Shown here: positions 1 to 62,036 of the stretch, piece by piece | Numbering within the stretch: the stretch's first letter is position 1 | How the letters are laid out: each line of letters begins with the position of its first letter | Assembly (NCBI GenBank): GCA_026708685.1 | Contig: JAPOUL010000009.1 | Location: 1-62,036 of the forward strand | Origin: Bacteroidota bacterium | GTDB lineage: Bacteria > Bacteroidota > Rhodothermia > Rhodothermales > Bin80 | Direction of reading: 5' to 3' | DNA: 62,036 bases | The notes under the pieces: model-generated | Told to the model about the DNA's origin: nothing | Databases searched by the model: none | What the model saw: the letters and a program-made list of their open reading frames with translations, nothing else | Translations under genes and position numbers: made by a program

Positions 1-325
1 ACGCTTGCCATGCTTCGGATTGCCCTTTCAACGTGTAACGAACAATCGCAGATGAATACTTAGACAACCAACTCGTTTCTTTACGTAAAGACGGGTAACG
101 CTTGATTAAGGAAAAGAAAGATGTTGAAGGGTTTTCCGTATCCTCATGTTTGAATTCACTGTTCATCTGTCTTAGGATCACATTCCACACAAACAGACAT
201 GCACCAACCAATCCATGCAATAACATGGCTTTATATTGGGTACCCGGCAGTAATCGGTACTCGATTCCACGATAAGCAGTGGAACAGGATGGGGATAGAT
301 GGTTAGAAGCCTTTTTAACAGGCAT
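1..325 (-). CDS. tnpB: TnpB / OrfB transposon protein, N-terminal part (runs off left edge)
   Basis: Reading the minus strand from the ATG at 325-323 gives about 108 codons without a stop up to the edge. The peptide begins MPVKKASNHLSP and contains YRGIEYRLLPGTQ, GACLFVWNVILRQM, SFFSLIKRYPSLRKE and IVRYTLKGQSEAW. This is the usual N-terminal layout of IS200/IS605 and IS1341-type TnpB (helix-turn-helix region before the RuvC-like nuclease). TnpB is an RNA-guided DNA nuclease encoded by these elements. The RuvC domain, zinc finger, omega RNA and right end would lie outside the window, so intactness and activity cannot be judged. No tnpA is seen on the inward side. The family call is firm; the gene symbol is by family only. 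Confidence 0.85.
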   Translation of the reverse strand, partial: MPVKKASNHLSPSCSTAYRGIEYRLLPGTQYKAMLLHGLVGACLFVWNVILRQMNSEFKHEDTENPSTSFFSLIKRYPSLRKETSWLSKYSSAIVRYTLKGQSEAWQA

Positions 326-356
326 GATATCAAAGTACAGTTGATGTTATGGTAAG

Positions 357-387
357 CAATGGACAGGTTTGCAGGCCTGTTCCATTG
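357..387. repeat. Imperfect hairpin upstream of tnpB (candidate left-end hairpin)
   Basis: CAATGGACAGG (357-367) pairs with CCTGTTCCATTG (376-387) with a single bulge and an 8-nt loop. It lies about 30 bp upstream of the tnpB start. IS200/IS605 elements carry subterminal hairpins recognised by TnpA, so this could be the left end. A transcription terminator is less likely because there is no T-run on either side. The element boundary itself is not visible. Confidence 0.45.
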
Positions 388-1000
388 TGTCTGTTATACG
401 CTCTCAAATAGAAAGGTTCCATCTTTTGTTACTTTGCGATATAATTCCCATTAATTTCATGGATCATTCAAACTGGGTATGGAAACACCACCAATGGAAT
501 GACTATGCCTTGTCTTAAAGACTTGAGATTACCTGTTTTGATTTTACCGTAGATAGATTAATTTTATGAAGCATTTAATTCGCTGTTTGGTATACTGCAT
601 TCGGACGCTTTGCTTTTGTCACTGCTTTCTTTTCGGGTCCTGCTATGCATGGGCTTTCGTATGTGTACTTCGGGGCTGACATCGCCATATGCTAAAACCC
701 AAATCTGCCTAATGATTGTTGCAGTTTGGTATTAAATAACCATCTTTACAATAGGAGAAAAGATCAGAACACTGGAGAGATAACTCTTCAAACGTAGCAG
801 AGCATTCTAATCACTAATCATATCCATTAATTCATTCAGCGTACGGGAGATCTTATGAGGTTTTTTGGACATCATCTATGAGTGATCGGTTAATACTTTA
901 GGCTTATTTGCAATAAATTCATTCTTACCTTACAAAATATCAACAGTTAATCAGATGAACTGTTGTCTATTGTTGTAACACTCATCACTTCAACTTGAAA
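388..1000. other. Gene-free interval
   Basis: About 610 bp between the tnpB hairpin and the ATPase gene. I see no conserved protein signature on either strand. A 37-codon cysteine-rich frame (566-679, plus) is the only short ORF of note and has no supporting ribosome-binding site or homology that I recognise. The tail of the interval should hold the promoter of the downstream ATPase gene. Confidence 0.4.
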
Positions 1001-2545
1001 ATGAATTCCAATCATTCATTATCCAAACTGATCGTAACAAATTTTGGCCCGATTCATCGTGCTAACATTGAACTTTGCCCTCTCTCAGTTTTCGTTGGCC
1101 AAAGTAACACAGGTAAATCTTATCTGGCCACTCTAATTTATGTTTTGCATAAATTTTTTCATCACCTGCGGTCCCAATTATGGTATGGTTTACATACCAA
1201 GTTTGACTCTCTGCTTCAATCTGGCTCTAATGATGAGATCAATCGATGGAGTGCTTCACTGGCTCAAACTGCTAATCATCTGTATGATTTTAAGACTGAT
1301 CGTTCTACATCTCAACATGAAATTGGTCTTTCTGATCCATTGGGAGCATATTTCAAATCAATGATCAGTAACCTAGATACCGCTCTGTTAGAGGAAGAGA
1401 TTGTCAGATGTTTTGGACTACCATTAGATGATCTTTGTCCTATGAATGGTGAGTCTAACCCACACATAGTGATACATCATGTTACGGATGAACCTGATCA
1501 TGATGTAGAATTTCAATTTTTATTACAATCTGGGAATATAGAGTCTTCTACAACTATTCCTGATGAGATGATCGTTAAGTTACGAGGCGACAATATCAAT
1601 GCATCTCACATATTTTCTTTCTTAGCTGAACCAGAAGATTACTTAGAGCCTGATGGAAGTGCAATCAATATTAGGGGGAGCCGACTATTAAGTGCTATCT
1701 CGCCATATATTTCGGCCAACATTTGGGAGCCCTTTGCAGGATATGCCTACTATGTCCCATCTGAGAGAACAGGAATGATGCGTGTTCTCAATGCAATCGT
1801 TGGAGGAATGATAGGACATTCTGCAATGGATGGAATTCGTCCAAGTCCACACATGGACGAACTCACGGGGGTAATGACTGATTTTTTGGAGGTTTTCACC
1901 TCATTGGACGCTCCGCAGAGTAATCCGCATCTCCATCAAGCTGAGAAGTCTTCGGATCAATTACAGAACATCTGTGCCAGAATGGAAGGAAAGATCTTGA
2001 AGGGAACCATCCTTACTCGGAACTCAGAAATAACCAACATACCACAATTTGTATATCAGCCAAGAGAGTTGGGAAATCCATTGCCTCTTAAAAATGCATC
2101 TTCAACAGTGTCAGAACTGGCTCCAATATTGCTGTATCTGCGCCACAAAGCACGTTCTGGTGACATTCTCATTATTGAAGAGCCCGAATCTCACCTACAT
2201 CCCGAAGTACAGGTACAATTGACTCTCGAAATTGCAGCAATCGTCAACGCAGGCATTCGGGTAATTGTTACTACCCATAGCGAATGGATTTTAGAAGAAC
2301 TTGCCAATTTAGTTAATCTCTCATCATTGGATAAGGAGGACCGTGTCAAGATTGACGAAAATGATGAAGCCCTTGATCCCAAAGATGTTGGTGTCTTCTT
2401 ATTTCAAGAAGAAGAACAAGCAAATGGATCCACAGTGAAGAGAATTGACTTAGACGAATCAAGTCTGTACCCATCTGGGTATGATGAGGTTGCAACTGCA
2501 CTTTACAATAAATCTGCACGAATCTTTAATAAAAGGGAAGGCTGA
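1001..2545 (+). CDS. Solo ABC-type ATPase (AAA_15/AAA_21, OLD-like ATPase half)
   Basis: Protein of 514 residues. It starts in ABC/SMC fashion with LIVTNFGPI and carries Walker A GQSNTGKS (about 33-40), a signature-like ASSTVSEL (about 365), Walker B with D-loop ILIIEEPESHLHPE (about 390) and the switch histidine in VTTHSEW (about 425). This is the arrangement of AAA_15/AAA_21 ATPases related to OLD, RecF and abortive-infection ATPases. There is no C-terminal TOPRIM nuclease, and the next gene is unrelated and convergent, so it stands alone. Such ATPases often act in phage defence, but that is inference from family and from the transposon next door. An in-frame TTG at 995 is possible; I prefer the ATG at 1001 because the TTG has no ribosome-binding site. 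Confidence 0.7.
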   Translation: MNSNHSLSKLIVTNFGPIHRANIELCPLSVFVGQSNTGKSYLATLIYVLHKFFHHLRSQLWYGLHTKFDSLLQSGSNDEINRWSASLAQTANHLYDFKTDRSTSQHEIGLSDPLGAYFKSMISNLDTALLEEEIVRCFGLPLDDLCPMNGESNPHIVIHHVTDEPDHDVEFQFLLQSGNIESSTTIPDEMIVKLRGDNINASHIFSFLAEPEDYLEPDGSAINIRGSRLLSAISPYISANIWEPFAGYAYYVPSERTGMMRVLNAIVGGMIGHSAMDGIRPSPHMDELTGVMTDFLEVFTSLDAPQSNPHLHQAEKSSDQLQNICARMEGKILKGTILTRNSEITNIPQFVYQPRELGNPLPLKNASSTVSELAPILLYLRHKARSGDILIIEEPESHLHPEVQVQLTLEIAAIVNAGIRVIVTTHSEWILEELANLVNLSSLDKEDRVKIDENDEALDPKDVGVFLFQEEEQANGSTVKRIDLDESSLYPSGYDEVATALYNKSARIFNKREG

Positions 2546-2650
2546 CATACTGACCGGATACGAAACGACCTATTCATCCGATGCCAATGATATCTTGATT
2601 GAATCAATCATGAATGTCGTAATATTGATGCTTCATTGAGTTACTATGTG

Positions 2651-3304
2651 TCAAATTTCCAATCTTTTCCAATAGTCTGGACGCGGGGCCTTGATTTCCA
2701 TTCGTTCCTTCTTGACTGGATGCTCAAAACATAAAGATTTGCAGTGAAGTGCAATGCAATCATGTCTGTCTAATCTATGATGGGCACCATAACGACGATC
2801 TCCCACGACTGGATATCCACGATGGCTAAACTGACATCGGATCTGATGGGCACGACCAGTGATTAATTCTATGGATATCAATGTAAATTGCCCCGAACAC
2901 TTAACCGCTTCCCATTTCAAACTGGCATACTTTCCCGATGAACTCCGATGCGTTACATATGCACGATCAGCTTCTTTTGTTAAGTAGTCCTCCATGATTC
3001 CTCCACCAGATAACATTCCCTCCACAACAGCAATATACTTTTTTTGCACACAACGCTCTCTGAACGCTTTCGATAAACGCCTTGCAGCTTTGGATGTCCG
3101 TGCAAGAACCATGGTACCCGATGAAGGACGATCTAGACGATGAACCAGCCCAATATATGCGTTGCCGGGCTTATTGTATTTGTTCTTGATGTAATTCTTT
3201 GCCAATGTAATTACATCAGGATGTCCTGTACTGTCCGCTTGTGAAAGTAATCCCGACGGTTTATTGAGTGTCAGTAGATGGTTATCCTCGTAAAGCCACA
3301 TCAT
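2651..3304 (-). CDS. RluA-family pseudouridine synthase
   Basis: Protein of 217 residues. It carries the RluA-family active-site motif HRLDRPSSG (55-63; D58 is the catalytic aspartate) and the second conserved block GRAHQIRCQF. The family isomerises specific uridines in rRNA or tRNA to pseudouridine. There is no N-terminal S4 RNA-binding domain and the protein is short, resembling the RluA/TruC single-domain type rather than RluC/RluD, so the target site cannot be named. The start follows the upstream DUF5686 gene by 14 bp, so it probably shares that transcript although function is unrelated. No Shine-Dalgarno is visible. Confidence 0.88.
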   Translation of the reverse strand: MMWLYEDNHLLTLNKPSGLLSQADSTGHPDVITLAKNYIKNKYNKPGNAYIGLVHRLDRPSSGTMVLARTSKAARRLSKAFRERCVQKKYIAVVEGMLSGGGIMEDYLTKEADRAYVTHRSSSGKYASLKWEAVKCSGQFTLISIELITGRAHQIRCQFSHRGYPVVGDRRYGAHHRLDRHDCIALHCKSLCFEHPVKKERMEIKAPRPDYWKRLEI

Positions 3305-3318
3305 TATACGATAAATTC

Positions 3319-5652
3319 CTAATGTCGCCCGACATAGCCAATTCCAAAGAAAATGGATGGGTGATCCATTCTCCGAGTCAAATGGATACGGACGGGTGCT
3401 CTTGCAATACTGAATGTTCCCTCATGGATCCAACGCCCATCAATGTATACATGCCCACCTCCAAGGCGAACACTTACATTTTGATCCACCAGTGGTCGTA
3501 GTTGAAGTAGTTCAAACAGCAGGCTCCGAAAATCATGCTCCCAGTAAGCCCCTGCGATTCTACGTCCAGTCCATCGGTGATTACGAACAGAGCGAAGCGT
3601 TCCCAGCTCTCCAATCGGGCCCATCGTACCGTCAACAACATGCCAACGATCCTTTGGGGCCTGATTTGTCACAAACCCTGCCAAAAATCGCACGGAAAGC
3701 GTACTTGGCTTTGGGCGGCGGCGCATCAATGTTCGCACCCAATAATCACCAGCCAGCGAGAGTCTTAGATCCCTCTGTTGGTGGGGAGAATTCGCAAATC
3801 CAATCTTGACTTCCAATCGTTTAGATGGATGGATAAAATAGGGTTGCCATGAACTGCCAGTTGCAAACGTGAACTCAATGGATTGCCTCTGGCCAGTGAT
3901 GATGGATGGGTTGTATGAAAATGTTTTGGTAAGAGGCCATGGGCTTGTTACACTTGTTTGCATTGAATCCATCCACGTATAGGTTCCCGTAAGCGTCATC
4001 CTGCCCCAATTCGTTTGATACTGAGCACCTGCATGAACCTTGGTTGCCCAGTACCAGTCGTAAACATCTATTGCAAATATCCGAGACAATATGGAATTCA
4101 TGGCCTCTGTGTGAATCAAGGTTCCGTTTTGTGGTTGCGAGTTGCGTTCAAACGACAGAATCGTTTGCCATGAGCGACCTCTCTTTGTTTTCAATGAAGC
4201 CGATGCACGTGTCCGACCTATCTTTAATGACTGGGCAATTCGTGCAGAAATGATGTTATTTCGTCCATATGGAAATGCAGTCCCAGCCCCAATATGAGTT
4301 CCATCTACTCGGTTATAGCGAACCCAAGGAACAAGTCCTGTGATAGCTGGCCATGAAAATTGGGATGGATCCCCAAGTTCAAAACTGTAGATCTCATTCA
4401 GAATAGCACCACCGGTCACGGCCTTCTCGGCGGGCAGGGCCTCCCTCAAAGTTAGTGGTTTCTTCCATCTCAAGTCCTCCAGAGCCTCCAATTCTCTGGG
4501 GGTCAAGGCAATCATATCCAGCCCCATTAAAAACAAATCATCTCGAATCACAGAAATCGAGTCTATTTGTATTTGATCTTCACTAGCGAAGGGAGCCGTG
4601 GGAACTGTCTGATTGACTTGATAGTCCACCATTCGCCCTGTCTGGGCAACGACTGCTGGCCTGATCCGCTGTCCATTGGGTTCTACATGAATCCACCCCT
4701 GTAGATCTATATCCACTGGAAGCCAAAATGAATCCACCTTTGCAAATTGCTGGCGATAGGAGATGCTCCAATCGTGAGTCTCAGGTGAGAAGGTCACATG
4801 GGAAGCAGGCTTCAGATCAATTTCCACCAGTGCAAAGATACTATCCATCACAGCAATTCTTCCGACAAATGTCGCTTCCTGATTGGTCTTCGGAGCAACA
4901 TAGATATCGTATAACGGCAATTGATTCCATATGCGGCGACCAGCAAATGTAAACGTATAATGCTCCAATGCATCTGGATGAGTTGGACCGAAAAAAGAGA
5001 GACCGTTAATTTCAACGGCATCCGATGAAAAATCCTGAGGAACAATCTTCAAACCTAATTGCTCATGAAAATCAGAGGTTTCTCGTTTGGATCGGATCAC
5101 ATTTCTGATTCCGCTATCCTTGGAATAAAATCGATCAAATACAGCCTCATTGATGAGAACGATTTGATCGCGGTTCATTAAGGTAATTCGGGCATACCCC
5201 CGCGATTGATACGCATTCAAGTGAGTCCTGCGCTCTGCCTTTCGACGGATCACTTCTTCCATAATGGATGTGGCTAGATAATCCCCCGCTATAAGCAGTT
5301 CTGGTAACTGAATCGGTACAGGTATCAGGTTTACATTGATCGTCCGGGCACCGTTCGGGACAAATTCAACTTCCAACGAGTGATAGCCTACATGGCGAAA
5401 AAGAAGCGTAGCTGGTAGACGGGTAATCGTAATTTCAAAAGTACCCTCCCGGTTGGTAATGGTGCCCTGATCACTCCCTGTAAGTATTACATGTGCTGAT
5501 GTAAGTGGGAGCAGAGTGACCGAATCCCGCACAGAGCCAGAAATCACGACCTGCCCCACAGCATCTGACGTACCAACCTGCATCACAGTGATCCCCAATA
5601 GAACCCACAGCCATATAAATCTGTGATGAAATTGAACACATAAAAGATCCAT
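3319..5652 (-). CDS. DUF5686 family outer-membrane protein with carboxypeptidase-regulatory domain (copy 1)
   Basis: Protein of 777 residues. A hydrophobic signal segment (about 10-34) is followed by a CarboxypepD_reg-like beta-sandwich (about 35-110; VVISGSVRDSVTLLPL, DQGTITNREGTFE, FRHVGYHS). The DUF5686 region follows (MEEVIRRKAERR, SRGYARITLMN, THPDALEHYTFTFAGRR), and the C-terminal half is rich in alternating aromatic/polar strands, as in a beta-barrel. It is a paralogue of the next gene upstream (5805-8153) and shares block order and motifs. The family is common in Bacteroidota outer membranes; no biochemical role is established. Gap to the upstream gene is 152 bp, so it may have its own promoter. 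Confidence 0.78.
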   Translation of the reverse strand: MDLLCVQFHHRFIWLWVLLGITVMQVGTSDAVGQVVISGSVRDSVTLLPLTSAHVILTGSDQGTITNREGTFEITITRLPATLLFRHVGYHSLEVEFVPNGARTINVNLIPVPIQLPELLIAGDYLATSIMEEVIRRKAERRTHLNAYQSRGYARITLMNRDQIVLINEAVFDRFYSKDSGIRNVIRSKRETSDFHEQLGLKIVPQDFSSDAVEINGLSFFGPTHPDALEHYTFTFAGRRIWNQLPLYDIYVAPKTNQEATFVGRIAVMDSIFALVEIDLKPASHVTFSPETHDWSISYRQQFAKVDSFWLPVDIDLQGWIHVEPNGQRIRPAVVAQTGRMVDYQVNQTVPTAPFASEDQIQIDSISVIRDDLFLMGLDMIALTPRELEALEDLRWKKPLTLREALPAEKAVTGGAILNEIYSFELGDPSQFSWPAITGLVPWVRYNRVDGTHIGAGTAFPYGRNNIISARIAQSLKIGRTRASASLKTKRGRSWQTILSFERNSQPQNGTLIHTEAMNSILSRIFAIDVYDWYWATKVHAGAQYQTNWGRMTLTGTYTWMDSMQTSVTSPWPLTKTFSYNPSIITGQRQSIEFTFATGSSWQPYFIHPSKRLEVKIGFANSPHQQRDLRLSLAGDYWVRTLMRRRPKPSTLSVRFLAGFVTNQAPKDRWHVVDGTMGPIGELGTLRSVRNHRWTGRRIAGAYWEHDFRSLLFELLQLRPLVDQNVSVRLGGGHVYIDGRWIHEGTFSIARAPVRIHLTRRMDHPSIFFGIGYVGRH

Positions 5653-5804
5653 TAGAATTCACGAAAAGATCAAACTCCCCTCATGGACCAGATATACACA
5701 GATTCTGAGAAGGATCATGCTTAGGGCTATTCATCCATCTATGTTGAATGAGTACAACCACTCAATTCTACGACAGAATATGTTTGCACATCCGTCAGAA
5801 ACCA

Positions 5805-8153
5805 TCAAAAAATTCGGGCAATACTGATGGTGGGATACCATTTATTTTCGCTGATCTGATAGGCGAGATTGAGTCGTATCAATCCGAGTATCCCGCTCAA
5901 TGAAGCCCCTAGTTCATGATGATGAATCCAGTCGTTCCGGTTTGACTGGGTTCCCCGTAAGTAGGCATGACCACCAAAAATGATAAAACTGAGGCCTTGT
6001 CTTGCCACCGACTCTAAACCCATTAATTCAAATGGTAGTGTACGAAAATTATGCTCCCAGTATCCAAATACTACACCATTTGCACGGTAAGGTAAGCCCC
6101 GGCGTGTGTATAGAGATCCACCCATATGATACAGTGATAATGAACCTTCAACTATAAATGTGCGTTGTGGCGGTAGATCTCTGCCGCCATCAGATGCTAA
6201 TCCCACAGAAAGACCATAATCCAGTGTGGCGGGTAGAAATCGACGCTTCATGAAGGTTTTAATACGGCCACCTGCATTGAAAGAGAATCGCCTATAGATA
6301 AAGTCCGACTGTGGAAGTGAGATTTCAATCGTGGAACTTAAAAATCGTTGCGGGCCAATTTGCAGGCTGTTCTGTCGACCTAACCTTAACTCCATGGAGA
6401 GTGTCTGCATCTGACCTTCAGGAACCAGAGGGTTCAGACGTTGGAGATTGCTACTACCGAACAGATCATAACTGACATTCCCACTGAGAGAAGAATGGGT
6501 TTCAGTCAGAAATGTCGCGGCAATCATGGCTCTCTGCCATTCAAATTGATACCCTGTTGTAATGGTAATTCCTTCTCTTCGATAGTAATCAAAGTAATCC
6601 TGCCCTGCAAATAGCATCGTCACGCTGTTGACCAATCGATTTCTTAGACTAGATGAATAAGTGGATACATTCTCTCTGCGATACTCTGCGTCAAAAAACC
6701 AGTCCTTTTCTACTCGTAAACCACCTTTAATCAACGATTTAGAACCACCTCGTTGGCCGGTATTCAGCCCCCCTTGCACCTTGATTTCTACTATATCTGC
6801 AAACTCTCTACTCAACTCTATCCCGCCATAGAATGCATCTACCCGATTATACCACAATTGTGGCTTAGCACCAACATCTGATAGAAAAGAAAAAATTCCT
6901 GTTGATGAAGAGCGACCGGAGCGGGATGATCCCTCACGGATCACTGGCCCCAAAAGCCCTGTTGGAGCATAGGCTTCTTCCAGAGTATCTGTACTATCAA
7001 TGGATGCATATGCAATGGCTTCTTGCGGAGTAAGTGGGACTACAGCTCCCTCTTGGGAAAGAGATTCACCCGTGGCAATTGCGGTGGAATCTACTGTGCT
7101 CCTACGATCACTTTCAAACAGGCTGTCTGGTAAGTCTTCATTAAGTTGATAATCCGTAAATCGGGAAACTATATCAATGACGACTGGGGGAATCCTCAAC
7201 AGTGGTCCAAACGAAAGTTCTACGACCGCGTTAGAGCGTAAATCAATGGGAAGCCAAATATTTCCACCATAGTTGGAGAATTGTTGCTCGTACACAACAT
7301 CATATCTCTGTATGGGTAATGGAAACAAAAAGGCCTGCCCAGGTTGCAACTGAGCCTCGATCATGGCAAACTCCTCATCTAAGACAGATACATTCCCTAC
7401 AAATCCACTAATGAGCTTATTCTTTGGTACTACCGATATATCATAAACCACCGCATCATCTACCCTTCGAGTCCCTTTCAATCTAAATGCATATCTGTTT
7501 AACGCATCTGGATGCGTAACCCCAATCAGGGTATGTCCACTGATACGAATGTCATCGTTATAGAAATTTCCCATAAACGACGCAGCAGGGAGTGCATTTT
7601 CAAAAGGGAGATTTCCAGTGCGACGAGTTCCCGTGATTTTTTCCCGAAACCCTTTTTCATGATCCCACCATGCCGTCGCCGCTGATTCTGTGATCGCAAC
7701 AATTCCCGTATCATTTGAAAAGGTCATACGGGCATAGGCTAGTGCTTCAAAGGTCTCAAGATCATTCCACCAATCCTGCTTGCGTTCAATGACTTGGCGC
7801 ATGATCCATACGGCAGGATCTTCATCGGTGACGACCAACTGATCCATTTCTACGATCACGGGCTCCAGTTTAAATTCCAATGGATCATAAGTAGTGGCGA
7901 CAAGCGTATCGGATCTATAGCCAACATAACGTACCACGATGTCAACGGGGAGATCATCCACCTTGATTGCAAATAACCCATCGTTATTGGTGATCGTACC
8001 CTGATATGTACCAGCAATGTACACGGTCGCAGCAGGTAAAGACTCGTTGGTCGTTTGATCACTCACACGACCACGAAGTACCTGAGCATGTAGATCTGAT
8101 GTGAAGATCAGACATACGCCCAAAACCATAAAATTTGACAAAATTCTAAGCAT
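5805..8153 (-). CDS. DUF5686 family outer-membrane protein with carboxypeptidase-regulatory domain (copy 2)
   Basis: Start chosen at the ATG at 8153: it gives a clean signal peptide (MLRILSNFMVLGVCLIF...HAQ), has an AAAGAGG ribosome-binding site, and overlaps the upstream patatin stop by 8 bp. The longer frame to 8261 lies inside the patatin gene. Domains in 782 residues: signal peptide, CarboxypepD_reg-like (about 25-100, with YQGTITNNDGLF), DUF5686 body (MRQVIERKQDWW, ARMTFSNDTG, THPDALNRYAFRLKGTR), then a long barrel-like region ending in a terminal Phe, typical of outer-membrane beta-barrels. The translational coupling suggests patatin and this protein work at the same surface. Confidence 0.8.
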   Translation of the reverse strand: MLRILSNFMVLGVCLIFTSDLHAQVLRGRVSDQTTNESLPAATVYIAGTYQGTITNNDGLFAIKVDDLPVDIVVRYVGYRSDTLVATTYDPLEFKLEPVIVEMDQLVVTDEDPAVWIMRQVIERKQDWWNDLETFEALAYARMTFSNDTGIVAITESAATAWWDHEKGFREKITGTRRTGNLPFENALPAASFMGNFYNDDIRISGHTLIGVTHPDALNRYAFRLKGTRRVDDAVVYDISVVPKNKLISGFVGNVSVLDEEFAMIEAQLQPGQAFLFPLPIQRYDVVYEQQFSNYGGNIWLPIDLRSNAVVELSFGPLLRIPPVVIDIVSRFTDYQLNEDLPDSLFESDRRSTVDSTAIATGESLSQEGAVVPLTPQEAIAYASIDSTDTLEEAYAPTGLLGPVIREGSSRSGRSSSTGIFSFLSDVGAKPQLWYNRVDAFYGGIELSREFADIVEIKVQGGLNTGQRGGSKSLIKGGLRVEKDWFFDAEYRRENVSTYSSSLRNRLVNSVTMLFAGQDYFDYYRREGITITTGYQFEWQRAMIAATFLTETHSSLSGNVSYDLFGSSNLQRLNPLVPEGQMQTLSMELRLGRQNSLQIGPQRFLSSTIEISLPQSDFIYRRFSFNAGGRIKTFMKRRFLPATLDYGLSVGLASDGGRDLPPQRTFIVEGSLSLYHMGGSLYTRRGLPYRANGVVFGYWEHNFRTLPFELMGLESVARQGLSFIIFGGHAYLRGTQSNRNDWIHHHELGASLSGILGLIRLNLAYQISENKWYPTISIARIF

Positions 8154-9312
8154 CTGTACCTCTTTCAAAAAACGTTTTGATAATATCGGAATGATTCCTT
8201 GCATCCTCATAGCCGAGTTCAAGTACCTGACCGATGAATTGTGGATCAAATAGAATGACACTGAACCAGTCAGGGCTGAGCGTTTCTGTACTACCTAATC
8301 CCCGCGTTAGCATGCGTAAAACACCCTTGGTCTTCAATTCAAATCCATGAGCCAACTTGGCAAGATCAACGGAAGGTTGCAGTAACAGGATATTTAATGG
8401 ACGTATTCCATCTCGATATGACTTGGGCATGTGTCTTACTAATTTGGTGATCCGATTCGCCATTTGAATATCGTGATCAAATGCATCCAGAAAGGTAGCA
8501 TTCAGCATGATCCCCAGCACCTGTGCGGCGGGTGGGTATCCAGCAATTAATGGCTGTGAGGCTTCGGACATCGTCCGAGAATACTTAGGGGAAATACAAA
8601 TAATATCTGTAGCTCCAAGATGAATGGACGGTGAGAGCGGAGCAATCAGTCTCATTCCACCATCCCCATGCCAAGAACCTCTAAGCTTCACCGCTGGAAA
8701 TAAAAGTGGAAGAGAACCTGAAGCCAGAACATGATCTACGGTGATCTTGTCCTGATAAGAAATTCGATTCGGTCTCTCCCAATCCTGAAATCCACAGCCT
8801 TGTACCCAACTGACAGATTGCCCAGTTGTAAAATTCGTGGTGGTTACACAAACCGCAGCTAATCTTCCATGATCCATATTTCTTTGTATCTGGGGAAGTG
8901 AACCATCGGGTGAAGCATGAAGGGTACTGGACAGATAGCGTCGCAACGGCTCAGTATTGAGAATGGCTTCTCCCTCCTTTACTCGAATCACTGGATCACG
9001 CAGTGGAAATCCTGGAAGCAATCTACGAATGAGACTCATGGAGGTCTCTGCATGAAAAACCTTATCCTGATCAATCTGTCTCCAGCACTGCATTAAGGCA
9101 TTTGCCCCACGCAAACCGGGATAACAAGCTAAAAATGTAGCATTGATGGCTCCTGCAGAGACACCAGTAATGATGGGAAACGATAGATCTTCAATGAGCT
9201 CGTGCATATACTGAAGCACGCCCGCCTGATAGGCTGCACGAGCACCTCCGCCTCCCAGCACCAAACCAAGCTGCTTTTGAGATCCGTTTTGTCCAAAATC
9301 TGCTTCGCCCAT
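8146..9312 (-). CDS. Patatin-like phospholipase
   Basis: Protein of 388 residues from the ATG at 9312, which has a GTGAGG ribosome-binding site; a TTG 21 bp upstream is weaker. It shows the patatin lipid acyl-hydrolase motifs: glycine-rich oxyanion hole GGGGARAAYQAG (20-31), nucleophile elbow GVSAG (S52) and the catalytic-dyad Asp in the DGGMRL block about 210 residues in. All catalytic parts are therefore present. No signal peptide is seen, so it is likely cytosolic or acts at the inner membrane face. It ends 8 bp inside the following DUF5686 gene. The substrate is probably a phospholipid or lysophospholipid by family; specificity cannot be read from sequence. Confidence 0.88.
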   Translation of the reverse strand: MGEADFGQNGSQKQLGLVLGGGGARAAYQAGVLQYMHELIEDLSFPIITGVSAGAINATFLACYPGLRGANALMQCWRQIDQDKVFHAETSMSLIRRLLPGFPLRDPVIRVKEGEAILNTEPLRRYLSSTLHASPDGSLPQIQRNMDHGRLAAVCVTTTNFTTGQSVSWVQGCGFQDWERPNRISYQDKITVDHVLASGSLPLLFPAVKLRGSWHGDGGMRLIAPLSPSIHLGATDIICISPKYSRTMSEASQPLIAGYPPAAQVLGIMLNATFLDAFDHDIQMANRITKLVRHMPKSYRDGIRPLNILLLQPSVDLAKLAHGFELKTKGVLRMLTRGLGSTETLSPDWFSVILFDPQFIGQVLELGYEDARNHSDIIKTFFERGTDA

Positions 9313-9420
9313 GATCGCCTCACATTCACACAAATGATCAACTCTTCAACTCTGCAGGATCATTCAAATCCTCTAACCCCATATAGAAGGAAAACAGAAT
9401 ATGATATAGAGTCTGGCGAT

Positions 9421-11649
9421 TCATTCTCTGTCGAGTCCATGCATGATTTCCTGAACAAGAAACTCGGCGTTGTAGATATGTTCTAATGAGACTACAATGG
9501 CTCTGACATCTACAGAAATTGCTCGGGCCGTCCTATCAGAAAAGATATACACATTGGGTAGAGATTCAATATTTCCGTCAAAAATGAGTCCTACGATTTC
9601 AAGGTGTTCGTTCAAGAGAGGCGAGCCGGAATTCCCCCCTGTAATATCATTTGTGCTCACAAAATTCAGGGGTGTTGAAAGGACGAATGTGTCTGGTGGG
9701 TTTTGCCATCGTTCGGGGAGATCCCAGGCTTCGCTGAGATTGCGGTAGGCATAATAGTGATCATACAAGCCATAGAATGTGGTGAATGCAGGAGCATGGG
9801 TCCCATTATATCTATAACCACTAACTCGTCCATCTGAAATGCGTAGAGAAAACGATGCATCTGGGGGCGAATCGGTTCCATAGAGCGCAAACCGTAAAGA
9901 AGCAAGCTCAGCATGGAGTAAATCTTCACGATTGGTAAAACTCTCCGCCTGACGCTGAGCGGTAAAATAGAGCGGTGCAAGTGCACTCATAACAGGAACC
10001 GTCGGGTCATCACTGCTCAAATAGCCCGTGTCCAATAGCTCTGCAAAACCTGCCGAGTCCGACAGTGCACTCGTTGTAGCAATTTTGGAGGCAAGACTAT
10101 CTATCGTGAGTCCACCTAAAATACTTCGGATCGTTGGATCGTTCACCCCCAGAGCCTCCTGCAATTCCTGAAATCGAATGACCATCATAGCCTGATCAGC
10201 CTCTAATGGAAAATCTTTCAACGCAAGGGCTTCCTTGCGAATGTCATCTAATGCACTCTTATCAGCATAGCCTCGCTGTTGCAGATTCGCATAGTAGTAT
10301 CCATAAAGAGCACGCGTCAAAATACGAGATCCAATGGTCGTTCCCAAAAAAGTAAACGCTTTCATACGCCCAGCTTCTGCTCGCTTGGAACGTTGAAGTT
10401 CATCAATATCCTGAAATACAGAACCATAGCGAGCTGAAAGAGAGTCCGACTTGAATAGATCCTCCCTCATCTGAAATTCAGCCGCACTGCGTTTGGCCAT
10501 CAACGTATCATTACGAAGCCCCTTTAACTGTCCAGAGAGGGCCTTCAGTGAATTGCTGATGCTAAACCACATATTGTCAATTTCGTCCGATCCCGGCCCA
10601 TCGCCTCCTCTAAACGATCGCAACAATGATTCGCGTCTCTGAAGTGCTTCAATCTGGTGCTTCAATACATAATCTCGCTCAAATCTCAACTGAGATACGC
10701 TACCGAGTCGACTGGTTGATCCTGGATTTCCAACCACAAACACAGGCTCTCCGGCTTCCACACCTTTGGTGCTCCAGTCGTAATGATGAGGGGTCATGGC
10801 AACATTCCCGTTTTGATCATAGGCCCGGAAAAATGCCATATCTAACGTGTAACGTGGAAAGGTGAAGTTATCCTGCTCTCCACCAAAGTAACCCAACTCC
10901 TTTTCGGGAGCCATCACAAGACGGACATCTTCATAACGCCGGTAGGTATAGGCAGCAAAACGCTCGCCGCTATATAATTCTACCACTTCTACCCGAAGCG
11001 TGGAGTCACGCATCTTGGCAGACTGTGTCATCGCTTCTTCAATCTCCCGTGCCTTGTCAAGACGAGCTCTGACGCGTTCATTATCTCCTCGCACTACTTG
11101 CCCAGCACGGTGCACACGTTCGGTAACATCGGTGATTTCCCAGAGTTGTTCTACATACAGATCAGCAATTTTGCGTTCTTCGGATTTTTCTCTGGCCAGA
11201 AATCCATCTTTTAATAAGTCTTCTCGCTCACCTGATACATCGGCAATACTTTCACGGGCACAATGGTGATTGGTCAAAATCAAGCCCCTGTCTGAAACAA
11301 AACTTGCCGAGCAGTTTGAACCGAATCGTAATGCCCCAAGTCTCGCTTTTGCAAACCAGGATGAATCCGTTTGAATTTCATAAGCTTCGGAGAGCCACTG
11401 CTCTGGTGGATTATCAAATGTCCACATTTTACCTCCATCAAATCGTCCTATATCCACATCAAACCGATCGACCGATAAGGTGTCAATAGGATCTTGCTGA
11501 TCCCATGATTGACTTGAGGATGCTATTTCTTCTACGACAAGGGGCTCACTGATGACTTGAATCACCTGTCGTGGACCAGGTGAACAACTTGACATCACAG
11601 CCAGCAATAGCACAAAACCTGCGACAGCCTTCATATCTATTTTACTCAT
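9421..11649 (-). CDS. S46-family dipeptidyl-peptidase, DPP7-like
   Basis: Protein of 742 residues with a strong GGAGGT ribosome-binding site just upstream of the 11649 ATG. The N-terminus has a lipobox (MSSC, C22), so it is probably a lipoprotein. The chymotrypsin-like catalytic elements are present: NHHC (127-130) with the preceding GLILT strand, the Asp region MAFFRAYD, and TGGNSGSP with S674. The residue after FD in FDGN (G692) matches the glycine of DPP7-type enzymes rather than the arginine that gives DPP11 its acidic P1 preference, so removal of dipeptides with a hydrophobic P1 residue is the best guess. It is preceded by a catalytically dead paralogue that overlaps it by 8 bp. Confidence 0.88.
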   Translation of the reverse strand: MSKIDMKAVAGFVLLLAVMSSCSPGPRQVIQVISEPLVVEEIASSSQSWDQQDPIDTLSVDRFDVDIGRFDGGKMWTFDNPPEQWLSEAYEIQTDSSWFAKARLGALRFGSNCSASFVSDRGLILTNHHCARESIADVSGEREDLLKDGFLAREKSEERKIADLYVEQLWEITDVTERVHRAGQVVRGDNERVRARLDKAREIEEAMTQSAKMRDSTLRVEVVELYSGERFAAYTYRRYEDVRLVMAPEKELGYFGGEQDNFTFPRYTLDMAFFRAYDQNGNVAMTPHHYDWSTKGVEAGEPVFVVGNPGSTSRLGSVSQLRFERDYVLKHQIEALQRRESLLRSFRGGDGPGSDEIDNMWFSISNSLKALSGQLKGLRNDTLMAKRSAAEFQMREDLFKSDSLSARYGSVFQDIDELQRSKRAEAGRMKAFTFLGTTIGSRILTRALYGYYYANLQQRGYADKSALDDIRKEALALKDFPLEADQAMMVIRFQELQEALGVNDPTIRSILGGLTIDSLASKIATTSALSDSAGFAELLDTGYLSSDDPTVPVMSALAPLYFTAQRQAESFTNREDLLHAELASLRFALYGTDSPPDASFSLRISDGRVSGYRYNGTHAPAFTTFYGLYDHYYAYRNLSEAWDLPERWQNPPDTFVLSTPLNFVSTNDITGGNSGSPLLNEHLEIVGLIFDGNIESLPNVYIFSDRTARAISVDVRAIVVSLEHIYNAEFLVQEIMHGLDRE

Positions 11650-12739
11650 CTTGACCTCCGTGCATTTGCTGAGCTAGTTCTTCGGCCAATTCTTGGGCAT
11701 TCAATATGCCTTGAAGGATGGATAAAATTCCCGAAGTAGACATGGCTACGCACCGTGGACCTTCCTCGGAATCCGCATCATCAAATGTAATCCCTAAAAT
11801 TTCCATGTCAATGTCTATGACAGCAGCTCCCATGTTTGGACATTCACCGAGTAAGGAAAAATTCAAGACTGCCGATAGATCACTCTCTTGGATCAAAGAC
11901 ATCCACTGTGATGATAATCCCCAATCGGTGGTCTCTCCATGTGAAGAATGTAAATCTAACATTCCATAAAGGGTTGTAAATGGGGGAGCTGTTGTGCCAT
12001 TATAGGAAAATGTATTCGACAGTGTCACTTGAGTTGAGGGCATTTGATCTCCCACCGTTGTGACAAAAAGTTCTTCCCGTATCAGTGGAGGGCGATCATT
12101 CCATGCAAAGTAACTTTCTGTATCAAGCGGCTGGCTGTCTTGGTCGTATAACCGTAGCAGTGCAAAGTCCATGGCATAACGAGGGTAGACTCCATCCTCA
12201 TTACCAAAGTTTGCGATCTCCGTAGGAGGAATCAAGACAAGTCGTACATCATCATAGATACGCCATACATACTCCCAGAAATAAGAACTATCTGGTGCAG
12301 CAATTAATTCCGTCTCAATTAGAGAAGCCCCATTATTGGATGCTTCCTCAACATGGTTGATCTTGCGTAGATCTATGAGTTGACCAATAGTGAGTCCAGA
12401 TAGGCGAATCTCACTGGACATGTCTTTAGCAATAAACAATGTATCGCCCGGTCGAATCCATGACTCTAGGGAGCGTAAACAGGAGGCACTCGTCACAGCG
12501 AGTCCATCCGCACTGACCAGTGCACCAGCACATTTAGGCAACCTGAGCGTCCCTAGCCGAACATTTTCCATCCATTGAGGATCCAATGAAGATGCTCTGC
12601 CATTGTCGGATCTGAAATTCGTTAAATGGCTTACTTTATGTGTATTATCGCTATTCAGATCGGTCATCTGCATGGCATGTGCAGACGACACGTGAACCAT
12701 CAGAGATATGATACAGTAAACGAGGGAACAATTTCTCAT
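11642..12739 (-). CDS. Shortened S46-like protein lacking catalytic residues (pseudo-peptidase)
   Basis: Protein of 365 residues, half the usual S46 length. It has a signal peptide (to about AHAMQ). It aligns with the neighbour: MENVRLGTLRLP matches KARLGALRFG, YVWRIYDDVRLVLIPP matches YTYRRYEDVRLVMAPE, and YNGTTAPPFTTLYG matches YNGTHAPAFTTFYG. The catalytic NHHC is replaced by TSASC and the nucleophile loop GGNSGSP by ECPNMGA, and most of the helical domain is missing. The frame is open and its 3' end overlaps the active S46 gene, so it appears to be a maintained pseudo-enzyme (partner, chaperone or regulator) rather than debris; that role is inference. Start at the ATG at 12739 rather than the TTG one codon upstream. 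Confidence 0.75.
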   Translation of the reverse strand: MRNCSLVYCIISLMVHVSSAHAMQMTDLNSDNTHKVSHLTNFRSDNGRASSLDPQWMENVRLGTLRLPKCAGALVSADGLAVTSASCLRSLESWIRPGDTLFIAKDMSSEIRLSGLTIGQLIDLRKINHVEEASNNGASLIETELIAAPDSSYFWEYVWRIYDDVRLVLIPPTEIANFGNEDGVYPRYAMDFALLRLYDQDSQPLDTESYFAWNDRPPLIREELFVTTVGDQMPSTQVTLSNTFSYNGTTAPPFTTLYGMLDLHSSHGETTDWGLSSQWMSLIQESDLSAVLNFSLLGECPNMGAAVIDIDMEILGITFDDADSEEGPRCVAMSTSGILSILQGILNAQELAEELAQQMHGGQDE

Positions 12740-12764
12740 CAAAATATATAGATGTGATTTCTTT

Positions 12765-12850
12765 GCCGGAGTGGCGGAATTGGTAGACGCGCAGGTCTTA
12801 GGAACCTGTATTCTCTGGATGTGTGGGTTCGAGTCCCACCTCCGGCACCA
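12765..12850 (+). tRNA. tRNA-Leu (anticodon UAG), CCA encoded
   Basis: The acceptor stem GCCGGAG (12765-12771) pairs with CTCCGGC (12840-12846), followed by discriminator A and an encoded CCA. The anticodon stem CAGGT/ACCTG encloses loop CTTAGGA, giving anticodon TAG. A long variable arm and the TGGGTTCGAGTCCCA T-arm complete a class II leucine tRNA. It reads codons of the CUN box. Only 25 bp separate it from the divergent S46-like start codon, so its promoter must overlap the 5' end of that gene; an AT-rich TATATAGATGTG block lies just upstream. Confidence 0.97.
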
Positions 12851-12868
12851 CGCTGAATAGTGAGATCC

Positions 12869-13237
12869 TTATGAATCGTCCTCGCTTCTTGAGATAAACT
12901 TCATGGAAAGCGAATTCACACAGTGACGAGTATTCTTAATAGTAAACATTTCCCCCGTAAATACGTGCCCCAAATGTGCTCCACAATTTGAACACACGAT
13001 CTCTATTCGTCGTCCGTCTGGATCAGGAACTCGCTTGACTTTGCCAGGAATCTCGTCATCAAAACTGGGCCACCCGCACCCAGATCGAAATTTATCCTCT
13101 GATCGATATAGCGGTTCTTCACAGCGTCTGCACACATAGATGCCGGGAGCATAATGTTCATAGTACTTCCCTGAAAATGGACGCTCCGTCCCTTTGTCAA
13201 CGATTACATGAGCCTCCTCTGGGGTGAGTTCATTCAT
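12869..13237 (-). CDS. msrB: Peptide-methionine (R)-S-oxide reductase
   Basis: Protein of 122 residues, complete for a single-domain MsrB. It reduces methionine-R-sulfoxide in proteins, using thioredoxin. Visible: zinc-binding CxxC pairs C36/C39 and C82/C85, the conserved SGCGWPSF block (52-59), and the catalytic Cys C106 in RHCVNS. The segment before the catalytic Cys (EMFTIKNTRHC) differs from the usual PTGLRYC wording but keeps the Arg and Cys. There is no signal peptide, so it is cytosolic. It sits 48 bp upstream of the end of the divergently named epimerase gene and reads the same way as it. Confidence 0.93.
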   Translation of the reverse strand: MNELTPEEAHVIVDKGTERPFSGKYYEHYAPGIYVCRRCEEPLYRSEDKFRSGCGWPSFDDEIPGKVKRVPDPDGRRIEIVCSNCGAHLGHVFTGEMFTIKNTRHCVNSLSMKFISRSEDDS

Positions 13238-13285
13238 TATTTTGGTGTTTCCGGTTGCTACTAAATCAGAGAAATAATGTTGCAG

Positions 13286-14107
13286 TTACAGGGCAGAGAC
13301 CATAGGGTCTGGATGAATCCATTGATAGCCCAAATGGGCTGTGAGTTTATCGCACATAACAACTTTGTCTGGTTGAGATGTGCCATCTTGAATCTCAGGC
13401 GGTGGAATGTCTTGATTCTGAGCAATTTTTGTATAAAACTCGGCTCTGGATGGGTGCTGTTCTGCACACACATTAAAGACTTCTCCCCAGCAGTTTTTCT
13501 CAATCACTTTTTTTATGACTCCGACCGCATCATCCTGATGAAGCATGTTCACTGCATTCTCGGGGTTGGGAAGCACTCGTCCAGACCAAAATCTTCCAGG
13601 AGATCGCTCATACCCATACAGGCCTGCGAATCGCAGGATCGTGGTTTCAAAATCTGTTGCATTACTGAGTAGATTCTCTGCCGCCAACAAGGCGATGCCA
13701 GAGGGAGAGCCGGGTGGTTGCTTTCCCGCGTCTTCTTCACGAACTTGTCCACTGCTATACACACTGGTAGAGCTGATGAATACGACCTTTTGAACTGATC
13801 CATGGATGAGATATGACAGAAGTGAGTTCATCGCTTCTTTCATGAATGATTGTACATTCTTGCGTTTTCGCCCAGGTGGAAAATTGATCACCACCACATC
13901 CGAGTCAAAAAAATCATGGATGCCATACCCACTCAGCTGTGGAGTGAATTCTAACAGGTAGGGTTCAATTCCATCTGCCAATAGATTCGTGAGTTTGGAT
14001 TCCTGAGTGGTTGATCCACGGACTCGCCATTGGTCACTCAAAAGGGACTTCGCCAGAGGATATCCGACGTATCCGCAACCCAGTATGCTGATCGTTGTAG
14101 GTTTCAT
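13286..14107 (-). CDS. NAD(P)-binding epimerase-like protein (extended SDR, YeeZ-like)
   Basis: Protein of 273 residues from the ATG at 14107 (MKPTT). The longer TTG start adds six residues with no support. The Rossmann glycine motif ILGCGYVGYPLA is at the N-terminus. Mid-protein KVVFISSTSVYSS gives the SDR catalytic Ser/Thr strand, and RFAGLYGYERSP matches the atypical SDR group that includes YeeZ. The classic YxxxK is not clear: the region after SSTSVYSS reads SGIALLAAENLL, with Leu in place of the catalytic Lys and no Tyr. Catalysis is therefore uncertain. Substrate unknown. Confidence 0.72.
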   Translation of the reverse strand: MKPTTISILGCGYVGYPLAKSLLSDQWRVRGSTTQESKLTNLLADGIEPYLLEFTPQLSGYGIHDFFDSDVVVINFPPGRKRKNVQSFMKEAMNSLLSYLIHGSVQKVVFISSTSVYSSGQVREEDAGKQPPGSPSGIALLAAENLLSNATDFETTILRFAGLYGYERSPGRFWSGRVLPNPENAVNMLHQDDAVGVIKKVIEKNCWGEVFNVCAEQHPSRAEFYTKIAQNQDIPPPEIQDGTSQPDKVVMCDKLTAHLGYQWIHPDPMVSAL

Positions 14108-14156
14108 GGGTAGGTAACAAGTCAACCCTCAATGCGTATCACCGGTTCGTTTTTTT

Positions 14157-14633
14157 ATGCTTTCAATGCAGTTATTGGATCCTGCGGTAAAACGCGTTTG
14201 GATGATCAAAGGACTATTAGGTTGGGGGATTTGTCTTCTGATCATAGTCACCATTGACATCATCCTATTTTTCTCCAATAACAACTTATTTTTTCCTGGA
14301 TTTTGGACAACAGTATCTGCAAGTCTATGTCTGCTGTGGATCCTGATTATTCCTCGATTACGCTATCGTTTCTGGCGCTATCAACTGCGCGATGATGATC
14401 TCTATGCCATTCGGGGAATCTATAATCGTGTTCAAACGATCGTTCCACTTCGTAGAATTCAACACCTTGATGTGGAACAAGATTTGATTGAAGAAAACTT
14501 TAATATTGCCCGCCTCGTGGTTCATACCGCAGGCACGAGGAGTACCGATGTGGTCGTTCCGGGCCTTCACTACGACGAAGCCGTCCGACTCCGCGATACC
14601 GTGCGTGATTTTATTGCCCGATCCATTGACTGA
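14157..14633 (+). CDS. bPH2-domain membrane protein, YdbS-like
   Basis: Protein of 158 residues. Two hydrophobic segments (about 19-41 and 50-67) are followed by a bacterial PH (bPH2/DUF304) domain with the typical VPLRRIQHLDVEQ core. Its stop TGA shares one base with the start of the next gene (TGATG), so the two are translationally coupled. YdbS/YdbT pairs are widespread in bacteria; a role in membrane or envelope stress is proposed, but none is firmly established. It lies divergent to the epimerase-like gene with about 50 bp between starts. Confidence 0.85.
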   Translation: MLSMQLLDPAVKRVWMIKGLLGWGICLLIIVTIDIILFFSNNNLFFPGFWTTVSASLCLLWILIIPRLRYRFWRYQLRDDDLYAIRGIYNRVQTIVPLRRIQHLDVEQDLIEENFNIARLVVHTAGTRSTDVVVPGLHYDEAVRLRDTVRDFIARSID

Positions 14634-16126
14634 TGGAGGCACCATCAGCAGAATTTCTGCGATTGCATCCTCTCACGATTGTGCATCGTGTCTTTATAGC
14701 CATTGCAGCATTCGTGTATGGATCCTTCGGTATGGTACTTTCTGATGCCCCTCAGACATCTTTGACGACGGCTCTCATCTTTTCGGGGGTCTTTTTTATC
14801 GGTACTGCCCCTTTTGCCATAGCCAATTATATACGATTTCGCTACTATGCGACCTGCGATGAGTTAGTCATTTTTTATGGAGTCTTCAAGCGGGTAAAGC
14901 GCAACATTCCTACGGATCGGATTCAAAATGTTGCCATTGAGCGTAGCCTTCTGTCGCGAGTCCTAGGAACGGCATCGGTGAAAATTGAAACTGCTGGTAC
15001 ATCTGAGGCAGAAGGTGTTATTTCCTATGTGAGTAACCAAGAGGCAAAACGCATAAAAAACATTCTCCAAACTTCCAATGCACCTGAAAAGAGAGAGACG
15101 GATTCTTCGGAGCTGACGGGCTTCCGAATGTCTCTCAAACGTGTCACTCTCTCAAGCATCTACCAATTCTCTTTGGGAATCACTGCATTTATTGGTGCCG
15201 CTATCCCCCCGTTGGATTCTGTAATTGACCAAATCAGAGCATTCGCCGTCAGGCTAGTTGGTCAGGGACCTTTTAGGCTACTTGCAAACCTGTCGCCGGA
15301 AATGAATGCTATCATTATTCTGATGGGGATCGGTACTGCATTGGTCATCATTGGTTGGGTCGCAGGGTTTGTTTTACATTTCATACGATTTTACAATTTT
15401 CGTATGGACTTAAGCCCAGAGAAAATTCATCGCCAATTTGGCTTGTTTACGACTGTTGATGCGAGTTTGTCCTACAAACGCATTCAGTCATTTCTGATCC
15501 GATCGAATCTATTGATGCGGTTACGCAAATGGTATCGATTGGATCTCCAGACGATGGGATTCCAAAGCGGGCAGCAGGGATTTCAGCCGGCAATGCCCTT
15601 TGCAAGGTGGTCTGAAATCATACAACTTGCTCCTCAGATCCGTTCATTTATTCTTCCCGATACGTATACATCAGTCAGTCAACGAACCATTCGCCGACAT
15701 TCTTTTCGTTATAGTCTGATCATTCTGATCCCCACGATCGTCGTTGCCATGGTTTGGACACCGATGGCTTTATGGGCATTAAGTCTTCTTCCTATAGGTT
15801 GGATCATTTCCCTGCTCCAGTATCAACATCATCACTGGGCATTGCATGAGGGGCATCTGTTCATACGTCGCCGAATTCTCAGTCAGCAGTTCTGGATCAT
15901 TCCAGTAGAGCGATTACAGGCGATTGAGATCCGAGCCTCCTTCTTCCAGAGAAAATTGGGTTTATGTACATTCATTATCGATACTGCTGGAGCAGGAAGT
16001 TTCTCACGCTATCCCCGAATCATTGATCTACACCGTGAGGACGGTCACCAACTCTTGGACATACTTTACGATCAGTTCAAATCCACTGGTAAACCCTACC
16101 TGATCAAAAACAGATTAAGTTATTGA
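14633..16126 (+). CDS. bPH2-domain membrane protein, YdbT-like
   Basis: Protein of 497 residues carrying three bPH2 repeats, each recognisable by the IPxxRIQ type core: NIPTDRIQNVAIE (about 96-108), SYKRIQSFLIRS (about 280) and IIPVERLQAIEIRA (about 420). Paired transmembrane segments separate them. This is the usual size and layout of YdbT. It starts one base inside the preceding YdbS-like gene and forms a two-gene operon with it. Function is not established for the family. Confidence 0.85.
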   Translation: MEAPSAEFLRLHPLTIVHRVFIAIAAFVYGSFGMVLSDAPQTSLTTALIFSGVFFIGTAPFAIANYIRFRYYATCDELVIFYGVFKRVKRNIPTDRIQNVAIERSLLSRVLGTASVKIETAGTSEAEGVISYVSNQEAKRIKNILQTSNAPEKRETDSSELTGFRMSLKRVTLSSIYQFSLGITAFIGAAIPPLDSVIDQIRAFAVRLVGQGPFRLLANLSPEMNAIIILMGIGTALVIIGWVAGFVLHFIRFYNFRMDLSPEKIHRQFGLFTTVDASLSYKRIQSFLIRSNLLMRLRKWYRLDLQTMGFQSGQQGFQPAMPFARWSEIIQLAPQIRSFILPDTYTSVSQRTIRRHSFRYSLIILIPTIVVAMVWTPMALWALSLLPIGWIISLLQYQHHHWALHEGHLFIRRRILSQQFWIIPVERLQAIEIRASFFQRKLGLCTFIIDTAGAGSFSRYPRIIDLHREDGHQLLDILYDQFKSTGKPYLIKNRLSY

Positions 16127-16374
16127 TCCATTGAATTTATCTTGTTTTTTCACTCTGATTTGCATCATCAGAAGCGCGATTTTCATGAAATGATCTGCAT
16201 GATTCTCATCCATGTTGACATTAGTTGAATATGTTTGAGGAGTTATTTGATGATCACAAAAGGCTTCGCCACTATTTATATGTCCAGATACTATACCATT
16301 TTTATTCTTTTAACCACACTGTCCCATTCTGTTTCCCCGATTAACATGATTAAAACTTTTTCAATCTTCTCTCG

Positions 16375-16417
16375 TATAACTCACATCTTTGTCCTTAGGA
16401 CAAAGATGTGAGTTATA
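16375..16417. promoter_or_regulatory. 20-bp perfect inverted repeat in front of the AbiE operon
   Basis: Left arm TATAACTCACATCTTTGTCC (16375-16394), loop TTA, right arm 16398-16417 exactly complementary. The repeat ends 8 bp before the antitoxin start codon at 16426. AbiEi antitoxins of studied systems repress their own operon by binding inverted repeats in the promoter, so an operator is the natural reading. As RNA it would be a 20-bp hairpin next to the start codon, which could instead control translation. No T-run follows, so a terminator is unlikely. Confidence 0.75.
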
Positions 16418-16425
16418 CTGTAATC

Positions 16426-17340
16426 ATGGTAATTATCACTCGAAGTAAGCCGACAAAGGCTGGAAAGTTCCTGAAACACCTTTTGGAGAATTACGGTAAG
16501 CCCGTTTTTCAACCATTTGAATTGTTTGCTTTAATTATGGTTTTATATCAACATCCAGCAGATATAAAACTATATCTACGAAAGACACATGCTGATTATG
16601 ATGAATATCGGCGTTTTAAAGTCATGTTGCATGATATGGATATACTGAGAAATGATCAGGATTATGGGAAGCGTGCACTCAGGATATTAACGATAGCTGA
16701 TTGCCCTGCGGATGAGATTGTCTGTCTTGTTGATCCAACATGTTATGTCTCTCATCTGTCGGCCATGCAACGGTGGGGGTTAACGAATCGTAGCCCAAAA
16801 AATTTGATGCTGACTCGCCCAGATCGCAGTACTTGGCAAGTGATGTTGCGACAATTTCGTCATAAAATACTAAGTGAACAAAAAATACTCAATGAAGATC
16901 TGATTGAAATGATGCCAATACATGTTCTTGAACATCCTAAACGCGTGAGAGGGCAAAATATCCAGATGTACTCCACCAAATCATTTGGAATGTCTCTGAC
17001 TAGCCGTGGGTCTCATATGCGAATATCTACTATTGGACAAACCTTCCTTGATATGTTACAGAAACCTGATTTGTGTGGAGGAATGTCACATGTACTGGAT
17101 GTATTTGAAGAGCATGCCACAACTTACTTGGATCAGATAATTTCAACAATCAATCAATCTAACAGAGGACTTGTAAAAAGCCGTGCAGGCTATATTTTGC
17201 AGGAGTATTTAGGTTTGAAACATCCTGACATTGATCAATGGAAAATTTTTTCACAGCGAGGGGGCAGCCGTAAACTGGATCCTAGTAAGGATTTTTCACC
17301 TACTTACTCGGAAACATGGATGGTCTCCATTAATGTCTGA
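16426..17340 (+). CDS. abiEi: Type IV toxin-antitoxin antitoxin, AbiEi family
   Basis: Protein of 304 residues from the ATG at 16426; a GTG at 16408 would place the start inside the inverted repeat. The N-terminal part (about 1-60) has winged-helix character (FLKHLLENYGKPVF, then ELFALIMVLYQ). The central part has the AbiEi-family wording CLVDPTCYVSHLSAMQRWGLTNR. The antitoxin represses its operon and counteracts the AbiEii toxin. It overlaps the toxin gene by 8 bp (ATGTCTGA), the standard arrangement. The family call rests on this core block, size and partner. Confidence 0.85.
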   Translation: MVIITRSKPTKAGKFLKHLLENYGKPVFQPFELFALIMVLYQHPADIKLYLRKTHADYDEYRRFKVMLHDMDILRNDQDYGKRALRILTIADCPADEIVCLVDPTCYVSHLSAMQRWGLTNRSPKNLMLTRPDRSTWQVMLRQFRHKILSEQKILNEDLIEMMPIHVLEHPKRVRGQNIQMYSTKSFGMSLTSRGSHMRISTIGQTFLDMLQKPDLCGGMSHVLDVFEEHATTYLDQIISTINQSNRGLVKSRAGYILQEYLGLKHPDIDQWKIFSQRGGSRKLDPSKDFSPTYSETWMVSINV

Positions 17341-18211
17341 GCATTTCCTTGAAATAGATGTTTCTGCATGGGTTGAAGAGTCGCATAATGATTCACATGT
17401 ATATCAACAACGACAGACCATAGAGATTGTACTCAATACCATTGCTATGACCGATCCTTTGAATAGAAAAATGTTCTTAAAAGGTGGTCTCCTCATGGGG
17501 CTTGCTTATCGTAGTCCCCGGCTTTCTATGGATATTGATTTAACAACGACTCTTGAAACCACTAGTCAAACGCCTGAGAAGCTGAGAGAAAAACTGAATC
17601 AAGGATTTCCTAAGGCCGTTGCAATCCTTGGCTATACGGACATGATTGTTCAAATTCATTCAATTAAGCAATATCCGCGAAAGATGACTATTTCGACTGC
17701 AACATTTCCAGCGTTGAAATTGAAAATTACATCTGCCAAGTGCAATACACACCAAGAAATAACATTGCAAAGAGGAAAAACATCAAATGTCATTATTGAA
17801 ATGGATATTTCATTTAATGAACCATTGCTTGAACAAATTCAAATTATTAAACTCACAAACGAATATGAACTACTTGCTTATGGCTTGGTTGATCTTGTTG
17901 CAGAAAAATATCGTGCTGTACTACAACAGATCCCACGTAGACGAAGGCGGCCTCAAGATATCTATGACCTGAATAGACTTATTCAACATGAGATGATAGA
18001 TGATGATTCTAATGCACGCATTCTTGATGCAATTAAAGAAAAAAGTAGATCTCGTGGAATTGAACCAAAACAAGATTCTCTGGATGATCCAGAAATCAAG
18101 TGCCGATGCAAAGCAGGATGGCACTCATTAAATTTGGAAGTTGATGACGTTCCAGACTTCGAAAAATGTTTTGCAAACACTGTAGCGTTCTATCAGAATC
18201 TTCCTTGGTAA
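17333..18211 (+). CDS. abiEii: AbiEii/AbiGii-family nucleotidyltransferase toxin
   Basis: Protein of 292 residues from the ATG at 17333 that overlaps the antitoxin stop; the longer frame to 17231 lies inside the antitoxin gene. It has the nucleotidyltransferase motifs of the DUF1814 family: KGGLL (50-54), RLSMDIDL (63-70; S65, D67, D69), and the later LVAEKYRAVLQQ and RRPQDIYDL blocks. AbiEii-type toxins transfer nucleotides to tRNA or other targets and arrest growth during phage infection. All catalytic motifs look intact, so the pair is probably functional. Confidence 0.9.
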   Translation: MSEHFLEIDVSAWVEESHNDSHVYQQRQTIEIVLNTIAMTDPLNRKMFLKGGLLMGLAYRSPRLSMDIDLTTTLETTSQTPEKLREKLNQGFPKAVAILGYTDMIVQIHSIKQYPRKMTISTATFPALKLKITSAKCNTHQEITLQRGKTSNVIIEMDISFNEPLLEQIQIIKLTNEYELLAYGLVDLVAEKYRAVLQQIPRRRRRPQDIYDLNRLIQHEMIDDDSNARILDAIKEKSRSRGIEPKQDSLDDPEIKCRCKAGWHSLNLEVDDVPDFEKCFANTVAFYQNLPW

Positions 18212-18567
18212 AATCATGCCAGATCATCTTATCCATTTTGGAGGGTAGATACAAAACCATGATTTATTTTTTTGATTCCATGTAGATGATCCAAATAAAA
18301 TGTATCCTATCTTGTAGCAGGCACTATTTCCAGTCCGTCAGACAATAGAACAAAGTCTGCTTCATTATCATAATGGTTACAGTTCATTGCTATTCACCTT
18401 ATGTAACACATCTTCTAAGAAGCTACAACATGACTTAGATGACAAATTTCTCAAAATCTAAAATGATTCCACCAGCAGTTTAGAGTATTCATGTTGTCAA
18501 ACAATTACTCTTTCCAAATAAAGCTGTCTGATAAGAACAATAACTGAAAGGAAACTCAGTGAGCCAT
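18212..18567. other. Gene-free interval
   Basis: About 355 bp between the convergent AbiEii and DUF4249 genes. I see no start-to-stop gene and no clear terminator hairpin with a T-run. A short minus-strand stretch (about 18320-18380) reads NHYDNEADFVLLSDG in one frame, vaguely like DUF2283-type peptides, but it has no start codon and I do not call it a gene. Confidence 0.35.
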
Positions 18568-19809
18568 CTATTCTTTCTTGTCAAATTTTCTGCTAATCCA
18601 TTGAGAAATTTCATCTCTGGTCCACGCTTCTTGATCGGCACGAAGATAAATCGTTTCGCCATCAGAGTTTGTTCCAAATGTAAGAATCGTATTTTGAAAA
18701 AAGGTGTGTTGATCCTGATGCAGCTGAATATAATAGAAGATCGTTCCTCTAATGGAAATACTATGTCTGAAAGTGTAGCCTCCATTGAGAGAAATAACTT
18801 TCTTGTCTTCATTCTCAGAAGTAGGAAGTGTTTCCATAAAACCTGCCACAGAATGATCATTGTTGAGTGTGAACTCGATCGTAGGTTTGATCGGATTCAA
18901 ATCGTCTAAATGACGATAAGAACTTAAATAGTATTGACCTAAAAGGCGTTTTTTCATCTCTTCAGGCGATAATTCTCCATCTACATGAAGATTGTACCCA
19001 ACGAAAAAACCCTGGCCTCCTTGGACATTGGATTGAATAGGTGCAGGCTCTGCAAATGGAAGATCCTCTATATTTTCTTGAATCCCCTTAGATACTGCAT
19101 AATCATAATATGCCTTGCTGATAGAATTAACCAGAACCGTTAAGTCTTGAGTTTCTGAACCAACATCAAGTGACAAGTCCAGTTGATCACCATCAAATGG
19201 ACGGTCATGAAGATACGCTGTTTCAACCATTGGACGGTCAATAAATGGCTGGAAAGGCTCTTGGAGTGCAAACCTCCTCATTTGATCATCTAATTCAGGA
19301 TTTGTTACAAGAAATGACCTGCGGTCCATATTCTGAGATAAAACAGAGATTGCATAGTAATTGGAAATTTCTTCTTCATCGTTGATTCTGATGATAACCT
19401 GATCTTTATCTTTGAAACGGACGACTTTTTCAACAATGGCGGATCTTGGGATTTGATCACTGGCCACAATGTTTGGGTATGGATCAGCTTCTACTCTTAA
19501 AGTGTAACGAATTCCCATTTGAGGCAAGAATGCATCAGAGTGATAAAATCCTCCTCCTATATACGTCAACTTGATAAATGAACCGTCACTCCCCTCAATC
19601 ACGACTTTGGCATCCTTGATCACTGGGGGGATTGAAGATGCATCTTGAATGGGTACCGTAGGTTGAAGAAGCACCTGCCAAGGCTCATTTTCGGTAAAGA
19701 TACTGGTAACGGTAATTTCTGATTCCGTTGGAGCCAGTTCAATCTCAAGAACGTTTTCACACCCTGAAAGCACAATCAAACAAACAATACCAAACCAGCG
19801 ATTCATCAT
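18568..19809 (-). CDS. DUF4249 lipoprotein (partner of the interrupted TonB receptor)
   Basis: Protein of 413 residues with a lipobox LSGC (C17) and the DUF4249 opening ENVLEIEL...SEITVTSIF, then VIKDAKVVIEG and GIRYTLRVEADP, a beta-rich fold. DUF4249 proteins are encoded next to carboxypeptidase-regulated TonB receptors in Bacteroidota and are thought to be their surface lipoprotein partners. The start is 3 bp after the stop of the receptor fragment upstream, so it was in one operon with it. Because that receptor gene is split by an IS110 element, expression of this gene may now depend on internal or IS-borne promoters. Confidence 0.82.
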   Translation of the reverse strand: MMNRWFGIVCLIVLSGCENVLEIELAPTESEITVTSIFTENEPWQVLLQPTVPIQDASSIPPVIKDAKVVIEGSDGSFIKLTYIGGGFYHSDAFLPQMGIRYTLRVEADPYPNIVASDQIPRSAIVEKVVRFKDKDQVIIRINDEEEISNYYAISVLSQNMDRRSFLVTNPELDDQMRRFALQEPFQPFIDRPMVETAYLHDRPFDGDQLDLSLDVGSETQDLTVLVNSISKAYYDYAVSKGIQENIEDLPFAEPAPIQSNVQGGQGFFVGYNLHVDGELSPEEMKKRLLGQYYLSSYRHLDDLNPIKPTIEFTLNNDHSVAGFMETLPTSENEDKKVISLNGGYTFRHSISIRGTIFYYIQLHQDQHTFFQNTILTFGTNSDGETIYLRADQEAWTRDEISQWISRKFDKKE

Positions 19810-19812
19810 TTG

Positions 19813-21903
19813 TCAAAAATAGAATCGATAACTGAAGGATGGAATGATAGGAAAAATCGTGACCTTAGTTAAGGAACGCTCTTCCTGAATATATCCAAGA
19901 AATGGATCAAGTGACCGATAGTCACGAGGTTCTATGAAAAATGTATTGTGTCGATTGTAGGCATTATACAAGCTGACAATAAATTCGGACCGAGTTCTCT
20001 TTCCGGCAGGAAAATGTACTGAAAGATCCAAGCGGTGATACGATGGCATCCTGTAACTATTACGCGATTCATACACTTCAATCAGTTGACCTTCCTCCCT
20101 GTATTGTGAGGTGGGAAGACTTACAGAATGCCCCGTACTGAATACCCAAGTCAGAGAGTATGTTCTTCTGCCATGTTCACGAACGAGTGCTATAGAAATA
20201 TCATGTCTACGATCATATCGATGCGGAAAGCTTCGTCCCTGATTTAAATCAGGAAAACGGCGATTGGACCATGACAGAGTATAACCGATCCACCCTGTTG
20301 TCTTCCCTCTTTTTCGACGTAGAAGTATTTCAGTACCGTACGCCCACCCCCTTCCGGAAGTCACTACATCTTCCCAGTCTCGATTTGATCCAACAAAATT
20401 ACTACCAGCCTTATATGCAATGACTTGATCAATATTTTTATAGTATGCCTCAAGACTGACATCCAATGCTAGACGATCAAAAGTCCGCACTATACCACCG
20501 GCTACTTGCCAAGATTTCTGGGGTGGAATTCTGGATGTACTTGGTAGCCATAAATCCGTAGGAAGTCCAGTACCACTGTTGGATAACAACTGAATGTACT
20601 GTTGCATGTGAGCATAGGACAGTTTCAGCGCCCAGTCATTAGGCAGTACGTATGAAGTCGCGATACGGGGTTGCAATGAAGTATAGGTAGTAGCATTTGA
20701 GTGATATCCAGACATATGTACGCCTACATTCGCTTTAAAATTACGCGTCAATGTCATTTCGTCTTCTGCAAAAACATACCATTCTGTAGAATATACCTTG
20801 GAATGATCAACAACAATAGATGTGTCGATGTCCAATTCAGTATCTATTTCACTGTAAAACTGTCGAGTTGGAGTAAATTGATGACGAAGTAGAGATGAAC
20901 CGAAGCGTAGATGATGAGCTTGGTGAGGAAAGTATTCAAAATTTATTTTTGCACCATAGTCCATCAATCCACTTGAATATTGAGACATAAACTCAGTTCT
21001 ACCATTCACGTCAGACAATCGCGAATCGTCAAGAATCGCGGAGCGAAAACGGCTAAACAACAGTGTCGAATTGAGAAACATTCGTGAGTTGATCACACGA
21101 TTCCAGCGAGCCGTCATCGTCATGTTGCTCCACCCAATTTCAAAATCATACGCGTCCGTAACTCCACCTAATAACTCCTCTGAAGTCTCGTATCCTTTGT
21201 CGTTTCCAGCATAAAAACTCACATATATCCGATCACGCTGAGATGATTCCAGATTCAATTTTGCATTGACATCGTAAAAATAATACCCCCTCAGATAGTC
21301 ATCAGATCCACGAATCATTTGAATTCCCCGATGGATTGCATCCAAGTAGGTGGTACGTGCTGAAACGATGAATGAGCTTTTATCTTTGGCAATAGGGCCC
21401 TCCAATGTAATGCGGGATGCCACCAATCCTACTGCACCTCTGCCCTCAAAGCTTTTTCGATTACCCTCCCGCATGGTCACATCTAAAACCCCTGAAAGCC
21501 GTCCTCCATAGCGGGCTGGGAATCCCCCTTTGACTAATTCAGCACTGTTGATTGCATCAGTATTGAATGTGGACATAAACCCAAACAAATGACCAGCATT
21601 GTACACGGTCGCACCATCAAGTAGAATCAATGTCTCACCAGGATTTCCACCTCTCACATACAACCCAGAGGATCCTTCAGCACCAGACTGAATCCCTGGC
21701 ATCAATTGAAAAATTTTGAGTAGATCGGCTTCTCCAAGAAGATTTGGCAAGGATTCAACTTCTGCCATTGAGATCTTCACCGTACTCATCTGAAGCTGCT
21801 CTTGAAGTCCCTCATATTCATCCGCCTCTACGACCAACAGCGAATCAAACTCAATCACCGTTGGTTGCATTTCAATCCTTTGTATTTCTTCAGATAGGGG
21901 GGA
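19813..21903 (-). pseudogene. TonB-dependent receptor, C-terminal part (gene split by IS110 element)
   Basis: The open frame carries the plug domain (ESLPNLLGEADLLKIFQLMPG, GSSGLYVRGGNPGETLILLDG) and the whole barrel, ending in SYRFYF with a terminal Phe. It has no signal peptide or CarboxypepD_reg domain. Upstream of the first Met (21870) the frame continues as PLSEEIQRIE, which aligns with SSQENRVLDL of the intact paralogue at 26448-28826. Those residues end at a C-tract (minus strand) that recurs 2.74 kb away at the end of the N-terminal fragment (24641-24913). The gene was therefore cut in the linker between the regulatory domain and the plug. An internal start could give a cytoplasmic, non-functional barrel. 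Confidence 0.85.
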
Positions 21904-22311
21904 CTCCCTACCATTTTACCAAATTTTTTAGCTCAAAAACAGAAAAAAATTTAAATTTGATGGATTGACTCTAAAAACAGTTCCAAATGATGTCGATCAG
22001 CGGCCAAAATTTAAACATTTCATCAACGAAGCAACTGAATGGATTGCAGATCACTTGACGATGAACGAACATCACATGAGTTTAGCATTGATCGAAAGCG
22101 GCCACCATAAAAAAGCAGAGCTCAGCATGATCAGTGCACCTCCACTGTGAATGAGACTCAGTTCGTCCACGATTTGATGGGTTGCTGAGCCCTCAGCACA
22201 TACCTGCTACTCTGAATGAGCTCATCGGTATATATGCAGAGGAATCTGATGTACGAATAAGTCCAACCAGAGATTGATGGTTCAGAGTGCCATCCAGCTA
22301 CTTTATATTGT

Positions 22312-22330
22312 GCTGTGAGTGTCTCACAGC
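22312..22330. promoter_or_regulatory. Palindrome upstream of the HTH passenger gene (candidate operator)
   Basis: GCTGTGAG (22312-22319), spacer TGT, CTCACAGC (22323-22330): 8-bp perfect arms. It lies 54 bp before the HTH gene start at 22384, close to an AT-rich TTTATATTG block. A binding site for the HTH protein itself is a reasonable guess; no direct evidence. Confidence 0.5.
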
Positions 22331-22383
22331 CAATACGCACACCACTTTTTTGTATCTTTTTGATCCTCTACCATCAATGCTTT

Positions 22384-22731
22384 ATGGATTTCTATGAATC
22401 AAGGGCTCTGTTCCACCGTGCCAGACTGATCCAGTGGGGACTAAGAACCCCTTTTTCAAAAGATTCACGTTCAGATACCGCACGAACATCGGTACTGTTG
22501 TTTTTAGTCTCCGTCATGCGGCTCCGCTCCTCTCGCGAGGGGGGTGCTTATACCGTCCAGTGCAGGACCGATGAGATTGCCTATGAAACAGGTCTGTCCG
22601 TACGGCAGGTACAACGCGTCCTCCAGTGGTTTTGTGAGCAGGGATACATCAGTCTTCCACAGCGGGGCTATATTTCCATGATCAAGACTACATTCCCAGA
22701 CCCTGATGCAGGATGTTGTATTGATCCATAG
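22384..22731 (+). CDS. Winged-helix / HTH protein inside the IS110 element
   Basis: Protein of 115 residues from the ATG at 22384; the frame is open to 22315 but the extra residues overlap the palindrome. A clear HTH reads CRTDEIAYETGLSVRQVQRV followed by LQWFCEQGYISLPQRG, which is the wing. The same layout occurs in phage and plasmid replication or regulatory proteins with a Q-V-Q/R-A-L recognition helix. It is encoded antisense to the transposase. It is not a known IS110 component, so it is a passenger or a remnant of an older insertion. Role unknown; a regulator of transposition or of the palindrome upstream is only a guess. Confidence 0.55.
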   Translation: MDFYESRALFHRARLIQWGLRTPFSKDSRSDTARTSVLLFLVSVMRLRSSREGGAYTVQCRTDEIAYETGLSVRQVQRVLQWFCEQGYISLPQRGYISMIKTTFPDPDAGCCIDP

Positions 22732-22893
22732 GAATCCATTCCGTCAAACCACATAGGCTCAAATTGATCCATCCCTCCCAACATTCGGTTCGTCCTACCT
22801 CATCCATGCAAAGCAGAGAGCCAGAATAGATGTGGTTCATCGGCCATGTCTCAAGATTCAGAGGTCATGATCAACGATAGACTGACCAGACAG

Positions 22894-22922
22894 AACGTCA
22901 AAAGTATATAGTATTTGACGTT
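22894..22922. terminator. Hairpin with T-run between HTH gene and transposase 3' end
   Basis: AACGTCAAA (22894-22902) pairs with TTTGACGTT (22914-22922); loop 11 nt, followed on the plus strand by TTTT at 22921-22924. It could end transcription in the plus direction. Read on the minus strand it follows the transposase stop by about 85 bp but lacks a long T-run there. Low GC in the stem makes it a weak terminator. Confidence 0.35.
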
Positions 22923-23006
22923 TTACCAGGACAAATGCCTGCAACTTGCGTCACAAATAGCGAGAGATTCAAAGTTCATGTCTGAACCTTGAGAGCAAGA
23001 TGTGCT

Positions 23007-24305
23007 CTACTGTGCTTTCGCACCATCACTTTGACCAGCATGTTGCCTTGATCCATGATCGGGATCAAAGAGCGTTCTGTCTCGAAGCATGACGCAGGCG
23101 ATATAGAGCAATCGATCTCCAATGGTACGAAGGGCTCTACCGTGGCTATGACCCCGACGGCGGAGCTCTTTGTATTTTGATTTACTGACAGGATCATGCA
23201 GAGAGGCCACTCTGCTCCAGTGATAGGCCGCCTCCACCAGTCGTCCGTGACAAGCTTTTCGTTGGATCACATGATTGGACTTCCCTGAACGCTGCGTGAC
23301 GGGTGCAACACCGCATAAACATCGCAGTGCAGGATAATTCTGCGTTTTCAATAAGGAATGTGCCTCGGCATAAAGAGAGGCCAGAACGATGGTTCCTACC
23401 CCTGGTATGGAGGTGAGAATATCGATATTGCTGAGGATCTGTTGATCAGGTGATGAGCACTCCTCTGTCTGAGAAGAGAGTTCCTCTTTGTGCAACAAGT
23501 TCAGGATGGTCTTGATGGTTTGATCCGCCGTGTTGATCTGCTTCTCATTTAAGTCCAGTTTTTGAAGGAGAATTTGGATATGTGAAGTTGATGCATCCAT
23601 GACTCCATCAGCGACAATGATCGGTGTCTCTCGTAATGTTTTGAGTACACTCTCGGCATTGATACGCCGAATGCGATATTGTTTGAGAAGTCTCTGTACG
23701 GAGGTGCTCCGAACCCGACCTGCACGATCCGGCGTTGGCATGTGCATCCACAGATTTCTCAACACGGGGGAATACAGTTGGAATCCAAGCTTCGTGTACT
23801 GTGGAAAATAACGCCAGAGTTGAGCTCTTAACTTATGGGTGATGCGCGTGCGCTCAATAGCAAGATCACTTTTGATTCTTGACCATTCACGGAGTTGTAC
23901 GATCTGTGGATGTACAGAACCGAGTTGCCGTAGGCAACCAGGATCGGTTCTTAGTATATCGGCAAGCACGCGAGCATCTAGGCGATCATCTTTGGCACCA
24001 GCGGGAGAGAATCGATCACGGAATCGGTCTAACTGTTTTGGATTGATGGAGAATACCTGAAAGCCTCGGTCAAGAAGAGCGTCTACAATCGGACCATGAG
24101 GAACTTCTATATTGACGGCGATCTCTGACACAGGGCAGTTCCCTTGATCAAGAATCCAATCAATGAGTTGAGTGATCCCCTCACCCGAATGGGGGAATGC
24201 CTTCTCTCCCAAGACATCACTGTCGGGGGTGAGCACACATACTTGGTGGAACTCAGAGCCCCAGTCAATCCCCACCAGAAGCGAGAAAAGAAACTTTTTG
24301 GACAT
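23007..24305 (-). CDS. IS110-family transposase (DEDD recombinase)
   Basis: Protein of 432 residues. The N-terminal RuvC-like DEDD domain shows GIDWGSE (D14), NIEVP (E67) and AKDDRLDARVLA (D107, D110). The C-terminal Transposase_20 part has SIPGVGTIVLASL and CGVAPVTQRSGKS, which holds the catalytic Ser region. These enzymes are guided by an element-encoded bridge (seeker) RNA. All catalytic motifs are visible and the frame is intact, so it is probably active. The leader upstream is unusually long and structured, as in the IS110 (not IS1111) subgroup, whose guide RNA is encoded upstream of the transposase. Confidence 0.93.
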   Translation of the reverse strand: MSKKFLFSLLVGIDWGSEFHQVCVLTPDSDVLGEKAFPHSGEGITQLIDWILDQGNCPVSEIAVNIEVPHGPIVDALLDRGFQVFSINPKQLDRFRDRFSPAGAKDDRLDARVLADILRTDPGCLRQLGSVHPQIVQLREWSRIKSDLAIERTRITHKLRAQLWRYFPQYTKLGFQLYSPVLRNLWMHMPTPDRAGRVRSTSVQRLLKQYRIRRINAESVLKTLRETPIIVADGVMDASTSHIQILLQKLDLNEKQINTADQTIKTILNLLHKEELSSQTEECSSPDQQILSNIDILTSIPGVGTIVLASLYAEAHSLLKTQNYPALRCLCGVAPVTQRSGKSNHVIQRKACHGRLVEAAYHWSRVASLHDPVSKSKYKELRRRGHSHGRALRTIGDRLLYIACVMLRDRTLFDPDHGSRQHAGQSDGAKAQ

Positions 24306-24334
24306 AAGAATAGTATTTAAAGGGTTAGATGTTT

Positions 24335-24545
24335 GGGTAGCCGTGACGTCTCGTCTTCCCCTGTATTGGTGCTCAAAGGCACTGACTCCCTACTGGACGT
24401 ATGTCAACGGCACTCCCTGGGGCACAGATCCCCCCCAGGTGCTCAAAGGCACAGGGGGCTAATGGTTGCTCCCAGGGAGGTACCCTAACAAAAAAGGATG
24501 TAAAACCGCTTTAACGGATAAGAAGTCGTTTTATACTGGTACTGT
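24335..24545 (-). ncRNA. Candidate bridge RNA of the IS110 element
   Basis: On the minus strand three structures follow each other: a 5' stem-loop (24536-24499, TAAAAC/GTTTTA arms), a loop closed by CTCCCTGGG/CCCAGGGAG (24479-24413), and a loop closed by GCCGTTGAC/GTCACGGC (24411-24340). Both loops carry the same apical hairpin GTGCCTTTGAGCAC. In the second loop the 5' side reads GTAGGGAGTC, identical to the element's right end (minus strand, 21911-21902), and the 3' side reads ATACAGGGG, complementary to the left-end CCCCTGTAT. This is the LDG/RDG order of a donor-binding loop. The first loop contains CCCCCT and GGGGGGG, fitting the C-tract of the target. Boundaries are approximate. Confidence 0.72.
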
Positions 24546-24640
24546 GCCCAATAAAAAAATAAAAGTTCAAACAACTTTAATTTTTCACGACCCTGCTTCC
24601 TTAAAAATCATCACAATTTCACAACGCCTACAATATACAG

Positions 24641-24913
24641 GGGGTAAAATACTAAGGTTTGCGGTTCAAACCCTTGATAAGTAAATCGAATCAGAGCAGA
24701 ATCACTCAGGACAGTCAGGCTAAAAAACCCATACTGATTTGTGGATGTACCTTGATTTAGATTGATTTCGTAAACATTCGTGCCAACCAGAACTTCTCCA
24801 TTGGTGGCATCCGTCACATAACCACTCACTACAAAGGATTGCTGAGCGATCGATTGATCTATCCTTACAAATACAATAACGAGAAGAAGGAGGAGCCTCA
24901 TGATCATTATCAT
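24641..24913 (-). pseudogene. TonB-dependent receptor, N-terminal part (gene split by IS110 element)
   Basis: Reading down from the ATG at 24913, the fragment encodes a signal peptide (MRLLLLLVIVFVRIDQSIAQ) and a CarboxypepD_reg domain (VVSGYVTDATNGEVLVGTNV, STNQYGFFSLTV, IRFTYQGFEPQTLVF). It matches residues 1 to about 90 of the paralogue at 26448-28826. Native sequence ends at FYP; the remaining residues to the stop at 24611 are encoded by the IS element. A frame to 24919 starts with TTG and is less likely. The truncated product would be an exported domain without a plug or barrel. Confidence 0.82.
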
Positions 24914-25094
24914 CACCAATGAATGGTTAGGATTTCAGGTACAATGAGCAGTGGATTTGAAGCTATTCTGAATGTCCTCTTGAATAGTATTAGTGGATCA
25001 AGGCTATCTAAAATAGATAGTCTTAGTGTTACATCGAATTTTGTGTAATGTTTTCATAGAAATTGTTAATAATCTGTTAAGATGCCCCACAAAG

Positions 25095-25226
25095 ATGATC
25101 TTAATCTCTACTGAAAAGCGTAAATACCGAGAAACAAATCCTCTGACTCACCGAGAAATTTTACATCAAGATTTCTTGAATGAGCTTCAAAGAATAGGAA
25201 TGATTGAATCCGCGATCAATATATGA
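25095..25226 (+). pseudogene. Possible fragment of a HigA-like antitoxin
   Basis: A 43-codon frame contains NPLTHREILHQDFLNELQ, close in pattern to the start of HigA/VapI antitoxins (HPGEILREEFL). It stops before the HTH that should follow, and no HigB toxin is recognisable upstream. It lies in the 390-bp interval between the split receptor and the DUF4249 gene, which otherwise shows nothing. It could also be chance; the match covers only about 15 residues. Confidence 0.3.
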
Positions 25227-25309
25227 TTGTGTCCATACGAAACGGTAAGTACCTATCCGTTCAAGTGATCAAGCAGTTTTGTTCAGGTCTTGAAGTGATG
25301 TCCAATGGA

Positions 25310-26296
25310 TCACTCCATTTCCGATAGATCAAATACTCGATAACTCACCGAAGATCCAGCAAAAACTCCACGCCCCCCTTCAACATTAGAATAGAGGTTG
25401 ACAGGCTCCTCAAACCCTTCAAAATCTAGCTGACTTTCAAGAGAACTGTGATACTCAATGTACTCTGGACTCAAAGATTGTACAACGAGAAGAACAAAGC
25501 GTGAATCCTGACTGGGTTGCTCTTGATCTCCTAAAAAATTTTCGAAGTAATTGGTAGTAAGTTCAAAGTCTATTCTTGACTGGTCCTGAAAAGAACGGTT
25601 AGATAAGAGACCAATGGAGCAGTACTCGCTTCCATCTGAAACTTCAACACCTATGGGGTTGAGCACATCCTCATAATAACAATACCAGCGTCGACTATCA
25701 TGCCGGATATACATTGTAGATAGTGAAAAACTTTCCCATCCAAGTGTACTATCTACGTAGGAGCCCTGAAAAGTGCTGAACCCAAAATAGTGTAACCCAG
25801 AAGGATTTTCTATACTGAATTTGATCCGATACTCTTCAGTATAAAATGGATCTTCAATATCGTCAAATTCTTCTATGTCTACATCCAACAGAACGGGGGG
25901 AGGAGGAGCCATTGATGTGGCCGATATGGAGGTGAACCCAGGTGCCTCAACAACGATTCGATAGAGCGTCTCAGATGCAGGGGTATGATTTAATGATGAC
26001 ACATACCAAAAAGAAGAGTCTGCCCGAGGAACCAAGCGATCAACTAGCAGATCACCGTCGTAAATCATCACAGTGGCATTGTGTACAAATATATCAACAG
26101 AGTCAGGATGTACAGATAAAGGAATCGTAGATGTAAGCTGGGCAACCCACGATGAATCTGGCGAAAATTTACTCACAATATACAGTTCAGGATCGTAATC
26201 TGGGGGATCTATTTCGATCACGGTTTCACATGCAGACAAAAATACCGCACACATAACCAACACCGCTACATACAAAGTTCTAAATCGTGACATCAT
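25310..26296 (-). CDS. DUF4249 lipoprotein (partner of the intact TonB receptor)
   Basis: Protein of 328 residues from the ATG at 26296, which gives a normal-length lipoprotein signal (MMSRFRTLYVAVLVMC...LSAC, C22). Frames reach a TTG at 26338 and an ATG at 26326, giving longer leaders. The DUF4249 wording is ETVIEIDPPDYDPELYIVSKF, then NATVMIYDG and ETLYRIVVEAPGF. It is paralogous to 18568-19809. It follows the intact receptor by about 150 bp on the same strand, repeating the receptor-then-DUF4249 order of the other unit. Confidence 0.8.
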   Translation of the reverse strand: MMSRFRTLYVAVLVMCAVFLSACETVIEIDPPDYDPELYIVSKFSPDSSWVAQLTSTIPLSVHPDSVDIFVHNATVMIYDGDLLVDRLVPRADSSFWYVSSLNHTPASETLYRIVVEAPGFTSISATSMAPPPPVLLDVDIEEFDDIEDPFYTEEYRIKFSIENPSGLHYFGFSTFQGSYVDSTLGWESFSLSTMYIRHDSRRWYCYYEDVLNPIGVEVSDGSEYCSIGLLSNRSFQDQSRIDFELTTNYFENFLGDQEQPSQDSRFVLLVVQSLSPEYIEYHSSLESQLDFEGFEEPVNLYSNVEGGRGVFAGSSVSYRVFDLSEME

Positions 26297-26447
26297 CCAT
26301 AGATTTTTACGTTTCAGCATCCTCATAAATGGAGGCAAACAATGACTATGCTCAACGAAATGGATCGGAGATCCCCATCGGATGGGTGAGCATCAAAGCA
26401 TTCGGCACGCATTGGAAAGTGCATATGCAAATGTTGAATCAGGTTCG

Positions 26448-28826
26448 TTAAAAAGATAATTGATAGCTCACAGCAGGAATAATCGGCAAAATGGAAAGCT
26501 TCTTGAACACTCGTACCCCTTCATCATTATATCCACGAAAAATACCGAATGTATTTCTCCTGTTATATGTATTATAGGTTCCAAACGAAAGAATACGATT
26601 GAATCTAGAACCACGCCGATGTAATCGTACCCCTAAATCAAGGCGATGATACGCTGGGATTTGAAAACCATTACGAGAACTCTGAATACTATAAAAACTC
26701 AAATATTCATCTGGGGTCCAAGGAAATGCAACCCTGGAAGAAAATGAACTTTCAGACAAAACTTCTCCGACGGGAAGCGTTACAGATTGTCCCGTACCAT
26801 ACACCCATGAAGCACTAAAGTCAACTTTAGGACTAAACTCATGACTGATGACCAGAGATGCGTCATGCCTCCGGTCGTATCGGTAAGGAAACCAGTTTCC
26901 AAGATTGATTTCGTCAAACTGTCGACGACTCCAAGAAAGAGTATATCCGATCCAACCCGTGGTTTTTCCGACTTTTTTCTGAAAAAATAATTCTCCTCCG
27001 TAGGCACGCCCACGACCTGATGTTACACGGTCTTCCCAGTTTCCAAAGGCAGCATCAAAATAGTCAGCCCCTTCCTTGTACTCAATGAGATGATCCATCC
27101 ATTTGTAGTATCCCTCTATGGATAACTCATAGTTTCCGTCCGAAAATAATTGAACGAACCCAGCTGCGATTTGTAATGATTGCTGTGGCTGAACTCTTGA
27201 TGTAGACGGAACCCAAAGATCCGTAGGAAGAGATAAACCACTCGTTGTTGATAGCAGATGAATGTATTGTTGCATCTGGACGACAGATGCTTTCACGCTC
27301 GTGTTAGAGCTCACTCGTAGAAGTGCAGATACACGTGGTTCAACGGACAAATAATTCTCACCGTCAATCCAAAATCCTGAGGCGTGAACGCCAACATTCA
27401 AGCGTAATCGTGAACTGAGTCTCCAGTCGTCCTCCACATAGACTTGTGCTTGACGGCCATAAGAACGCCGATTAGGACTCGCTAAAGAATCCTCGATCGC
27501 ATCCCCTATCCGATATATTTCTTCAAATGCGCCTGTAAGAAAAGAATGCAGGATACCACTCGCCCCCAATCGAATACTGTGATAACTATTCGGAATAAAT
27601 TCTACATCAACACGTGCATGCAAATCACGGATTCCCGATTCAAATGAATCCTGATATCCATATCGCCCACCATCTGAGTTGTATTGATATTGATTGCTCA
27701 CTTGGAGTGCATAATTGGTGTATCCTACCAACACATTCGAAAACACCCGCGGTCCAAAAATATGATTCCAACGGAGGGTGGAAGCTACGTTTCTCCATCC
27801 TAGTTTGGCTTCATCAAATTCTTCATTTGTACCATTGGAATTATAGTTGAAACTTGAAAATAAACGATCGGCTCCTGCATAGCCACTTAAATAGATTCGA
27901 TCTCTGGGTGATAAGATCACATTGGCCTTTGCATTCAAATCATAGAAATGATACCCAAAATCTTCTTCACTACGATCAATAAAGGGACGAATGAGAAGAT
28001 CGGCATAGGAGCGTCGGGCAGAAATCAGAAACGATGCCTTATCACGCTTGATGGGCCCTTCCAGCGTCATCCGAGATGCGAGTAATCCGATGGCCCCCGT
28101 CCCCGAAAATCGCTTCATATTTCCCTCTTTCATGGTCAAGTCAATCACCGAAGAGAGCCTCCCACCATAACGTGCTGGAAATCCCCCCTTCAGAAGACGC
28201 ACATCTTTGATTGCATCGGAGTTGAATGTCCCCAAAAAGCCAAATAAATGACTGGGGTTATAGATTGGGGTTCCATCCAATAAGTAGAGGTTTTGATCCG
28301 GCCCGCCGCCGCGGACATATAATCCCGTGGAGCCTTCTACCCCCGACTGAACCCCTGGCATCAATTGCAAAATTCGTAAGACATCAGGTTCTCCGAGAAT
28401 GGACGGAAGATTCTGTATATCTTGAATTGGAATGGTAACCCCACTCATCTGTGTACTTTGAAGAATGGACTCCGCAGTGGCAGTTACCTCCACTTCTTCC
28501 AGTCCAAGCGTAGCTGGGATCAAAGAAAGATCAAGGACTCTATTTTCCTGAGAAGAAAAATTGAGCACTTGAGAGTTGTACGCGATATGACTGACCACCA
28601 TACGCACACTATCGGTCGTAGCGATCGTCAGACTATAATAGCCGTACTGGTTTGAGGTCGTACCCGTCTCCAGTGCTGCAACATACAACGCGGCACCAAC
28701 CACCGATTCACCGGTTTCGGAATCAATCACGGTCCCACTGATTGTAATCTGATTCTCCTGTGCAAAGCCAGTATCAATACTGAAAAGAATCAAGCAAAGC
28801 CCACTGAAAAACTTGAGTAATGTCAT
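26448..28826 (-). CDS. TonB-dependent receptor with carboxypeptidase-regulatory domain
   Basis: Protein of 792 residues. Signal peptide (1-23, ending GFAQ), CarboxypepD_reg-like domain (about 26-110; ITISGTVIDSETGESVVGAA), plug (about 125-235; PSILGEPDVLRILQLMPG, STGLYVRGGGPDQNLYLLDG), then a 22-strand-type barrel ending SYQLSF. It imports a ligand with energy from TonB. The substrate is not visible, but the gene begins 4 bp after the sulfatase stop of the PSD1/DUF1501/sulfatase series, suggesting uptake of the released product. It is the intact homologue of the IS-split receptor. Confidence 0.9.
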   Translation of the reverse strand: MTLLKFFSGLCLILFSIDTGFAQENQITISGTVIDSETGESVVGAALYVAALETGTTSNQYGYYSLTIATTDSVRMVVSHIAYNSQVLNFSSQENRVLDLSLIPATLGLEEVEVTATAESILQSTQMSGVTIPIQDIQNLPSILGEPDVLRILQLMPGVQSGVEGSTGLYVRGGGPDQNLYLLDGTPIYNPSHLFGFLGTFNSDAIKDVRLLKGGFPARYGGRLSSVIDLTMKEGNMKRFSGTGAIGLLASRMTLEGPIKRDKASFLISARRSYADLLIRPFIDRSEEDFGYHFYDLNAKANVILSPRDRIYLSGYAGADRLFSSFNYNSNGTNEEFDEAKLGWRNVASTLRWNHIFGPRVFSNVLVGYTNYALQVSNQYQYNSDGGRYGYQDSFESGIRDLHARVDVEFIPNSYHSIRLGASGILHSFLTGAFEEIYRIGDAIEDSLASPNRRSYGRQAQVYVEDDWRLSSRLRLNVGVHASGFWIDGENYLSVEPRVSALLRVSSNTSVKASVVQMQQYIHLLSTTSGLSLPTDLWVPSTSRVQPQQSLQIAAGFVQLFSDGNYELSIEGYYKWMDHLIEYKEGADYFDAAFGNWEDRVTSGRGRAYGGELFFQKKVGKTTGWIGYTLSWSRRQFDEINLGNWFPYRYDRRHDASLVISHEFSPKVDFSASWVYGTGQSVTLPVGEVLSESSFSSRVAFPWTPDEYLSFYSIQSSRNGFQIPAYHRLDLGVRLHRRGSRFNRILSFGTYNTYNRRNTFGIFRGYNDEGVRVFKKLSILPIIPAVSYQLSF

Positions 28827-28830
28827 CCAA

Positions 28831-30579
28831 TTATGAATTGGTAATTCTAAACTCTGTCTCGTTCACATCGCTCTCCTTGTATCCATATCGGACCGCTTTA
28901 GTTCGGATTCGCGATGTCTTTGTGAGTGTCAGCGGCTCTGAAAATAACAACCAATCTCCTTCATTTCCATTTTCATCAACGAAAGCATACGTGATAGAAG
29001 CACCCTGGGTTTCGCTATACATCGTCACCGTAACGGATCCAACAAAATCCCCACCATCCACAATCAAATCATTCACTCCATCGGATCCTATAGCCGTATG
29101 GGCTGTTGCTCTTGGCAGTATGATTGGTGCACTCGTGATGGGCTGCTTTCCATCGTTCCACATCCACTCAACCATGTCGTGCTCCGACTTGAATCCCCAA
29201 TCTCCTACCTTGCTGATCCAATCATCCAATGCTTTCTGCATCCGCATGAGTTCCCCTTGGAATGCTGGATCATACGCCAGATTATTGACCTCGTGAGGAT
29301 CGGAATCCGTATCATACAATTCATGCACGGGACGTCGAGTACGCATCCATAAAGATTGGACTTCTGTCAACTCACCCGCTTGATCCAGTTTGAAGAGTTC
29401 CTGCATCGTCGGCATCACATTCGCATACGCCATCCTGAGTACATAAGGTTTTTCTGGTCTATAATTGCGGATATACTTGAATCGGGTATCACGAACCGCT
29501 CTAACCATATCATACTGTTCATCAAAACGATCCCTAGCAGCATAGACATATTCGGTAGCAGACGTATGTCCAGAAAATGGTCCTGCTAATGCCCTGCCCT
29601 GCATATGGAATGGGGGCTCTATCCCAGCCATGGAAAGAACCGTGGGAGCAAGATCCAAAAAACTGATCAAAGCATCATTAATCGCGGGCATCTGTCCGGG
29701 TGTGTAAATAATCAGTGGAACATGCAGTCCTGAGTCATATAACCACCTCTTATGACGCGGCAGACCATCCCCATGGTCACTCCAGAAAAAGACAATCGTA
29801 TTCTCCGTCAGCCCATCTTCCTCTAATTGGGCAAGAATCGTACCAGCCTGCACATCCATCTTTGATATATTATCATACTGCTGAGCAATATCTCGGCGAA
29901 CCACAGGAGTATCAGGAAAATATGGAGGTACCGCAACCGCGGTAGGATCAGTAGACAATGGGTCTGGTGGATCATGTGCCCGATCGGAAGGAAGTCCCAT
30001 CATTTCAAATGCCGCAGATGGGGCTGGCCAGATTCGACTCTCATGGGTAGTCGTAAAATTAAAAACTGAAAAGAAGGGTTGATCAGTATCTCTACGGTTA
30101 CGCCAATGTGCATTAGAACTGGATTCATCCCATGCGGTAACGGGAGTCTCAAACTGATAATCTTCTTTCACATTGTTGGTCGTGTAGTAGCCCGCGGCAC
30201 GCAGATACTCAGTAAATGTCTTCACATAATGTGGGGGAACCACGCTGTATGGCGTAGGATCTGGTGCAAACGGTGCTCCTGATAGGGTTCGCATATGATG
30301 CGCCCCCAGACTGACCTGATGCATACCAGTGATGATTGCCGCACGGCTTGGAGAACAGACTCCAGCCGTCGTAAAGACTCGTGTATACCGGGTGGAACGG
30401 GCAGCTAATGAATCAAGGTGAGGAGTATTGGCTACGGTATCTCCGTAGGATCCAAGACGAGGTCCCATATCTTCAGCCGAAATCCAAACAATATTGGGAC
30501 GCTCAAGGATGGGTGCAACAACACGAACTTCATTTGCACATCCAACAAAAAGGAGCATAAAGAGAATCCTAAGACTCAT
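28831..30579 (-). CDS. Sulfatase (formylglycine type), lipoprotein
   Basis: Protein of 582 residues with lipobox FVGC (C14). The sulfatase signature CSPSR (75-79) supplies C75 for formylglycine conversion. The metal site ISAEDMG near residue 34 has Glu-Asp in place of the usual Asp-Asp, and HGDGLPRHKRWLYDSG is the second metal/substrate block. The overall wording resembles the heparan-N-sulfatase-like (SGSH) branch. The last 80 residues (SVTVTMYSETQGASITYAF...) look like a CHB_HEX_C_1 or Fn3 type domain. It hydrolyses sulfate esters or sulfamates on glycans. Its start overlaps the preceding stop (ATGA). No sulfatase-maturing enzyme is in the window. Confidence 0.92.
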   Translation of the reverse strand: MSLRILFMLLFVGCANEVRVVAPILERPNIVWISAEDMGPRLGSYGDTVANTPHLDSLAARSTRYTRVFTTAGVCSPSRAAIITGMHQVSLGAHHMRTLSGAPFAPDPTPYSVVPPHYVKTFTEYLRAAGYYTTNNVKEDYQFETPVTAWDESSSNAHWRNRRDTDQPFFSVFNFTTTHESRIWPAPSAAFEMMGLPSDRAHDPPDPLSTDPTAVAVPPYFPDTPVVRRDIAQQYDNISKMDVQAGTILAQLEEDGLTENTIVFFWSDHGDGLPRHKRWLYDSGLHVPLIIYTPGQMPAINDALISFLDLAPTVLSMAGIEPPFHMQGRALAGPFSGHTSATEYVYAARDRFDEQYDMVRAVRDTRFKYIRNYRPEKPYVLRMAYANVMPTMQELFKLDQAGELTEVQSLWMRTRRPVHELYDTDSDPHEVNNLAYDPAFQGELMRMQKALDDWISKVGDWGFKSEHDMVEWMWNDGKQPITSAPIILPRATAHTAIGSDGVNDLIVDGGDFVGSVTVTMYSETQGASITYAFVDENGNEGDWLLFSEPLTLTKTSRIRTKAVRYGYKESDVNETEFRITNS

Positions 30580-32087
30580 TCACCCTCAGGATCTGAACCA
30601 ACCGGTGCGAGATTTGAACCATGGTTGATATAAAGTTGAGGAAGTGCCGATTGCAACCGACTGATCCCTGTTTCTGTCGTTTGTGTCTGCCAGATATAAA
30701 GAGATGTGAGAGAAGATAGATCCTCCAAGTAGACAAGCCCCGAATCAGAAATCTGCGTTCCATAAAGATTCAAGTACTCCAGATAGTCAAGCCCCTGAAG
30801 GTGAGACAGTCCGGCATCTGTCACCGATGTCTGCTGTAAATAGAGACGGGTCACATGGGGCAGATCTGCAATCACTTCCATGAATGGATCACCCACCTGT
30901 GAACGTCCAAGATCTAGCCATGCGATCTGATCAGAGAGTGGGCGTAGAACCTCGTCAATGTTGGTAGTATTAGAGCATGCCTCCAGATTCAGACATCGCA
31001 CTTGTAGATAAGGCTCATTCTCGGCAAGAGGAGTAACTGCAAATCCCCGACTGGATAGTGCAAGGACATCCATGGAGTCAGGGGGAGCCGTATCCAACGC
31101 AAAAATTCCAGTACGAATCTCCCCAAGTCCCATGTAGTCAACAATGGTCTGAGTGGATGGGGTCCATTCTGCATCGGGCAGAAGTTCTTCAAAAGAAGCC
31201 CCGGCATCCACCCACCAGCGCAGTAGTTCAGCCTCTGCAACCGAGAGCTGTGGGCTTTCATTAGGTGGCATGCTCTCGTCAGAGATAGCAGGAAGCCAAA
31301 TCCGATGGATGAGCTCACTCTCATCACTACGTCCTGATACTATGGAAGGGCCACTATCTCCCCCCAATAAAATGAACTCCGGGTCATCCAGTCTCAAACC
31401 TCCTCTCTGCACCGATGCATTATGACATCCCTCACATCTGGAGGCAAGGATGGGGGCAATGAGAGCTGCATAGACCGTCGTCTGGGAAGGATCATCTAGG
31501 TCAAGCCGACCAAGATCGGCCTTCTTGGGAAGCCCTGCAATCTGGCGAATTCCATCGGGTAAATAACGTGTCAGGTAATCGGAACCATGGGTCATCACTC
31601 CCCCAAAATGTCCTGTAAAGATCAGGGCGAGTAACATCACAGATAGGGTTACGCCATAGATCCCTGATTCCCATCGTTTGAAGAGTTGTTCGGAGAGAGC
31701 AGGCCAGGCTTTGTACAGATAGGCCAAGGATGCCAAAAAAACCACAAGAATTCCCAAGCGCTTGTGCCACATCAACTGATCTGCTGCATATCCACCTCCC
31801 TGTGCCAGGTACAATCCCGCAATCACAGCCATAATGGAAGTCCAAACGCCGATATACAGAAGTGCTAAAATTCCAGTATCATAACGCCCCCTGAATGAAG
31901 GTATGCGAGAAAGCCCCTCAAGAATTGTAGCAACCATCAGGATCCCTATCGGCAAATGAACAACTAGGGGATGGAACCGCCCAAGAAACAGCGTAAAATC
32001 ACTTGGCTGACCACTCTCAGGCACCATGAAAAGCATCATGATCATAAAGAACACACCAGCACACAATCCAATCAAAGATCTAGTCAT
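30576..32087 (-). CDS. DUF2231 membrane protein fused to a cytochrome-c-like (PSCyt1) domain and leucine-rich repeats
   Basis: Protein of 503 residues. Five hydrophobic segments (about 5-22, 40-58, 70-96, 110-126, 143-163) include the DUF2231 wording RFHPLVVHLPIGILMV. Then a PSCyt1 block with one heme motif CEGCH (218-222), ESMPPNESPQLS, and from about 390 a run of leucine-rich repeats (PHVTRLYLQQTSVTDAGLSHL, LDYLEYLNLYGTQISDSGL). The heme domain should face the periplasm. It may carry electrons for the neighbouring PSD1 proteins; that is inference. Such fusions occur beside DUF1501/PSD1 genes in planctomycetes. Confidence 0.8.
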   Translation of the reverse strand: MTRSLIGLCAGVFFMIMMLFMVPESGQPSDFTLFLGRFHPLVVHLPIGILMVATILEGLSRIPSFRGRYDTGILALLYIGVWTSIMAVIAGLYLAQGGGYAADQLMWHKRLGILVVFLASLAYLYKAWPALSEQLFKRWESGIYGVTLSVMLLALIFTGHFGGVMTHGSDYLTRYLPDGIRQIAGLPKKADLGRLDLDDPSQTTVYAALIAPILASRCEGCHNASVQRGGLRLDDPEFILLGGDSGPSIVSGRSDESELIHRIWLPAISDESMPPNESPQLSVAEAELLRWWVDAGASFEELLPDAEWTPSTQTIVDYMGLGEIRTGIFALDTAPPDSMDVLALSSRGFAVTPLAENEPYLQVRCLNLEACSNTTNIDEVLRPLSDQIAWLDLGRSQVGDPFMEVIADLPHVTRLYLQQTSVTDAGLSHLQGLDYLEYLNLYGTQISDSGLVYLEDLSSLTSLYIWQTQTTETGISRLQSALPQLYINHGSNLAPVGSDPEGE

Positions 32088-32099
32088 AGCTACAACGGA

Positions 32100-33551
32100 T
32101 TACGATAAAATTTCGTGAACAACATGACCATGCACATCCGTTAAACGGAAATCTCTTCCCTGAAACGGATACGTCAGTCGGCGATGATCAAACCCCAGTA
32201 AGTGCAGGATCGTCGCTTGCAAATCATGGACATGAACGCGGCCATTGACAGCACTATAACCAATCTCATCGGTTTGGCCGTGCGTGATCCCACCCTGAAC
32301 ACCGCCGCCTGCCATCCACATCGTATAGACATCACTATGATGATCCCTACCCACATAGGGATTATCCGATCCCGTACGGTTTTCTAACATGGGCGTACGC
32401 CCGAACTCTCCACCCCAAATGACTAAGGTGTCCTCTAAGAGTCCTCGTTGATCCAAATCTTGGATCAGTGCAGTGACGGGCTGATCGGTTTCCTGACAGC
32501 GTTTCAAAAAGCCTCCGTTGAGGGCTTCACTTTCGCCTGCTCCATGCGAGTCCCAGCCCCAATGAAACAGCTGTACGAAACGAACTCCTCGTTCCACGAG
32601 CCTCCGGGCCAGAAGACAGTTATTACTGAATGCGGTTTCTCCAGGCTCGGTTCCGTACATCTGATGAATATACTCGGGCTCATGGCTAATGTCCATCGCC
32701 TCGGGAACGGAGGTCTGCATCCGAAATGCCATCTCATACTGCGAGATACGCGTGAGGATTTCGGGATCTCCGACTTCTTCATGATGCTGACGGTTAATGG
32801 CATTGATCGCATCAATAGATCTACGCCGCAAATGGCGTGGGATCCCATCGGGATCGCTCAGAAAGAGGACGGGGTCTCCTTTGGTTCTGCATTGAACGCC
32901 TTGATATACCGTTGGCAGAAAACCACTGCCATAGACACTGGCTCCCGCATCGGGAGCGGCACCCCCAGAGAGAAGGACCACAAAGGCAGGGAGGTTTTCA
33001 TTTTCACTTCCAAGTCCATAGGTCACCCAAGACCCCATACTCGGACGACCTAATCGGGGGCTTCCAGAGTGAACGAGAAGTTGTGCAGGAGCATGATTGA
33101 ACTCATCGGTGTGCATGGCCTTCAGGAAGGCAATCTGATCGACAACGTTTGCCATGTGGGGTAGATGATTGGACATCCATGCCCCCGACTCTCCATACTG
33201 TTGAAACGTCGCCTGTGGACCAAGCATTTTTGGAATCCCACGGATAAAGGCAAACCGCTTTCCTTCCAGAAGCGACTCTGGGCAATCCTGACCATCCAGC
33301 CGAGCCAGTTCTGGCTTATAGTCAAACAATTCTAGGGGAGAGGGCCCTCCAGCCATATGAAGAAAGATGACCCGTTTTGCCTTCGGCGCAAAATGAGGGC
33401 CATCCGCCATGGTTGCACCCGAGGCACGAACGGTATCTGCACCCAATGCTGAGAATGCAATCGCCCCCAATCCTGCTCCCGCAGACTTTAGAAAATGGCG
33501 ACGGGTAACACGATTCAAATAGGCATGCTGTGCTTCTTGGATCAGATTCAT
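32100..33551 (-). CDS. DUF1501 protein (pair C), Tat-exported
   Basis: Protein of 483 residues. Twin-arginine signal TRRHFLKSAGAG (17-28) and hydrophobic stretch predict folded export by Tat. The body has the DUF1501 landmarks KRVIFLHMAGGPSPLELFDYKP, LVIWGGEFGRTP, GRDHHSD..TMWMAGGG and VHDLQATILHLLGFDHRRLT. The latter recall the metal-binding and C-terminal blocks of the alkaline phosphatase/sulfatase superfamily, to which DUF1501 is related. Reaction unknown. It follows the PSD1 gene of pair C by 44 bp and precedes the DUF2231 fusion by 12 bp. Confidence 0.88.
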   Translation of the reverse strand: MNLIQEAQHAYLNRVTRRHFLKSAGAGLGAIAFSALGADTVRASGATMADGPHFAPKAKRVIFLHMAGGPSPLELFDYKPELARLDGQDCPESLLEGKRFAFIRGIPKMLGPQATFQQYGESGAWMSNHLPHMANVVDQIAFLKAMHTDEFNHAPAQLLVHSGSPRLGRPSMGSWVTYGLGSENENLPAFVVLLSGGAAPDAGASVYGSGFLPTVYQGVQCRTKGDPVLFLSDPDGIPRHLRRRSIDAINAINRQHHEEVGDPEILTRISQYEMAFRMQTSVPEAMDISHEPEYIHQMYGTEPGETAFSNNCLLARRLVERGVRFVQLFHWGWDSHGAGESEALNGGFLKRCQETDQPVTALIQDLDQRGLLEDTLVIWGGEFGRTPMLENRTGSDNPYVGRDHHSDVYTMWMAGGGVQGGITHGQTDEIGYSAVNGRVHVHDLQATILHLLGFDHRRLTYPFQGRDFRLTDVHGHVVHEILS

Positions 33552-33595
33552 GAGATTATGTGGTCAGAAGATGTGGAAGTCTACGGTTCTCCATG

Positions 33596-36058
33596 TCAGG
33601 ACTTCATCAAGAATTGGTCAAGGTTCAGGATTGCACTAGCGACAACCGTCATTGCATCCAGATGAGGAGATCCTCTTTCTTCGGCAATCATGTTCGCTTC
33701 CAGTGTGCTCTGCGAATAATGTGAAAGTGCATCTAGGTAGAGAGAATTCAAGACCTCCAACTCGTTCTGATTTGGAGCTATACCCATGGCATAGATATAC
33801 CCGGCGGTAATGGGATCATCTGACTCCATCATGCGATGAGCCAAAGCAGTAGCCGCTTCTACAAAGACAGGATCATTCAACGTCACCAGTGCCTGTAATG
33901 GGGTGTTGGTGCGTATCCTGCGGGATACACAAAATTCTCGACTGGGGCTATCAAAGGTAGCCATAGAAGGGTAGGGAATGGTTCGTCTCCAATACGTGTA
34001 GATGGCACGTCTGTATCGATCATCGTCATCACTGACTTGCCATGTGCGGTTATCATAGGGATTTTTCCAAAGACCATCGGGTTGGGGAGGCATGACACTC
34101 GGTCCATACATGGTTGAGCTTAATAGTCCACTGACATGTAAAGCCTGATCCCGAATCTGCTCAGCAGTTAATCGAAACCGAGGTCCTCGTGCAAGGAATC
34201 GATTATGAGGATCCATCTCAAGTAATGGATCCGTCACATGGGAGGACTGGCGATAGGTGGACGACCGTACGATTGAACGTAGAAGTGACTTGATTTTCCA
34301 CTGATGCTCCTCTTGAAAACTCACAGCTAAATAATCCAGTAGGTCGGGGTGAGATCGCTCCAAACCCTGCGTTCCAAAATCTTCCAGTGATTCAACAATG
34401 CCTGTTCCGAACAGCTGTTCCCAAAATCGATTCACAACGACGCGTGCGGTCAGCGGATTCTCTCCACTCACCAGCCACTGGGCCATTCCCAGTCGATTGC
34501 GGGGAGCATCCTCCGATAGACTTGGAAGTGCATCAGGGGTACCGGGGTGAACGGGATCACCTTTCAAGAGAAAACTGCCACGCTCAAAAACATGCGTACG
34601 CCTCTGAAATGGCAAATCCTGCATGATTGGTGTTTGAATTGGATTCAGTGCCTGAAGAGCACGCTCTTTCGTGATCTTTTCTTCTCTCAATCGATTTAGG
34701 ATTGGATCATCGTTCACACTGGCATATACGTAATTGAGCATCCACTGCTGCCCATCACCTCGATTTTCTTCAGGAGTCGCTACGATCCGCTTGACCTCGT
34801 TCTGCTGCATCAATTGAACGCGTCCAATCACCTCTGGCTGATCCAGGGTTGTTTCCCAAATGCGGCGTTGTGCGGTCAAGGTATCGGTCTCAACCCGTGC
34901 TATGATGGCATCCTCAATCATCTGAATCTCTTGGATCAGAGCATGTCCATCCGCAGCTACATCATCTTCAAACTGGGCTAGTGTGGGATACTCATTATCA
35001 AGATCGCGATCAGTCGTGCTGTTAAAGAACGCGAAAAATTCGTAGTACTCCTGATGCACAAACGGATCATACGGATGGCCATGACACTGTACACATGCAA
35101 AGGTTGTCCCTTGCCAGACCTCCCATGTCGTATTTACGCGATCAATGACCGCTGCCACTCGAAATTCCTCATCATCGGTTCCTCCCTCGGTATTGGTCAT
35201 CGTATTGCGATGAAATGCTGTCGCAATCAACTGATTCTCTGTTGGATCCGGTAGGAGATCTCCTGCTAACTGCTCAATCGTGAACTGATCAAAGGGCATG
35301 TCATCATTCAATGCACGGATGACCCAATCCCGATAGTGCCAAATCGTTCGCCCGATATCCTTTTCATATCCCTTGGAATCCGCATATCGCGCCAAATCCA
35401 GCCACATAGAAGCCCAACGTTCTCCGTAACTGGGGGATGAAAGAAGAGAGTCTACATAGGCTTCATAGGATCCTCCACCTTGACAGACAGATTGTACATC
35501 CGACGGTTGTGGGGGAAGCCCCGTAAGATCCAATGTCACTCTGCGAATAAGGACGGGGCATTCGGCCTCCGACTGGGGGACAAGGCCCATCTGATCCAGG
35601 CGTGCAAGAACAAAAGCATCCATTGGCTCACGAATCCAATCAGGATCGGATACCTCTGGTACTTCTGGCCGCACGGGAGCGACATACGCCCAGTGATCTT
35701 CCCACATGGCTCCCTGCTCTATCCATGCATGGAGGATTTGAATGTCTTCCTCTGATAGGGGAAGATCATCCTTGGGCATCCGATGGGCTGGGTCTGCGTG
35801 GGAGACACGTCTCAAAAGTTCACTTTCATCGACATTGAAGGGAACGATGGCTTTTTTGCCTGATTCTCCCGCTTCAAGTGCTTCATGGCGAAACAATAAA
35901 CTCAAATCTCCCTGCCGCCGGATTCCTCCGTGGCAATCCACACACCGCTCATTCAAAATGGGGCGAACCTGCTGGTTAAAACTGATCTCTGGTGTACGAG
36001 TGCACCCCCATGATAATAGGGCCAACGCAAACACAAAACCGATCGGAGTGACTCTCAT
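33596..36058 (-). CDS. PSD1 cytochrome protein (PSCyt1-DUF1549-DUF1553), pair C, without LamG
   Basis: Protein of 820 residues, a lipoprotein (LLSWGC, C19). Heme motif CVDCH (39-43) is in the PSCyt1 domain, followed by DUF1549 (about 145-350; [42 protein letters not shown]) with a second heme motif [11 protein letters not shown], and DUF1553 (about 530-800; [40 protein letters not shown]). It lacks the LamG insertion found in the other two copies, hence 230 residues shorter. The reaction is unknown; a surface redox protein is implied by the hemes. Start overlaps the DUF1501 stop upstream (ATGA). Confidence 0.9.
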
Positions 36059-37467
36059 CCAATCAATGGCATCATCACTTCTCCATGAACATCGGTAAGC
36101 CTGAATCGGCGGCCCTGATACTTGAAGGTCAATCGCTCGTGATCAATCCCCAAGAGATGCATCATGGTAGCCTGTAGATCGTGCACATGGATGGGATCCC
36201 GCACGATGTTGTAGCCCAACTCATCGGTTTCTCCATAACTGAGTCCTGATCGAATTCCACCCCCTGCCATCCATAACGAGAAGCATCGTGGATGATGATC
36301 GCGCCCATAGTCTTCATCGGTCAAGCGGCCTTGACAGTAGTTCGTACGACCAAACTCTCCTCCCCAAATGACAAGGGTGTCTTCCAGCATTCCCCGCTGT
36401 TTGAGATCCTGAACCAGAGCAGCCGACGGCTGATCGGTTTCTTTAGACTGCACCTGAATTCCAGAGGGAAGTCCACCATGATGATCCCAGCCTTGATGAA
36501 ACAGCTGTATGAAGCGTACCCCACGCTCAGCTAATCGTCGGGCTAATAGGCAGTTGGCGGCATAGGTGCCAGGCTCTCTAGCATCTTGTCCATAGAGGTC
36601 ATAGATATAGTCGGGTTCATTGGAAAGATCCATGACCTCTGGAACCGAGGTCTGCATCCGGTAGGCCATTTCGTACTGTGCAATTCGCGACTCCATCTGC
36701 TCCCAATCTGCTCCTCCCTGTCTGAGGGAATGCAACTCTTGAAGTCGGTCCAGTTGTTTGCGTCGCTGAGTAGAGCTGATCCCAGCGGGATCCCCCAGAT
36801 ACAGGACCGGATCGGGTCCACTTCGAAACTGAACCCCCTGATGATGAGATGGCAAAAATCCATTCCCCCATAAACGTGCATAGAGGGGTTGTCCTGATTT
36901 GTCTTTGGTAATCAGTACACAGAAAGCAGGTAGATTCTCATTGTCGGTTCCCAATCCGTAGCTGAGCCAAGATCCAAACGAAGGGCGACCAGCAATTTGT
37001 GATCCCGTGAGAAAAAAGGTGATCGCTGGATCGTGGTTGATCGCCTCGGTATACATGGACTTGACGATACAGAGCTCGTCCACGATCTTGGCAGTGTGGG
37101 GCATCAACTCACTCATCCACGTACCACTTTCGCCGTATTGTTGAAACGAGAAATGGGAACGTGCCAAAGGCAGTGTATTCTGAAATCCCGTCATCCCTGT
37201 CAGGCGTTGACCCTGACGCACGGATTCAGGTAACTCTTGTCCGTGCATGGCATTGACTGTTGGCTTGTAGTCAAAGAGCTCAAACTGCGAAGGCCCTCCG
37301 CTCTGGAAGAGATAGATGATTCGTTTGGCTCGTGGAACCAGTTTTCGATCCTTAGCCAACGCAGGATTGACAAGTGACGAGAGGGCGAATCCACCCAATC
37401 CCATCCCCAGTCGCTCCAAAAACTGTCGGCGCGTCGTCCATGAATTATAGTTGGAACACTCGTGCAT
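36055..37467 (-). CDS. DUF1501 protein (pair B), Tat-exported
   Basis: Protein of 470 residues with a twin-arginine signal (TRRQFLERLGMGLGGFAL) near the N-terminus. DUF1501 landmarks: KRIIYLFQSGGPSQFELFDYKP, LVIWGGEFGRTN, GRDHHPRCFSLWMAGGG, VHDLQATMMHLLGIDHERLT. It is closer in wording to the pair A copy than to pair C (shared YLFQSGGPSQ, AINHDPAITFF and RTNYxQG). The start codon shares a base with the PSD1 stop (TGATG), so the pair is translationally coupled. Confidence 0.88.
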   Translation of the reverse strand: MHECSNYNSWTTRRQFLERLGMGLGGFALSSLVNPALAKDRKLVPRAKRIIYLFQSGGPSQFELFDYKPTVNAMHGQELPESVRQGQRLTGMTGFQNTLPLARSHFSFQQYGESGTWMSELMPHTAKIVDELCIVKSMYTEAINHDPAITFFLTGSQIAGRPSFGSWLSYGLGTDNENLPAFCVLITKDKSGQPLYARLWGNGFLPSHHQGVQFRSGPDPVLYLGDPAGISSTQRRKQLDRLQELHSLRQGGADWEQMESRIAQYEMAYRMQTSVPEVMDLSNEPDYIYDLYGQDAREPGTYAANCLLARRLAERGVRFIQLFHQGWDHHGGLPSGIQVQSKETDQPSAALVQDLKQRGMLEDTLVIWGGEFGRTNYCQGRLTDEDYGRDHHPRCFSLWMAGGGIRSGLSYGETDELGYNIVRDPIHVHDLQATMMHLLGIDHERLTFKYQGRRFRLTDVHGEVMMPLIG

Positions 37468-40400
37468 CAGTATTTACGAATTGATTCATCAAAAGAAAAG
37501 AGTGCATTGGCCACCATGGTCAGAGCAGCCCACTGGACCGGATTGAGTTCTGGATCTACGAACGATTCCCCTATGTTTAGCAGGCTTATTGCTTGTTGAG
37601 GTTTCTGATCAAACAGTTCCAATTGTTCTCTATACATATCACGTAGGGTTTCTGTTTCGGGTTCGGAGGGGGTACGTCCGGTCAGTGCACGGAATCCAAG
37701 TTCAATCTGCTGTTCAAGCGTAGTCATATCCATCATGCGAGCTGCAAGATGACGGGCAGCTTCTACATACTGGGGATCATTGAGTAGCACCAGTGCCTGC
37801 ATTGGCGTTGTTGTACGCTGACGGCGCAGAACGCAATGATCACGCGTGGGCAGATCAAAGGTGATCAGTGATGGCGGTGGAGAGGTGCGCTTGAAGAAGG
37901 TGTAGAGCGTCCGACGATACAGATCGCTTCCGGTCCCCTGTTCATAGCTGACATCGGACTTCTGTTTCCAAAGCCCTGCGGGTTGATATGGCTTGACTGG
38001 GGGTCCCCCAAGGGTAGGATCAAGGAGCCCGCTTATGGCAAGGGCCTGGTCACGGATCATTTCCGCAGTGAGACGTAGTCGTGGACCGCGAGATAAAAGC
38101 TCATTTTGTGGATCCAATGCTAGTAGCTCAGAAGTTGGTTCGGATTGCTGTGTATAGGTAGAACTGGTCACGATCAGCCGTTGCATAGCTTTAATATCCC
38201 ATCCAGAATCGATAAATACCGCGGATAAGTGGTCTAAAAGTTCTGGAAACACGGGCAATGCTCCCTGTCGACCAAAATCCTCTGGAGTAGAGACGATTCC
38301 CTGTCCAAAGTAATTTTGCCAGTATCGATTCACCGCGACCCGGGCGGTGAGAGGGTGGTCTGGACGAAAAAGCCAGCGAGCCAAACCAAGGCGGTTTGGT
38401 GGCAAGTGATCAGGGAATGCCAGAACGGACTCTGGTGTATGTGGCTCTACGGGATCTCCTTTGTCGTCATATTGACCGCGATTCAGGATAAAGCCCTGAC
38501 GCGGCTCTTTCATCTCTTGCATCACCATGATTTCAGGAATCTCATTGAGAAGAAGATCGTGTTCTTCTTGAAGCCCCTGAAGAACGTTCTTCGCCTCTTG
38601 CCAAGATGATTCGTGGTGCTTCAAGTACCACTCAAATAGACCTTCTTGATCTAAAGGTTTGTTATCCACACCAGCCAGTTGAGCAACCTCAACATCAAAT
38701 AATCTCCGATCAAAAAGTCGGAGTTCATCTACTGCACCACCACGAAGCCCACTGTCCCGAAATCGATAGGCAATCTGTAAAGGCACTTTCATCTCTTGAT
38801 AGCCAATAGGTCGGGTTAATCCATTACGAATGATGTCCACCTCCGCCTTATTCCCATTGATGTAGAGATGTAACCCTGAGGCTTGACTGGATCCATCATA
38901 ACTCATAGAAACATGGGTCCACTGGTTCAAGGGGATGGTATCGATGGATTGAATTCGCAGGGCATTTTCTGGCCACATATGGGCCAACTGGGCAACCAGT
39001 GATCCCTCTGAAAGAGCCAGCTCCCATCCTCGACTACCGGCATCTAGTGCAGCTTGGGTGCGGTGGATGATCATCCCAGTCCCTTCACCCGGATAGACCC
39101 AAAGACTCACACTAAAGGCATCGGTTCGCCGAAAATTCCCCGTCTGTGCAAATGAAAACCCACTTTCTCCATCAAATGCCATGGCATTGCCGTGATAACC
39201 TGATATAACCGTTGGCATAAATACAGCCTTGCCTCTTTTTCCTTGATCGCAAAGAAGTTGTTCTCCCATCATGTGCTCAAATCCGCATGATAAGAGAGGT
39301 TTTAAATTTGAATGGATTAATGGAGGAGGATCCCATGAAGCAAAACGTTCACGAGCATCATTGACCCGATCGTTGACGACTTGTTCAGCAGTCGTGATGG
39401 CATCTTGGAGACGTTCCAATTTGATTTGTTGATCTACATTTGGCAAGTCCATGGCTGGAACGGGTACCGCCTGCGTAAAATGAGAGGTTTGTCCTGATTC
39501 GTCTACATTATTGAAAAAACTGAAAAGTCCAAAATAATTTCTTTGGGTAATGGGATCGTATTTATGATCATGACACCGTGCACATTCAAGTGTAAGTCCC
39601 ATGAATGCAGAGCCAACCGTATTGACCCGATCTGCAACATATTCTGTTCGAAACTCTTCCTCAATGCTACCTCCTTCATTCGTCTGTCGATGATGGCGAT
39701 TAAAGGTGGTTGCCATCCGTTGCTCCATGGTTGCATCCGAAAGGAGATCTCCGGCAATTTGCCATGTTCCAAATTCATCAAATGGCATATTTCGATTATA
39801 GGCATTGATCACCCAATCACGCCATGGCCATACAAAACGGTCGCGGTCATTTTGATAGCCATGCGTATCCGCATATCTGGAAATGTCAAGCCATGAAGCG
39901 GCCATGTATTCTCCATAAGCGGGGGAAGCTAAGAGCCGATCGACAACTTTTTCGTAGGCATGTGCAGATGTATCTGCAAGGAAATGGTCAAGTTCTTCCA
40001 AGGTGGGCGGAAGTCCTGTCAAGTCAAACGTAACCCGGCGAAGAAGGGGACCTCGAGATGCTGGAAGAGAGGGGGCCAATCCCTCCTTTTCCAAACGTGA
40101 AAGGACAAAATAGTCAATCTCATTGGTGGGCCAGTCCTCTTGGTTCACAGAGGGCAATGGTTGAACGGTGGGTGGAAGAAAACTCCAGTGTGGTTTCCAC
40201 TCTGCTCCTTGATCAATCCAACGAGCAATCATCGCGATTTCATGATCCGATAGGGAAAGATTGGATTCAGGGGGTGGCATTTGGTGCTCAGGATCGGTGG
40301 ACTTGATCCGCTCATAGAGGTGACTCTTGCGGATACTCCCTGGAACCACTGCATATCCTCCAGTGGTCAGCACCGTATTTTTTGCACCGAACTCTTCGTC

Positions 40401-40625
40401 TAAGCGAAGCCCTGCCTGTCTGGCATTGGCATCGGGTCCATGACAGACATAACATCGATCCGAAAGAATCGGGCGGACATGAAAGTTGTAGTCTACGATG
40501 TCGGGAAGTTGCACATCACGAACATCTGATACATCTCCACAACCTACGGATGCCATTACAAGGAACCATCCCGCAATGGGTATCCAGTTATGCAAGTAGA
40601 TCTTGAACCACATGTCCGTGTACAT
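37467..40625 (-). CDS. PSD1 cytochrome protein with LamG domain (pair B)
   Basis: Protein of 1052 residues, lipoprotein (ASVGC, C29). PSCyt1 with CYVCHGPD (58-65); DUF1549 (about 175-390; RRVTFDLTGLPPTLEELD, MAASWLDISRYADTHGYQND) ending in the heme motif CARCHDHKYDP; a concanavalin-type LamG domain (about 455-650; GNAMAFDGESGFSFAQTG, NQWTHVSMSYDGSSQASGL, GGAVDELRLFDRRLF), likely carbohydrate binding; DUF1553 (about 745-1045). The start lies 38 bp inside the DUF1501 gene of pair A; an ATG at 40613 is equally possible, and neither has a ribosome-binding site. Confidence 0.9.
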   Translation of the reverse strand: MYTDMWFKIYLHNWIPIAGWFLVMASVGCGDVSDVRDVQLPDIVDYNFHVRPILSDRCYVCHGPDANARQAGLRLDEEFGAKNTVLTTGGYAVVPGSIRKSHLYERIKSTDPEHQMPPPESNLSLSDHEIAMIARWIDQGAEWKPHWSFLPPTVQPLPSVNQEDWPTNEIDYFVLSRLEKEGLAPSLPASRGPLLRRVTFDLTGLPPTLEELDHFLADTSAHAYEKVVDRLLASPAYGEYMAASWLDISRYADTHGYQNDRDRFVWPWRDWVINAYNRNMPFDEFGTWQIAGDLLSDATMEQRMATTFNRHHRQTNEGGSIEEEFRTEYVADRVNTVGSAFMGLTLECARCHDHKYDPITQRNYFGLFSFFNNVDESGQTSHFTQAVPVPAMDLPNVDQQIKLERLQDAITTAEQVVNDRVNDARERFASWDPPPLIHSNLKPLLSCGFEHMMGEQLLCDQGKRGKAVFMPTVISGYHGNAMAFDGESGFSFAQTGNFRRTDAFSVSLWVYPGEGTGMIIHRTQAALDAGSRGWELALSEGSLVAQLAHMWPENALRIQSIDTIPLNQWTHVSMSYDGSSQASGLHLYINGNKAEVDIIRNGLTRPIGYQEMKVPLQIAYRFRDSGLRGGAVDELRLFDRRLFDVEVAQLAGVDNKPLDQEGLFEWYLKHHESSWQEAKNVLQGLQEEHDLLLNEIPEIMVMQEMKEPRQGFILNRGQYDDKGDPVEPHTPESVLAFPDHLPPNRLGLARWLFRPDHPLTARVAVNRYWQNYFGQGIVSTPEDFGRQGALPVFPELLDHLSAVFIDSGWDIKAMQRLIVTSSTYTQQSEPTSELLALDPQNELLSRGPRLRLTAEMIRDQALAISGLLDPTLGGPPVKPYQPAGLWKQKSDVSYEQGTGSDLYRRTLYTFFKRTSPPPSLITFDLPTRDHCVLRRQRTTTPMQALVLLNDPQYVEAARHLAARMMDMTTLEQQIELGFRALTGRTPSEPETETLRDMYREQLELFDQKPQQAISLLNIGESFVDPELNPVQWAALTMVANALFSFDESIRKY

Positions 40626-42048
40626 CTGTCAATCGAAATCGCCGCCCTTGATGGCGATACGTCAGTCGTTCATGTTCAATGCCAAGAAGGTGCAGGACGG
40701 TTGCCTGAAAATCATGAACATGAACGGGATTTTCAGTGATATTATATCCGAACTCATCAGTCGCACCATAGGTAAGTCCAGACTTGACTCCTCCTCCTGC
40801 CATCCATAGCGTAAAACATCGGGGGTGATGATCGCGCCCATAGTTGATTTCTGTCAGTTCCCCTTGGGAGTAATTGGTACGCCCAAACTCACCACCCCAA
40901 ATGACTAAGGTATCATCTAAGAGTCCTCGCTGCTTTAAATCGGTGACAAGTGCCGCCGAAGCCTGATCGGTATCCTTACATTGGAGTGCAATATCATGGG
41001 GAAGGTTTCCGTGCTGATCCCATCCCATATGGTACAATTGGATAAATCGAACATCTCGTTCGGCGAGGCGGCGGGCTAAAAGACAGTTCGCCGCATATGT
41101 ACCAGGGGTGCGAGCCGCTTCTCCATAAAGTTCAAATGTAGATTCGGGCTCATCTGACAAATCGGTTATGTCTGGCACGGAGGTTTGCATTCGGTAAGCC
41201 ATTTCGTACTGTGCAATCCTTGATTGGATAGCAGGATCTCCACTGGTTTGGTAGTGCATTTCATTCAACCGGTCCAACTGCTGGAGCATGCTACGACGAT
41301 CAGTAGCATCTAAACCCGGTGGATTATTGAGGTACAGAACGGGCTCCGCTCCTGCACCAAATTTGACTCCTTGATGCAATGCAGCTAAAAAACCATTCCC
41401 CCAGAGTCTGGAGTAGATGGGTTGTGGCCGCTGCAATCCACGTGACAGGAGAACGCAAAAGGTTGGTAAATCTTCGTTTGCACTTCCAAGACCATAACTC
41501 AGCCATGCTCCTATGCTGGGTCGCCCTGGCAATTGGGAACCAGTCTGAAAAAATGTAATCGCGGGATCATGGTTGATCGCCTCGGTATACATGGAGCGAA
41601 CAATACACAGGTCATCCACAATTTTCGATGTATAGGGCAACAGTTCACTCATCCATGTACCACTGCTACCATGCTGAGAAAAGGAATAAATAGAGGATGC
41701 CAGAGGTAAAGAGTCTTGAAAGGCAGTCATCCCCGTCAGGCGTTGCCCCATACGAATGGATTCGGGTAAGTCTTCTCCTCTCATTGATTGCAGAGTTGGT
41801 TTGTAATCAAAGAGTTCCAGCTGAGAAGGACCGCCACTTTGGAAGAGATAGATGACTCGGCGAGCTTTAGGTGTCAGATGGGGAGAGCTTAGCACACCCT
41901 GTAGGGTTGTCTTGGCCGCCATTTCATTGGATGACGGACCACATCCCACAAGAGAGGCAAGAGCTGCACTACCGATTCCAAGACTCAGCTTGGAAAAGAA
42001 GTGCCTCCGATTCATTTGACATCCAACATCAACAATGGGATCTCTCAT
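40588..42048 (-). CDS. DUF1501 protein (pair A), Tat/lipobox signal
   Basis: Protein of 486 residues. The N-terminus combines a twin-arginine motif (MNRRHFFSKLSLGIG) with a lipobox (SLVGC), so a Tat-exported lipoprotein is likely. The start at 42048 overlaps the upstream stop as ATGA, but an ATG at 42015 gives a more usual Tat leader. Landmarks: RRVIYLFQSGGPSQLELFDYKP, LVIWGGEFGRTN, GRDHHPRCFTLWMAGGG, VHDFQATVLHLLGIEHERLT. Function unknown; always found next to PSD1 genes. Confidence 0.88.
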   Translation of the reverse strand: MRDPIVDVGCQMNRRHFFSKLSLGIGSAALASLVGCGPSSNEMAAKTTLQGVLSSPHLTPKARRVIYLFQSGGPSQLELFDYKPTLQSMRGEDLPESIRMGQRLTGMTAFQDSLPLASSIYSFSQHGSSGTWMSELLPYTSKIVDDLCIVRSMYTEAINHDPAITFFQTGSQLPGRPSIGAWLSYGLGSANEDLPTFCVLLSRGLQRPQPIYSRLWGNGFLAALHQGVKFGAGAEPVLYLNNPPGLDATDRRSMLQQLDRLNEMHYQTSGDPAIQSRIAQYEMAYRMQTSVPDITDLSDEPESTFELYGEAARTPGTYAANCLLARRLAERDVRFIQLYHMGWDQHGNLPHDIALQCKDTDQASAALVTDLKQRGLLDDTLVIWGGEFGRTNYSQGELTEINYGRDHHPRCFTLWMAGGGVKSGLTYGATDEFGYNITENPVHVHDFQATVLHLLGIEHERLTYRHQGRRFRLTDVHGHVVQDLLA

Positions 42049-45000
42049 CGGTACTGGGCTTCATCCAAATTCATAATGGTACTGGTCACAACCGTCATGG
42101 CCGCAAGTTGAGAGATCTGAACATCGGGTTCAACCTGATGCTGACCCACCGAAACCAGTTGAAGAGCACGGTCTGGATCTTCTTTGAACTGAGTAGATTG
42201 CGTTGTAAACAGCTCACTTAATGCGTTGATCTCTTCTGGTTGTGGAACCCTTGATGTAAGCCATTGAAATGCCAGTCCAATTCGCTCTCTGTCACTCGTT
42301 CCCACCACTGCAGAGACGCGTGATGCAAGTACTCTGGCAGCTTCAACATATTGTGGATCATTTAATAGAATCAACGACTGCAGAGGGGTCGAAGTCATTT
42401 GGCGTTCTACGGTACAAACAGAGCGGTCTGGTGCATCAAAAGTGAGCATAGATGGGGGAGGAATCGTTCGCTTCCAGTAGGTATAGATACTACGCCGATG
42501 TACATCTGGCCCCATCCGATAACGATTTTCTCCAATTTGATTTGCAAGGGCTTTCCAGAGTCCTGCCGGCTGGTAGGGTCTTACGGGTTCGCCTCCCATG
42601 ACTGGATTCAGCAGTCCGCTCACCAGGAGAGCATTATCACGTATCATTTCGGCGGACAGGCGTTTTCTTGGGGCACGGGCCAACAGTAGATTATCTGGAT
42701 CCCGTTCATTCAGAGTAGGCGTACGTTGATTGCTTTGACGATAAGTGGCCGACATCACGATCTGTTTGATCAGAGCTTTGATATCATAATCCGAGTCAAT
42801 GAAAGTTACGGCAAGATGATCTAATAATTCTGGATGTGTTGGAAGTGCCCCCTGATTACCAAAATCCTCAGGAGTTTGTACGAGTCCAGCACCAAAGAGT
42901 AATTGCCAGAATCGGTTCACGGCAACCCGTGCGGTCAAGGGGTTTTCATCATGGGTGATCCACTGTGCCAGTCCTAATCGATTTCTTGGAAATTCTTCGG
43001 GAAACGGAAGAATCACCTCTGGAATGGATGGACCAACTGAGTCCATAGGCACATCATAAGCACCTCTGTCAAGCACAAAGGTGGTTCGAGGTGCTTCCAT
43101 CTCCTCCATGATCATGACATGCGGGATTCGGGTAATCTTGCTTCGCAGATCGTCCAAAGCATCTATCGCATCTTGAAATGCGTGATCATGATGTGCTTGA
43201 TAATGTGCAATCTCATGAGAATGATAGGGCTGATCTGCTAAATAAGCAACTTCAAGAGCGGTCAAATCTCGAGCATGAACGTAAAGATCATCCACTGCTC
43301 CCCTTTTCATTCCCTCAATGTCATCTCTGGTTTGATTCCGTGGAGTCCAGTGACCAACCAGTAGCCCATTTCCATTCAGGATGCTTTCTTGATCAAGGTT
43401 ATCAGAGTTCACACGTGTGGTTGTCCGAAGTCCATTGATGTATAGTCGGACCCCGTTGGCTCTACCGCTTCCATCATAGGTCGCAGAGACATGTACCCAT
43501 TGATTGTGAGGGATCGTTTCAGTGGATGAGACGGAAATGAGATGTTCATTATCGTGAATCAAACGTAGCAACAAGTTTCCCTGGTCGGTCCTTGCCAGAT
43601 CATATCCTCCGCGTTTTTGTTCACCGTTACGCTTGGATACGATCGCAACATTCTTTGGCTGATCCTGAGTCCAAATCCAGGAACTCAGCGAAAATCGGTC
43701 GTACCATTCAAAGTCAGCATCTTCACCGATGTTGAGGAAGTTCTCCCCATCAAATTCCATTGCATGACCCCTGCGACCAGAGATCATCTTCGGCGATGGA
43801 AGCAACTTTTCCAACCCTGTATTTGCCTTGCCATGTCTTCCGTGCACCGATGGGGTGGCCAGGTTTTCTATAGTATCAAGAGGTAGGAAGTCTAAAAGAT
43901 TAGCATTCAATGTGGTGTTAGGATCAGCAGTCCAGTCAAGTGGTGGTGCAGTCTGTGGCCAGGAATCTATCACTTCCTCCAATGAATCTACCGCATGATG
44001 CGTTCGTGTGATGAAAGCCTCCAACGCTGGATTTTCATAGGGAATGGAGGGTTGAGGTGCAAGATCAAAATAGCTGATTTGTGCTTGTTCATCAATGCCA
44101 TTGAAGAATGCAAACATGCCATAATATTCCTCTATCAGGATCGGATCGTATTTATGATCGTGACATCTTGCACATTCCATCGTGAGTCCCAAAAAGGCAG
44201 TTCCTGTGGTGTTGGTCCTATCGGCTACATATTCGGTAAGATACTCTTGAGCAACCACCCCACCCTCCTGTGTGATTGCATGATTTCGATTGAAGCCCGT
44301 GGCAAGTCGTTGTTCAAATGTAGGATTGGGTAATAAGTCGCCGGCAATCTGCCAAGTGACAAATTCATCATAAGGAAGATTTTCATTGAATGCACGGACA
44401 ACCCAGTCCCTCCATGGCCACATCGTTCGCGGGCGATCGTCTTGGTACCCATGTGTGTCTGCATAGCGGGCAATATCCAACCACATGGATGCCATTCGCT
44501 GTCCGTAAGTAGGGCGTGAAAGAAGTTGATCCACAACACGTTCATAGGCCGCTGGTTGAGTGTCAGCAAGAAATGCGTTCAGCTCAGACGGAGTTGGTGG
44601 AAGGCCCGTCAGGTCAAAGGTCACACGACGAAGTAATTGTTCTGGATTTGCCTGTTTTGAAGGGGTAAGGCCAGCCAATTCAATTTTGGATAAGATGAAT
44701 GCATCAATTGGATGCAGAACCCAGTCCTCATGATGCACTTCAGGAAGCTCTGATCGTTGTGGGGGTGTGAATGCCCAGTGTGGTTTCCAGACTGCACCTT
44801 GATCAATCCAACGACGGAGGATGTCAATTTCCTGTTGTGATAGAGATAAGTTGCTCTCAGGGGGCGGCATCTGCTGACTCGGATCCTCACTTGAGATATG
44901 ATGCATCAGCACACTAGCACTGGCATCTCCCGGAACGATGATGTGCCGTGTAGAGTCATTTCGACTAACTCCGTAGGCCCCGTCTTGGGTATCAAGTCTA

Positions 45001-45179
45001 AGGCTTGCCTGTCTGGCACGGTCATCTGGTCCGTGGCATACATAGCAACGATCCGACAAGATAGGTTTGACATGCCAGTTATAATCAATCGTATCTGGCA
45101 ACTCAGACGAATCCAGAGGTGCTTGACAGGCACCCAGACACAATAGAGTTAATAATCCAAGAGTTCGAGAAAGGTACAC
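42045..45179 (-). CDS. PSD1 cytochrome protein with LamG domain (pair A), first gene of the series
   Basis: Protein of 1044 residues, lipoprotein (CLGAC, C18), GTG start. Heme motif CYVCHGPD (45-52), DUF1549 (RRVTFDLTGLPPTPSEL, MASMWLDIARYADTHGYQDD) ending in CARCHDHKYDP, LamG (about 450-640; GHAMEFDGENFLNIGE, NQWVHVSATYDGSGRANGV, RGAVDDLYVHARDLT) and DUF1553 ([50 protein letters not shown]). It shares domain order with pair B, indicating duplication. The promoter of the whole series should lie in 45180-45400. Confidence 0.9.
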   Translation of the reverse strand: MYLSRTLGLLTLLCLGACQAPLDSSELPDTIDYNWHVKPILSDRCYVCHGPDDRARQASLRLDTQDGAYGVSRNDSTRHIIVPGDASASVLMHHISSEDPSQQMPPPESNLSLSQQEIDILRRWIDQGAVWKPHWAFTPPQRSELPEVHHEDWVLHPIDAFILSKIELAGLTPSKQANPEQLLRRVTFDLTGLPPTPSELNAFLADTQPAAYERVVDQLLSRPTYGQRMASMWLDIARYADTHGYQDDRPRTMWPWRDWVVRAFNENLPYDEFVTWQIAGDLLPNPTFEQRLATGFNRNHAITQEGGVVAQEYLTEYVADRTNTTGTAFLGLTMECARCHDHKYDPILIEEYYGMFAFFNGIDEQAQISYFDLAPQPSIPYENPALEAFITRTHHAVDSLEEVIDSWPQTAPPLDWTADPNTTLNANLLDFLPLDTIENLATPSVHGRHGKANTGLEKLLPSPKMISGRRGHAMEFDGENFLNIGEDADFEWYDRFSLSSWIWTQDQPKNVAIVSKRNGEQKRGGYDLARTDQGNLLLRLIHDNEHLISVSSTETIPHNQWVHVSATYDGSGRANGVRLYINGLRTTTRVNSDNLDQESILNGNGLLVGHWTPRNQTRDDIEGMKRGAVDDLYVHARDLTALEVAYLADQPYHSHEIAHYQAHHDHAFQDAIDALDDLRSKITRIPHVMIMEEMEAPRTTFVLDRGAYDVPMDSVGPSIPEVILPFPEEFPRNRLGLAQWITHDENPLTARVAVNRFWQLLFGAGLVQTPEDFGNQGALPTHPELLDHLAVTFIDSDYDIKALIKQIVMSATYRQSNQRTPTLNERDPDNLLLARAPRKRLSAEMIRDNALLVSGLLNPVMGGEPVRPYQPAGLWKALANQIGENRYRMGPDVHRRSIYTYWKRTIPPPSMLTFDAPDRSVCTVERQMTSTPLQSLILLNDPQYVEAARVLASRVSAVVGTSDRERIGLAFQWLTSRVPQPEEINALSELFTTQSTQFKEDPDRALQLVSVGQHQVEPDVQISQLAAMTVVTSTIMNLDEAQYR

Positions 45180-45416
45180 AACAAGTTGAGCAGCTATGAA
45201 AATATAAAGTTACAAACTACAACTGAAATGTATGATTTCAAAATGGATAAAGTTTAAATGCATCGTGAAACCGAAAACCCTTTTGCTGAATCCTGTTTCG
45301 GAGAATTAATCAATCACTTGACCTATTCAAATAAATGATGATCACACCTTTGTGGCTATGATGCTTTTTCAGAATCCCATTATTCCTAGTAGTAAAATGA
45401 TCTATTTCTTCATGCT
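45180..45416. promoter_or_regulatory. Intergenic region expected to hold the promoter of the PSD1/DUF1501/sulfatase series
   Basis: AT-rich 237-bp region upstream of the GTG at 45179. No gene signature on either strand. I could not fix a -33/-7 or -35/-10 pair with confidence. On the other side lies only a pseudogene fragment, so any promoter here most likely serves the minus-strand series. Confidence 0.4.
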
Positions 45417-45728
45417 TTGGGGGTGTCAAGTCAAAAATGTGCACAAGGAGATCTTGGTTACGACATCACCAGTCATGATCCAGAATCTGGCGAGTTACGT
45501 CTGATTGAGATTAAGGGACTCTCCAATCCTACAGGGAGCATAATGCTCACACCAAATGAGCGTTGTATTGCTGAGGATCGTAGGGATTGTTATTGGCTAT
45601 ATATTGTGACCTGTTGTCCAACATCTCAACCTAAACTTCAGCTCCCTATTCATGATCCTACACGATTTTCTTGGCAGGAGGTCACCAAGGTTCAGCATTA
45701 CTGGTTGGATGTTAAGGAAGTCGCATAA
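45417..45728 (+). pseudogene. DUF3883 C-terminal fragment (remnant of a defence helicase)
   Basis: About 100 residues match the C-terminal DUF3883 domain: LGYDITSHDPESGELRLIEIKG, SIMLTPNERCIAEDRRDCYWLYIV, PIHDPTRFSWQEVTKVQHYWL. The acidic/Lys pair in LIEIKG is the PDDEXK-like core. Full-length proteins are SNF2-type helicases or NTPases of 900+ residues; nothing upstream of this fragment is recognisable, so the gene is truncated at its 5' side. The apparent start is TTG without a ribosome-binding site. Confidence 0.75.
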
Positions 45729-45843
45729 CTGGAAGATAGTGCGTAATTGTGTATATTTAGTTGTTGAGGCTATTGCAACACATTGCGTTATAGTTGAAAT
45801 GTTGACATAGATTACCCTTGATGCATTTATTAGAATTGACAGA

Positions 45844-45862
45844 GAGGTTTTACAAAGGCCTC
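45844..45862. repeat. 19-bp near-palindrome, copy 1
   Basis: GAGGTTTTACAAAGGCCTC, 20 bp upstream of the DUF1016 start codon. Same pattern (GAGG-TTTRCAAA-CCTC) as 47463-47481 and 47542-47560; the shared ATTT after copies 1 and 3 extends the match. Confidence 0.6.
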
Positions 45863-45881
45863 ATTTAAAATAAGTTTATTG

Positions 45882-47062
45882 ATGGGAATTTTGGATAAAA
45901 AATCGGACGCATTGGATCAGAGTTACCAGTCGTTTTTTGACAGTGTATCTGGGATTCTCAATATTGCACATGGATATTCTGCACGATCAGTCAATTCTAT
46001 CGTGACTGCGACTTACTGGTTGATTGGTCAATACATTGTTGAATTTTAGCAAAATGGTCGAGATCGTGCAAATTATGGTGACGAGATTATCAGACGCTTG
46101 TCGTCTGATCTTACTGCTCGTTATGGAAGAGGATTTTCGGTACGTAGCCTATGGAAAATGAAGGCTTTTTTCCTCTATTGGCAAAAAGTGCCTACGGTGT
46201 CGGCAGAATCTAGTGATGATCAAAAACGGCAGACACTGTCTGCCGAATCTTCACTGAGACATCTTGCATCGTATTTTCCGCTTCCATGGTCAGCATATGT
46301 ACGCCTACTTTCAGTGAAAAGCTCACATGCCAGAGAATTTTATGAAACAGAGGCGGTGAATGGAGGGTGGTCGGTTCGACAATTGGACCGACAGATTAAT
46401 TCTCAGTTCTATGAGCGTACAGCACTATCCAAAGATAAGGTTGCAATGCTCAAAAAAGGAAGAGCGAATGATATCGGTCATATTATCAGACCTGAAGAAG
46501 CATTTAAGGACCCGTATATACTTGAATTTTTAAATCTAAAAGATCAATACTCCGAGAGTGACCTAGAAGAAGCATTAATCAAGCATTTGGCGGAGTTTCT
46601 TCTTGAATTGGGTAGAGATTTTTGCTTTATGGGACGACAGCGACACTCTGTATAGGTGATGCGTGGTATCGAATAGATTTAGTGTTTTATCACCGTAGAC
46701 TTAAATGCATAGTGATAATTGATTTGAAACTTGGGAAATTCACTCATGCCGACGCTGGTCAGATGCACCTCTACCTGAATTATGTTAAGGAAAACTGGGT
46801 TGAGGAAGGAGAAAATCCACCTATCGGATTGATTCTATGTGCCCAAAGGGATGAAACTATTGCACAATATGCTCTGGACGGATTACCCAATAAAATTATG
46901 GCTTCCGAGTACCGTACGGTTCTACCAGATGAAAATCTTCTTACGTCAGAAATTGAGCGTGCTCGTAGAGCAATAGAAACATCAGAAATAGTGTCAGAAT
47001 CTAATTTGAGTTTGGCTGAGATGGATCAAGGTTTTCAAAATAACAGTGAGGAGATTGAATGA
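45882..47062 (+). pseudogene. DUF1016 (YhcG-type PDDEXK) nuclease gene, broken by a stop and a frameshift
   Basis: Starts at ATG 45882 (MGILDKKSDALDQSYQSFF). The frame continues through TATYWLIGQYIVEF, where a TAG (46047-46049) replaces an expected Glu before QNGRDRANYG. It goes on as RLSSDLTARYGRGFSVRSLW to GRDFCFMGRQRH. A one-base deletion near 46650 then moves the reading to another frame, which continues as LCIGDAWYRIDLVFYHRRLK and IVIIDLKLGKFTHADAGQM, the nuclease core with D and the DLK motif, to 47062. DUF1016 proteins occur in restriction and defence islands. Two disabling changes make it a pseudogene. Its stop overlaps the next ATG (ATGA). Confidence 0.88.
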
Positions 47063-47463
47063 TTCCGAGAGAGTGCAAGCGACTTGCTGAGGGTGATTTC
47101 CCGATCTCCGAGATTTCACAGCATGCAGTTAAGGAAAAATCAGGACCTAAAACAGGTCATTTCGCTACCCTACATCCATGGTGGGTACGCAGACCACTTG
47201 CATCCTGTCGGGCTCTACTCATGGGATTACTACTTCAGATCCATATGACCCGCATTGCCCAGATACGTTCAAGGAAGAGGCTAGAATGATTCTCCTAAAC
47301 ATGGATAGTAGACCTAGAATATGGAGTAAAAGGGACTTAGGCAGGTAATCTTGGAGTTTAGCGGTGATTTTGCAAATTGGAACAAATCTACAAATTCGAG
47401 ATATCTCAATGTAAGTCGTTTATTGGTAAAACCTGCTCATGAGGACGATATTCCATTAGCCTG
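47059..47463 (+). pseudogene. DUF1156 DNA methylase, N-terminal fragment
   Basis: Begins MIPRECKRLAEGDFPISEIS and LHPWWVRRPLASCRALL, the hallmark of DUF1156 adenine-specific DNA methylases (about 900 residues). After LLMGLLL the reading shifts frame and continues as DPYDPHCPDTFKEEARMILL and RPRIWSKRDLG. Later comes LEFSGDFANWN and YLNVSRLLVKPAHEDDIPLA. It breaks off exactly where the SAM-binding DPFAGGG motif should follow, at a 19-bp near-palindrome (47463). At least one frameshift and a stop (TAA, 47346-47348) interrupt it. Linked to the DUF1016 gene by an ATGA overlap, so they were one operon. Confidence 0.85.
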
Positions 47464-47481
47464 AGGCGTTTGCAAAACCTC
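47463..47481. repeat. 19-bp near-palindrome, copy 2
   Basis: GAGGCGTTTGCAAAACCTC, lying exactly at the truncation point of the DUF1156 fragment. It is 60 bp from copy 3. Confidence 0.6.
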
Positions 47482-47541
47482 TGCGTTTTAGAAAAATTAA
47501 TGCACTGATGCTCTTCTGGTTCGTTTTTTGGAGTTGATCCT

Positions 47542-47560
47542 GAGGTTTTGCAAAAGGCTC
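47542..47560. repeat. 19-bp near-palindrome, copy 3
   Basis: GAGGTTTTGCAAAAGGCTC, followed by ATTT as in copy 1. It lies about 80 bp before the integrase remnant. A looser fourth version (TAGGTTTTGTAAATACCTC) is at 50249-50267, followed by sequence similar to that after copy 2 (AATGC and TGATGCT). Confidence 0.6.
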
Positions 47561-47639
47561 ATTTGGGAGGCACGGGTGTTAAAGCGTCAATCCGAATCCA
47601 ACCACCATTGTGTAATTAGATATATAATGCCCAAACATA

Positions 47640-48091
47640 ATCTATTAAATGCATCGGGGACGGGTTACTGAATTGGTTCAACTCTGATGGAAGCACATTA
47701 TTTCCCGTGAAAGCAACAAATGTGGTCAGGTCACTTTACACGGAAAGGGTAATAAGACACGCGTTGTTCTAGTTTTTCCACCCGTTTGGACTGATCTGAT
47801 GAAACTCAAATCAGAATCCGCCTTCTCTGAGTTAAATGACCCTGTTTTGCAAAATCAAAGGGTATTGACTTGGCTAGATCAACCATTCCCCGGGTTGTAC
47901 GGACTGCTACGGAGAACGCTGGATTAATCAAGAAGGTGTTTCCTCACTGATTACGTCATGTCCATGCCTCCCATGCTCCTGATCAAGGTGCACCAATTCA
48001 TTTAGTCAAAGATACACTGGGGCATGCATCTTTGGCTACAACGACAGAATATACCCATGCACATCCACCGAATCATCATCAGATTATCTAA
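47640..48091 (+). pseudogene. Tyrosine recombinase (integrase) catalytic-domain remnant
   Basis: Across frames the remnant reads RVTELVQL (first catalytic Arg region), NKCGQVTLHGKGNKTRVVLV, then after a frameshift near 47850 IPRVVRTATENAGLIKK, and finally LRHVHASHAPDQGAPIHLVK, DTLGHASLATTTEYTH. The HxxR, GHAS and catalytic Tyr elements are recognisable. A TGA at the W-K-H block (about 47678), the frameshift, and a TGA in place of Trp before LRH disable it. The N-terminal SAM-like core-binding domain is not visible. It probably once mobilised or closed the neighbouring defence island. Confidence 0.82.
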
Positions 48092-48095
48092 ATTA

Positions 48096-48112
48096 TTAGG
48101 GGTAAGGTATGG
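48096..48112 (+). repeat. 17-bp direct repeat, copy 1
   Basis: TTAGGGGTAAGGTATGG, starting 5 bp after the integrase remnant's stop. An exact second copy is at 48511-48527. Position directly after an integrase gene suggests an attachment-site-like or duplication scar. Confidence 0.6.
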
Positions 48113-48157
48113 AATGAATGGATTTTCTATGGTAGTGTCCGTAAGATCTGAGATGAA

Positions 48158-48208
48158 CATCACAAGATATATCACGTAAGCAACTCTTGAGATATGTATC
48201 TTGTGATG
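48158..48208. repeat. Inverted repeat, 12-bp perfect arms
   Basis: CATCACAAGATA (48158-48169) and its exact complement TATCTTGTGATG (48197-48208) separated by 27 bp. Not followed by a T-run; function unknown. Confidence 0.55.
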
Positions 48209-48510
48209 GTCAACATTTTTGCTCGCATGAGATGAGGGTTCAGGTTCCTTTACATTTCCATACCCTAGCTTGCACCGTTCCTGAGTATGATAAAAAACTT
48301 CTCTGAAAAGGTATGCGTGGATCTGAAATAGATTCTTTTTAGATCCACTGGTGACGCTTACTTTGGAGCAATGATCCAGTTTGAGCGTAAGGAATCAAAT
48401 CCCATCATGTCTGCATGTCATTGAAATGACTTTGCCCTACATATCGTAGGGATAGGTTTCACTAACCTGTGGAAAGTCAATCCAAATACGACCATCTAAC
48501 ATCCGTATTT

Positions 48511-48527
48511 TTAGGGGTAAGGTATGG
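48511..48527 (+). repeat. 17-bp direct repeat, copy 2
   Basis: Second exact copy of TTAGGGGTAAGGTATGG, 415 bp after copy 1 and about 105 bp before the AAA ATPase start. Confidence 0.6.
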
Positions 48528-48633
48528 GCGATTTTGTAAAAATAATCGTTGTACGCATGGTCTCTGCGTTCAGTAATGATTGTGAACTTACTGGCTAATG
48601 GGTAGTACGTAAGTAAAGATTACCCTCATCGTG

Positions 48634-49905
48634 ATGAACTCTAAATTTAGGCGTAGACGTGGACGTGCAGAATATTTTCATGGTCGAGATGAGATCATGG
48701 ACACATTTGATGCGGTCCTTGAAAACTACCGTTCTATAAACGAGGGTAGCACCTTTTTAATTAAGGGTCCACCCGGTGCGGGAAAGACTGCACTGCTCAC
48801 AAAACTCTCCCAAAAAGCCTTGGCAGCGGATGATCCGTGGGCGGTAGCCAAGATCGGAGTAAAAGATCTGTATGACCCCGTATCACTAGCACAAGCACTC
48901 GGAAAGGCTTACTTCATTGATGCTGAAATTGCAATAGAAGTTGGTATTAAGGTTGTTGCGGGTAAGGTGGTCGGACATGTAGCAGGACTTGCCACTCCAA
49001 CAGAAATTCTCCGACATCTGACCCCCGAAACAGGACTGATCCTTGTGCTTGATGAAGCTCAAAGGTTACGTAATATACCGAATGAATCGGAGATTCACGT
49101 CGTAGCTGAGGATACCTTAAATTTGATTCATAATGGCGATGTTGGACATCCAGTAATGCTTCTTACAGCGGGATTGGGAACGACCGAATCCGCCTACGAT
49201 TCTCTGGGGGTTTCACGGTTTGAGGATAATTGCCGTATACGTCTTGGATCATTAGATCATCAATCTACCTGTGCTGTTATACGAGATCTCATTGTTGCAG
49301 AGGGGGGTGTGGTTAAGCCACCACCAAGCTGGGTTAAAGACATCGCGGAGCACACCCACGGATGGCCCCACCACATCATATCATATGCGGGAGCTGCTGC
49401 GGATCACCTCGTCGATATAAATAGAATGCCTACGGAAGAAGACCTACAGATTGTGCTTGCTCAGGGTCGTGTGAATCAGATAGATTATTACCAGACCCGT
49501 GCCAAAGGCATTTCCAAGAAGGATCGACAGATTCTGGCACAACTTTTTATCGATCTTCCACCAGACGGGACTGTGGACAAAGAAGATATCATGTTTGCAT
49601 TTAAGGAGAAATACACGGTAGAGGATACTTGCAAGTTTTTCGAGAACACACTTCACAGAGGGATACTTGATGAAAGACAGGATGGTGACTATGGGATTCC
49701 TATTCCCTCCTTGCATGCATGGCTTGTTGATGAGTACGCTAGAAACAAAAGCCAAGACATTCCACAGACATCCAAGCAGCTATCTCCCATGCCCGACCAG
49801 ATACTGCTTCCTTCTAATAAAGATGATCCATCTGGTGTGAAGAAAGATAAAGGTGATGACGAAGACAAGCGTAAAGGTCAAGGCGAGTTTTCAATGGAAC
49901 GATAA
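48634..49905 (+). CDS. AAA ATPase (AAA_16/ORC-STAND-like) with charged C-terminal tail
   Basis: Protein of 423 residues from the ATG at 48634 (a GTG codon precedes it). Opens with EYFHGRDEIMDTFDAVLENY, the start of ORC/STAND-type NTPases; Walker A GPPGAGKT (about 45-52), Walker B LILVLDEAQRLR (about 133), sensor-like VMLLTAGLGTTES. A winged-helix-like C-terminal part (SKKDRQILAQLFIDLPPDG) follows. The last 40 residues are rich in Lys/Asp (KDDPSGVKKDKGDDEDK) and probably disordered. No partner gene is adjacent. The setting next to the decayed defence island suggests defence or element maintenance; not proven. Confidence 0.75.
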   Translation: MNSKFRRRRGRAEYFHGRDEIMDTFDAVLENYRSINEGSTFLIKGPPGAGKTALLTKLSQKALAADDPWAVAKIGVKDLYDPVSLAQALGKAYFIDAEIAIEVGIKVVAGKVVGHVAGLATPTEILRHLTPETGLILVLDEAQRLRNIPNESEIHVVAEDTLNLIHNGDVGHPVMLLTAGLGTTESAYDSLGVSRFEDNCRIRLGSLDHQSTCAVIRDLIVAEGGVVKPPPSWVKDIAEHTHGWPHHIISYAGAAADHLVDINRMPTEEDLQIVLAQGRVNQIDYYQTRAKGISKKDRQILAQLFIDLPPDGTVDKEDIMFAFKEKYTVEDTCKFFENTLHRGILDERQDGDYGIPIPSLHAWLVDEYARNKSQDIPQTSKQLSPMPDQILLPSNKDDPSGVKKDKGDDEDKRKGQGEFSMER

Positions 49906-50670
49906 CCTTCCCGCAGGTGAATAGCAACCATGAAAGCCTCGTTACCATCTTGATTGACCACTTTGTAACCATTCAGTGTGCACCATAGTTGCACTTCCAA
50001 AAATATTTATGCTTCACCTACTTAAAAAACGGAAGCCCCATATAATATAGCATGAATACGATTTTCAATCGGTTGGTGAAATTTGATCACATACCATTGC
50101 TTCTGGCTAATTTTACGATTTTGAGATATGACTCAAGAAGTGAGAGACAACAACGATTTGTGGTAACAAATCTAGTACACCGAGGTTTTTGAAAGTTGAT
50201 GTTCTGCGTAAATATTGACTGCACATCATGAGACGCACTTGTTGGTGTTAGGTTTTGTAAATACCTCCAAGGAGATCGATCAATGCTGATGCTTCAAATA
50301 CAAACTGCCCAAATGATAGAAGATACCTCTGAGGAGAAATTCTGCCAAAAATTATTGAATCAGTTTTGAGACAAAGCATATCTAGAAACACAAACGGAAT
50401 ACAAATTCTGATGTACTTGGTTCCATTGAAGCGATAACTTGACTTCTCAAATCTTAGTGTATGATTTGGAGAAGCACAATGTCATAGTATCCGAAAAGCT
50501 CCTGTCTTTATCGTAACGTATCCATAAAATGATTCTGAAAACATCTACATGGCTTTCACTGTCAGTCTTTATATCTGCACAATGTCATATTCATGAACGT
50601 CATATCTCTGGCTTGTGGGATGCAAACATTTAAAGAAACAGCAAGTACAGCAACTGAGACTATAAGAATC
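49906..50670. other. Gene-free interval
   Basis: About 765 bp between the AAA ATPase and the LRR gene. No intact or recognisable broken gene. It holds the looser fourth near-palindrome at 50249-50267 with flanking similarity to the sequence after 47481, so it may contain an eroded end of the same mobile element. The last 100 bp should contain the LRR gene promoter. Confidence 0.45.
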
Positions 50671-52641
50671 ATGGTTAGATCTATTGTTGTCGCTTTGATC
50701 TTCGGTGCATGTTTCCATGCTTTGGCTAAGGCACAATTTTTAGGATGTACTCGGATTGATCAACTTAGCCTTGAAGACTGCCGAGCCCTGGAAAAACTCT
50801 TCTACGATACAGATGGGTTCCGTTGGCTTAATGCACGGGGATGGCTACAAACCAATCAACCCTGTGACTGGTATGGCATCACATGTCGAACTTCTGGGTG
50901 GCCTAGAGAAATTACACATATTGATCTTTCAGGAAATAACCTCACTGGCACGCTTCCCGGCGATCTCGCCTTTCTTTCAGAATTGCAATCACTCCGCATT
51001 GATAATTCGGGGCCTGGTATCCGTCTTAAAAAATTGACGAGCGTAATTCCAGCTACGCTGGGAGACCTAAAACACTTGGAAGTCCTCTCCTTTAACAGCA
51101 ATGCTTTCACTGGTGCCATCCCCGCTGAACTCGGTAATCTGACCAATCTTCGTGAACTTGATCTCGGCAATAATAAACTCACTGGAGGTATTCCAGAACG
51201 ACTCGGACAATTAACCAATTTAAAGCACTTAGATCTAAGTGTAAACCAATTGGGAGGAGCCATTCCTGATACTCTTCAGAACCTGACTCGACTGGAACAC
51301 CTCAACATCAGCCACAACTCCATAACCAGAGAAATCCCCGATTGGATTGGACAGATGAACTTGTTGGATTTTTTAGATGTCAGTCATAATCAACTCTCAG
51401 GAAATATTCCCCCTGAACTGCATCAGCTGGATCAACTCTTATGGCTTTCTTTGACCAATAACCAGTTTACGGGGGCACTTCCTCTTTCATTGGTAATCTT
51501 TGCCTCTAACATCACACATTGTGAATTTGGAGAAACCCAGTTATGCATCCCTGATTCACCTCCCTATGCATATCTGGGAGAAGTATGCTCTCTCACGCCG
51601 CAGAATAGTTGCAAAATATGTGAAGGTTCACACTGTTCAACTCTGGAAACCATCTATACTCAAACCAATGGGCCATCCTGGGGACAAAGTGATGGATGGC
51701 TTGCAAGCTCAGAGCCCTGTCAGTGGCATGGAGTTCAATGTAGCAATCAAGACATCACCCATCTCGCGTTGCCAAACAATAACCTGTCTGGAAACCTACC
51801 AAATACTCTCTCGTCTCTCCAAAATCTTCAAAACCTTGACCTGTCATCCAACGACCTTCAGGGAGAAATTCCAGTCACCTATGATGAATTGACCCAATTG
51901 ACCCGTTTAGATCTTAGCGATAATCAACTCACCGGAATTTTACCCCTTGAAATCGCAACCCTTGGAACCAAGATAGACCAGTGTGACCTATCCATGAATG
52001 CTGGAATTTGCCTGCCAGATACGGATGAATATGCAACTATCAATGTAAACCCAATCTGTGAATTACCCAAGCGAAGTGACTGTAGCGGCTACGGCTTCGT
52101 TCAGATCATGGATCTCAATGCTATCATCCATCGACAGTCCATTGAGTTAACTTGGTCTACTACTCAACCTTCAACCTCCATTACATTTTTCATTGAACGT
52201 GTTCAACCACCCCAAACCATTGCTCAAGTCTTTGGAAGTCCAGAATCATCAATGACATTCAGTTATACCGTGCATAATCTCCAACCGGGAATGTATTCGT
52301 TTCAGATAAGGCAGGTGAATTCAAATGGCACAGAACAAGTGAGTGAACCCATCACGGTGGAACTTTATCCAGAAGCTTTAATGACTGGACTGGCCTATCC
52401 GAATCCGTTTTCAGCAGAGACCAAGTTTGAAATTACTACTGGACTATCGGGCTCTGTAACGATTGAACTGTACGATCTACTCGGGAGAGAAGTCCGCACA
52501 TTATTTAGCGGTACTCCACCCATGCATCAACCCATAGACATAACCCTTTCAGGTAGAGACTTATCTAATGGAGTCTATTTTATTCGGAGTTCACTGGATG
52601 GTCGTATGATCTCCTCTCAGAGGGTTATGCGGGTTGAGTAA
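50671..52641 (+). CDS. Plant-type leucine-rich-repeat secreted protein with C-terminal sorting tail
   Basis: Protein of 656 residues from the ATG at 50671, which gives a clean signal peptide (MVRSIVVALIFGACFHALAK). Upstream in-frame residues to 50593 add nothing useful. There are two copies of an LRRNT_2-like cap (LEKLFYDTDGFRWLNARGWL and LETIYTQTNGPSWGQSDGWL), each followed by CxWxGVxC. About 12 repeats of the plant type follow (LTNLRELDLGNNKLTGGIPE), like receptor kinases and PGIPs. The end YPNPFSAETKFEIT...LYDLLGREVRTLF...NGVYFIR matches a Por_Secre_tail/type IX sorting domain. Probably a surface adhesion or host-interaction protein. Convergent with the next gene, 1 bp apart. Confidence 0.85.
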   Translation: MVRSIVVALIFGACFHALAKAQFLGCTRIDQLSLEDCRALEKLFYDTDGFRWLNARGWLQTNQPCDWYGITCRTSGWPREITHIDLSGNNLTGTLPGDLAFLSELQSLRIDNSGPGIRLKKLTSVIPATLGDLKHLEVLSFNSNAFTGAIPAELGNLTNLRELDLGNNKLTGGIPERLGQLTNLKHLDLSVNQLGGAIPDTLQNLTRLEHLNISHNSITREIPDWIGQMNLLDFLDVSHNQLSGNIPPELHQLDQLLWLSLTNNQFTGALPLSLVIFASNITHCEFGETQLCIPDSPPYAYLGEVCSLTPQNSCKICEGSHCSTLETIYTQTNGPSWGQSDGWLASSEPCQWHGVQCSNQDITHLALPNNNLSGNLPNTLSSLQNLQNLDLSSNDLQGEIPVTYDELTQLTRLDLSDNQLTGILPLEIATLGTKIDQCDLSMNAGICLPDTDEYATINVNPICELPKRSDCSGYGFVQIMDLNAIIHRQSIELTWSTTQPSTSITFFIERVQPPQTIAQVFGSPESSMTFSYTVHNLQPGMYSFQIRQVNSNGTEQVSEPITVELYPEALMTGLAYPNPFSAETKFEITTGLSGSVTIELYDLLGREVRTLFSGTPPMHQPIDITLSGRDLSNGVYFIRSSLDGRMISSQRVMRVE

Positions 52642-52642
52642 A

Positions 52643-53869
52643 TCACTGGCTACTAAGTAAATCAATGATTGCTTGTTCTATGGATTCAGGGCTTTCTTGA
52701 TGAATATAGGAGCCATATTCAAGAACCTGATGGGTTCCCATGGGCATCTGGTTCACCCAAGAAGTATGAAACTCACCCCACATTTTACGTCCCTCAGGTG
52801 AATCACCAATCCAAATGGGGCTATCTGATGCACGCCCTGCCGTCAATACGACTGTCGGAACCGAAGGCACTGCCGTAATCTCAGACTTTGTTTGTTCATC
52901 TATGATCGACGCATACATGTTAAACTCCAAACCAGTACCACCAGGGAGTGTTGACTGAAAACGCTTCAGACGATTCCAGTAGGATTGCCATGCGTCGGCA
53001 TCAAAAGCTTGCCACATAGTAGCCTGTCCGTCATAGTGTGGATCTATAAACACAACTCCCCCAATATCATCTTCATATACGTCTATGAACTGGCGGGCAA
53101 TCCAAGAGCCAGCTGCATGCGTGACCAATAGATAGGGTGGAGCGGCATCGGCTGATTGAAGCAATTGATATAATTGATTCGTCATCTGTTCAAGACTTGG
53201 AGACTCCTTTAATTCCGTTGACAAACCTAATCCAGGTCGGTCATAAGCTATCACTCGAAATGAAGACGCTAAGTTTTGATGAAGTAATTCCCATGAGGTT
53301 AGATCATCCCCAATTCCACTGATCAATACGATCGTAACAGGTCCACTTCCTGCATCCACATAATTCATCTCTGTGCCGTCAATCTTGGCTGTTTGTCCAA
53401 GTGGGTAAGAATCTCCAAGAAGCCATGGGGCAGGCTCGGATGCATCAAGATCCACTCCTGTCATATTCGTGACAGTCGCTTCATCAATAATGATATGATC
53501 GGCATCTGATCCAGGAGGGGCCATAATTACCCCACCAAAGCCTCCCCACGGATCGTTGCATACTCCATGGTAAATACCGTCAGGAAGGCGAACCAATGTG
53601 CAGGGAAGATCAAATGAAGGAGTCCATACGAAGGATAAGCTATCCGAAGTCACGCGGATATCTCTAAACTCAAAAGGTCCATAATTTTCTACTTCCAGAG
53701 TGATCTTGAGTCCATCCTCCGAGTTGCGAACTTTATAGACCGAATCCATGTATCGGCCAGTCCTATGAATGATCCGCCCAACCCAGTCTCCATCCTCAAT
53801 GACTTGAGCATAGATCTCAGTCATTGGGTTAGCCATGATCACTACAATCAGTAGTACTTTTTTCCACAT
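52643..53869 (-). CDS. Alpha/beta-hydrolase-fold protein without nucleophile serine
   Basis: Protein of 408 residues with a signal peptide (to about IYAQ). A beta-rich N-terminal module (about 25-130) precedes an alpha/beta-hydrolase fold: VTIVLISGIGDDLTSW (oxyanion region), VIAYDRPGLGLS, then at the nucleophile elbow LLVTHAAGSWIARQF, where Gly-His-Ser-x-Gly has become Thr-His-Ala-Ala-Gly (A252, codon GCA). The later acid strand VVFIDPHYDG and the His in GSYIHQESPESI are kept. It is therefore likely inactive as a serine hydrolase, or acts as a binding protein. Its first 41 bp overlap the end of the TPR gene, so it is expressed with it. Confidence 0.78.
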   Translation of the reverse strand: MWKKVLLIVVIMANPMTEIYAQVIEDGDWVGRIIHRTGRYMDSVYKVRNSEDGLKITLEVENYGPFEFRDIRVTSDSLSFVWTPSFDLPCTLVRLPDGIYHGVCNDPWGGFGGVIMAPPGSDADHIIIDEATVTNMTGVDLDASEPAPWLLGDSYPLGQTAKIDGTEMNYVDAGSGPVTIVLISGIGDDLTSWELLHQNLASSFRVIAYDRPGLGLSTELKESPSLEQMTNQLYQLLQSADAAPPYLLVTHAAGSWIARQFIDVYEDDIGGVVFIDPHYDGQATMWQAFDADAWQSYWNRLKRFQSTLPGGTGLEFNMYASIIDEQTKSEITAVPSVPTVVLTAGRASDSPIWIGDSPEGRKMWGEFHTSWVNQMPMGTHQVLEYGSYIHQESPESIEQAIIDLLSSQ

Positions 53870-55118
53870 TGTTGTTCTGATTCCAATCGTCTAATTGTTG
53901 CAAATAATTCTGAGCAATCAAATGGTCTGGTTCTCGATCCAAGAGTTCAAGCCATACGATACGAGCTGCATCTGGCATTCTACTTTGTACATATGCTACA
54001 CCAAGATTCAATCGGGCAGCACTCAAATCTGGATCAGCACGTAAAATGGCTTCCAACCGCTTGATGGCTTCGTCATAGTCTCCACATTCAATATATAAGG
54101 TCGCAATATTGGTTTGCATAAACAATGCGAGTCCTGATGGAACTTCAATCGTCAACCCATTCTTGAAGGCCTCAATGGCACGGCCGTACTTTTTTGATTC
54201 TCGCAGGCGGTTGCCAAGTTCAATCCAATTCGCTGGTGATCCTGGGTCGTTATTGATGGCATTCTGAGCTTCGTTGACGCGTTGTTGCAACTGCTGTGCC
54301 TTTTCAGCACGCTCAAAATAAACCTGTGCATCATCCTCTAGACCAAGCCTCATATATACCTGTCCAAGGTTGAACTGTGCACCATGATGCCAAGACCAAT
54401 GTTGTGCAACGGTTTCAAGGTATGGACGAGCTGCCTCGGCAGAATCCAGACGAAAATACTGGGTGCCAACGATATACTGATAGTCTAAATCATCTGGTCG
54501 TAAGTTCAAACCGGCCAGAGACATCTCCAGAGCATCATGCAGATCTCCCGTCTCCTCCAGTAATTGACCAAGCCACATATAGGTCGTCGTATGTTCAGGG
54601 TCAATGGAAAGAGCCTGTTCATACGCAGCTATAGCACTATCTGGTACTCCTAACTTTGCATAAGCCCGTCCAAGTTCATGGTAGAGAGCAGTGGATGGTC
54701 CAACCTCGGATTCTTCTGCCAGATAATAATTAACGGCATCACGTAGTTTGCCCCGCCGAAAACTGTTGAGCCCCATATCAAATCTTGCCCCTGGATAGTA
54801 TGGATCGATTTCCAAGACGACCTGATAGGCAGCCTGGGCGACATCAATTCGATTGAGTTGGGTATAGATTTTTCCACGCAAAAAATGAAGATCTGCTAAG
54901 TCGGCAAAATGAACCTCTGCACTGTCGGTGTACGCCAGAGCCACTTCATACACTCCGCGGCTAAATGCCTTTTCGGCTTCAACCATGTACCTAGCAACGG
55001 TTGGAGAAAGAAGCTGCCTCTGCTTTTCGGCAATTCTCTCGGGCTGCTGACAGCCAGATATCAAAATGATCAAACAGAAAAGAGTTACCCATAGGGCATC
55101 TGGATTCGGTATCTTCAT
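53829..55118 (-). CDS. TPR-repeat lipoprotein
   Basis: Protein of 429 residues from the ATG at 55118, giving a standard lipoprotein signal (WVTLFCLIILISGC); the frame to 55172 is longer without a better signal. At least eight tetratricopeptide repeats (for example ALYHELGRAYAKLGVPDSAI, TTYMWLGQLLEETGDLHDAL) form a binding superhelix. Such lipoproteins scaffold complexes at the outer or inner membrane. It follows the first CRTAC1 gene on the same strand by about 105 bp and overlaps the hydrolase gene, suggesting one operon with the CRTAC1 proteins. Confidence 0.85.
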   Translation of the reverse strand: MKIPNPDALWVTLFCLIILISGCQQPERIAEKQRQLLSPTVARYMVEAEKAFSRGVYEVALAYTDSAEVHFADLADLHFLRGKIYTQLNRIDVAQAAYQVVLEIDPYYPGARFDMGLNSFRRGKLRDAVNYYLAEESEVGPSTALYHELGRAYAKLGVPDSAIAAYEQALSIDPEHTTTYMWLGQLLEETGDLHDALEMSLAGLNLRPDDLDYQYIVGTQYFRLDSAEAARPYLETVAQHWSWHHGAQFNLGQVYMRLGLEDDAQVYFERAEKAQQLQQRVNEAQNAINNDPGSPANWIELGNRLRESKKYGRAIEAFKNGLTIEVPSGLALFMQTNIATLYIECGDYDEAIKRLEAILRADPDLSAARLNLGVAYVQSRMPDAARIVWLELLDREPDHLIAQNYLQQLDDWNQNNNVEKSTTDCSDHG

Positions 55119-55223
55119 CCAGTATTGATGTTGAGACCAACAGGTTTCAACATCAGAACAATAGTGCAGCATTCAATCGTACAATGTGGTAAAAAGAGTG
55201 GTATGGAAGTTTCCAGGTATCGT

Positions 55224-56909
55224 TCACAGTTCACCTTCTATCAATGTGAGCATCCCAGCCGGTATCGTTGACATTTGGTTCAAGATTCCACTGGGCCAGA
55301 GAATCTCTAAGGAATCTACGGTTTCTACCATCCCAAGTCCAAATACCGGCCACTGCTGACTTTGGGATAGATAACTGGTCCCGTTACGGACATAGCGTTC
55401 TTGCCATGATCCATTGGCTTTAAGGCGAACACGGGTGCCAATCGCGTCTTTGTTACTCTGGGTTCCAATCAACTGCACCGTCAAAGAGTGCCCAGGTTCA
55501 GTATCGTTACGCCATAAGTGGGCAGGGCCTCCATTTTCGGTAATCAATACATCTGGATCCCCATCACCATCATAATCTGCCCATGCAGCACCGCGTCCTA
55601 ACAGTGAATCTGAAAGTACACCAATTGGCTCTGCGACTGAAAATCGTCCATTGCCAACATTAATATACATCTGGGTGAGTTGTTTAAAGGTGATTCCTTC
55701 TTCGACTTCTGCAATATCATCGGTGATGTGACCATTCGCCGTGATCAAGTCAAGGTCGCTATCAAGGTCAAAATCTGCAAGGATCATTCCGAAGGTGAGC
55801 GTTGGAAGACTTGTCCGTCCAATCTGGGAAACAGCTGCTCGTTCAATGAAAATTCCGCTACCAGCATGGCGATAGACTCCCACCATTTCGCCAGAAAAAT
55901 GTCCAATAAACACGGTTTCTTCTCCCGTCTCATCTACGACTCCCATTTCAAGGCCCATCCCTGCCCGTGCCCGTCCATTTTCATCAAAGGCTATCCCACT
56001 GGTAACTCCTTTTTCAATGAATGTGCCATCGCCTTTATTTTCAAACAAAAGATCATTCTGGGTGTCATTGGCGACAATCAAGTCGGGCCAACGGTCCTTA
56101 TTGTAATCTAAACTTGAAGCACCAAGCGTCTTCCCAGGAAGCCCACTAAAATCCTCGGAGCGTTCTTCAAACGTACCGTCACCCTGATTCACATAAAATC
56201 GTCCAGAAATTTCTTCGTACTGTTCTGGTGTGCAATAGGATTTTTTATCACCTACTCTCGTGCAGAAGATATCTATTTCTGGAGTCCATTGGACGTAATT
56301 GCCAATATATAAATCCAGCCATCCGTCCAGATTTGCATCAAAAAATACACTTGCCGTACTCCATTCACGATACTGTCCAAGACCGGCTTCTTCGGTGATT
56401 TCTTGAAAAAATCCTTGATCGTTACGAAGGAGAAAATTTTTAAATAATGCTGTGACAAAGAGATCAGCATCTCCGTCATTATCGTAGTCAGCGGCATTCA
56501 CACCAAAAGCATAACTACGAATTGATTCTAATCCAGATTCTGTAGTCACATCTATAAATGTTCCCTCTGAGCTTCCTTGAAACAAGCGAAGTGCAGGCTG
56601 CTCTACGGTAGAGTCCGATGGAAATTCACTTCCGGCTACGAGCACAATGTCGAGGATCTGATCTCCATTATAGTCAAAAAAACCGCCACCTGCCCCCATT
56701 GTTTCGGGAAACCATTTTTCCCCAAATGCTCCCGTTTCATGCCGGAACATGCCCAATCCAGACGCTTCGGTCACATCAGTAAAAACAATCTGTACATCTC
56801 GCAGAGATGGCTCAGAATCATTGGACTCAGGCTCTGATTGACTACATCCTACGAAACAGGCCAGCAAAAAAAGTGCACTGATCTGAAGGACTCTCCACTT
56901 AGATCCCAT
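55224..56909 (-). CDS. CRTAC1-family FG-GAP/ASPIC-UnbV lipoprotein (copy 3)
   Basis: Protein of 561 residues from the ATG at 56909, which overlaps the upstream stop by 11 bp and gives a lipobox (CFVGC). A frame to 57119 lies inside the upstream gene. FG-GAP/VCBS repeats carry calcium-type loops (DYDNDGDADLFV, DANLDGWLDLYIGNY, DYDGDGDPDVLI), forming a beta-propeller. The last about 70 residues are the ASPIC/UnbV domain (RYVRNGTSYLSQSQQ, VDSLEILWPSG). Family members are surface proteins of unknown role, often beside TPR lipoproteins. Confidence 0.88.
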   Translation of the reverse strand: MGSKWRVLQISALFLLACFVGCSQSEPESNDSEPSLRDVQIVFTDVTEASGLGMFRHETGAFGEKWFPETMGAGGGFFDYNGDQILDIVLVAGSEFPSDSTVEQPALRLFQGSSEGTFIDVTTESGLESIRSYAFGVNAADYDNDGDADLFVTALFKNFLLRNDQGFFQEITEEAGLGQYREWSTASVFFDANLDGWLDLYIGNYVQWTPEIDIFCTRVGDKKSYCTPEQYEEISGRFYVNQGDGTFEERSEDFSGLPGKTLGASSLDYNKDRWPDLIVANDTQNDLLFENKGDGTFIEKGVTSGIAFDENGRARAGMGLEMGVVDETGEETVFIGHFSGEMVGVYRHAGSGIFIERAAVSQIGRTSLPTLTFGMILADFDLDSDLDLITANGHITDDIAEVEEGITFKQLTQMYINVGNGRFSVAEPIGVLSDSLLGRGAAWADYDGDGDPDVLITENGGPAHLWRNDTEPGHSLTVQLIGTQSNKDAIGTRVRLKANGSWQERYVRNGTSYLSQSQQWPVFGLGMVETVDSLEILWPSGILNQMSTIPAGMLTLIEGEL

Positions 56910-58566
56910 TTTCTTCAAGATGTATCGTCGTATTGACGGGTATTTCATACAGACGTGTTTCCAGCCCGCTGGGCCATCGTACCAATAAGCTGTCTGGAAC
57001 ATGCTGCAATCCAAAAAATGCTGCAGACTCAGAATGTGACAGATAACTTGATCCACTTCGGATGCGCCGAACCTGCATGTTTCCTTGACTCCAGAGATGA
57101 ATTTGTGCACCATACGCATTGCGATTGCTGATCGTTCCAGTCAGTTGAACGCGAAGCCATTTCTTTTCCTGGAGATCATTGCGCCACAGATGGGCGGGTC
57201 CATTATTCTCGATCAGGAGTACATCTAAATCGCCGTCCTGATCATAATCCCCCGTTGCCAGTCCACGCCCCACAAACGTTTCTTTCAGCGCACCGTCTGC
57301 GGGCATCTCTGAGAAGATGCCTGTTCCATCATTCAGAAAGAGTTGAGGACGTTGACGAAACGTGATTCCATCCACAATCTGTGCGATATGGGTTTGAACA
57401 TGGCCGTTTGCAATGAGCAAATCTAGATCTGCATCCAGATCAACATCAAAAAGGACTAACCCAAAGGTCAAGGTCTTAAAACTCGGCAGTCCAATTCGTG
57501 ATGTAGCGGCACGGTCAGTAAAACTTCCATTGCCTCTATGTTTGTAGACTCCGACCGTTTCGTGTGAAAAATTTCCGATAAAAATGGAGGGTTCTCCTGA
57601 ATCATCAACTACCCCAACATCAATCCCCATTCCAGCCCGTGGTTTCCCATGCTGATCATAGGCAATTCCACTGTAGATTCCGTTTTCCAGAAACGTGCCA
57701 TCTCGTTGGTTCATAAAGAGCATATCCCGTTCTGTATCATTGGCAACCACTACATCAGGCCATCCGTCTTGGTTGACATCCAGCTCGGCGACCCCCAGTG
57801 TTTTATCACGAATCGCATCCACCCCCCCCCAAAATCCTGCCTGTTCAGTCACATCCTTGAAGGAACCATCTCCTTGATTCTCATAATACCGACTTGCAAT
57901 GCCCTCATAGACTTCGGGAGTACAGTACACTTTATTTCCTCCAAAACTGCAATAGATATCATCTTTGGGAGTCCAATGAACATAGGTCCCGACATAAAGA
58001 TCTAAATAGCCATCTCGATTGCCATCAAAAAACATTGCACTGGTGCTCCATTCACTGACCTGCCCAACTCCAGCTATTTCCCCCACTTCCTCAAAAATTC
58101 CCCCTTGATTACGGAGTAGCAGATCATTACCCACAGTAGTCACAAAAATATCCTGATCACCGTCATTATCATAATCGCCGATCGTCACGCCGAGACTGTA
58201 TACCCTCAGGATAGACAGTCCGGCAGGCTGGGTTACTTCTTCAAAGCCTCCGTTGTCGAGGTTGCGAAAGAGCCTCAATGCAGGATGTGCGCCGAGGAGT
58301 CTCTCTCCCTCAAATGCACCGCCAGTCACGACGAGGATATCCTGCCATCCGTCTTGATCATAGTCAAAAAAAGCACCTCCTCCACCGACAATTTCGGGAG
58401 CCCAGGATTCTCCAAACCCACCATTGACATGTACAACCCCTGCCAATCCAGCTTCTTCAGTGACGTCTGTTAACTGAATCAAAGGGGCATTGAGTTCTTG
58501 AGTAGTCACTTGACCACATCCCGCCACGAGGATCACTCCGATCAGCAAAACACAAATGTGACGCAT
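56899..58566 (-). CDS. CRTAC1-family FG-GAP/ASPIC-UnbV lipoprotein (copy 2), with a nine-G tract
   Basis: Protein of 555 residues from the ATG at 58566 (lipobox VAGC); the longer frame to 58605 overlaps the upstream gene. FG-GAP loops DYDNDGDQDIFV, DGNRDGYLDLYVGTY and DYDQDGDLDVLL, with a C-terminal ASPIC/UnbV domain (RRIRSGSSYLSHSES). Compared with its two tandem paralogues it has a few extra residues at FWGGVDAIRDK, encoded around a run of nine G on the coding strand. The upstream copy ends 2 bp before this start, so the genes are coupled. Confidence 0.88.
   Translation of the reverse strand: MRHICVLLIGVILVAGCGQVTTQELNAPLIQLTDVTEEAGLAGVVHVNGGFGESWAPEIVGGGGAFFDYDQDGWQDILVVTGGAFEGERLLGAHPALRLFRNLDNGGFEEVTQPAGLSILRVYSLGVTIGDYDNDGDQDIFVTTVGNDLLLRNQGGIFEEVGEIAGVGQVSEWSTSAMFFDGNRDGYLDLYVGTYVHWTPKDDIYCSFGGNKVYCTPEVYEGIASRYYENQGDGSFKDVTEQAGFWGGVDAIRDKTLGVAELDVNQDGWPDVVVANDTERDMLFMNQRDGTFLENGIYSGIAYDQHGKPRAGMGIDVGVVDDSGEPSIFIGNFSHETVGVYKHRGNGSFTDRAATSRIGLPSFKTLTFGLVLFDVDLDADLDLLIANGHVQTHIAQIVDGITFRQRPQLFLNDGTGIFSEMPADGALKETFVGRGLATGDYDQDGDLDVLLIENNGPAHLWRNDLQEKKWLRVQLTGTISNRNAYGAQIHLWSQGNMQVRRIRSGSSYLSHSESAAFFGLQHVPDSLLVRWPSGLETRLYEIPVNTTIHLEENGI
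57822..57830. repeat. Homopolymer of nine C (nine G on coding strand) inside copy 2 of CRTAC1
   Basis: C at 57822-57830, encoding part of FWGGV. The tract is unique in length within the coding part of this window and falls where the two paralogues have no matching residues. A change by one base would shift the frame and cut off the rest of the propeller and ASPIC domain. Confidence 0.7.
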
Positions 58567-58568
58567 GA

Positions 58569-60293
58569 TTAATGAATGATTCCAGACATCGGGCGTTGCG
58601 TCCATCCCTGTTGCCCCTCTGTAATATGAATTTCCGTATTCACGGGCAGATCATACAACACTTGTGAATGATTCATGGGCCAGTCTACTCTGATGCTATC
58701 AATGACTTCAATATTCATTAATCCAAATGAGGCTACGATTTCGTTCTGAGACAAATAACTGGATCCTGAACGAATACGACGCTCTTGAACTTGTCCTCCG
58801 GCATAGATACGAATTCGAGAACCAAATGCATCTCGATTGCCAACGGTGCCCGTCAAGGTGACACGAAGCCAGTTACGGCCTTGAGCATCATTGCGCCACA
58901 GGTGGACGGGCCCGTTATTTTCGACGATGAGTAGATCAAGATCTCCATCGCGGTCATAGTCACCATAAGCAGCCCCGCGGGCGACCATCTCGATGGTTAG
59001 TGGCAGAGTCCTTGACGGTGACACTTCCTGAAAAAATCCATGCCCATTATTTTCAAATAACTGTGCTTTCTGCTCATAGGTGATCTTATCCTGTCCCACC
59101 AGCCGATCGGGATAGACATGCCCATTGGCTACAAACAGATCCAGATCCATATCCAAATCAATGTCCAAGAGCATGAGACCAAAGGTGAGTGTATTTAAAC
59201 TGGGTTGACCAATCTTAGAAATGGCCGCACGATCTTTAAACAAGCCATTGCCTAAATAGTGATAGACACCGATCATTTCTGAGGAAAAGTTTCCTACAAA
59301 GATCGTGGGAGTACCGGTTGTATCTACGACTCCGATGTCGATCCCCATTCCTGCACGAGCTTCCCCATGTTCACTGAAAGCCATGCCACTCTCAACGCCT
59401 CGTTCTGAGAACCCACCATCCCCATTATTGAGAAAAAAGAGATCGCCCTCTCCGTCATTGGCCACCACCAAATCCGACCATATGTCTTGATTAAAATCCC
59501 ATTCGGCGATGCCGAGGGCTTTCCCAAGTGAATGATATAATCCAGATTCATGTGTGCGTTCTATAAAGGATCCATCTCCCACGGCCTGATAATAACGACT
59601 TGGCATCCCTTCGTAATCCGCAGGGATACAGTACAGTTTCTCAAGTCCACCTTCGGGGCAGAATTTATCGGTTTCTGGAGTCCAGTCCGCATAATTTCCA
59701 ACATATACATCAAGCCACCCATCAAGGTTGGCATCTACCCAGAGGGCAGAGCTGCTCCACTCATCCTCAGAAGCAAGGCCTGCAGATTCACCTACCTGTC
59801 TAAACACTCCATCCATATTTTCAAGAAGCATGTTTTCATTCAAGTTGGTGACCAATATATCCTGATCTCCATCATTATCATAATCGGCGGTAGCAAGTCC
59901 AAGCGTGTAGGCATGAAGATCTCGGAGTCCGACATCATCTGTTACATCTTCAAATGTGCCATCACCTACATTCCGATACATCCATAGGGGTTTATACCAG
60001 GGATGTGGCATGCGATCCCAGAATCCACCCCCTGCAAGAAGAATATCCAGCCAGCCATCTCCGTCATAGTCCACAAAGGCAGCTCCCGAGCCCATCTGCT
60101 CGGCATAGTATTTCTTACCATCTGCACCATTATCATGCCGAAACATACCAAGACCAGACTCGGAGGTTACTTCAGTCAGTTGAATGTACTCTTTTTGAGG
60201 CTCCTGTGGACTCTGGCAACCGAGCCCCCACCAAAAGACAGAAAAAATAGGAATAATCCCGTATCTATGGATACAATGTGCTAGTGATATCAT
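58569..60293 (-). CDS. CRTAC1-family FG-GAP/ASPIC-UnbV lipoprotein (copy 1, first of three)
   Basis: Protein of 574 residues with a lipobox (WGLGC). FG-GAP loops include DYDGDGWLDILLAGG, DYDNDGDQDILVTNL, DANLDGWLDVYVGNY and DYDRDGDLDLLIVENN; ASPIC/UnbV is at the C-terminus (RRIRSGSSYLSQNE, IDSIRVDWP). It shares the PETDKFCP/PEDIFC type cysteine block with the other two (TPETDKFCPEGGLEKLYCIP). First gene of the CRTAC1 x3 - TPR - hydrolase series; its promoter should lie in 60294-60520. Confidence 0.88.
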   Translation of the reverse strand: MISLAHCIHRYGIIPIFSVFWWGLGCQSPQEPQKEYIQLTEVTSESGLGMFRHDNGADGKKYYAEQMGSGAAFVDYDGDGWLDILLAGGGFWDRMPHPWYKPLWMYRNVGDGTFEDVTDDVGLRDLHAYTLGLATADYDNDGDQDILVTNLNENMLLENMDGVFRQVGESAGLASEDEWSSSALWVDANLDGWLDVYVGNYADWTPETDKFCPEGGLEKLYCIPADYEGMPSRYYQAVGDGSFIERTHESGLYHSLGKALGIAEWDFNQDIWSDLVVANDGEGDLFFLNNGDGGFSERGVESGMAFSEHGEARAGMGIDIGVVDTTGTPTIFVGNFSSEMIGVYHYLGNGLFKDRAAISKIGQPSLNTLTFGLMLLDIDLDMDLDLFVANGHVYPDRLVGQDKITYEQKAQLFENNGHGFFQEVSPSRTLPLTIEMVARGAAYGDYDRDGDLDLLIVENNGPVHLWRNDAQGRNWLRVTLTGTVGNRDAFGSRIRIYAGGQVQERRIRSGSSYLSQNEIVASFGLMNIEVIDSIRVDWPMNHSQVLYDLPVNTEIHITEGQQGWTQRPMSGIIH

Positions 60294-60521
60294 CTTTCAA
60301 AGACGTAGACTCAGGACTATGGATTCTATCATACCAATGCATGATGAAGATGCAAACACAAATCGTTAATAATCGCTCAAAGATTGAAGATTCCGCCTTT
60401 TTCATGAACCACCTGAAAAATGAACCCACCCGCTTTTGTAAAGCCCACATACATTCTTTTTATGACTATTATCTACTATGAGATAACGAGTCAATTTATC
60501 AGTGATTGATTTCAGAAGATA

Positions 60522-61787
60522 CTATCTGATTGATTCACTTTCCCAGAGCATGCGAATAGGTGCAGAGTATATTCTGTCACCATACTTTCTGCAGAACTCT
60601 CCATCATAGAACAACACACCACATTTAAATCGATCTTCTTGAGAATCCCTCAATTTTCTCAATCCCTTAAAATCAGATCTATCGATAGATGCACCTGACT
60701 TCACTTCGATACCCACTAATTCAAATGCACCGAGTTCTATGATGATATCTACTTCAAAGCCATCTTGATCCCGAAGATGATAGAATTTATATGGTTCATA
60801 CGAACAACTTGCCTGTCGTTTTAATTCCTGTAAGACAAAAGATTCAACAAGCTGCCCATACAATGAACGATTTTTCCGCAGAGATTGTGCATTGGTTCTA
60901 AGCAAACTACTTGCAATCCCAGTATCGCCAATGTGAATCTTAGGTGTTTTTATGAGGCGTTTCAATTGATTGTTATACCAAACAGGTAGCCGTTCAATCA
61001 GAAACTGGCGTTCCAGTAGAGTCAAATAATTTCTCACGGTATGATGATTCATCTTCAGTTTCTTTGCGATGAAAGAAACATTCAAAAGTTGACTTGATAG
61101 GCTGGCCGCGGCAGCCAGTATTTGAGGAAATGTTTCAGATGATTGAATCTTGGCCAACTTGACGACATCTTTCTGAACAAGAGATTCAACATAACTTTGG
61201 TACCAAGGAAGATGGGTACGATCAGAGATACGGGTAAGTACCTCTGGATAGCCTCCAGATACAATTCTCTCTGAAAGGTTACTCTTTAAGCGCTCGTACC
61301 TTCCGGTCTTAAACGTCTCACTAAATAGATTTTCTACGAAATTGGCGGAGCCATTTTGTTCAATCTCCTGTTGGGACAATGGATGCAGGTGCACGATCTG
61401 CATACGACCCACAAACGCGTCAGCAAATCCCTGAACATGTAGCAGATTGGTTGACCCCGTCAGGATAAATCTTCCTGGTAGTCTGTTTTCATCCACTGAT
61501 ACTTTGATTGCTCTGTACAATTTTGGCACATATTGTACCTCATCAAGAATGGTATGACTCGGTAGATTGTCTACAAACCCTCTTGGGTCATCTTCTGCAT
61601 ACTGTCGGGTATCTTCGTCATCAAATGTGAAGTAAGAATAATCTCGTAGCTGTCCAACCTTTTTGGCGAGCGTCGTTTTTCCACATTGCCGTGGCCCTTG
61701 GATGAGAACAATTGGTGTATCTTCAAGCGCCTCGGCAAGCAAGAACTCAGATGCACGTGGAATCATATTAGAATCCGAAACTTTCAT
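60522..61787 (-). CDS. ATP-binding protein with DUF4143 domain
   Basis: Protein of 421 residues. N-terminal AAA_14-type ATPase: Walker A QGPRQCGKTT (30-39), Walker B-like HTILDEVQY, sensor FILTGSTN. The DUF4143 C-terminal domain starts at about 205 and includes a winged helix (FIAKKLKMNHHTVRNYLTLL) and a PDDEXK-like end (GFEVDIIIELG...GIEVKSG). These proteins are abundant in genomes with many mobile elements; function unproven, possibly DNA binding or nuclease. Its 5' flank is a 23-bp-period repeat array, unusual for a promoter region. Confidence 0.88.
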   Translation of the reverse strand: MKVSDSNMIPRASEFLLAEALEDTPIVLIQGPRQCGKTTLAKKVGQLRDYSYFTFDDEDTRQYAEDDPRGFVDNLPSHTILDEVQYVPKLYRAIKVSVDENRLPGRFILTGSTNLLHVQGFADAFVGRMQIVHLHPLSQQEIEQNGSANFVENLFSETFKTGRYERLKSNLSERIVSGGYPEVLTRISDRTHLPWYQSYVESLVQKDVVKLAKIQSSETFPQILAAAASLSSQLLNVSFIAKKLKMNHHTVRNYLTLLERQFLIERLPVWYNNQLKRLIKTPKIHIGDTGIASSLLRTNAQSLRKNRSLYGQLVESFVLQELKRQASCSYEPYKFYHLRDQDGFEVDIIIELGAFELVGIEVKSGASIDRSDFKGLRKLRDSQEDRFKCGVLFYDGEFCRKYGDRIYSAPIRMLWESESIR

Positions 61788-61851
61788 TAGTTTTTGAGAA
61801 ATAATAGGTGTAGTCTAATCTCAGAGTCTCAATCAAGAGATTATGTTTTCG

Positions 61852-62036
61852 GTAGATTTGCATTATACGCTTCGGTAGATTTGCAGTTTCCATACCCGTA
61901 GATTTGCAGATAGGTCTCGGTAGATTTGCAGTTTTCATACCCGTAGATTTGCAAAATAGATGTCGGTAGATTTGCAGTTTTCATACCCGTAGATTTGCAA
62001 GATAGATGTCGGTAGATTTGCAGTTTTCATACCCGT
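61852..62036. repeat. 23-bp-period tandem repeat array with GTAGATTTGCA core, open at right edge
   Basis: The core GTAGATTTGCA starts at 61852, 61875, 61898, 61920, 61943, 61966, 61989 and 62012, with a truncated ninth at 62035. Spacing is 23 bp except for one step of 22. Two half-units alternate: one with CGGTAG...GCAGTTTTCATAC and one with CCGTAG...GCAAAATAGATGT, giving a 46-bp higher-order unit. The inner copies are nearly identical and the outermost left copies have diverged, as in an array growing from the right. It lies 65 bp upstream of the DUF4143 ATPase start. Total length cannot be seen. Confidence 0.9.

Follow-up and report, generated by a model that had tools for sequence, protein, structure and literature searches.

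A probable IS621-type bridge RNA in the leader of an IS110-group element with a CC core

The question this locus raises is what the long non-coding left end of an IS110-group element encodes, and whether it has a say in where the element lands. The window, by which we mean the whole 62,036-nucleotide stretch analysed, carries one intact element of this group, sitting inside a TonB-receptor gene, and the long non-coding left end holds the RNA that concerns us, in a leader directly upstream of the recombinase start codon (24305). Our answer, to which we give a probability of about 95%, is that the leader encodes a bridge RNA of the IS621 type that would guide a DEDD/serine recombinase and, in the window, bring the element into a C-tract. 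We hold this view because the fold of the leader is preserved by compensatory change and all four of its guides track their DNA partners. The element is laid out as follows.

21901–24641, minus strand: IS110-group element, counted with one CC core per end (family motif and donor-guide matches; the rule is confirmed by the empty sites of relatives)
24640–24641, minus strand: left core CC, the final two C of a C5 run at 24644–24640 (sequence)
21901–21902, minus strand: right core CC, then four further C (sequence)
23007–24305, minus strand: IS110 recombinase, 432 aa, DEDD plus serine (domain, profile and structure-protein matches)

The recombinase matches PF01548 (DEDD RuvC-like) and PF02371 with its conserved serine, and all the catalytic residues are present: D14, E67, D107, D110 and S340, the assignment of E67 resting on an invariant column, since the phmmer alignment places E60 of IS621 two residues off. 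Two recombinases of solved structure match it weakly, those of IS621 (E 2e-6) and ISCro4 (PDB 9t56; E 1e-5), the latter a distant IS110 relative whose likeness is drawn from the recombinase sequence alone. The element has a single copy in its source genome. Its right non-coding part is about 1.1 kb long, compared with 0.86 kb in the genome we call G014 and about 0.2 kb at locus L002, so that the window element lacks the short right end that separates the IS110 group from IS1111, a feature that is a tendency of the group and not a strict criterion. Within this 3′ non-coding part lies an open reading frame of 138 aa (22315–22731, plus strand), antisense to the recombinase; its match to a Crp-type helix-turn-helix falls below threshold, and no relatives of it occurred in the other element copies examined. 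The interrupted gene encodes a carboxypeptidase-regulatory/TonB receptor, with its 5′ half at 24919–24611 and its 3′ half at 21870–19813, and uninterrupted homologues of about 72–76% protein identity are found in the same genus and in the source genome. A second receptor gene lies beside it (window 19813–28826), and the receptor belongs to a large paralogous set, with 11 matches in the source genome and up to 14 in members of the genus.

A single-sequence search with the window recombinase found no match in genome or viral contigs, and a phylum-wide sample held no close relative. A profile built from five proteins did find matches, giving 80 recombinase loci in public genomes, and a hidden Markov model of five leaders located a leader immediately before the recombinase at most of these loci. 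Our analyses draw on about 63 distinct leaders from several phyla; L004 and L012, decayed and with mismatching donor guides, and L015, a truncated copy, were left out of the statistics. The recombinase tree, with 57 sequences, takes in Pseudomonadota, Acidobacteriota, Gemmatimonadota, Binatota, Planctomycetota and Methylomirabilota as well as the window's own family, many of the hosts being metagenome bins whose individual names are unsure.

The initial annotation had described two consecutive stem-loops sharing one apical hairpin, and had proposed covariance folding across related elements as a check. The shared hairpin is there, at 24452–24439 and 24382–24369 of the minus strand, and to that fold we add an outer stem that closes both loops.

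24327–24493, minus strand: structured part of the bridge RNA (136.6 bits against the covariance model; structure test)
24481–24485, minus strand: outer stem, 5′ side, GGGTA (structure test)
24335–24339, minus strand: outer stem, 3′ side, TACCC (structure test)
24413–24479, minus strand: target-binding stem-loop (structure test, fold)
24439–24452, minus strand: apical hairpin 1, GTGCCTTTGAGCAC (structure test, sequence)
24340–24411, minus strand: donor-binding stem-loop (structure test, sequence)
24369–24382, minus strand: apical hairpin 2, GTGCCTTTGAGCAC (structure test, sequence)

In the structure test, which set 39 pairs against 41 leaders, 90.7% of cells were paired and both sides had changed in 31 of the 39 pairs. 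Compensatory change was strong, with 163 double-change cells compared with 54 in shuffles, and on every measure none of 500 shuffles did as well; sliding the structure along the alignment brought pairing down to 29–45%. The weakest helix was the outer stem (73.6% of cells paired). RNAalifold, unaided, found the two main stems with compensation in 23 of 34 pairs; it did not recover the outer stem and drew the first apical hairpin wrongly, and both were set by hand and then tested. The leader is also more stable than expected (z = −2.45), the target loop in particular (z = −3.25). Rfam returned no match for it.

The second loop was said to carry, on its 5′ side, a sequence repeated exactly at the right end of the element and, on its 3′ side, a complement of the left end. 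Both statements stood.

24384–24393, minus strand: left donor guide GTAGGGAGTC, repeated at the right end (exact match, covariation)
21903–21911, minus strand: left donor, the right-end terminus GTAGGGAGT (exact match to the guide)
24360–24366, minus strand: right donor guide ATACAGG, complement of left-end CCTGTAT, the next G being the handshake base (match, covariation)
24635–24639, minus strand: right donor, the left-end terminus TGTAT, paired by the right donor guide

Within the window GTAGGGAGTC occurs only at 24393–24384 and 21911–21902 of the minus strand, twice in 62 kb where 0.13 copies are expected, and none of 100 shuffles contained two. The 3′ side of the loop, ATACAGGGG (24366–24358, minus strand), has its complement at 24643–24635; taken alone this match is within chance (two copies in 4 of 100 shuffles), and its weight comes from its position beside the junction. 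Across relatives, whose right ends we located by the motif GGT....AGTCC with four letters free and whose left ends by CCTGT followed by AC, AT or TC, guide and DNA vary together, as had been predicted for a loop that reads the element ends. The variable positions 3 and 6 of the left donor guide agree with the right end in all 42 loci, and the guide is exact over 9 nt in 37 of them; the right donor guide is exact to the left end in 56 of 59. On the recombinase tree, left-donor positions 3 and 6 changed about five times each, with guide and end agreeing in 41 of 41, and the last base of the right donor changed three times (agreement 56/56), numbers of events too small for significance in any single one of these tree-based tests.

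In copies of genome G010 whose recombinase is broken or missing, each donor guide differs at one base from the element's own end. Four leaders there (L164, L169, L174 and L177) share the altered donor guides GTAGGGCGTG and GATACCGGG, both mismatches being A to C. Six more leaders, in G005, G006, G008 and G009, have no intact recombinase behind them (L163, L165, L166, L168, L170 and L172). These six may be fossils, or possibly elements moved in trans.

The exact ends of the element come from two relatives. Joining the flanks of a Labrenzia copy with one CC kept gives a sequence identical to the uninterrupted plasmid at 713 of 713 positions, and the joined flanks of a Sinorhizobium meliloti copy match theirs over 712 positions at 96.1%. 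The core of these two members is CC, because deletion with one CC kept reproduces the empty sites, and the shared end motif suggests that this extends to the whole family. It differs from the CT core with near-invariant T that one would look for in an IS621-like element. IS621 prefers CT, and the backbone of G63, which adjoins E60, reads its core T (PMC11208158). The matching loop in our clade runs E67-V/I-P-H-G71; its E, P, H and G do not vary among five members, and we infer that this EVPHG loop may account for the CC core. Once the ends are joined, a putative promoter spans the junction.

24632–24637, minus strand: putative −10, TATATT, of a circle-junction promoter (sequence; junction alignment)
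21917–21922, minus strand: putative −35, TTGGTA, of the same promoter, separated from the −10 by 18 nt in the joined ends (junction alignment)

A −35-like TTG stands at this fixed spot in 34 of 40 right ends, its promoter role being putative. At L038 the right end reads GGTGGGGAGTCC and passes directly into TGTACC, which is left-end-like and possibly represents a natural end-to-end junction.

What of the first loop? Its C- and G-tracts had been proposed to fit the C-tract at the insertion site, and they do: C5 lies on the 5′ side of the loop and G7 on the 3′ side, and the element lies in a C-run with 5 C at the left junction and 6 at the right. The target in the window reads TTTACCC-CC-CCCCT.

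24454–24462, minus strand: left target guide TTAGCCC-CC, site TTTACCC-CC, 7 of 9 (guide-site comparison)
24430–24436, minus strand: right target guide GGGGGGG, site CC-CCCCT, 6 of 7 plus a G-T wobble (guide-site comparison)

Among relatives both target guides follow the insertion site better than shuffles do, which bears out the further expectation that loop 1 should change with its site. The left guide matches its flank at 6.26 of 9 positions (4.73 shuffled), small register shifts being permitted equally for shuffled pairs, and the right guide at 5.92 of 7 (4.40 shuffled); in neither case did any of 10,000 shuffles reach the observed value. Right target guides that are not all G do as well, with 6.15 of 7 matched compared with 4.21 in shuffles (0/20,000), and those that match their sites exactly include GACAAGG, TGATGGG, GGATGGG, AGTGGGG, ACGGGGG, GGGTGGG, GGTGAGG and GGGGAGG. 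After strand exchange in IS621, target position 7 is paired by the base that follows the right donor guide (PMC11208158). At 53 of our 58 loci the corresponding handshake base pairs with that position, as against 42 when shuffled (0/20,000). Of the 63 leaders, 61 have an A following the right target guide, and donor position 7 is T.

These results bear on two other explanations. The leader lies directly upstream of the start codon and is strongly structured, as an attenuator or a translational control would be, and the matches to the element ends could then be subterminal repeats bound by the recombinase protein. We consider a purely cis-regulatory leader of this sort very improbable, since loop 1 matches a host site outside the element and varies with that site, the donor matches obey the strand logic of guides, and the handshake base covaries with the target. 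It is a different matter whether the relatives are functional and the window copy is inactive: the copy is single, its left target guide matches only 7 of 9, and decayed copies are numerous in the family. Against this stand an intact 432-aa recombinase with every catalytic residue, an intact leader and exact donor guides, and we regard an inactive copy as somewhat unlikely.

To return to the IS621-type bridge RNA, the steps by which it would act, namely transcription, RNA–protein binding, circle formation and strand exchange, are ones that we infer. The element would excise as a circle, joining the right end with its −35 to the left end with its −10 across the CC core, and the joined-end promoter would drive transcription of the left end to make the bridge RNA, which would be bound by the DEDD/serine recombinase. 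In loop 1, the left guide would base-pair to the bottom strand of the host target and the 7-nt right guide to its top strand, the core being part of the paired sequence; loop 2 would pair likewise with the joined element ends through GTAGGGAGT and ATACAGG. The recombinase would then exchange strands at CC, inserting the circle.

The sequence GGGGGGG is the right target guide in 21 of the 63 leaders. Where the right flank is known, C7 stands there in 12 of 17 leaders with this guide and in 3 of 25 with others, all three of which have near-G7 guides. A G7 guide thus appears to direct the window element into C-tracts, here a C-run in a receptor gene, and such guides would explain the C-tract location of some IS110 elements. 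The left C-run and right G-run guides are complementary to each other, because a C-tract target is nearly all C; in G7 leaders the two pair with each other in the predicted fold, a hairpin absent from the predicted fold of three leaders with other guides. One might imagine that these guides keep the target loop of the free RNA closed until C-tract DNA opens it, that the homopolymer register slips during insertion or excision so that C-runs at the junctions grow or shrink, and that the clade is adapted to a CC core, although we think it unlikely that this model is right.

Slippage matters for a further reading, in which the bridge RNA is real and the element itself supplies most of the right-end C-run, by carrying it or by growing it through slippage, so that targeting of C-tracts is overstated. 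The count of C at the junctions, 5 + 6 − 2 = 9, is out of frame for the interrupted gene, which takes 5, 8 or 11; at least one C has therefore been gained or lost, and the number of C in the window is higher than an in-frame C5 or C8 allele would give, the uninterrupted receptor homologues not discriminating C5 from C8 in the target. All five G014 copies have C11–C15 at the right end, and runs so long leave room for slippage or for element-carried C. The relative of the NGR234 site, 86% identical, reads TCCGCCC rather than C10, an empty site too diverged for counting C. On the other hand, the right end has just the CC of the core in members whose guide is not G7, G7 members most often have a run of exactly 7, as long as the guide itself, and both exact empty sites show precisely the predicted count of C, although those two members are not G7. 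Weighing these, we find it doubtful that targeting has been overstated. At L003 (about 1110–1135) a copy is inserted in the C-run at the apparent right end of another, GGCAGGAAGT followed by C7 and TGTAT, an arrangement which suggests that elements can stack at their own ends.

The bridge-RNA mechanism is a class known since 2024, and judged by every testable sequence feature the bridge RNA here is real; what makes it a variant of the IS621 type is its CC core, its long right end and its targeting of C-tracts. As in IS621 (PMC11208160, PMC11208158), the RNA lies in the left end upstream of a DEDD and serine recombinase, left guides are directed at the bottom strand and right guides at the top strand with the core included, a handshake base follows the right guide, and a motif that is putatively promoter-like spans the junction. 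The order of target loop and then donor loop, with its strand logic, is also that of IS621 (PMC11208160), as the initial annotation had recognized. Unlike IS621, the core is CC rather than CT with a near-invariant T, the right target guide has 7 nt rather than 4, an outer stem closes both loops, the element measures about 2.7 kb, of which 1.1 kb is right non-coding sequence, EVPHG rather than EATG stands at the catalytic glutamate, one third of members have C-tract targets, and the target guides of G7 leaders are mutually complementary and predicted to fold together. In the parts of its description that we draw on, which mention no donor-loop pairing, the seekRNA of ISEc21 (PMC11187229) is alike in coming from an upstream non-coding region, in its junction promoter, putative in our element, and in having its bottom-strand match 5′ of its top-strand match; it differs in its target, which is an IS3-family transposase gene, whereas many members here have C-tracts.

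The clade of bridge RNAs with a CC core can be followed through several phyla, with natural target guides ranging from G7 to quite different sequences that are exact to their own sites. It has therefore been repeatedly reprogrammed in nature. Its members are candidates for bridge-editing tools with another core, and the EVPHG and EATG loops offer a test of how the recombinase reads that core. The literature we searched, which left ISfinder and many relevant papers outside, contained no report of IS110 elements that target C-tracts. Relatives of the C-tract elements could be among the six drawn in PMC11208160, namely ISPpu10, ISAar29, ISHne5, ISCARN28, ISAzs32 and ISPa11.

Follow-up and report, generated by a model that had tools for sequence, protein, structure and literature searches.

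At one end of the window, by which we mean the whole stretch of 62,036 nucleotides analysed here, a tightly spaced direct repeat stands in front of a gene for a DUF4143 ATPase, and the locus raises the question of what such an array is for and which protein recognises it. The initial annotation had described eight full copies of an 11-mer at a strict 23-bp step. Eight exact copies of GTAGATTTGCA were located, starting at 61852, 61875, 61898, 61920, 61943, 61966, 61989 and 62012. The steps between them are 23, 23, 22, 23, 23, 23 and 23 bp, so that the described spacing holds for six of the seven and one is 22 bp. Eight exact 11-mers within 185 bases are far beyond chance. There is no further exact copy anywhere else in the 62-kb window, in which about 20 matches with two mismatches would be expected by chance. 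Elsewhere in the same genome (G000) five more exact copies occur; one of these marks the border of another array, with three units, on contig C121.

The units were delimited on the minus strand, as was the gene. Unit 1, the gene-proximal one, lies at 61852–61874, followed by unit 2 at 61875–61897, unit 3 (22 bp) at 61898–61919, unit 4 at 61920–61942, unit 5 at 61943–61965, unit 6 at 61966–61988, unit 7 at 61989–62011, and unit 8 with the beginning of a ninth at 62012–62036. The whole array thus spans 61852–62036. With 62036 bases the contig (G000:C162) has exactly the length of the window; the array runs into its end, as had been noted, and eight copies are a lower bound. By reading of the sequence, a 64-bp leader (61788–61851, minus strand) separates the gene start from the gene-proximal repeat. 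TRF scored a period of 46 (4.0 copies, 91% matches, score 298) above a period of 23 (score 149) because two spacer types alternate. The proposed 46-bp super-unit is therefore present here, but it is a local feature shared by a few relatives (L025, L029 and L108).

Several identities could be discarded. A CRISPR array is ruled out, as had been argued, since the two spacer types alternate and recur at a period of 22–23 bp; so is a coding repeat, since stop codons were found in all six frames of the array. A known RNA element was set aside after an Rfam scan of 60000–62036 gave zero family matches. An assembly artefact, which had been named as a possible undoing of the array, is ruled out by the sister genome G007, where the orthologous gene (87% identical) is preceded at the same place by a longer, partly degenerate array (L012 2832–3146). 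The suggestion that all copies could be bound on one face of the DNA holds only approximately, since 22–23 bp correspond to 2.1–2.2 turns at 10.5 bp per turn.

The adjoining gene and its predicted protein

The gene next to the array (60522–61787, minus strand) encodes a 421-residue AAA_14–winged helix–DUF4143 ATPase, which is the PADLOC defence candidate PDC-S01, as judged from its open reading frame, Pfam and PADLOC. Pfam matched AAA_14 with an E-value of 2.6e-27 (95.8 bits, cut-off 27) and DUF4143 with 1e-41 (142.8 bits, cut-off 28.1). Such AAA_14–DUF4143 ATPases are what we take to be COG1373. The PADLOC model for PDC-S01 (PDLC04790) matched residues 7–417 of 421 with 497 bits, and it matched 27 of the 27 members of alignment A2, which comprises relatives of the window protein. 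PDC-S01 is a candidate single-gene anti-phage system with putative activity. The accessible part of the report on these candidates assigns PDC-S01 a nuclease and describes experimental validation as pending for most PDCs (PMC12988326).

An AlphaFold2 model built from 27 relatives (mean pLDDT 83.4, pTM 0.80) starts with an ATPase domain, continues through helices to a winged helix and closes with a nuclease-like domain. The AAA/P-loop ATPase domain (residues 13–142; 61362–61751, minus strand), delimited from the model, Pfam and A2, carries the Walker A motif GPRQCGKTT, and G31, P32, R33, Q34, G36, K37, T38 and T39 are invariant in A2. Between the ATPase and nuclease-like parts, the modelled domain of residues 219–286 (60930–61133, minus strand) is a winged helix by the order of its secondary structure, with helices at 219–229, 237–244 and 248–260 and strands at 264–267 and 283–286. 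Its third helix, residues 248–260 (61008–61046, minus strand), is the putative recognition helix, as suggested by the model and by the covariation described below. The DUF4143 domain (residues 289–414; 60546–60923, minus strand) is PD-(D/E)XK-like according to Pfam, A2 and the model, and holds the A2-invariant residues E345, D347, E351 and K363.

Among solved folds the best match was the archaeal Walker ATPase PABY2304 (2qen; Z 13.1, rmsd 5.2, 242 residues aligned), followed by SSO1545 (2fna; Z 11.9, rmsd 5.5, 243 aligned); single-domain AAA entries in the same comparison had Z values of 10–12. An ATPase and winged-helix arrangement of the STAND or archaeal Walker kind is a possibility for the window protein. 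A sequence search of solved structures returned weak P-loop matches alone (Rix7, E 0.003–0.005), and Foldseek against viral models returned clamp loaders and other AAA proteins, which was uninformative. Farther from the array, at 53829–60293 (minus strand), three consecutive paralogous FG-GAP/UnbV_ASPIC-type proteins are followed by a TPR-like one; the protein at 58569–60293 was scanned and the others were assigned by sight.

The array accompanies one clade of DUF4143 genes

Ten genomes of the genus contain 67 DUF4143 domain matches, with 14 in G000 and 13 in G007. We examined 65 loci and placed 54 in a tree, the 11 others being left out because the 5′ part of the gene was missing. Arrays precede 12 of the 14 genes of one supported clade and none of the 40 DUF4143 genes of other subfamilies, which rules out the array as a property of all DUF4143 genes. 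Eight of the 12 were strong by autocorrelation; the other four (L031, L042, L059 and L060) were weak but above their own shuffles and were confirmed by eye from their units. The two exceptions in the clade are L043, with no visible array, and L056, with two weak units. Among the 40, for which periods of 14–79 bp were covered, L069 was the sole one above its own shuffles (score 15 at period 20, where the shuffles reached at most 11). The unit letters vary between genes (TGCAAATCTACCG, TGACGATTAGTCG, TGAAAATCTGCCG and TGACAATCTGCCG); the 23-bp step, the orientation and the shape of the core are constant. Arrays can be long in the lineage of the window, with about 25 units in L029 and L101 and eight or more in the window itself. 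A two-unit pattern searched in 114 genomes of the order was found at seven places in three genomes. By gene-search coordinates each place directly precedes a clade gene, one of these genes being frameshifted, and the reversed control was empty. DUF4143 genes of G000 on contigs C48 and C117 are broken over several frames and have intact paralogues elsewhere in the genome, which suggests turnover of the family.

A wider scan with a 14-protein alignment yielded 80 loci from many phyla at 46–87% identity. From these, 73 made up the matrix set; L144, with too little upstream sequence, and six loci of the window genus were left out. When scored with a position-weight matrix trained on these same loci, 73 of 73 showed a chain of two or more units in the 400 bp that precede the gene; at least three of these loci (L101, L103 and L106) are closely related to the group of the window. 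The 73 loci hold 253 units in total, with 171 steps of 23 bp and nine of 22 bp. Controls were near zero: 0/73 for the reverse complement, 0 in five shuffle sets, 0/73 for gene bodies and 1/68 for downstream flanks. On the gene strand, each 22–23-bp unit contains one directional 13-bp core with the consensus TTnCRATYRGCCG. Core columns reach up to 2 bits, and most spacer columns are below 0.4. The initial annotation had taken GTAGATTTGCA as the unit; the meaningful unit is instead this directional core of about 13 bp on the gene strand, with letters that depend on the gene, and in the window it reads TGCAAATCTACCG/CGG.

Arrays extend to more distant relatives within the order (L187–L193 and L196, with a 22-bp step in L192 and L193). 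At about 30–40% identity most relatives have no array, and in L197, L200 and L205 autocorrelation hints at arrays with other letters. The family is also found on 415 plasmid records, and some of those inspected lie near transposases or conjugation genes. Thirteen plasmid relatives were examined: seven have 22-bp arrays, two have 23-bp arrays, and three from Thermus and one from Emticicia have no array. The association with a DUF4143 gene first noticed in the window holds across phyla. On the sequence evidence, the array travels with one protein clade, in one orientation and before the gene, across many phyla. We conclude that it is a real, widespread cis element of one PDC-S01 clade.

Arrays apart from an intact gene

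Arrays found without a DUF4143 gene in many places had been named as grounds for doubting the association. Fifty genomes, chosen for carrying the gene, were searched allowing up to two mismatches. The pattern occurred at 130 places (1 in the reversed control), of which 124 are upstream of a family gene, 119 within 700 bp before the home gene and five before others. The remaining six comprise one just after a gene, three without an intact gene adjoining, on two contigs of one genome, and two weak, chance-like places. In wider draws, searched with no mismatch, six of the 369 genomes from one class had the pattern, as did 17 of the 396 from one phylum, with reversed controls of 0 in both. Four of these 23 genomes were already known carriers. 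An intact family gene directly follows the array in 15 of the 23, a decayed one in two (L252, and L290 as judged by eye), and in six there is no family gene nearby. Arrays without the gene therefore exist, but most arrays precede it.

Three of the orphan genomes (G642, G826 and G472) contain no family gene at an E-value of 1e-20. A two-unit orphan array occupies the same place in two genomes (L294 and L298), before a transporter-like gene, and this common position suggests that some orphans may be kept for use. Another orphan, of four TGAC-type units (L239 2450–2532, G114:C94), sits among other genes, none of the family being close by. The three-unit array of G000 (G000:C121:44467–44533; L011 1501–1560) has the same core and stands alone, 95 bp before an AAA_16-like ATPase gene (G000:C121:43251–44372). 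Copies 97% and 58% identical to that gene have no array, and the array as a property of ATPase genes at large was rejected, since the plus-strand AAA_16-like copies looked at lack it. In the genus this AAA_16-like family is greatly expanded, with 61 matches in G000, 60, 57 and 48 in three relatives and 1–4 in three others; the window copy is at 48634–49752 (plus strand). At L243 (G127:C8) two units of the upstream array recur immediately behind the stop codon, about 1376 bp after the gene start and with unchanged orientation, which would fit a duplication of the locus or its movement together with the array.

Promoter-like letters in the gene-proximal units

In 61 of the 73 loci a start codon lies at a distance of −1 to 4 bp from the end of the last core, and in 57 of them this distance is 0–2 bp. 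In these 61 near-start loci, core position 3 differs by the rank of the unit. It is A in 56 of 61 proximal units; G (36), T (21) or A (4) in the next unit; and T (35), A (11), G (10) or C (2) in the third. The commonest proximal hexamers are TACGAT (23), TACAAT (18) and TACACT (11), and 18 bp upstream the preceding unit offers TTGCAA (29) or TTTCAA (13). Proximal TA was found in 56 loci near the start (within 4 bp) and in one far from it, and proximal units without TA in five near and 11 far (Fisher p 1.4e-8). A Shine-Dalgarno-like 4-mer is absent from 60 of the 61 near-start loci and present in one.

From these letters we infer that TACRAT is a −10 box and TTGCAA or TTTCAA a −35 box, and that transcription would start at or next to the ATG to give a leaderless message. 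The letters and spacing of sigma-70 −35 and −10 boxes fit 56 of the 61 near-start relatives. Such a reading would explain why position 3 differs by unit rank. It would also explain how 22–23 bp can suit operator and promoter alike, as in most relatives this step equals what a −35/−10 spacing of 17–18 bp needs. The window array does not fit: here and at other TG-type loci the array stands apart from the start codon, without the leaderless layout.

Recognition of the array

The protein tree mixes phyla: its 13 groups need 24 changes, where 12 would be the minimum (50 loci, random draw). Across phyla a shared core accompanies a single gene family; together with such a tree, this makes it likely that the recogniser of the array travels with the gene. 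The adjacent ATPase, put forward at the outset as a candidate binder, is indeed the best candidate, and its winged helix would be the part that binds the units. Covariation between protein and DNA bears on this proposal. Residue 249, at the start of the putative recognition helix, was the best protein column for core base 2 (R2 0.75), with N or H accompanying G and P or Q accompanying T. This association comes mostly from one clade and could be explained by phylogeny; the only further changes at residue 249 are in L171 (Ala, TGAC) and the window pair (His–His, TGCA). Tests at the other core positions gave no recognition-helix signal. Two L012 unit strings in the test were typed by hand. We regard the covariation at residue 249 as suggestive.

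Proposed role of the array and competing explanations

We propose that the array is the putative operator of the adjoining PDC-S01 gene, bound by the gene's own product, with a leaderless promoter in most relatives, and we consider this fairly probable. Each 22–23-bp unit would offer one directional core of about 13 bp. In most relatives, the position-3 A of the last unit would make the −10 box, the preceding unit would supply the −35 box 18 bp upstream, and transcription would begin at or beside the ATG. Several ATPase–nuclease molecules could sit side by side on the units through their winged helices, covering the promoter and keeping a potentially harmful ATPase–nuclease low until they are drawn off. 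In the Bacteroidota-type lineage of the window the units are of the TG variant and arrays can stop tens of bases short of the gene; there they would serve as an operator upstream of a separate promoter. Counting against the operator reading, very long arrays exceed the need of a simple repressor.

We think it unlikely that the array is at once ligand and trigger. In such a scheme, ATPase–nuclease molecules of this very common candidate defence family would stack on a 22–23-bp-step array serving as operator and leaderless promoter together, and the row would be titrated away or disrupted by an invader, which would induce the gene and free the nuclease; the letters and the recognition helix would drift together and give each paralogue a private address.

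It also strikes us as improbable that the array is an iteron-like site for mobility or replication. Array and ATPase–nuclease would then make up a small selfish element, with the array as the end that the protein recognises in order to copy or move the element. Mobility of this kind would fit the many DUF4143 paralogues per genome (14 in G000, 13 in G007), the phylum-mixing protein tree, the plasmid records with transposases or conjugation genes near some relatives, the repeated units after the L243 gene and the existence of orphan arrays. An element of this sort is harder to reconcile with arrays that are one-sided (downstream in 1/68), keep a constant register with the start codon and carry promoter-like sequence in their two gene-proximal units.

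A similarly low probability attaches to the array as a sensor platform, on which the ATPase–nuclease is stored in a row until phage takeover unseats it, de-represses the gene and frees the protein. The fold nearest to 2qen and 2fna (about 242 residues), the nuclease-like domain, the status of PDC-S01 as candidate defence and the arrays of the window lineage, which far exceed the need of a repressor, are all compatible with it. Against it, a stored or switched activity is purely hypothetical, and the anti-phage role of the family is putative in the accessible parts of the literature.

Very improbable, in our judgement, is a host factor as the binder, or an array that works as RNA, with the ATPase as a passenger. 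The solo G000 array before an unrelated AAA_16-like ATPase and the orphan arrays would suit such an arrangement. In many phyla, however, the core accompanies a single gene family, the 97% and 58% identical AAA_16-like copies have no array, the predicted start site would leave the array untranscribed in most loci, and no Rfam match was found. A neutral minisatellite grown by slippage beside the gene by chance can be dismissed: local expansion is evident in the window, with its 46-bp super-unit, and in L101 and L164, but across phyla the core is conserved, the spacer free and the orientation single, and 73 of 73 loci have the array with controls near 0.

If the operator reading holds, the array gives a large clade of a common family of mysterious function a concrete short-DNA ligand, and binding, repression and induction of the PDC-S01 clade become addressable together with short DNA. 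It would also provide a rule for the start codons and promoters of clade genes, which would be leaderless with −35 and −10 boxes inside the last two repeats, and leftover arrays would be a route to decayed gene copies.

Comparison with known systems

Plasmid iterons are direct repeats of one orientation, spaced by roughly two turns of the helix, beside the gene for a winged-helix Rep protein. The arrays resemble them in orientation, approximate spacing and a neighbouring gene for a winged-helix protein. They differ in being mostly chromosomal here, phased with the start codon and provided with promoter-like letters, and they are not known to function in replication. The ATPase and the following domain of the window protein can be aligned with PABY2304 and SSO1545 over model residues 9–297. 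The protein differs from them in that sequence identity is about 20% and the alignment does not reach the DUF4143 domain. For neither of the two does the literature covered describe an array.

The PDC-S01 model matches the window protein and its A2 relatives and also covers array-free DUF4143 genes (L017, L058, L036 and, more weakly, L064). The accessible parts of PMC12988326 and PMC13356809 mention no cis array for PDC-S01, and the array is undescribed in the open-access literature searched. An AAA_14–DUF4143 gene of Thermus thermophilus, TT_P0211, is 6.6-fold up with plasmid in an Argonaute-positive strain according to the accessible part of PMC4406477. A link between this response and an array was set aside, since the Thermus relatives fetched have no array.

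The accessible part of the report on RptR describes a separate 9-kDa repressor, the product of the first gene of a defence island, which represses the island from direct repeats that it binds across the −10 box; the operator comprises three 9-bp repeats with the palindrome TAGCTA, and the islands encode restriction-modification (PMC12255303). An RptR-type operator is ruled out here, since the core consensus lacks TAGCTA. To the extent that source allows comparison, in both systems direct repeats overlap a −10 box, in our case a predicted one, in the promoter of a defence or candidate defence gene. The array differs in its core, which is about 13 bp, non-palindromic and recurs every 22–23 bp, and in its putative binder, which would be the ATPase–nuclease itself. 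As far as the accessible text of that report goes, RptR is the nearest working analogue of the array, with a different protein, site and spacing.
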